From IMG/VR virus record IMGVR_UViG_3300010885_052980, positions 1 through 22,687 of that record: a stretch of DNA of 22,687 bases. One strand, 5' to 3'. Shown here piece by piece: positions 1 through 22,687 of this stretch. Numbering within the stretch: the first letter of the stretch is position 1; each line of letters opens with the position of its first letter. Below the pieces are notes generated by a model. The model was not told where the DNA came from, ran no database searches, and saw nothing but the letters and a program-made list of their open reading frames with translations. This stretch comes from a virus. Made by a program: the position numbers and the translations under genes.

Positions 1-138
1 AAACGTGCGGTTTCAATGGAATCTTCAATGATCTCAATGAAGCGTGCAGAAGCAACAATGTTTACGGTAGGTTTCCGGATTCTTCCAACCATTGCAGACA
101 GTGGTTACGAATACGGCAAGATTGTTGACGCAATCTAA
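1..138 (+). CDS. Probable major tail (tube) protein, C-terminal fragment
   Basis: The frame is open from the first base and ends at TAA 136-138, giving 45 residues ending in YGKIVDAI. The 5' part lies outside the window. The alternating polar/hydrophobic run MFTVGFRILPT looks like a closing beta strand. The assignment rests mostly on position: in siphoviruses the major tail protein gene sits directly before the two chaperone frames and the tape measure gene, and it is often followed by a strong terminator, as here. The visible fragment is too short to show a family signature by itself. It could instead be another tail-completion or structural protein. That it is coding and the end of a gene is fairly sure; the function is inferred. 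Confidence 0.55.
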   Translation, partial: KRAVSMESSMISMKRAEATMFTVGFRILPTIADSGYEYGKIVDAI

Positions 139-170
139 TATTTAATAAAAAATATAGTTTGTAAGGCTTG

Positions 171-216
171 AAGCCCCTACCTAAGATGTGATACACTTAT
201 TAGGAAGGGGCTTTTT
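171..216 (+). terminator. Intrinsic (rho-independent) terminator after the major tail protein gene
   Basis: AAGCCCC (171-177) pairs with GGGGCTT (207-213), CCTAA (180-184) with TTAGG (200-204), and a small GTG/CAC tip (188-190 with 194-196) closes the loop. One mismatch (A179/A205) interrupts the stem. The stem runs straight into TTTTT (212-216). It lies 33 bases after the upstream stop codon and just before the chaperone gene. This would lower expression of the downstream tail genes relative to the abundantly needed major tail protein. Confidence 0.85.
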
Positions 217-250
217 GCTTCCTCCCAAACAAAAGGAACAGGTGATTAAA

Positions 251-556
251 TTGAGCGATAAGAACAAAGACATTACTGCAGGAACTTCAATTGTTTTTGC
301 TGATGGAGTAACTAGAGTTATTAAACCATTAACAATCAGACATCTTCGTAATTTCATGAAGGCTGTTAAGAATCTTAAGGGTGAAGACAATCTTTCTGAT
401 GAAGATATTGACATCATGGTTGAAGCAGCCGGTATTGCATTGGCAACTGTTGACCCTGAATTGTCAAAAGACAAAGATAAGTTAGAAGATGTTTTGGACC
501 TAAGATCATTTGGTGAGCTCATGTCCGCAGCAATGGGTTCAGACCCTTCCTTCTAA
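251..556 (+). CDS. Tail assembly chaperone, frame-0 product (lambda gpG-like)
   Basis: This is a small acidic, helical protein of 101 residues when started at TTG 251. It contains the IKPLTIRHLRNFMKAV segment, an SDEDIDIMVEAAGIAL segment and a C-terminal FGELMSAAMGSDP. This layout, just upstream of a tape measure gene and with a second frame behind it, is that of the phage tail chaperone pair, which binds and keeps the tape measure protein soluble while the tail tube polymerises. Start choice: the ATG at 188 lies inside the terminator hairpin and is unlikely. GTG 242 (AGGA at 234-237, close spacing) and TTG 251 (GGTGAT at 241-246, matching the 3' part of an ideal Shine-Dalgarno) are both possible, and I prefer 251. 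Part of the ribosomes are expected to shift -1 shortly before the TAA at 554-556 (see the extension entry). Confidence 0.8.
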   Translation: MSDKNKDITAGTSIVFADGVTRVIKPLTIRHLRNFMKAVKNLKGEDNLSDEDIDIMVEAAGIALATVDPELSKDKDKLEDVLDLRSFGELMSAAMGSDPSF

Positions 557-933
557 GCGAGGATGGTTCTTCTCCGAGCGAACCGTTAGCTTGGCAAGAT
601 ATACCACTCCTCAAGTATGAATCAGAAATTTTTGTAAAATCAGGTGCTTGGATTAATTTTGAAGAATTAGAATGTTCATTGACTTTAAATGAATTATTCT
701 TGCTCTATCGTGCTTGTGCTAATGAAACTTCTGTTGCGTTAAAAGTTGCTGCTGCCGCACAAGGCGGTGATGTTGACTTTGATGACGATTGGTATGACCC
801 CGCGCCTCCTATTCCTAAAGCTCCTGCTTCAGCAATGGAGATGAAATCTAAAGGTATTTCTGGGTTTGGTATGGGCATGACTACTGAAAACGACAGAAGG
901 GAGGCTTTCCCCGAGATGTATGCTAATGAGTAA
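517..933 (+). CDS. Tail assembly chaperone, -1 frameshift extension (lambda gpGT-like)
   Basis: The -1 frame relative to the chaperone is open from 517 (just after TGA 514-516) to TAA 931-933. It reads as normal protein through 557-678, where no plausible start codon with a ribosome binding site exists. The frame-0 stop at 554 lies inside this open stretch, so the extension is best explained as the second half of a -1 programmed frameshift product, as in lambda gpG-gpGT and many siphoviruses. If the shift occurs at 544-550, the fusion has about 227 residues from TTG 251 and the junction reads GSDPS/LLSED. The extension has WINFEELECSLTLNELFLLYRA in its middle, which I only describe in part: an FEELE segment followed by LTLNELFLLYRA. 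Then comes an acidic, Pro-rich linker (DVDFDDDWYDPAPPIP). It would recruit the tape measure protein or tube subunits. Confidence 0.75.
   Translation, partial: AHVRSNGFRPFLLSEDGSSPSEPLAWQDIPLLKYESEIFVKSGAWINFEELECSLTLNELFLLYRACANETSVALKVAAAAQGGDVDFDDDWYDPAPPIPKAPASAMEMKSKGISGFGMGMTTENDRREAFPEMYANE
544..592 (+). promoter_or_regulatory. Candidate -1 frameshift site with downstream hairpin
   Basis: The best slippery candidate is C-CCT-TCC at 544-550, in the frame-0 codons Pro-Ser. After a -1 slip the Pro tRNA can re-pair on CCC fully, and the Ser tRNA on TTC with one G-U wobble. Downstream, GGTTC (565-569) pairs with GAACC (580-584), and AAGC (555-558) can pair with GCTT (589-592), making a two-part stem-loop that could pause the ribosome. 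The frame-0 stop TAA (554-556) follows the site by one codon. The heptamer is not a textbook XXXYYYZ, so the exact slip position is uncertain; T-TCC-TTC (547-553) and G-GGT-TCA (535-541) are weaker alternatives. Confidence 0.5.
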
Positions 934-940
934 TTACTTA

Positions 941-969
941 TTGCTTAAATCACTCTATTGTGCGATAAT
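941..969 (+). promoter_or_regulatory. Possible sigma70-type promoter directly before the tape measure gene
   Basis: TTGCTT (941-946), a 17-base spacer, then GATAAT (964-969, five of six to TATAAT). The predicted start of transcription would be near 975-977, only about 8 bases before ATG 984. The -35 box is weak, and AT-rich phage DNA gives such matches by chance, so this is tentative. Confidence 0.25.
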
Positions 970-983
970 TTATATTGCAAACT

Positions 984-3900
984 ATGTCTGACATTCCTGG
1001 TGATAATTCCAACGATATCCAGATTACAACTGGTATTGATAACAACCTCGCCCAAGGGGTCGCTCAACTAACCCCTGCCTTAAATAGCTTAGCCGCTCAA
1101 CTTGTTAAATTATCACAATCCGCAACTAGGAACGTAGATTTATCAAATACTTTAAGCAGAAGTATGGGCTTAAATGTTACCAGTGCTGGTAAATTTAAAG
1201 CTGAATTAAGTAAATTAATCAATACCCAAGAGCTTTCTGGCCGGGTAATGAGGCAATCAAAGAACGATGCCGACCAATTAGCCGCATCATATAAGAGATT
1301 ATCAGCTGCCGCATCTGGGGCATCTGTTCGTTCCTCAGCTCAGTTTGGGCTACAACAAACATCTTCTCATTTGTCAGCTATGACTGCAAATGTCAAATCA
1401 TTTGACAAAGCTATTCGTGAAGTAAGAATTGAGCATTTTGCAACAAGGATGCAGCAATCAGGGGCGAGATCTCAGCAAGCCGCCTATAATTTTACAAGAA
1501 ATTTTACTATCCCAATTATTGCTGGGTTTAGGACTGCATTTTTTAACTTTGCTAGATTAGAAACAGAAACTGTTCGTTTAACAAAACTTTTAGGTAACAA
1601 CTTTGCTTCAGTAGATAAAAGCGTTAGTGGCATGCAGGCATCTTTGCAAAAAAACAGAGAATATGTTGCCGAAATAGGTCTTGAGTTAGATAAAATTACA
1701 GCGAAATGGGGAATATCAAGAGTTCTTGTTCAGTCTCTTGCTGGTGATTTTGCTGAATTAGGCATTGTTTCTAAGACTGCTTTGTCTAATCTTGTTATGT
1801 ACACTGCCGAAGTTGAAAAACTTGGCAACCTTGATATTGGTGATTCTGCTGAATTTGTTAAAACTATGTATCAAACTATTTTGAGGATAAGAAGAGATCT
1901 TAAAAAGAGTGTTGATATGTCTAATGAGGCTGTATCTGAAGAAGTTTTAGGTCAACTCAGAGGACAAATAGCAATGTTCAACTTGATTGAAAACCAAACT
2001 ACTTTGTCTTTAAAAAACATAGCACAGGCTTTCCCTGAAGTAACTGCTGCGGCTACAAGCTTTGGTTTGTCAATGACTGAAGCCGCAGCAATGATTGTGC
2101 CTATGGTTGCTGCCGGTTTTCAAGTTGGTGCTTCTGCTAACTCAGTAAAAGTTTCTTTGCAAAGAATGGTTGCAATGACAAAACAAAATACAGAAATACT
2201 TGCTGGATTAAATAAAGAACTGGGACCTGGGTTCCAGATTGCAGCTGGTGTTGGCATGGAAGCAATTCAGCAACTTTCTGATGGTTATGATTTATTAAAA
2301 AGTAAAAAAGGTGAGCAAGGTGTACTTGAATTATTTAGTCGTCTTTTTGGTGTCCGTCAAGGCCCAAGAATGGAAACTACAGTTCGTCAACTAGCTTCCT
2401 TTCAAAATTCAATAGAGTCAACAACAAAAAAAGGCATATTAAGTCTTAAAGAAATGGAGGCAACTGCTAGCGGAATAAAACTAGATACTAGATCGTGGGA
2501 AAATATAATAACTAGTCAATTAGAAATAAGCGTTAATAACGAATTAAATGCCGCCGGATTAAAGAGTCAAAATATTCAATTAAAAAAGTACGAAGATCTT
2601 TCAAAATTAGCTCGTCTTGCTTCTTTAAGGGGAACTGATGCTGAGATTAAAAGGTCTGACGCAATAAGAAAAGGTCAAATTGCTGCTCAAGATTTGCTTG
2701 AAACCCAGAGCGCTGATGCAGGCGGTCCATCGGGTAGAGATTTCATTTCAAGAACCTCAACAGAAGTTGCAAAAGTTCTTTTGGCTCAAGCTTTTGATAC
2801 AAAAAAACTTGCTGAATCTCAATTGGAATTTGAGTTAAAAATTGCTGGTCAAACCTCAGAAGTAACATACAGGAGAGCTAAAGAATCTTTGATGGGGATG
2901 GGCAGAACAATTGTCCCGATCATCAATAGCATATTGACAGGGTTGCTTCCTTCTTTGCAGAAATTACAGCTTTGGTTGTCTAAGAATTCAGAAAAATTTG
3001 GAAAATTCTTTGCTGTTGGAGCATTAGCTTTGGCTGGTATCGGCCCTCTCAAAATGTTGTGGAGCACATTAAAAATATTAGTTGGAACATTAACAGGTAG
3101 TTTCTTAAAACTATACCAGTTGTTTCAAGTAACTTCTAGTAGTTTCATAACTTTTCAAGAATTATTGATGAACCCAAAACTGCTAAGAGGCAGTAACCCA
3201 GTAATCCAATACATGGATGGGTTTTTAATAAGAAAAAATAAATTTGATAAAGCATTAAGAAAGAAATCTGATTATAGTGGTATATCTATAGCAGCAAGAG
3301 AGGTTCTTGAAGCTGATGCGGGGGCATCAGGTGCTCCTGTTACAAAAAAAATAATTAAGGGAATAGCGGGGTCAACACCAATTACTGCGTCTACAGCCAG
3401 TTTGTTAATTTCAACAGCTGAGCCTTTGTCTAAAGGTGCAAGAGATATTGCTGATAGCGCGGTCTCTGCACAAAAAGCTATATCGGAAGCTATTCGGGAA
3501 GGTCTATCCAAAGGCGTTGGTCATTTGTTTACGGGTCCAAATGTTTGGGAGGGGCCAAACTATTGGGTAGGGCCTAACTACGGAGCTGGAGGAGGAATAG
3601 GAGGAGGAAAAGGAAAAGGAGGAAAAGACCCTGACACATCAGGGATGAAGGTAACTAAGGCAAAGGCCGCGTCAGATGTTAAAAATGTTGACATTCCTCC
3701 TCTTACTATCCCCAACCGCATCAACACTCTTAGTACTCTTACACCAAGTCAGTTTGCTAACGAAACTGCTGTTTTCAAAGCTTTTGCTGATCAAATTAAA
3801 TCAGAAGAGCTTGCGGCTGCTCAAGAAGCTGTTGCCGCTCAAAATAATAATGCCGTTCAAGCCGCCACTACTTCTCCGTCAAAAGTTCCCGCCGATGTAA

Positions 3901-6900
3901 AAAACAAAGTTGTAAAACAAGTTAAAAAATCTACTAAGAAAGTTGGAGAAGCGGTTGCTACGACTGTTGGAGATATATCAAAAGTAGCAGTAGAAACTGT
4001 TTCTGCTACTGGAACAAACTTATCACAAACAATAGCTACCGTTGCAGCTGAAACTAAAGATAATATTAGTAACTCTGTTGCTGAAAGCACTTCAGCAATT
4101 CCTGATTCAAAACCAAAACGAGGGCGGAAGAGAAGGACCGTAGATGTCCCTAACCCTAGTACAGTAACCGCTCCTGTCTCTGATGCTGCTGCTGAAACTG
4201 CTGCAACTGTTCAAACTGTTGCTGCTGAAACTGCTGCAACTGTTCAAACTGTTGCTGCTGAAACTGCTGCAACTGTTCAAACTGTTGCTGCTGAAACTGC
4301 TGCAACTGTTCAAACTGTTGCTGCTCAAAATTCTTCTGCTATTGATACCGCTGCTTCCGAAACTGCTGCTGCTATTAAAATTTCTGCCGCTGAAACTTCT
4401 GCTGCCATTACAATTACTGATGCTCAAACTGCTGCTTCTCAACCCGTAATTCTTCCTGATTCAAAGCCAAAACGAGGGCGGCCTAGAAAAATTCCTACTG
4501 GTGGATCAGTAACCGCTCCTGTTTCTAATGCTGCCGCTAATGCTGCTTTAATTGTTGCTGATAGTAAAGCGGGAATTGTAGAAAGTGTTGCAGAAACTAG
4601 TAGTCAAGTGAAAAGAGGTGGAACTAGAGGCCGAAATTATAAAAAAGTAATGGTAAGTTGGGCTGACATTATAAAAATGCATGATGATGCAGGGGTCCAA
4701 ATTGATGAAGAATTAAGATGGTTGTCTCAATCTACTAAAACTTTTGAAATTACTGAAGCAAAGAGGAATAGTATCCAGAAAAATATTATTGAAACAGAAA
4801 AGCCATTTATGAGGTTAACAAAAAAAGCACCGTTGCGTGAAGGCTTTGATAGTTCTTTTCAAACAATAGGTGCTATTCCTGGAGCTAAAGGTAGAGTGCG
4901 AGCAGCGGGGTCTGGCGCATCTATAGCGGGGCTAGCGTTTGCAGATAGTAAAGAAGCGCAAATTCAGCCCTTCATGGATGCTTTGGCGGAAGAACTTAGA
5001 GTTGTTGGTGATAAAACAAAATTAACTTCGTTTTTTGACAATCAAGCAAAGTTTAGGAGTACAGGTCGCAGTAGCGCTGCGAAAGTTAGTAGCTCATTTG
5101 ATGTTAATGCTGTTACTAAAAGAATAGCTCCAGTAGAAGACCTTTTTAATCTTTTAGCAACTACTGAAGATGATTTGGTTGAAGCAATTCAGGGAATTGA
5201 TATTCATCAAGGCAATCTTGAATATAATGGTGATCTTGTAAAACGTAATTTTTTGGAGGAAGTAAAGAGTAATAAACCTAAACAAAAAGTTAAAGGGCTA
5301 CTATCCCTAGCCCTACAAAGAGCCGGAATTGATACTCGTGAATTAACTAGTCAGCATATTGCAATGTCTCAACCTATGTTGATTGATGATGAAGCTCTTG
5401 CAAAAAGAGATGATGGTATCATAAGAAAATGGGTTAGATCTATTACGCGAAAATCAAGAGATGGAAAACTTGTTTTAAAAAAGAGTCTTTTTAGTAAGCA
5501 AGAACTTGATTATCTTGCCGGAGTGCCAGATTTATCAGCTTTTGATTTGACTGAAAGAGAACTTAAAAGGCTTTCAAACAAATTAAGCAAAATGGGGCCT
5601 TCAGCTAGTTTATTACAAGACTATCAAAGAGCAAATCAGCTTCCTGTAACGGATGTATCTAGGGCATCTGATGTAATAAATGCACCTCGCGGTAAAGATG
5701 TGGCAAACCCTAAAGCTGGCAAGGATTCTGGGAAACGATCCGCTAGTAATGCGCGGAACATAATCGCAAAGGCGGTTTATGACGAAAAAGAAGATATTAG
5801 AATTGCGGCTGCGGCTAAAGAATCTTTAGCTAATCTTTCTCCAGATATTCCGGCGGAAACACCAACTGTTGTTAAACCAAAGAGGGTGCGAGCCCCTCGG
5901 ATATCTAAAAGTGCAAAAAAAGCGGTTGAAGATATTTCTAAAAAATTACCTAGAAGTTTAAGTGCCGCTTTTAATCCTCAAACTTTTGGTGATTTAATAA
6001 ATCAACAAATTCAAGCTGTTGAGGATGCATTAACTGATGTTAAAGGAAGATTTAAACTTCCTGCTGCAAAAGCTGGAAACATTTCTTCTAGGATGAGAGC
6101 GAAAATTGTAGAATTAACAAAAAATTCTAAATACGCAGTAAATCTTCCAAATTTATTAGCTACACCAATTTCTGAAATTTCTAATGATATTCTTAAAAGC
6201 ATTGACGGTATGGGGAAAGGGTTAGTTGATGACTTGAGTGAGGGTATTAAGAATAAAAAAACTTTCCTTACACCTGAGGGTGCAGGCGAAAGACAAGTTG
6301 CAACAAGGGGCTGGAAAGCAAGAATTGATAGCGCTTTAGATAAAATTAAAAAAAGTAAAGTCACTCCTACCAAGGCTATAACTGATGGGCTTTTATCAAG
6401 TGTGTTCCGAGATGCAATGTCGGCTGCAGAAAAAGGCCTGGATGCGGCTGGCGCTGCAGCTGCTGCGGCTACAAGAACAGCGGCGGCAAGTGTCCCTGGA
6501 GCTAACCAACCTACAACACCAAGAGTAAGAACTCCCCGAGGCAAAGCATCAATCCCTCTTGACCCAGCAACTATGCTACCACTTAATCCAGATGATCAAT
6601 TGCAACCAATGAACGTCCGTGCTCCTAAGTCTGTTCCTGTTGTTCAGCCCGCCCTTCCTACTGACGATGTTGCTGCTCAATTAGCCGCAGATAAAGAAGC
6701 CGAAGAAAAGAGACTTCTCCGAAATGCCAATGCAAGAGCAAGAAATCGTGCTAAAAAACTCGCCGCTGAAGCTGCCGCTGCTGAATCTGCTGCTAAAATT
6801 GCTGATGACAAAGCTGTCGTAGAAGAACTAAGGCGTGTTAGAAGAGTTAACAACAGAGCAAGAAAAGATTTGGGTGCGTCTAGGGTAGCTCAATTAACTA

Positions 6901-9900
6901 AAGTTTCTGCCGCCCAAGTTGCACCACCAGCTGTTAGTTTACAACAAATAATTGATTCTGCAAAAAACCCTTCTTATGTTGATATGTCTTCTGTTGCTCG
7001 GACCATTGACCCTCTTGGCACTTATGCTGATAAGAAAACAGTAAAGCAATCTTTGTCATCTGCTACTAATGCTTTTTCTACAAAAGTAAAATCTTTAACC
7101 CAATCTTTGTCGGGTATTCCTGAAAAAATTTCTGCAAAAGGAAAAGGTGTCGCTGCGGCTCTATCATCTGTTGGCTCCAGTATATCGTCTAAAGGTAAAT
7201 CCTTGGTATCCGCAATTGCTAGTAACTCTGCGGCTTTAACAAAAAGAAAAGTTTCATCTATTGGTCGTTCTTTATTGAGAACTGGTGAAAAAATAGCTAT
7301 GAGCCCATTTAGTACCGGAGATATCAATTCCCCGATGGGCCTCTCTAAGCGTGGATACCTTGACCTTATAAATAAAGATATGACTGGTGTTCGCGGAGCT
7401 AAAGGATTAAGAACAGTGCTCGGAAGCAGAGGAGGTGGGGTATTTAGTGGGGTGTCTGGGTCTGGGATGTCCAGATCCGAATTTGAATCTTTTGGTGAAG
7501 GCAGAGTCAGTCAACGAGCTCTAGGCAAAGGCCTTACTGCTAATTTTAATAAAGAAGGAATTATTGAAAGTTTTACAAAAGCTAAAAAAGGTGCTGAAAG
7601 CGTAAATATATCTTTAGCAGAAGGTGAAAAGATTCTTAGGCGAAGATTCTTGCCAGCAGTTAATGGGTTGGATAACATATTTAAATCTAAATCAGCATCT
7701 AGGTATTTCAAATTATCTACGGTAGGGTTTGGGCCGGGTGCAATTTCTGGGTTTAAAGCAATTAGCAAATATGTAAAAGATATCCCCGATAGTCACGTTA
7801 AAGCTATGAGTGCTGTTGAGGCATTAAAAACAAAGTATACTCAATTGGGTAAAACTGCACCAGGAGCAATAAGGAGATCTGCTGCTTACGCAAACTCAAT
7901 GCTCCCTGTCGGGGACCTCCTTAAAGGTGGAGTATCCAAAATTGCTTCTATATTTACCACAATCATTTCTTTGGTAGTTAAATTTGCTTTCACATTCTTA
8001 CTTATTGCTCCAATCGTTATTCTTGTTGTAGGTTTGCTTGGTAAAATGAAAGAAGCTGTTGGCCGCAATGGCCCTGCTTTCCAAAACCTGAAAGACGCTT
8101 TGAAGAATGTTAAAGACGCTTTTTATGCTCTTGCTCAACCGTTAATAACTTTATTTTTAGGATTTGCTGGCGTTGAGAACAAAATGCTTGGTCTTGGAAC
8201 CGAGGGAGAAAAGGTTGCAGCAGTGTTTTACATATTCTCTAAAGCTATTAAGAGTGCAACTGAAAAGTTCAAAGCTTTTGCAGAAGGTAAAACCGCTCAG
8301 CAGATGATGACTGCTCTTGGCGAAATAACTGTAAGGCTTGTCAATAGATTTATATTACTTGGTGGGGCTATCAAATCTTTGTTTAGTGGTGATAAGGAAG
8401 CGGCTGGAAAGAAATTTAAAGCCTTTTTAGTTTCCATACTTTATGAAATTGTTGCGATAGTCCAAATCATGACTTTGGCTTTGTCCAAAGCATTTCAAGG
8501 TCTGGGTATTGTTATTGAGCCTGTAATTAAGGGTTTAATGTCAGCTTTCAAGGCTTTCTTTTCGTGGTTAATTTCTGCAACGATAGACGCTTCTAAGTCT
8601 ATGGGTAAAAGTATCGCCTACGGCTTGGGAGATATGTTGCTGGATGGCATAACTTTAAACAATGGGTCAAAAGTTAAAGATGCTTACTCAGGGATTATAA
8701 ACCCTATTGCAACAACGATAGGCCCGAAGTTAGGTGTTCCTAATACTATTACTGACTCTTCTGCACCAGCCGCTTCTGCTACCGACAAAGGACTGCTTGA
8801 TTCAGTGACAGGAATTTCAAAAACAATAGCTGATGGAATATCTGCGGGGATGGGCAAAGGTTCGGAATTCCTCGGTGGTATAAACGAGCAAATTGCTGCT
8901 AAATTTAAAGAATTAACAGGCTTTGACATTAACACCCCTATGGTAAACACAATCAAAGGTGGACTTCCTGAAATACAAGCGGCTATTAAGTATGTTACTG
9001 CCAAATCAGGTGATGTTGCTACTGCTGGTGGTGAATCTCTTGGTTCAAAAATTGCTCAAGGTATTAAGCAAAAAATGCAAGATGTTAAAAAACAATTTGC
9101 CGATCTACTTTATGGCGGCCTTGACTCTCAGGTTGATAAGGTAATTGACAAATATAAATCTGCAATTGATAAACAAAAAGATATTTTTCTTAAAGCTTAT
9201 GATGATCAAATAGCTGGCCTTGATGCGCTAGAAGAAGCTGAGTCTAGTTTGACAGACAAAATGGAATACGAAATTAATCGTAGAGAGAAGATAAAGAATC
9301 GTGAACAAGATTCTGAAAACTATAGAAGAGAAAGAAAACTGGCTGTATATGAAGGCAGGATTGAAGATGTTAGAAGACTTGACCAAGAAGAAGTTAGAGC
9401 CTCAGATGATCATAACAAAGAATTAACTGATTTAGATTTGGGTGAGAACAAGAGACTTTCTGCAGAGCAAAGAGAGATTGTAAAAGCGGCAATTAATAAG
9501 GAAAAACGATTGCAAGAAAAACGATTTGATTCTTTAATTGAAAATTATTCGGAATTGATTGATAAAATTAAAGAAAAAGGTTTTACGACTCAAGAAGAAT
9601 TCCAAGCTCTGATGACAGCAATTACTGCTCAAACAGACGCAACAGGCACCGAGATGGCTAAGTCATTTACTGAATCAATGCTGGCGCTACCTGCCGCTAT
9701 AGCGGCTGTTAGAGACCAATCAATTCCTTTGTTTGCATCTATTGGTACAACAGCCGTTGGTTCAATTGATGATTTAATAAACAAAGCCAAAACGAAATTT
9801 GGTCTTGAGGCAGATGTAAATAACCCAAGCTCAATGCTGGGTGCTGCTTGGAAACTTGCAAATGGTTCTTCTGATGCTTTTGCTGCCGCTTTTGATTCTA

Positions 9901-12900
9901 CATTGTATGCTAAATATGTAAATGAAGCTTTTGCTGAAGTTGAAAAAGTTACTAAGAGATTGTTTACCCCTGGTGATCCTTTGAATGTTGCGGAAGCTTG
10001 GGAAAATGCTGGCAAATCTGCATTTGCAAAAATACAACAAGAATTGAATAGAGAGTTAATGTTTGATGTAATCATGAAGTCTTTTGCAGACTTTATTACA
10101 AAGCTAAAGCCAATAGTTGACAAAGTTGTTGCTCAAACAGAAAAAATGAAATCTGCTTTGGAATCGGTAGGTAAAGTTTCTGCGACTCCGGCACCTGTTC
10201 TTAGTGAAGCATGGCAGAAGTCAACAATGGCACAGATGGGCCAATATGCTACACCTACAACTGGCTTAACCAAAGAAAAAGCGGCTGCAGTAGCAGCACA
10301 AAGTGAACTGGACAGAGCTAAAGCTACTGCATGGATAGGCACTAATTACCCACTTGATGTTAGTGGTATGTTGGACGCTTTACCTTCTTCTGGTTTGACA
10401 AAAAGTGCGCAGTTCCTTGCTCAAAATTGGATAAAACAATATTTGGGCTCTGGTGTTAATCAAACTATCGGCTTAGCCCCATTGCCTATGACCTTTGCGG
10501 GCGCTACTAGATATTTTGGTGGTTATATGAAGAAATATAATATGGGCGGAATGACCGCTTATAATCTTGGTTCATACATAGACAAGCCTTCTAATATCGG
10601 CGTGCCTGCATTATTGCACGGCGGGGAATATGTAATAAATCATAAAGCTGTTAATAAATTTGGTAAATCAAATCTTGCAGCAATTAATAATCTAAGACAT
10701 GGTGGGGATTTGCCTGGGTTTGCTTTAGGCGGTTATGTTGGAAACTTAATGAGTAACAGAATGAGTGGTTACGCAAAAGGTGGGAGTATCCTTAGACCTC
10801 GCGATAAGGTGAGAAAAATAAATTATTCTAAGCCTAGCGATAATGCACAGGGACCTGACGAAAGCACCATTACGGAAGATGGAGCAGTTATTACTGCAAA
10901 AGGAGTACAAGGTGTTGAAACTAATAAAAATATTACTGGATTACAAATATTTCCAAGTAAAAACCACGGTAAATATGTTATTCCTAACATAACCATTAGG
11001 TCTGGTAGAAAATATGGTACGCTACTCCACCCTCTTGACTGGGAAGCAATTGCTGATAATGAATCTGGTCAAGATTGGAGAAATAACATAGGTAGGGTTT
11101 CTGAAAATAGTGAGGGGGTCCACGTTGGGCCTTTAAATATTAAAAGGGACAATTGGAAAGCTTTTGGGGGTTTGGAGTTTGGTGATTTTAGTCCAGGGAA
11201 AATTCCTAGTTTTAAAGATCAAATAAAAGTAGCTGAACGCATGTATACTGGCTGGGGCAACACCGACTGGTCAAAAAAGAAAAGATTTCTTGACGGTTTT
11301 GCATCGGTTTATTTAGGCCAAGTAGCTTTTAAACCACTTTCTGAATTAAGAGCATACGATAAAGCACGTGGTTTTGAAAAAGGCGGGTATGTCGGTACTG
11401 CTGACGCAATGGAGAGAAGAGCGCTCGGTAAGAGCAACGCTCCAGAAAAATCTTTATTTGGAAGAATGAAAGATAATCCTATGGGGTATGCTAAAGGGTT
11501 TGCTAAAGAATTTTTAAGACCAAAAAATCTTTTTCCAATGATTGGTGCTGGAGTCGGAGGTATTTTAGGCTCTATTCTTCCTGGTCCTGGAACTGTCGCT
11601 GGCTCTATAGCTGGTGCGACCATTATGGGTGGAGTTGGTGAAGCTACTGAACAAGCTTATGGCAAGTTTGTATCTAAGACTCGTGAGAGTTTTAATGTAG
11701 GGAACATTGCTAAAAATGCATTGTTTAGTGGAGTTAGTGATCTTGCTGGAGCTGGTATTGGGAAATTTATATTAAAACCACTTAAAAATTATACTAAACC
11801 AATACTTGAAGCCAAATTTCCTGGGGTTGGAACATATCTTGAAGGCCAAATTGCTAGACCATTATTAAATCTTTTTAAGCAACCTGGGCTTAAGGCATTT
11901 GATCCTAGCACATTGAATCCGGATAATATTATTGATATGGTACCAAAACAATCCGATTTGCTACCTGCCCTAGGAAGCCCGCCAAAGAGATTAGCGCTCC
12001 CTAAGGGTACAGGCCGTACTGTTGTAAAATTTAATGGCCCAGATATGGAAGCTGATGCACCTAACATTCGTCGTGCTTTTTTTGGAGAAGGCGGAGCTTT
12101 TGATAAACAAGTTCTTGAACTTTTTGATGAGTTAGATACAATTACATCGGGTACACACAGAAGTTTGCGAACTCCAATCCGAAGAGATCTGTTAAAAGCA
12201 CAATTGCAAATTAAGGGCTTAATACCTAAATTAACACAAAGCCCGGAAGAATCTTACGCTTATAATAAAATGATAGATGAAATATTGGGTGTTGGAAATA
12301 ATTACACAGGCACCGCCTCCGCTGGCTACAAAGAGATGTTGGAAAGTCTAGATCTCTCCGCCATGATAGATAATCCATTTTTTAGCCCAGTTGATGACAT
12401 AGCGTCCAATGTGCCTAGTCAGAAACCACCAATATCTCGTTCTTCTGATCCAAGAGAAATCTTACAATCTTCAGAGGTTTCAGAATTCCAAGCTCTGATG
12501 AGAAAGAATGCATCGCAACTTGCTGAAATTATGAGGACTAAAGGAATGGAAGAACTTTCTCTTATGGCTAGTTCTCGCGGCATTAGTTCAGAAAAGAGTG
12601 GATGGTTATCAGAGTACATAGAACTGCTCTTGCCAATGAGAAATCAACCACTTGATTTAATTAGGGAGTTTGGGCCAGAATCACCGTGGAAAACCGCCAA
12701 GAATCTTCAAAACATATTTGCTATGAAAATAGCAGAACAAATGCGCCTATCGCCAAAGCAACTTGGGCCAGGCGGTTTGAGTGGTGGCGCTCTTGTACCA
12801 TATAAGCCTTTTCAACCTGGTTCACTTAATTTAAATGAATTAACGCTACAAAGCTCAGCAAACGATCCAGTATTTGCAGGCGCAAGAACATTTGAAATTC

Positions 12901-14747
12901 CAGGGTTTAATATTGGGAATAAAACATTTAGTTTTGGACACGATATGGGAGTGCAATTTGGGAGTGTTGACCGTGCAGTCAAAAACATAGATTCAAACCC
13001 ATATGCATTAAGTGGTTCTATGCTGAACTCTGAGCAAGGACGAATGATTGCTCTGCGCTACCATGCAGTAAAAGCATACATAAAAGATCTTGGTAAAGTC
13101 CAAATTGGTGATAATTTAATAAATTCTAATGCTCAGGTTGATGCAATGCTTTATGCTGGTTCTCGTGGCGATAGTAACGCTATGGGCATATTTGATAAAT
13201 TAGCGGATGCGGCTGTAAAACAACTTGAACAAGGAAAAATCAAAAAATTTAATTCCAAAGTGTCGGAAAAAACTTTAGGGGAAGAATTTAGTGCTGATAA
13301 ATATAGAACACTTTTTAATGTTTCTCGCTACGAAAGTATAGGCAGTATTGATGATATATTGTCAAATTTAGCAATTGTTCATGAAAGAAGCCCGATGTAT
13401 CCATTTGTTTTAGGCAAGGATGGAAGCTTAACTTTGACACCAAGGCCTAATTCAGCATTCTTTAAGTCTGGTCCTGATATTAATATGGAAACTATTAAGA
13501 ATATATCAGAACAAATAGGTGTTCCTGTAGAGGAACTACTAACCCGCCCCAATATCCAAGAATCATTAAAGGGCGGTACAGCAAGGTATCAATTTTATCG
13601 GCAGGGAATACATTTTGGTATAAATTCATTAGTAGACCCTATAGCCTTTGCCAGAGAACAGCAATTAGGGGAAATAGTTGTTGCTAACTTAAAAAAAGTT
13701 ATTGACGCAAACCCTGGGGCTTTAGAAAATTTAATGCCAGTTGATACATGGTTTACTGGTCCTTTAACAATTCCAAAAGGTTCGTTTGAAATCTTAAAAC
13801 CATCTGATTACGAAAGTTTGCTTAATGTTGACCAAATGCTTATGAGGCAAATAAGCGGTAAGAGGCTTGACGCTTTTCCTGGCTACCCAGCACATGGCGT
13901 TCTTCCTGAAGACCAACAAACTATGGCTGAAGCAATTAAAAGACATAAAGATAATCTTTTACGCCAGATGATTGTCAGGATGGGTGGTGTTAAGTTTTCT
14001 TCTGGTACTGCTAACACCACACCTGAGCAAGACGATTTAATGACATATTTGTCCCGTATCCTCGGGGTCACTAGCCAATTACACAGCAGCACTGGGCATA
14101 ATATTTTTGAGACAATAGCTGCAGGGGTTTATGACTCTACGGCTTTTGTTAACCGAGGGTTCAACGATATTTCCCCAAATATGAATACTTTATTAAATAT
14201 GACTCCAAAACATATTGAAAGTTTAATCACTAATAACAGAAGTGGTTATATTGGAGAAACAACTAAGGGCAAATATGAAGGCATTGCCGCATTGATGGCT
14301 CTAATGGGCGGCGGTGCTGCTGGGGCTGGCGCTATTTATAATCTCAACAATAAAAAAATGCCTAAATTCAAGAAAGGTGGTTATGTTGGCTATGCCAATG
14401 GGGGAGCAGTGCCTGCAGTTCTTCATGGCGGAGAATATGTTCTTAACGCCAAATCTGTTGCAAAAATTGGGGTTCCTCAACTTCAAGCAATGAACGCAAT
14501 GAAATTTGAAACACCAAATGTTAAATACAATACACCGTCCCCTCAAATCGCAAATTACCCAACAGGTCAGGTATCTTCTTCAACAAGCAATGTAAACATA
14601 TATGTTGATAACTTCATTGGCGAACCGGAATGGTTTAAGGGGATGATGTCTCAATACAATACAAAAATTTTGCCTGGAAAACAGAAATCTGCTGGTCTTG
14701 AAAATAGAGTGATTTCAACATATACTGGCTTAAATGGTGGAAGATAA
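984..14747 (+). CDS. Giant tail tape measure protein with Rpf-like muralytic domain
   Basis: This protein of 4587 residues sets tail length and is expected to enter the cell envelope at infection. Visible order: helical N-terminus; TP901-type tape measure core at about 170-480 (ending in an FSRLFGVRQGP block); hydrophobic segment near 671-716; GPN hexapeptides and Gly-rich linker 851-883; basic/Ala-rich section about 920-1960 with AT-hook-like KPKRGRKRR (1043-1051) and KPKRGRPRK (1161-1169) around four 11-residue repeats; membrane-prone helices about 2320-2355 and 2480-2512; charged coiled coil about 2716-2868; a GGEYV motif at 3213; Rpf-like transglycosylase domain about 3345-3450 with WEAIADNESG and candidate catalytic E3360; glycine-zipper segment 3519-3554; an unrecognised block of about 900 residues; and a second GGEYV motif at 4482. 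ATG 984 is preferred over TTG 975; neither has a Shine-Dalgarno. The stop overlaps the next start by one base. Confidence 0.93.
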   Translation: MSDIPGDNSNDIQITTGIDNNLAQGVAQLTPALNSLAAQLVKLSQSATRNVDLSNTLSRSMGLNVTSAGKFKAELSKLINTQELSGRVMRQSKNDADQLAASYKRLSAAASGASVRSSAQFGLQQTSSHLSAMTANVKSFDKAIREVRIEHFATRMQQSGARSQQAAYNFTRNFTIPIIAGFRTAFFNFARLETETVRLTKLLGNNFASVDKSVSGMQASLQKNREYVAEIGLELDKITAKWGISRVLVQSLAGDFAELGIVSKTALSNLVMYTAEVEKLGNLDIGDSAEFVKTMYQTILRIRRDLKKSVDMSNEAVSEEVLGQLRGQIAMFNLIENQTTLSLKNIAQAFPEVTAAATSFGLSMTEAAAMIVPMVAAGFQVGASANSVKVSLQRMVAMTKQNTEILAGLNKELGPGFQIAAGVGMEAIQQLSDGYDLLKSKKGEQGVLELFSRLFGVRQGPRMETTVRQLASFQNSIESTTKKGILSLKEMEATASGIKLDTRSWENIITSQLEISVNNELNAAGLKSQNIQLKKYEDLSKLARLASLRGTDAEIKRSDAIRKGQIAAQDLLETQSADAGGPSGRDFISRTSTEVAKVLLAQAFDTKKLAESQLEFELKIAGQTSEVTYRRAKESLMGMGRTIVPIINSILTGLLPSLQKLQLWLSKNSEKFGKFFAVGALALAGIGPLKMLWSTLKILVGTLTGSFLKLYQLFQVTSSSFITFQELLMNPKLLRGSNPVIQYMDGFLIRKNKFDKALRKKSDYSGISIAAREVLEADAGASGAPVTKKIIKGIAGSTPITASTASLLISTAEPLSKGARDIADSAVSAQKAISEAIREGLSKGVGHLFTGPNVWEGPNYWVGPNYGAGGGIGGGKGKGGKDPDTSGMKVTKAKAASDVKNVDIPPLTIPNRINTLSTLTPSQFANETAVFKAFADQIKSEELAAAQEAVAAQNNNAVQAATTSPSKVPADVKNKVVKQVKKSTKKVGEAVATTVGDISKVAVETVSATGTNLSQTIATVAAETKDNISNSVAESTSAIPDSKPKRGRKRRTVDVPNPSTVTAPVSDAAAETAATVQTVAAETAATVQTVAAETAATVQTVAAETAATVQTVAAQNSSAIDTAASETAAAIKISAAETSAAITITDAQTAASQPVILPDSKPKRGRPRKIPTGGSVTAPVSNAAANAALIVADSKAGIVESVAETSSQVKRGGTRGRNYKKVMVSWADIIKMHDDAGVQIDEELRWLSQSTKTFEITEAKRNSIQKNIIETEKPFMRLTKKAPLREGFDSSFQTIGAIPGAKGRVRAAGSGASIAGLAFADSKEAQIQPFMDALAEELRVVGDKTKLTSFFDNQAKFRSTGRSSAAKVSSSFDVNAVTKRIAPVEDLFNLLATTEDDLVEAIQGIDIHQGNLEYNGDLVKRNFLEEVKSNKPKQKVKGLLSLALQRAGIDTRELTSQHIAMSQPMLIDDEALAKRDDGIIRKWVRSITRKSRDGKLVLKKSLFSKQELDYLAGVPDLSAFDLTERELKRLSNKLSKMGPSASLLQDYQRANQLPVTDVSRASDVINAPRGKDVANPKAGKDSGKRSASNARNIIAKAVYDEKEDIRIAAAAKESLANLSPDIPAETPTVVKPKRVRAPRISKSAKKAVEDISKKLPRSLSAAFNPQTFGDLINQQIQAVEDALTDVKGRFKLPAAKAGNISSRMRAKIVELTKNSKYAVNLPNLLATPISEISNDILKSIDGMGKGLVDDLSEGIKNKKTFLTPEGAGERQVATRGWKARIDSALDKIKKSKVTPTKAITDGLLSSVFRDAMSAAEKGLDAAGAAAAAATRTAAASVPGANQPTTPRVRTPRGKASIPLDPATMLPLNPDDQLQPMNVRAPKSVPVVQPALPTDDVAAQLAADKEAEEKRLLRNANARARNRAKKLAAEAAAAESAAKIADDKAVVEELRRVRRVNNRARKDLGASRVAQLTKVSAAQVAPPAVSLQQIIDSAKNPSYVDMSSVARTIDPLGTYADKKTVKQSLSSATNAFSTKVKSLTQSLSGIPEKISAKGKGVAAALSSVGSSISSKGKSLVSAIASNSAALTKRKVSSIGRSLLRTGEKIAMSPFSTGDINSPMGLSKRGYLDLINKDMTGVRGAKGLRTVLGSRGGGVFSGVSGSGMSRSEFESFGEGRVSQRALGKGLTANFNKEGIIESFTKAKKGAESVNISLAEGEKILRRRFLPAVNGLDNIFKSKSASRYFKLSTVGFGPGAISGFKAISKYVKDIPDSHVKAMSAVEALKTKYTQLGKTAPGAIRRSAAYANSMLPVGDLLKGGVSKIASIFTTIISLVVKFAFTFLLIAPIVILVVGLLGKMKEAVGRNGPAFQNLKDALKNVKDAFYALAQPLITLFLGFAGVENKMLGLGTEGEKVAAVFYIFSKAIKSATEKFKAFAEGKTAQQMMTALGEITVRLVNRFILLGGAIKSLFSGDKEAAGKKFKAFLVSILYEIVAIVQIMTLALSKAFQGLGIVIEPVIKGLMSAFKAFFSWLISATIDASKSMGKSIAYGLGDMLLDGITLNNGSKVKDAYSGIINPIATTIGPKLGVPNTITDSSAPAASATDKGLLDSVTGISKTIADGISAGMGKGSEFLGGINEQIAAKFKELTGFDINTPMVNTIKGGLPEIQAAIKYVTAKSGDVATAGGESLGSKIAQGIKQKMQDVKKQFADLLYGGLDSQVDKVIDKYKSAIDKQKDIFLKAYDDQIAGLDALEEAESSLTDKMEYEINRREKIKNREQDSENYRRERKLAVYEGRIEDVRRLDQEEVRASDDHNKELTDLDLGENKRLSAEQREIVKAAINKEKRLQEKRFDSLIENYSELIDKIKEKGFTTQEEFQALMTAITAQTDATGTEMAKSFTESMLALPAAIAAVRDQSIPLFASIGTTAVGSIDDLINKAKTKFGLEADVNNPSSMLGAAWKLANGSSDAFAAAFDSTLYAKYVNEAFAEVEKVTKRLFTPGDPLNVAEAWENAGKSAFAKIQQELNRELMFDVIMKSFADFITKLKPIVDKVVAQTEKMKSALESVGKVSATPAPVLSEAWQKSTMAQMGQYATPTTGLTKEKAAAVAAQSELDRAKATAWIGTNYPLDVSGMLDALPSSGLTKSAQFLAQNWIKQYLGSGVNQTIGLAPLPMTFAGATRYFGGYMKKYNMGGMTAYNLGSYIDKPSNIGVPALLHGGEYVINHKAVNKFGKSNLAAINNLRHGGDLPGFALGGYVGNLMSNRMSGYAKGGSILRPRDKVRKINYSKPSDNAQGPDESTITEDGAVITAKGVQGVETNKNITGLQIFPSKNHGKYVIPNITIRSGRKYGTLLHPLDWEAIADNESGQDWRNNIGRVSENSEGVHVGPLNIKRDNWKAFGGLEFGDFSPGKIPSFKDQIKVAERMYTGWGNTDWSKKKRFLDGFASVYLGQVAFKPLSELRAYDKARGFEKGGYVGTADAMERRALGKSNAPEKSLFGRMKDNPMGYAKGFAKEFLRPKNLFPMIGAGVGGILGSILPGPGTVAGSIAGATIMGGVGEATEQAYGKFVSKTRESFNVGNIAKNALFSGVSDLAGAGIGKFILKPLKNYTKPILEAKFPGVGTYLEGQIARPLLNLFKQPGLKAFDPSTLNPDNIIDMVPKQSDLLPALGSPPKRLALPKGTGRTVVKFNGPDMEADAPNIRRAFFGEGGAFDKQVLELFDELDTITSGTHRSLRTPIRRDLLKAQLQIKGLIPKLTQSPEESYAYNKMIDEILGVGNNYTGTASAGYKEMLESLDLSAMIDNPFFSPVDDIASNVPSQKPPISRSSDPREILQSSEVSEFQALMRKNASQLAEIMRTKGMEELSLMASSRGISSEKSGWLSEYIELLLPMRNQPLDLIREFGPESPWKTAKNLQNIFAMKIAEQMRLSPKQLGPGGLSGGALVPYKPFQPGSLNLNELTLQSSANDPVFAGARTFEIPGFNIGNKTFSFGHDMGVQFGSVDRAVKNIDSNPYALSGSMLNSEQGRMIALRYHAVKAYIKDLGKVQIGDNLINSNAQVDAMLYAGSRGDSNAMGIFDKLADAAVKQLEQGKIKKFNSKVSEKTLGEEFSADKYRTLFNVSRYESIGSIDDILSNLAIVHERSPMYPFVLGKDGSLTLTPRPNSAFFKSGPDINMETIKNISEQIGVPVEELLTRPNIQESLKGGTARYQFYRQGIHFGINSLVDPIAFAREQQLGEIVVANLKKVIDANPGALENLMPVDTWFTGPLTIPKGSFEILKPSDYESLLNVDQMLMRQISGKRLDAFPGYPAHGVLPEDQQTMAEAIKRHKDNLLRQMIVRMGGVKFSSGTANTTPEQDDLMTYLSRILGVTSQLHSSTGHNIFETIAAGVYDSTAFVNRGFNDISPNMNTLLNMTPKHIESLITNNRSGYIGETTKGKYEGIAALMALMGGGAAGAGAIYNLNNKKMPKFKKGGYVGYANGGAVPAVLHGGEYVLNAKSVAKIGVPQLQAMNAMKFETPNVKYNTPSPQIANYPTGQVSSSTSNVNIYVDNFIGEPEWFKGMMSQYNTKILPGKQKSAGLENRVISTYTGLNGGR
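3534..3587 (+). repeat. Three 18-bp GPN hexapeptide repeats in the tape measure gene
   Basis: Three degenerate in-frame 18-base units encode G-P-N-V-W-E, G-P-N-Y-W-V and G-P-N-Y-G-A (residues 851-868). They are followed at once by a Gly/Lys-rich linker (GAGGGIGGGKGKGGKD is encoded up to about 3632). They probably form a flexible joint between the first hydrophobic segment and the basic/Ala-rich section. Confidence 0.75.
4101..4548 (+). repeat. Duplicated ~95-bp block encoding an AT-hook-like motif plus TAPVS linker
   Basis: Bases 4101-4127 and 4455-4481 differ at one position only (A/G at 4112 versus 4466). Each copy encodes DSKPKRGR followed by basic residues, and each is followed about 30-40 bases later by AGTAACCGCTCCTGT encoding VTAPVS, then an Ala-rich stretch. 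The second copy reads KPKRGRPRK, close to the eukaryotic and bacterial AT-hook core (RGRP flanked by basic residues). The two copies bracket the 33-bp tandem repeat, so the region appears to have grown by internal duplication. Confidence 0.8.
4188..4319 (+). repeat. Four perfect 33-bp tandem repeats (11-residue AAETAATVQTV units)
   Basis: Units lie at 4188-4220, 4221-4253, 4254-4286 and 4287-4319 and are identical at every base. A partial fifth unit and diverged Ala/Thr/Ser-rich copies follow to about 4440. Because 33 is a multiple of three, copy number can change without breaking the reading frame. An 11-residue (hendecad) spacing is compatible with a long helix or right-handed coiled coil, which suits a tape measure role. 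Confidence 0.95.
11010..11300 (+). other. Rpf-like (transglycosylase) domain within the tape measure protein
   Basis: Residues about 3345-3450 hold W3353-E-A-I-A-D-N-E3360-S-G-Q-D-W, then GPLNIKRDNWKAFGG, then QIKVAERMYTGWG. These three blocks match in order and spacing the resuscitation-promoting factor fold: the W-x-A-x-A-x-C-E-S-G block with catalytic Glu, the G-G-L-Q-F-x-x-x-T-W block, and the QI-x-VAE-x-x-x-x-x-GWG-x-W block. The cysteine usually found before the Glu is Asn here, which occurs in non-disulfide members. Known Rpf domains cleave peptidoglycan glycan strands. The likely job here is local wall opening as the tape measure protein leaves the tail. Confidence 0.75.
11538..11645 (+). 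other. Glycine-zipper membrane-prone segment of the tape measure protein
   Basis: Residues about 3519-3554 form two hydrophobic stretches split by PGPG, with small residues spaced every three to four positions (G-A-G-V-G-G-I-L-G-S, then AGSIAGATIMGG). This is the glycine-zipper pattern seen in membrane-inserting and pore-forming helices. It sits some 70 residues after the Rpf-like domain, so wall cutting and membrane insertion modules are adjacent. Confidence 0.6.
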
Positions 14748-15142
14748 TGTCAATACAACACATTATTACTTTAAATGGCAACGAGATAACTGAACATAAT
14801 CGGAAACTATCTATTTCCGAAGAGTTAAGTGTTAGTGATATTGATTTGTCCAATGGAAGTCGCAGAAGGTTCTATCGTAACAATAAGAAAACTTTTAATT
14901 TAAATTGGTCATATTTGCCAAGTTTAGAAGGCAAAACTGTTGATTCAAGAAAAGGGCAAGTATTTTTAAGCACTTTAGCAAATACTGTATCTAATGTTTT
15001 AGTAACTATACAAACAGATCCCAGTGGGCAATATGAAGGGATATATTGCTTTATTGATTCATATAGTGAAAAACTATTAAGAAGAGATTACGCTACTCAA
15101 TGCGCTTATTACGATGTCTCTATGACATTGACGGAGCGATAA
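14747..15142 (+). CDS. Distal-tail-like structural protein, short paralogue
   Basis: A 131-residue protein that begins at ATG 14747, overlapping the last base of the tape measure stop (TAATG), with GGTGGAAG upstream acting as ribosome binding site. It contains the blocks LNGNEITEHNRKLS, NKKTFNLNWSYLP, and SYSEKLLRRDYATQCAYYDVSMTL. The same blocks recur, in the same order, in the C-terminal 140 residues of the next gene, so the two are paralogues. The position directly after the tape measure gene is that of the distal tail protein (Dit), which forms the ring joining the tube to the tip; the beta-rich composition fits. I do not recognise a precise family, so the Dit role is inferred from position. 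Two separate ring-like proteins in the tip would be a reasonable reading. Confidence 0.75.
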   Translation: MSIQHIITLNGNEITEHNRKLSISEELSVSDIDLSNGSRRRFYRNNKKTFNLNWSYLPSLEGKTVDSRKGQVFLSTLANTVSNVLVTIQTDPSGQYEGIYCFIDSYSEKLLRRDYATQCAYYDVSMTLTER

Positions 15143-15143
15143 T

Positions 15144-16229
15144 ATGGCTTTTAGTCATTTTGGTATAACAGAACCTCTTAATAGTGGTTACGATTTCTAT
15201 ACAGCTGATGCCGCAATAAACATAGAAGCATCATTGTCGGCAAGCTTGACTGTTGCTGATACCGATGTTCTCAGGATATTAATTGCATCGGCAGATATTT
15301 CCGGGTCTTTAAGTGTTTCTGCGAGTGTAATAAAGATTGCAAAAGCAGAAATTGTAATAACAAATATTTTGACAACCACTCTTGATGCTGTCTTTGAAAG
15401 ACAAGATGGAGATGTGGTGATGTCTGCAAATGTTAGTGTTGCATGCAATGCAACAAAGATATCTTATGCGGGACAGGATGCTTTAGTAAATGTATCTAGT
15501 TCCGAATTGACTGTTAATATTCTTAGGATAGCAATTGCTAGCGCGTCTATTAGCCCATCACTATCTGTAGACCAAGTTCCTTTCCTTAAAATATCTAAGG
15601 CTAATTCGGATATAAGTGCAAACGCAACTGTTTCGTCTAATGCTTCAAGAATAGCATTTATTGCTGCGGCTTTTTCATCTCATCTTGATTTGTCAATTGC
15701 TGGAAAATTGTTCTTGATGACAATAAGAATAAATGTTTTAAATAACCTTAGCGTCCTTGGTTCAATGATTAGGTACTCTGCCAATACTAGCGTTGGGCAG
15801 GATACTAGTCTAATTAGAAATTATATATTAATTGATAATAAAGCTATAACTAACCACAACAGAGATTTCGGGACATCAATTGAGCCAATATTTATTGAAA
15901 ATAAAAATTGGGACAACTATAAATCAAGATATTATAAATCCACTGCTAGAGGTGGGAGAAGAACTTTTGATATTTCCTGGTCATATTTGCCAAATTCCAA
16001 AAATGCAACAGTTGATGGTAATGAAGGCAGGGATGTCATATCATCAATAGCTAAAGATCCAGACTACCATGTTTTAAAAATTTCAAATATGGACGCAGTA
16101 GGGACTACTCCAGACACAGAAACAAGTTATAATGTATTAGTGAAAAGTTACAGCGAAACTTTAGTCAGAAGGGATTTTTCTTCCAATACATACTATTGGG
16201 ATTGTCAGCTAACTTTAGAGGAGGTTTAA
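15144..16229 (+). CDS. Distal-tail-like protein with N-terminal ~21-residue repeat domain
   Basis: A 361-residue protein with GGAG (15133-15136) placed correctly for ATG 15144. Residues about 22-220 consist of roughly eight degenerate repeats of about 21 residues, Ala/Ser/Ile/Val-rich, with the pattern A-x-I-x-x-x-x-S-V and ending in R/K-I (for example ADISGSLSVSASVIKI and ASISPSLSVDQVPFLKI). This predicts stacked short beta strands. Residues about 225-361 are paralogous to the whole preceding protein: shared are the IDNKAITNHNR, RRTFDISWSYLP, TVDGNEGRDV and SYSETLVRRDF blocks. The gene therefore looks like a duplicate of its neighbour that gained an outward-facing repeat domain, perhaps for binding the cell surface. 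The stop overlaps the next start by one base. Confidence 0.75.
   Translation: MAFSHFGITEPLNSGYDFYTADAAINIEASLSASLTVADTDVLRILIASADISGSLSVSASVIKIAKAEIVITNILTTTLDAVFERQDGDVVMSANVSVACNATKISYAGQDALVNVSSSELTVNILRIAIASASISPSLSVDQVPFLKISKANSDISANATVSSNASRIAFIAAAFSSHLDLSIAGKLFLMTIRINVLNNLSVLGSMIRYSANTSVGQDTSLIRNYILIDNKAITNHNRDFGTSIEPIFIENKNWDNYKSRYYKSTARGGRRTFDISWSYLPNSKNATVDGNEGRDVISSIAKDPDYHVLKISNMDAVGTTPDTETSYNVLVKSYSETLVRRDFSSNTYYWDCQLTLEEV
15207..15800 (+). repeat. Degenerate ~63-bp repeats encoding ~21-residue beta units
   Basis: About eight diverged protein-level repeats, clearest around 15210-15345 and 15510-15660, with recurring ILRI/LKI/SRI endings and S-x-S-V cores. They are recognisable in protein sequence only, since the DNA copies have drifted, so the duplication is old compared with the perfect repeats at 4188 and 21226. 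Confidence 0.6.
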
Positions 16230-19200
16230 TGTTAATTAGGGGATTATACAATAAACCAATTTCTAACACATTCATTGAGAAAACAACATCAATTGCCCAA
16301 AGAGTAAAACCGCTTGTAATAATTGACTGGCTTGATAGTCGCCATATTGAGAAATCAGGTAACACCGAAGTTGCTTCAAGCAATTATGCATTTTCAGATG
16401 TATCTGACCAAACCGTTATAGACGAAGCTTATGGATTGTTGTCATTGAATACAACTTCAATGGGCCCACCGATTGTTAGAGCCGCCAGGTCTTTATCTGA
16501 CAAAGAGATTTTGTTTAATAAATCCAGAAGATCAAGTTTTTATTTTACGCCAAATGAATCAATAAACGGAATTGAGAGAGAATCTTTCACATGGGCAGTG
16601 GCTGGGGCTAAAGATATAAACGGGAATATAATAACATCAAATGGAAACTGGCATTGTTTACCAAGTGACAAAGACGATAATTTGGAATTCGGGTTTTGGT
16701 CGTCAGTAAAAAGTACAGAGTATTTGCATGCCACCAAGAATGGTTACGAATTCACGACACCAGTAACTTTGACATATTTGTTTACAGCCAGAGCGGTAAA
16801 TCTTGTTAAGGTTATAACATCTGAACATTATGGACAAATTAAATCATATAACCTCAAAGCATACAGAAATACATCAACTTTAGTTTTTGATCAAGATGGT
16901 GAAATAGCTGAAGATAATTATTTCTATAATCATTTCTTAGAGGGAATAACCAATAGCGATATTAATAAAATTCTATTAACTATTTACACTACTAAAAATA
17001 AATTAGATTATGCAAGAGTCCAAGAAGTTGCCCCAATATACCAAGTTGATATGTCCGACTATTTGATAAATGCAAATGTGTCAAAAGTTAGAGATATCCA
17101 CGAGACAAGTTTACCGATTGCAGGCGGTGGTGCTTCAACAGCTCAAGTCTCTTTTGACAATACACAAAAAGATTTCAACTTGTTTAATAGTGCGTCAACT
17201 TTTGGGAAATACATGAAAAAAGATTTGCGCACGTATATTTATGCTGGTTGGCAGATAAAGAAATCAAACAGTTCTGAAGTGTCAACAACTCTTGTTAGTT
17301 CTATAAATGCAAGTGCTAATTCATTGTCAGTAGGCGGGACTATTGATTTTCCTGACGGTGGAGGCGCTAATGATTTTGTGGTCATTGTTGACAAAGATAC
17401 TGTGTCTAGGGAGTACATGCTTTGTTCAAAGTCCGGTTCAGAAACATTATCAGTTACCGAAAGAGGTTACGGTGGGACTATCGCAAGAGCTCATAGCTCA
17501 GGCGCTTCTGTAACTTTTGATACTTACGAATATGTACCATATGGCGTTTTTTATGTTGACGAATGGCAGGCAGCTTCTTCATCAATGGTAGTTGACGCAA
17601 CAATGAGTGATTGGCAAAAATATAGTAATGAGAAAACTGTTACTAAAGGGTTTATGATGCAGAATGCAATTATTGCTGAATCAGTTAAGCAATTGTTGAT
17701 GAAAGTTAATTTTCCAAAATCTCAAATAAAATACTTGTCGCAGCCTTCTGAATCTTTCACAAGAAATGGGGCTATTCTCCATTTGGCTTTTGACGAAAAT
17801 GTTGTTGACAGGGAAAATGCAACTAGGACAATTTCAAGTTCCCTTAGGGCTAGGTTTGTGGAGATAGTGAGCAAATCTTTTGAGGAATATAGTTTGAAAG
17901 ATGTAATGCTAGATGCAAACGATAAAGATTTAAGCGTTCTAGAGCTGGCCTTAGATATAAAAGATTACTTTACTCCATCGTTAACAACAACATCATCTTT
18001 GATTTCTACGCAAGACCAAGGGTCTTCTGTAGCATTAAATTTTACAACGGGGTCTTTCACTAAACCAGATGGCAGTTCTGTCGTTGAATCATACAATGGA
18101 GTTTTTGATGGCTACTATGTTCCTACATCTTCGGGTTTGCAAAGATTATTAATTCTAATAAATAGAGGTGGTGTCAAAGTATACCTAGATAAGATTTTAA
18201 TAATAAATAACTGGTACATTGTTGAATCAGGTACTAATTCTACAGTAACCATCCAGTCAGCGGAGTATAACCTTACTGCTGGTAGAGCATACGAGTTAAG
18301 AATAGAATTCTTTACAGATGCAAAGCAAACCAACACTCCATTTCAAATTAAATTAAAAAAGAATGACGGATCTTTGGATTGGGTATATTCTAATCAAACA
18401 TACACAATGGTTGCTCTAGACAAAGTTGGAAGTAAAGCTAATCAATCTTATTTAACATTTAATAGCGGAACTGGGCGATGGGCAGTTGCCAGCGCTCAAA
18501 ACTCTATAGATAGAGCTGGGCGAAGGAATAATGCTATATACCGAGGCACTCCTGTGTTGGCGCAAGAAAGCGGAGTCGTGTCTGATACTGATAGTAAAAG
18601 CATTTTGTTGGCTTCAAATTCTTATTTAAGAATCCCTTACGATGTTTCTTATAACCGTTTTTATACAAGTCAAAGTGATTTTTCAATTTTAACATATATA
18701 AAATTTAGCGCAAACTCTTTCTCTGGCACTGGAGAGTTTATTAGCAATTGGAATAACTCTTCGTCAAATTCCGGGTTTGAGTTGTTTTATAATTCGTCAG
18801 CCAGTGGTTTAAAGATAGTGACATCAAGTGGTGTTCAGACTGTTTCATCAAATACGGCTATCTCTAATTCTTCTTTCACATTAATGACATTTACACTAAA
18901 GGGTTCATCTTTAAAATATTACATAAATGGCGCTTTGGTGAATACAGTAACCATATCGGGTACTCCAATTTCTTATGCAAATAAAGACCTTACAATTGGT
19001 GGTCGTGGATCTAGTTACGCTAGCGGGGCAGAAGTCGCCCCGGCATCTTTCAGGGAGATGTACATTGACCAGTTTGCTATTTTTAATAAAGCTTTAAGTG
19101 CTGAAGATGTACTGACTTCTTATATTGAAACTAAGATCCAGCCAATACAGAAATTCCCTTTTGCTTATGGTAATGATAAGACGGTTAAGAACATTATTGA

Positions 19201-20266
19201 TGATGTAAGCCTAGCCGACCTGGGGCGATTGTATATTGATGAAAATCAAAATGCAAGGTACGAGCATTATTATCGTTTTTTTGAATCAACAATTGATCAA
19301 CACGCAAACGTTCAGCAAATTTTTTCTGATTCAACAAATATCTTAGATGCTTCATACAATGTTCAATTGCATGTCAACAAGATCACTGTAAAACTTAAAG
19401 GGCAAGTTAGTAACTTGGTAGGGAAACAGTCTTTATGGCGTGCAGATAGTCCAACATCTTTGGCAACAACTTTACTAACATCAAACATAACTTCTACTTC
19501 TAACTCTATTCAAGTAACAACTACGGACAAGCCCAAGTATCCTAAATCTGGCTTTCTGAAAATTGACAATGAAATTGTAAAGTATAGCAACACAACTAGT
19601 AATGCTTTCTTGGCTGTTGAGAGGGCCCAATTTGATACAGTTGCTGCCGCGCATACTGCTAATGCAAAAGTAAGAGAGACATTAAAATTTGATGTTAGGT
19701 TTGATAAGACACCGGCTTTTCGGGTTGAAAACCCTTATATTAGTAATGTTGTTGATGTTATCCCTGCATTAATTGAGATTATTAAGTACGAGCCTACTCA
19801 CTATGGGGCTAAGTTAATTATTGCAGCATCTAATTCAACATCTGCTGGTGATTTAGTTTATGTAGAAGGGGAAAATCTTAAAGATAATAGTAAATCTTTT
19901 GCTTCAATTGCTGGTGTGCCTGTAATATTGCAAGAAACAAAGGGTGAAATCCAGGAAAAAACCGCTACTTTATCCGACAACATAAGAAAATATGGCCTTA
20001 AAGAGATGATCATTGAAAATGAATTCATCACCAGCCTAGAGCAAGCCCAATCTATTGCTGATTTCATTATATCTAAGATGAGTGAACCAGTCCCTATTGT
20101 AGAGTTATCAATACTTCCGAACCCCAGAGTGCAATTAGGAGATAGAGTTAAGATATCTTCACTGCAATCTTTTGATATAATTAATGGAGAGTATTGGGTG
20201 ATAAGCACAGAATGCCAGTTCACTCAGTCTCCTAGCCAGAAAGTGGTTTTAAGGAAGGTCGTGTAA
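16229..20266 (+). CDS. Tail hub/tip protein with PA14-like and LamG-like modules
   Basis: A 1345-residue protein, started at ATG 16229 by a strong GAGGAGG (16218-16224) and overlapping the previous stop by one base. The open frame reaches further upstream, but this start is clearly better. The N-terminal ~340 residues and the C-terminal ~260 residues look like a split tail-hub scaffold; the end (SIADFIISKM, VQLGDRVKI, GEYWVISTE) resembles phage hub proteins. A beta module with a closing RGYGGTIARAH block is found at about 352-430 and a related one at about 1077-1150. Residues about 590-730 look PA14-like (FDGYYVPTSSG, VKVYLDKILIINNW, TAGRAYELRIEFF). Residues about 788-970 look LamG/concanavalin-like (SILLASNSYLRIP, FTLMTFTLKG, YYINGALV, IDQFAIFNKALSAEDV). 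PA14 and LamG domains commonly bind glycans, so this is probably the surface-binding core of the tip. Confidence 0.8.
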   Translation: MLIRGLYNKPISNTFIEKTTSIAQRVKPLVIIDWLDSRHIEKSGNTEVASSNYAFSDVSDQTVIDEAYGLLSLNTTSMGPPIVRAARSLSDKEILFNKSRRSSFYFTPNESINGIERESFTWAVAGAKDINGNIITSNGNWHCLPSDKDDNLEFGFWSSVKSTEYLHATKNGYEFTTPVTLTYLFTARAVNLVKVITSEHYGQIKSYNLKAYRNTSTLVFDQDGEIAEDNYFYNHFLEGITNSDINKILLTIYTTKNKLDYARVQEVAPIYQVDMSDYLINANVSKVRDIHETSLPIAGGGASTAQVSFDNTQKDFNLFNSASTFGKYMKKDLRTYIYAGWQIKKSNSSEVSTTLVSSINASANSLSVGGTIDFPDGGGANDFVVIVDKDTVSREYMLCSKSGSETLSVTERGYGGTIARAHSSGASVTFDTYEYVPYGVFYVDEWQAASSSMVVDATMSDWQKYSNEKTVTKGFMMQNAIIAESVKQLLMKVNFPKSQIKYLSQPSESFTRNGAILHLAFDENVVDRENATRTISSSLRARFVEIVSKSFEEYSLKDVMLDANDKDLSVLELALDIKDYFTPSLTTTSSLISTQDQGSSVALNFTTGSFTKPDGSSVVESYNGVFDGYYVPTSSGLQRLLILINRGGVKVYLDKILIINNWYIVESGTNSTVTIQSAEYNLTAGRAYELRIEFFTDAKQTNTPFQIKLKKNDGSLDWVYSNQTYTMVALDKVGSKANQSYLTFNSGTGRWAVASAQNSIDRAGRRNNAIYRGTPVLAQESGVVSDTDSKSILLASNSYLRIPYDVSYNRFYTSQSDFSILTYIKFSANSFSGTGEFISNWNNSSSNSGFELFYNSSASGLKIVTSSGVQTVSSNTAISNSSFTLMTFTLKGSSLKYYINGALVNTVTISGTPISYANKDLTIGGRGSSYASGAEVAPASFREMYIDQFAIFNKALSAEDVLTSYIETKIQPIQKFPFAYGNDKTVKNIIDDVSLADLGRLYIDENQNARYEHYYRFFESTIDQHANVQQIFSDSTNILDASYNVQLHVNKITVKLKGQVSNLVGKQSLWRADSPTSLATTLLTSNITSTSNSIQVTTTDKPKYPKSGFLKIDNEIVKYSNTTSNAFLAVERAQFDTVAAAHTANAKVRETLKFDVRFDKTPAFRVENPYISNVVDVIPALIEIIKYEPTHYGAKLIIAASNSTSAGDLVYVEGENLKDNSKSFASIAGVPVILQETKGEIQEKTATLSDNIRKYGLKEMIIENEFITSLEQAQSIADFIISKMSEPVPIVELSILPNPRVQLGDRVKISSLQSFDIINGEYWVISTECQFTQSPSQKVVLRKVV
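17995..18425 (+). other. PA14-like domain in the tail hub protein
   Basis: The order FDGYYVP, VKVYLDKILIINNWYI, YNLTAGRAYELRIEFF follows the PA14 pattern (Y-x-G-Y-hydrophobic, V-x-hydrophobic-D-x-x-x-hydrophobic-I-x-x-W, L-x-A-G-x-x-Y-x-hydrophobic-x-hydrophobic-x-F/Y-F). PA14 is a beta-barrel carbohydrate-binding fold. The assignment is by motif reading only. Confidence 0.6.
18590..19135 (+). other. LamG-like (concanavalin fold) domain in the tail hub protein
   Basis: The sequence has the LamG-3 style order: an opening strand SILLASNSYLRIP, a long beta-rich body with FSILTYIKF and FELFYN, then FTLMTFTLKG, LKYYINGALVNTV, LTIGGRG, and the closing MYIDQFAIFNKALSAEDV. The final IDQFAIFNKALSAEDV-like ending is highly characteristic of LamG-3 modules in phage and bacterial surface proteins. 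Confidence 0.8.
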
Positions 20267-21450
20267 TGCCTAGCTCAAGTGGGATACCTGAAAGTTCAAT
20301 AGTTTTTTTTACTGGCGGTCATGATCATGATGGTATTTCTTCGGGGTTAATTAAAACTAACCAATATTCAATATATGATTGGGAAATTGGCGTTACTGTT
20401 GGCAATGGCCAAAGAGGGCAAAAACAAAGTGAAAATGCTGCTGGCTTTAGATTGCTTATTGATTCTATTGTCAAAGAAACGACACTTGGTCCTGCTGGTA
20501 TTAGGTTATCTCCTAACACAATCACTGGGCTACATATTGCGTCTAACACAATTACGGCTAATGAATTGAGCGCAAATATCGTTCTTGTTAATAATGTAAT
20601 TAGAAGTAATAATTTTGATGGGGGCGTTGCAGCCAATGGCACAATTACATCGGGTGGAACTGTTGGGTGGGCAATTTCTGGTGATGGCACAGCTATTTTG
20701 GATATAGCTTATATCCGTGGTTCAATACAGGCAGATAGTCTTTACATTAATGCTTTAAATTATTGGCAATCAAATGGCATATTTAGTGTTGGCGCAGCAA
20801 ACAATATTTTATTTTATAATGGGACAGATTTGGAATTAACTGGCAAAGTTACAGCGACATCTGGCCAAATTGCTGGTTGGGTTATTGATGCAGATAACCT
20901 GGAAACCGGCGGTAATTATGATGGGTCAATGATAATTGGACAGTTTGCAGAAACTAACGGTGGCGGTGGTGTAAAGATTGAAGGCGCAGCTGATGGTAAT
21001 AATGATTTCGGTACAGCCTATTTGACTGGTGAAGAATTATATTTCACAGACACTGTTACTAACAATGAATTATATGTTCGCTCTACAGGTATTGAATACG
21101 CTCTCAGCAATCAAATATGGCAATTTTATGAGAGCGGTGGTGCTTTATATGCTGTTGTTGATGGTACGGAGTACTGTCTTTCTCTTTGTGGTTCTGCGCC
21201 AGCTCCAGTAGGGGTATCTCCAGTTACAGTAGTAGGCACTACAGTAGTAGGCACTACAGTAGTAGGCACTACAGTAGTAGGCACTACAGTAGTAGGCACT
21301 ACAGTAGTAGGCCCAGTTACGGTAGTAGTAGGCCCAGTTACGGTAGTAGTAGGTGGTGGTGGATGTCCGCCAGAACGCGATTGCGCTGGAATATGTTGTC
21401 CAGAAGGTCAACTTTGCTTTACCGTTAAAGGTCAGAGTTATTGTATATGA
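20266..21450 (+). CDS. Tail fibre/appendage protein with tandem-repeat stalk and knottin-like tip
   Basis: A 394-residue protein; ATG 20266 overlaps the hub stop by one base. The N-terminus has TGGHDHDGISSGLI, a motif seen near the start of many phage tail fibre proteins. Residues about 75-300 are beta-rich, with repeats such as TITGLHIASNTITANEL, VGWAISGDG and QIAGWVIDADN, as in trimeric tail fibres. C304 and C308 follow, then a stalk of TVVGT units (residues 321-346) and two PVTVVVG units (350-363), a short Gly run, and a tip of 28 residues with six cysteines: C367, C373, C377, C378, C384, C393. The spacing C-x5-C-x3-CC-x5-C-x8-C fits the inhibitor-cystine-knot pattern. The likely role is receptor binding. 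No chaperone gene for folding is evident next to it. Confidence 0.75.
   Translation: MPSSSGIPESSIVFFTGGHDHDGISSGLIKTNQYSIYDWEIGVTVGNGQRGQKQSENAAGFRLLIDSIVKETTLGPAGIRLSPNTITGLHIASNTITANELSANIVLVNNVIRSNNFDGGVAANGTITSGGTVGWAISGDGTAILDIAYIRGSIQADSLYINALNYWQSNGIFSVGAANNILFYNGTDLELTGKVTATSGQIAGWVIDADNLETGGNYDGSMIIGQFAETNGGGGVKIEGAADGNNDFGTAYLTGEELYFTDTVTNNELYVRSTGIEYALSNQIWQFYESGGALYAVVDGTEYCLSLCGSAPAPVGVSPVTVVGTTVVGTTVVGTTVVGTTVVGTTVVGPVTVVVGPVTVVVGGGGCPPERDCAGICCPEGQLCFTVKGQSYCI
21226..21312 (+). repeat. 15-bp tandem repeat (TVVGT units), five full copies plus a partial one
   Basis: ACAGTAGTAGGCACT is repeated without change at 21226-21240, 21241-21255, 21256-21270, 21271-21285 and 21286-21300, followed by ACAGTAGTAGGC at 21301-21312. 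The unit is in frame, so copy number changes would lengthen or shorten the stalk by five residues each while keeping the tip in frame. Confidence 0.97.
21313..21354 (+). repeat. Two 21-bp repeats (PVTVVVG units)
   Basis: CCAGTTACGGTAGTAGTAGG is found at 21313-21332 and 21334-21353; the units differ only at the last base (C versus T). They join the 15-bp array to the Gly run before the cysteine-rich tip. Confidence 0.95.
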
Positions 21451-21498
21451 AATTAAAAATTGAAAATGGCAGAAAATTGTGTTAATCTTTAAAATACT

Positions 21499-21654
21499 AT
21501 GAAACAAGAAATAAACAAAAATTTAAATAGTTATAAAACAAAACAAGATGATAGTAACAACTCTATTACAAAATGGTTATTGAAAAATGGCTGGATGCAA
21601 GAAGTTGATATTATCAATTCACAAAGGAGCAATGATTTAATTTATGAGCAATAA
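21499..21654 (+). CDS. Small unrecognised protein (51 residues)
   Basis: ATG 21499 to TAA 21652-21654 encodes 51 residues, Asn/Lys/Gln-rich at first, then an amphipathic ITKWLLKNGWMQEV stretch. It fills the only sizeable gap between the fibre gene and the acetyltransferase gene. Its stop lies 11 bases into the next gene, the compact spacing typical of this genome. No Shine-Dalgarno is visible before the ATG, which is the main reason for caution. No family recognised. Without it, 21451-21643 would be a 193-base intergenic stretch with no terminator that I can see. Confidence 0.5.
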   Translation: MKQEINKNLNSYKTKQDDSNNSITKWLLKNGWMQEVDIINSQRSNDLIYEQ

Positions 21655-22108
21655 TAGTGAAAATAAAATTTGGGAAGAAATAACTTCAACTTTAGAAGTT
21701 GATCATTTTCATGACTGGTTTCAAATAGAAAATCTTTTTGGCGAATTTGGCGAACCAGGTTTTACTCAAATAGATAAAGTATTAAATCAGCCAAATAAAA
21801 GTTTGAATGTAACATTTACTCTCTATAGAAATGAAAATGGTAAATTAGTTGGAATTAATGGTTTTTATATTGACAACAATATTCAAAAACCATTTACATT
21901 CATGGTACATCCAGACTATCTTCGTACTGGGATTGGCACAAAAATTGCAGATTTTATAACAAAACAATTTGCAGAAAAAAATAATCGTGAATTTGATTAT
22001 GAACAAAGCTGGAGAGATGTCTCCACCACCGAGTCTGCGGTAAAGTTTGCGAATAAATATGCAAAACAACAATATGACAAAATAAATAATTTAAAAAATG
22101 AGGGATGA
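21644..22108 (+). CDS. GNAT-family N-acetyltransferase
   Basis: A 154-residue protein. The core shows the GNAT order: a beta pair (LNVTFTLYRNENGKLVGINGFYI), then motif A with FMVHPDYLRTGIGTKIADFI, where R94-T-G-I-G-T99 fits the acetyl-CoA pyrophosphate-binding R/Q-x-x-G-x-G/A signature. These enzymes transfer an acetyl group from acetyl-CoA to an amine. The substrate cannot be told from sequence; in a tail cluster it could be a virion protein, a sugar or a host factor. AAAGGAG (21623-21629) lies 14 bases before ATG 21644, rather far; the nearer ATG 21632 runs into a stop after two codons. The last helix (from AVKFANKYAKQQY) is typical of the fold's C-terminus. It overlaps the next gene by one base. 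Confidence 0.78.
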   Translation: MSNNSENKIWEEITSTLEVDHFHDWFQIENLFGEFGEPGFTQIDKVLNQPNKSLNVTFTLYRNENGKLVGINGFYIDNNIQKPFTFMVHPDYLRTGIGTKIADFITKQFAEKNNREFDYEQSWRDVSTTESAVKFANKYAKQQYDKINNLKNEG

Positions 22109-22332
22109 TGTCTGCATACGAAGAATATAAGATAAAAATGAAAGCTGCTAGGCCTTGGGATCTTTTAAATAGTGATAATTATGCAGATGAAAAAATATCA
22201 TCAACTAGATATGAAATATGTTTATCTTGCCCTGAATTAATTAATTTAACAAAACAATGTAAACAATGTGGTTGTGTAATGCCATTAAAAACTAAATTAA
22301 TTAACGCATCATGTCCTCTTTCTAAATGGTGA
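22108..22332 (+). CDS. Small Cys-rich putative zinc-binding protein (DUF6171-like)
   Basis: A 74-residue protein with C38-x2-C41, C51-x2-C54-G-C56 and a terminal C69-P-L-x-K-W. This CxxC...CxxCGC...CPxxKW layout is the one I associate with DUF6171-type phage proteins of unknown function and suggests bound zinc; the family name is from memory and not checked. Start: ATG 22105 and ATG 22108 are both in frame. GAGGG (22100-22104) abuts 22105 but is usefully spaced for 22108, which also forms the TGATG overlap with the preceding stop, so 22108 is chosen. The role is unknown. It is coupled by overlap to the oxygenase-like gene that follows. Confidence 0.75.
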   Translation: MSAYEEYKIKMKAARPWDLLNSDNYADEKISSTRYEICLSCPELINLTKQCKQCGCVMPLKTKLINASCPLSKW

Positions 22333-22687
22333 CTATTCTTGCTCCAGGAATAAATGTTTATTCCATGGATATTGATAAATCAAAAAACTATTATGAAACT
22401 TTAAAAGATTATTCTGAGCCGTTTTTGACATTAGGCTCAATTGTAGGGGGGAATCCTGAAGAAGGTTATCATTCTGTAATTGATGTACACATAAGAAATT
22501 GCAAAATATTTTCTACTGATAGATTAAATGCTTGTCATGAATCAGACCCTTTAAGGATAATGATTGTTGATGCTCAGGAAGAGATGGACAAATTTGTTAA
22601 TCTTTTTCGTTCAGAATATCAAGCTTCAGCAGTATCAAGGAATCATGATTTGATTTTTATGAGATATGAACAAGGTGAATTTTTTAA
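22329..22687 (+). CDS. Probable 2OG-Fe(II) oxygenase, N-terminal part (runs off the window)
   Basis: A frame begins at GTG 22329, overlapping the previous stop by four bases (GTGA), and is open to the last base: about 119 residues. No Shine-Dalgarno is visible, so translational coupling is likely. ATG 22365 is a possible later start. The last residues, LIFMRYEQGEFF, match the strand just before the iron-binding H-x-D in prolyl-4-hydroxylase-like oxygenases (typically RYxxGxxFxxHxD), and the segment ending in Q-A-S-A-V-S-R fits the preceding region. Such enzymes use iron, oxygen and 2-oxoglutarate to hydroxylate proteins or nucleic acids and are common in aquatic phages. The metal-binding residues would fall just past the window end, so catalysis cannot be confirmed here. 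Confidence 0.6.
   Translation, partial: MTILAPGINVYSMDIDKSKNYYETLKDYSEPFLTLGSIVGGNPEEGYHSVIDVHIRNCKIFSTDRLNACHESDPLRIMIVDAQEEMDKFVNLFRSEYQASAVSRNHDLIFMRYEQGEFF

Follow-up and report, generated by a model that had tools for sequence, protein, structure and literature searches.

The window, a viral DNA record of 22,687 bases analysed at its full length, encodes a 394-residue tail fibre whose last 28 residues form a cysteine-rich tip. Comparison with related phage contigs leads us to read this end as an exchangeable, disulfide-stabilised receptor-binding fibre tip of actinophages, a reading to which we give a probability of roughly 0.6. The host that a phage can infect depends in part on its fibre tips. 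The combination of neck, stalk and Cys-rich tip is present in 24 of 68 complete fibres of the family (14 clusters). Such an end, regarded in the first-pass annotation as unusual for a phage fibre, is within this family one of two common ends.

The Tail Fibre Gene and Its Genomic Setting

The gene order in the window runs from a very long tape measure-like ORF through two small proteins and a hub-like minor tail protein to the fibre, whose ORF begins with ATG and continues uninterrupted to a C-terminus reading ...GGGGCPPERDCAGICCPEGQLCFTVKGQSYCI. Its identification as a tail fibre in the first-pass annotation is upheld by this position: the gene adjoins the tail hub, and with the C-terminal 306 aa of the hub as query, 84 of 86 related contigs showed a hub homologue whose end lies no more than 54 bp ahead of the fibre (L142 and L143, of the class named "other" below, gave no hub match). 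Lying in the tail module beside the hub and sharing its N-terminus with fibres that end in Peptidase_S74, the protein is a member of a phage tail fibre family. The parts of the fibre and the gene before it are the following.

16196-20266, plus strand: tail hub-like minor tail protein containing LamG and PA14 domains, encoded by the conserved gene that immediately precedes the fibre (phrog_10359 minor tail protein, E 1.8e-18)
20266-21450, plus strand: tail fibre ORF, 394 aa (translation, homologue scans, alignment, AlphaFold2)
20266-20760, plus strand: conserved fibre N-terminal part, residues ~1-165, common to Cys-type and S74-type fibres (alignment)
20953-21183, plus strand: predicted beta-strand-rich shaft end, residues 230-306 (AlphaFold2 strands, block pLDDT ~56-71)
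21175-21189, plus strand: neck pair C304-x3-C308 (CLSLC), with C-x3-C in 16 of the 16 Cys-type fibres listed
21190-21363, plus strand: low-complexity stalk of 58 residues, V/G/T/P (TRF repeats, composition, pLDDT)
21364-21447, plus strand: cysteine-rich tip, residues 367-394, C-x5-C-x3-CC-x5-C-x8-C (sequence, AlphaFold2, relatives)

Cysteines of the fibre lie at residues 304, 308, 367, 373, 377, 378, 384 and 393, and Cys-type fibres in general have none in their first 250 residues. They are also rare in the upstream tail proteins, with 0 in the 4590 residues of the tape measure, 3 in the 1356 of the hub, and 2 each in the proteins of 361 aa and 131 aa. The full-length AlphaFold2 model of the fibre is weak (pLDDT 48.2); it puts the neck where the predicted shaft ends and predicts stalk residues 316-365 to be disordered (pLDDT < 50). 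The stalk is encoded by tandem repeats detected by TRF at 21225-21312 (15 bp x 5.9) and 21303-21353 (21 bp x 2.4), and because both the 15-bp and the 21-bp repeats (21225-21353) are in frame, slippage could alter the length of the stalk without a frameshift. Across Cys-type fibres the stalk measures 18-84 residues and is rich in V, G, P or T.

Two further contigs encode the same fibre: L002 (49 kb) is identical over residues 1-394, and L003 is identical over residues 1-360, up to the contig end. A WhiB gene is carried by L002; across the set, 17 of 24 Cys-type contigs have one, as do 28 of the 30 S74-type contigs searched (34 in all), and the WhiB-negative contigs may be fragments. The C-terminal part of the hub matches 109 isolated phage records, all of them Streptomyces phages (tblastn, E 1e-3), with matches spanning hub residues ~1157-1355 among those listed. 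The WhiB genes and the actinophage-related tail genes together make an actinobacterial host very probable.

Some observations on neighbouring genes can be added. The LamG and PA14 domains of the hub-like protein may give the tail tip additional sites for binding carbohydrate, and the very long tape measure-like gene contains 33-bp tandem repeats at 4184-4436. Upstream in the 49 kb contig, an 870-aa ORF (L068:12384-14996) has a signal-like N-terminus and, by eye, long Ser/Thr-rich stretches that resemble the Thr-rich fibre stalks in style.

Related Fibres and Their Two Common Ends

Related loci were gathered by four scans with fibre queries, giving 87 loci. L053 and L103 lie on the same contig and both run off its end, which brings the number of distinct contigs to 86 and leaves the class counts unaffected. 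A complete fibre stop is found in 68 of the 86 contigs, comprising 24 Cys-type, 34 S74-type and 10 other fibres; the remaining 18 contigs end inside the fibre and were placed in no end class. The Cys-type class was picked by eye and the S74-type by a text pattern, with Pfam confirming Peptidase_S74 in all four S74-type loci scanned (L021, L036, L039 and L055, out of 34), and the 10 complete other fibres stand outside both classes (one of them, L059, has 6 Cys and no neck). Because several loci are exact copies on different contigs, clusters at 85% identity were used for counting, 14 for the Cys-type, 24 for the S74-type and 9 for the others. The S74-type text pattern is absent from all 24 complete Cys-type fibres, and a Pfam search at E 1 gave no Peptidase_S74 (PF13884) match in the window fibre.

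Against isolated phages, the fibres of the window and L033 gave weak partial matches only and the fibre ends of L084 and L060 gave no match, a fibre profile found no relative in cellular genomes, and the L084 end as query returned only the contig of L019 among the matches listed.

The Cysteine-Rich Tip and Its Predicted Fold

The first-pass annotation had described the final 28 fibre residues as holding six cysteines in the spacing C-x5-C-x3-CC-x5-C-x8-C and had likened their C-C-CC-C-C order to that of knottins, the inhibitor cystine knot (ICK) peptides. The spacing is exactly present at 21364-21447, as is the order, and six cysteines within any 28 residues arose in 3 of 20,000 shuffles of the fibre's own residues. 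AlphaFold2 predicts the tip as a beta-hairpin (E22-25/E28-31, mean pLDDT 78.7, pTM 0.37) that recurs in the full-length model, with the fifth and sixth tip cysteines predicted to sit at its two ends. Structure prediction, which had been proposed as a check, thus offers a candidate fold; Foldseek gave no significant match to the tip model (best E 1.3). The top two Foldseek rows, at E 1.3 and 2.4 and not significant, are KASH2, a disulfide-directed beta-hairpin (DDH) peptide of a sea star.

Pfam assigned no family to the tip alone or to the last 95 fibre residues, and VIA-align 2 gave nothing at Z >= 2 among the 32 chains aligned, a range that leaves out chains of < 30 residues such as KASH2. 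A profile of 12 tips gave one non-significant row against PDB sequences, and the L004 tip gave nothing significant there. The closest solved chain by sequence is a cysteine-rich eggshell membrane protein (9pgb), with a phmmer E of 0.0013 over four modules and an i-E of 0.97 for its best single module against the 28-residue tip.

The likeness to knottins holds for the order of the cysteines, is equivocal for the loops and does not extend to most of the relatives. An excerpt of PMC4942781 gives the ICK formula as CX3-7CX3-8CX0-7CX1-4CX4-13C with bonds 1-4, 2-5 and 3-6; the loops of the window tip are 5, 3, 0, 5 and 8, the fourth exceeding its range of 1-4 by one, and the same excerpt also says of the fourth loop that it is "generally no more than 6." A true inhibitor cystine knot, in which the six tip cysteines would be paired 1-4, 2-5 and 3-6 with the third bond threading the ring, would accord with the C-C-CC-C-C order, with four of five loops inside the formula and the fifth inside the looser limit of that excerpt (PMC4942781), with the predicted hairpin, whose two ends hold the fifth and sixth cysteines, and with top, albeit non-significant, Foldseek rows whose DDH fold is described as related to ICK. 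However, the three-disulfide set is not kept among homologues: the order recurs in only one of 13 other clusters, L022, and there the first loop is of 2 residues, while six of the 13 have four tip cysteines only, so that no three-disulfide knot is possible in them. Together with the lack of a significant fold match, this makes a true knot unlikely. "Knottin" is a possible name for the window tip, but a two-disulfide hairpin core with an added Cys pair would, going by the predicted model, describe it better.

Variety of Tips Among Cys-Type Fibres

The four-Cys core C-x3/4-C-P-x4-C-x4..8-C is shared by nine of the 14 Cys-type clusters including that of the window. Conservation of the tip cysteines in relatives, another check that had been proposed at the outset, is accordingly partial: the core recurs in 8 of the 13 other clusters, but the other five (L017, L020, L022, L060 and L084, i.e., 5 of 14) lack it and have different beads. 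In six clusters (L004, L006, L010, L012, L032 and L033) the tip consists of these four cysteines alone, the tips of the window and L031 have the core plus two more, and L009 has the core with two more as well as a separate four-Cys bead. Among the core-free clusters, L022 has its own six-Cys arrangement, and larger beads of other types are found in L017, L020, L060 and L084, of which the L084 protein joins the L020 bead type to the L017 bead type, an instance of module shuffling. Pfam gave nothing, or low-complexity matches below cut-off, on the beads of these last four. The last core loop varies between 4 and 8 residues from cluster to cluster (L031 has 2 + 2 around an extra Cys), and across Cys-type fibres the number of tip cysteines runs from 4 to 16 in several bead types.

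When all viral contigs were scanned with a DNA pattern for C-x-P-x-C-P-x-G-x-x-C-[IV], a strict pattern that misses some tips of the family including that of the window itself, six contigs matched, and in all six the match lies in frame within a fibre of the window's family. An earlier, stricter tip pattern had returned only 3 contigs, all already in the set. In bacterial and archaeal genomes the core pattern gave four matches, three of which were taken as chance on account of in-frame stop codons close by; the remaining one lies in a longer Cys-rich deltaproteobacterial reading frame.

This variety bears on an alternative in which the neck and tip cysteines would form inter-chain bonds that lock the fibre trimer, replacing the missing S74 chaperone. 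The mutual exclusion of Cys-type and S74-type ends, together with a C-x3-C neck that is common to the 16 listed fibres and stands at the predicted end of the shaft, is what such a lock would lead one to expect. However, bead diversity from 4 to 16 tip cysteines exceeds what trimer locking would need, and a stalk of 18-84 residues separates neck from tip, although the idea could hold for the neck alone. We regard such a trimer lock as unlikely.

Disulfides or Metal

The number of cysteines is even in 14 of 14 Cys-type clusters (6, 8, 12, 16 or 18) and in all 24 loci, compared with 8 of 24 S74-type clusters, a contrast with a Fisher p of 3.4e-5 that overstates independence, as six of those eight S74-type clusters have zero Cys counted as even and the clusters are related to one another. 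Cysteines beyond the core also come in twos, in the window, in L031 and in the last bead of L009, and L028, whose contig ends inside the stalk, is without both neck cysteines together. The even counts, the paired extra cysteines and this joint loss of the neck pair argue for disulfides over metal sites or free thiols. The first-pass annotation had left the choice between disulfides formed after release and bound metal; disulfide formation in the tip is now favoured, as far as counts and pairing in the sequences can indicate.

Binding of zinc or iron by the tip cysteines in place of disulfides would fit a cytoplasm that is reducing, and the neighbouring DUF6171-like protein does have CxxC pairs. 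Metal-binding fibre tips are known, T4 gp37 reportedly having iron sites. The window tip itself, however, has neither a His nor a CxxC pair, and the last core loop changes length between clusters while the Cys count stays even. Metal binding by the tip is thus the less likely alternative, and we consider it very improbable; the favoured disulfides would most likely be made once lysis has released the virions from the reducing cytoplasm.

Exchange of the Fibre End

On a tree of the hub C-terminus built from 44 representatives (L051 was too short and was left out), the Cys-type label needs at least 7 changes, counted on starred branches, and none of 500 label shuffles reached as few as 7, which means that the label is clustered on the tree yet has changed repeatedly. 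The clearest single case is a pair of near-identical phages. The hub C-termini of L032 (Cys-type) and L039 (S74-type) are identical, and 5.5 kb of their DNA align at 98.6% identity until fibre residue ~167, near the end of the conserved fibre N-terminal part, where the swap starts. Their fibre ends have no blastn match to each other, and identity resumes at 98.4%, beginning 1.05 kb and 0.19 kb, respectively, after the fibre stop. Two less closely related pairs, L012/L021 and L060/L141, show similar breaks, preceded by ~82% identity. Judging from these alignments, the swapped unit is the fibre end together with the genes behind it, and neck, stalk repeats and downstream genes, on which the first-pass annotation was silent, belong to one unit with the Cys-rich tip. 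The repeated swapping of the end suggests receptor binding as the most likely role of the tip, and L032/L039 offer a ready natural comparison of two fibre ends.

Genes Carried Behind the Fibre

Three ORFs follow the fibre in the variable cassette of the window.

21644-22108, plus strand: ORF of a GNAT-type acetyltransferase (Pfam Acetyltransf_1, above cut-off at E 2.8e-5)
22105-22332, plus strand: DUF6171-like small Cys-rich ORF, also matching phrog_13558 (E 9.7e-17), zinc-ribbon-like by eye and a marker for cassettes of the Cys-type
22326-22687, plus strand: 2OG-Fe(II) oxygenase ORF, truncated where the window stops (whole copy at L002:7061-7651)

The Pfam DUF6171 match of the second ORF has an E of 2.7e-5 and is below cut-off, and the complete oxygenase copy in L002 matches 2OG-FeII_Oxy_3 at E 2.8e-15. 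The cassette scan covered 20 of the 24 Cys-type loci, with the near or exact copies L011, L023, L024 and L034 left out. Every one of these 20 had a DUF6171-like gene, which was seen in 0 of 34 S74-type and 0 of 10 other loci; counted by cluster, this is 14 of 14 Cys-type versus 0 of 24 S74-type. An oxygenase like that of the window is present in 14 of 20 Cys-type loci and in none of the 34 S74-type or 10 other loci. Elsewhere among the Cys-type loci different enzymes appear, namely a PF11397 GlcNAc transferase in L017 (E 5e-29) and L020 (E 3.5e-33), an ORF in L084 that on reading its sequence is nearly that of L017, and weak O-FucT matches below cut-off for ORFs of L010 and L033; the contig of L009 ends too early to show its enzyme gene. 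The comparison with S74-type loci was made for the DUF6171-like and 2OG genes, and in 29 of the 34 the next conserved gene starts at most 42 bp past the fibre stop, which leaves no room for cassette genes. The other five (L039, L040, L055, L117 and L122) have 0.2-0.8 kb between the fibre stop and the next conserved gene. The linkage of enzyme and fibre is imperfect, the fibres of L017 and L045 being 99% identical with different enzymes behind them.

As to the remaining positions of the cassette, a GNAT relative of the window's acetyltransferase occurs in L022. Many Cys-type loci have between the fibre and the DUF6171-like gene a 65-aa ORF (RRFVxxxEGDVFMQ...) with a weak match to phrog_14370, for example L006:6112-6309 and also L002, and the window has the GNAT gene in its place.

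The DUF6171-like gene is also found in unrelated phages, of which nine isolated-phage contexts were read. It stands beside tail or structural genes in four, all cyanophages (S-CBS2, S-CRES3, S-IOM18 and QB2), and clearly away from tail genes in another four (Moby, TM30, X1 and S-CBWM1); in Sf-CH8 a baseplate gene is ~4 kb away. Among the contexts read, those in Stenotrophomonas, Rhizobium and Xanthomonas phages have it elsewhere. A role for this gene as a helper of fibres only was considered and set aside as not general, given the four of nine contexts away from tail genes. Cys-rich ORFs neighbour it in S-CBS2 (7 Cys), S-CRES3 (23) and S-IOM18 (9), odd counts to which the even-count rule does not extend, and S-IOM18 also has nearby an ORF that is 2OG-like by eye.

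Modification of the fibre stalk or tip by the cassette enzymes (2OG oxygenase, GlcNAc transferase and O-FucT-like) may be put forward, tentatively, from the association of these genes with the Cys-type end. The same genes also permit another view of the end, as a shielding or particle-attachment extension, a mucin-like stalk with beads in place of a receptor-binding tip. Stalks rich in Thr and Pro beside glycosyltransferase or oxygenase genes accord with such an extension, and mycobacteriophages are described in an excerpt of PMC12363180 as having glycosylated capsid and tail tube proteins. However, the Cys-type end occupies the place of the S74-type end and swaps at it, which fits receptor choice better, and we hold shielding or particle attachment to be improbable beside the receptor-binding tip.

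A Model of the Fibre End

Taken together, the fibre would be built outward from an N-terminus that adjoins the tail hub, through a beta-rich shaft and a C-x3-C neck, to a disordered stalk and then one or more Cys-rich beads. The bead of the window would be a 28-residue mini-domain in which a two-disulfide beta-hairpin core and an extra pair give the C-C-CC-C-C order, and its disulfides would take the place of a large fold in holding it compact. The most likely target of such a tip is a receptor on the host surface, and the unrelated ends that stand in its place in near-identical phages would then mark a switch in host recognition. The Cys-type cassette brings with it a DUF6171-like gene and an enzyme gene that may act on stalk or tip.

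A bolder proposal, which we offer with some doubt, is that these ends are stalk-and-bead adhesins resembling secreted eukaryotic proteins of the mucin/EGF type, with disordered Pro/Thr/Val stalks, disulfide-rich mini-domains and dedicated enzymes exchanged as one unit. In such adhesins the cassette enzymes would hydroxylate or glycosylate the fibre, the DUF6171-like protein would be a helper, and the whole would be exchanged against chaperone-ended fibres. If the tip is indeed a disulfide mini-domain, it would provide a compact, durable binding site that needs neither a large fold nor an S74 chaperone. The association of tip type with enzyme genes also opens a direct test of self-modification, in which receptor-binding tips would be hydroxylated or glycosylated by enzymes of the phage itself.

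Comparison With Known Systems

Phages are known to exchange fibre ends, and in the literature searched, a limited collection, we found no description of Cys-rich or cystine-knot fibre tips or of a Cys-type end with enzyme genes. A parallel is offered by the "Ca. Nanopelagicales" phages E7 and F5, actinophages for which the text of PMC10202952 reports whiB and an island of variable sequence that covers part of the tail fibre and may, it is suggested there, have to do with host recognition; that island is described with collagen-like proteins, and the string "cystein" is absent from the same text. S74-ended fibres (PF13884) share with the window fibre the gene position and the N-terminal family, but they end in a C-terminal intramolecular chaperone, whereas the window fibre ends in a stalk and a Cys-rich tip.

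With respect to the tip itself, DDH peptides such as KASH2 likewise have a four-Cys core, and the window tip resembles them also in its predicted hairpin; an excerpt of PMC11891777 gives their disulfides as C1-C3 and C2-C4. Unlike the window tip they are free animal peptides, and the likeness is here one of Cys pattern and predicted fold. ICK/knottin peptides have the C-C-CC-C-C order in common with the window tip, which differs from them in being part of a virion fibre and in having one loop outside the formula. The eggshell module spacing C-x4-C-x5-C-x8-C, taken from the alignment with 9pgb, equals that of C373/C378/C384/C393 in the window, but the eggshell membrane protein is of a different kind and the similarity is short and likely convergent. 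Within phage tails, disulfide networks are known in the sheath, tube and baseplate of Milano (PMC10811340, in part) and disulfides in the tail tube of T1 (PMC11945409, in part). In both of these the bonds link subunits, whereas those of the window fibre would stabilise a mini-domain at its tip.
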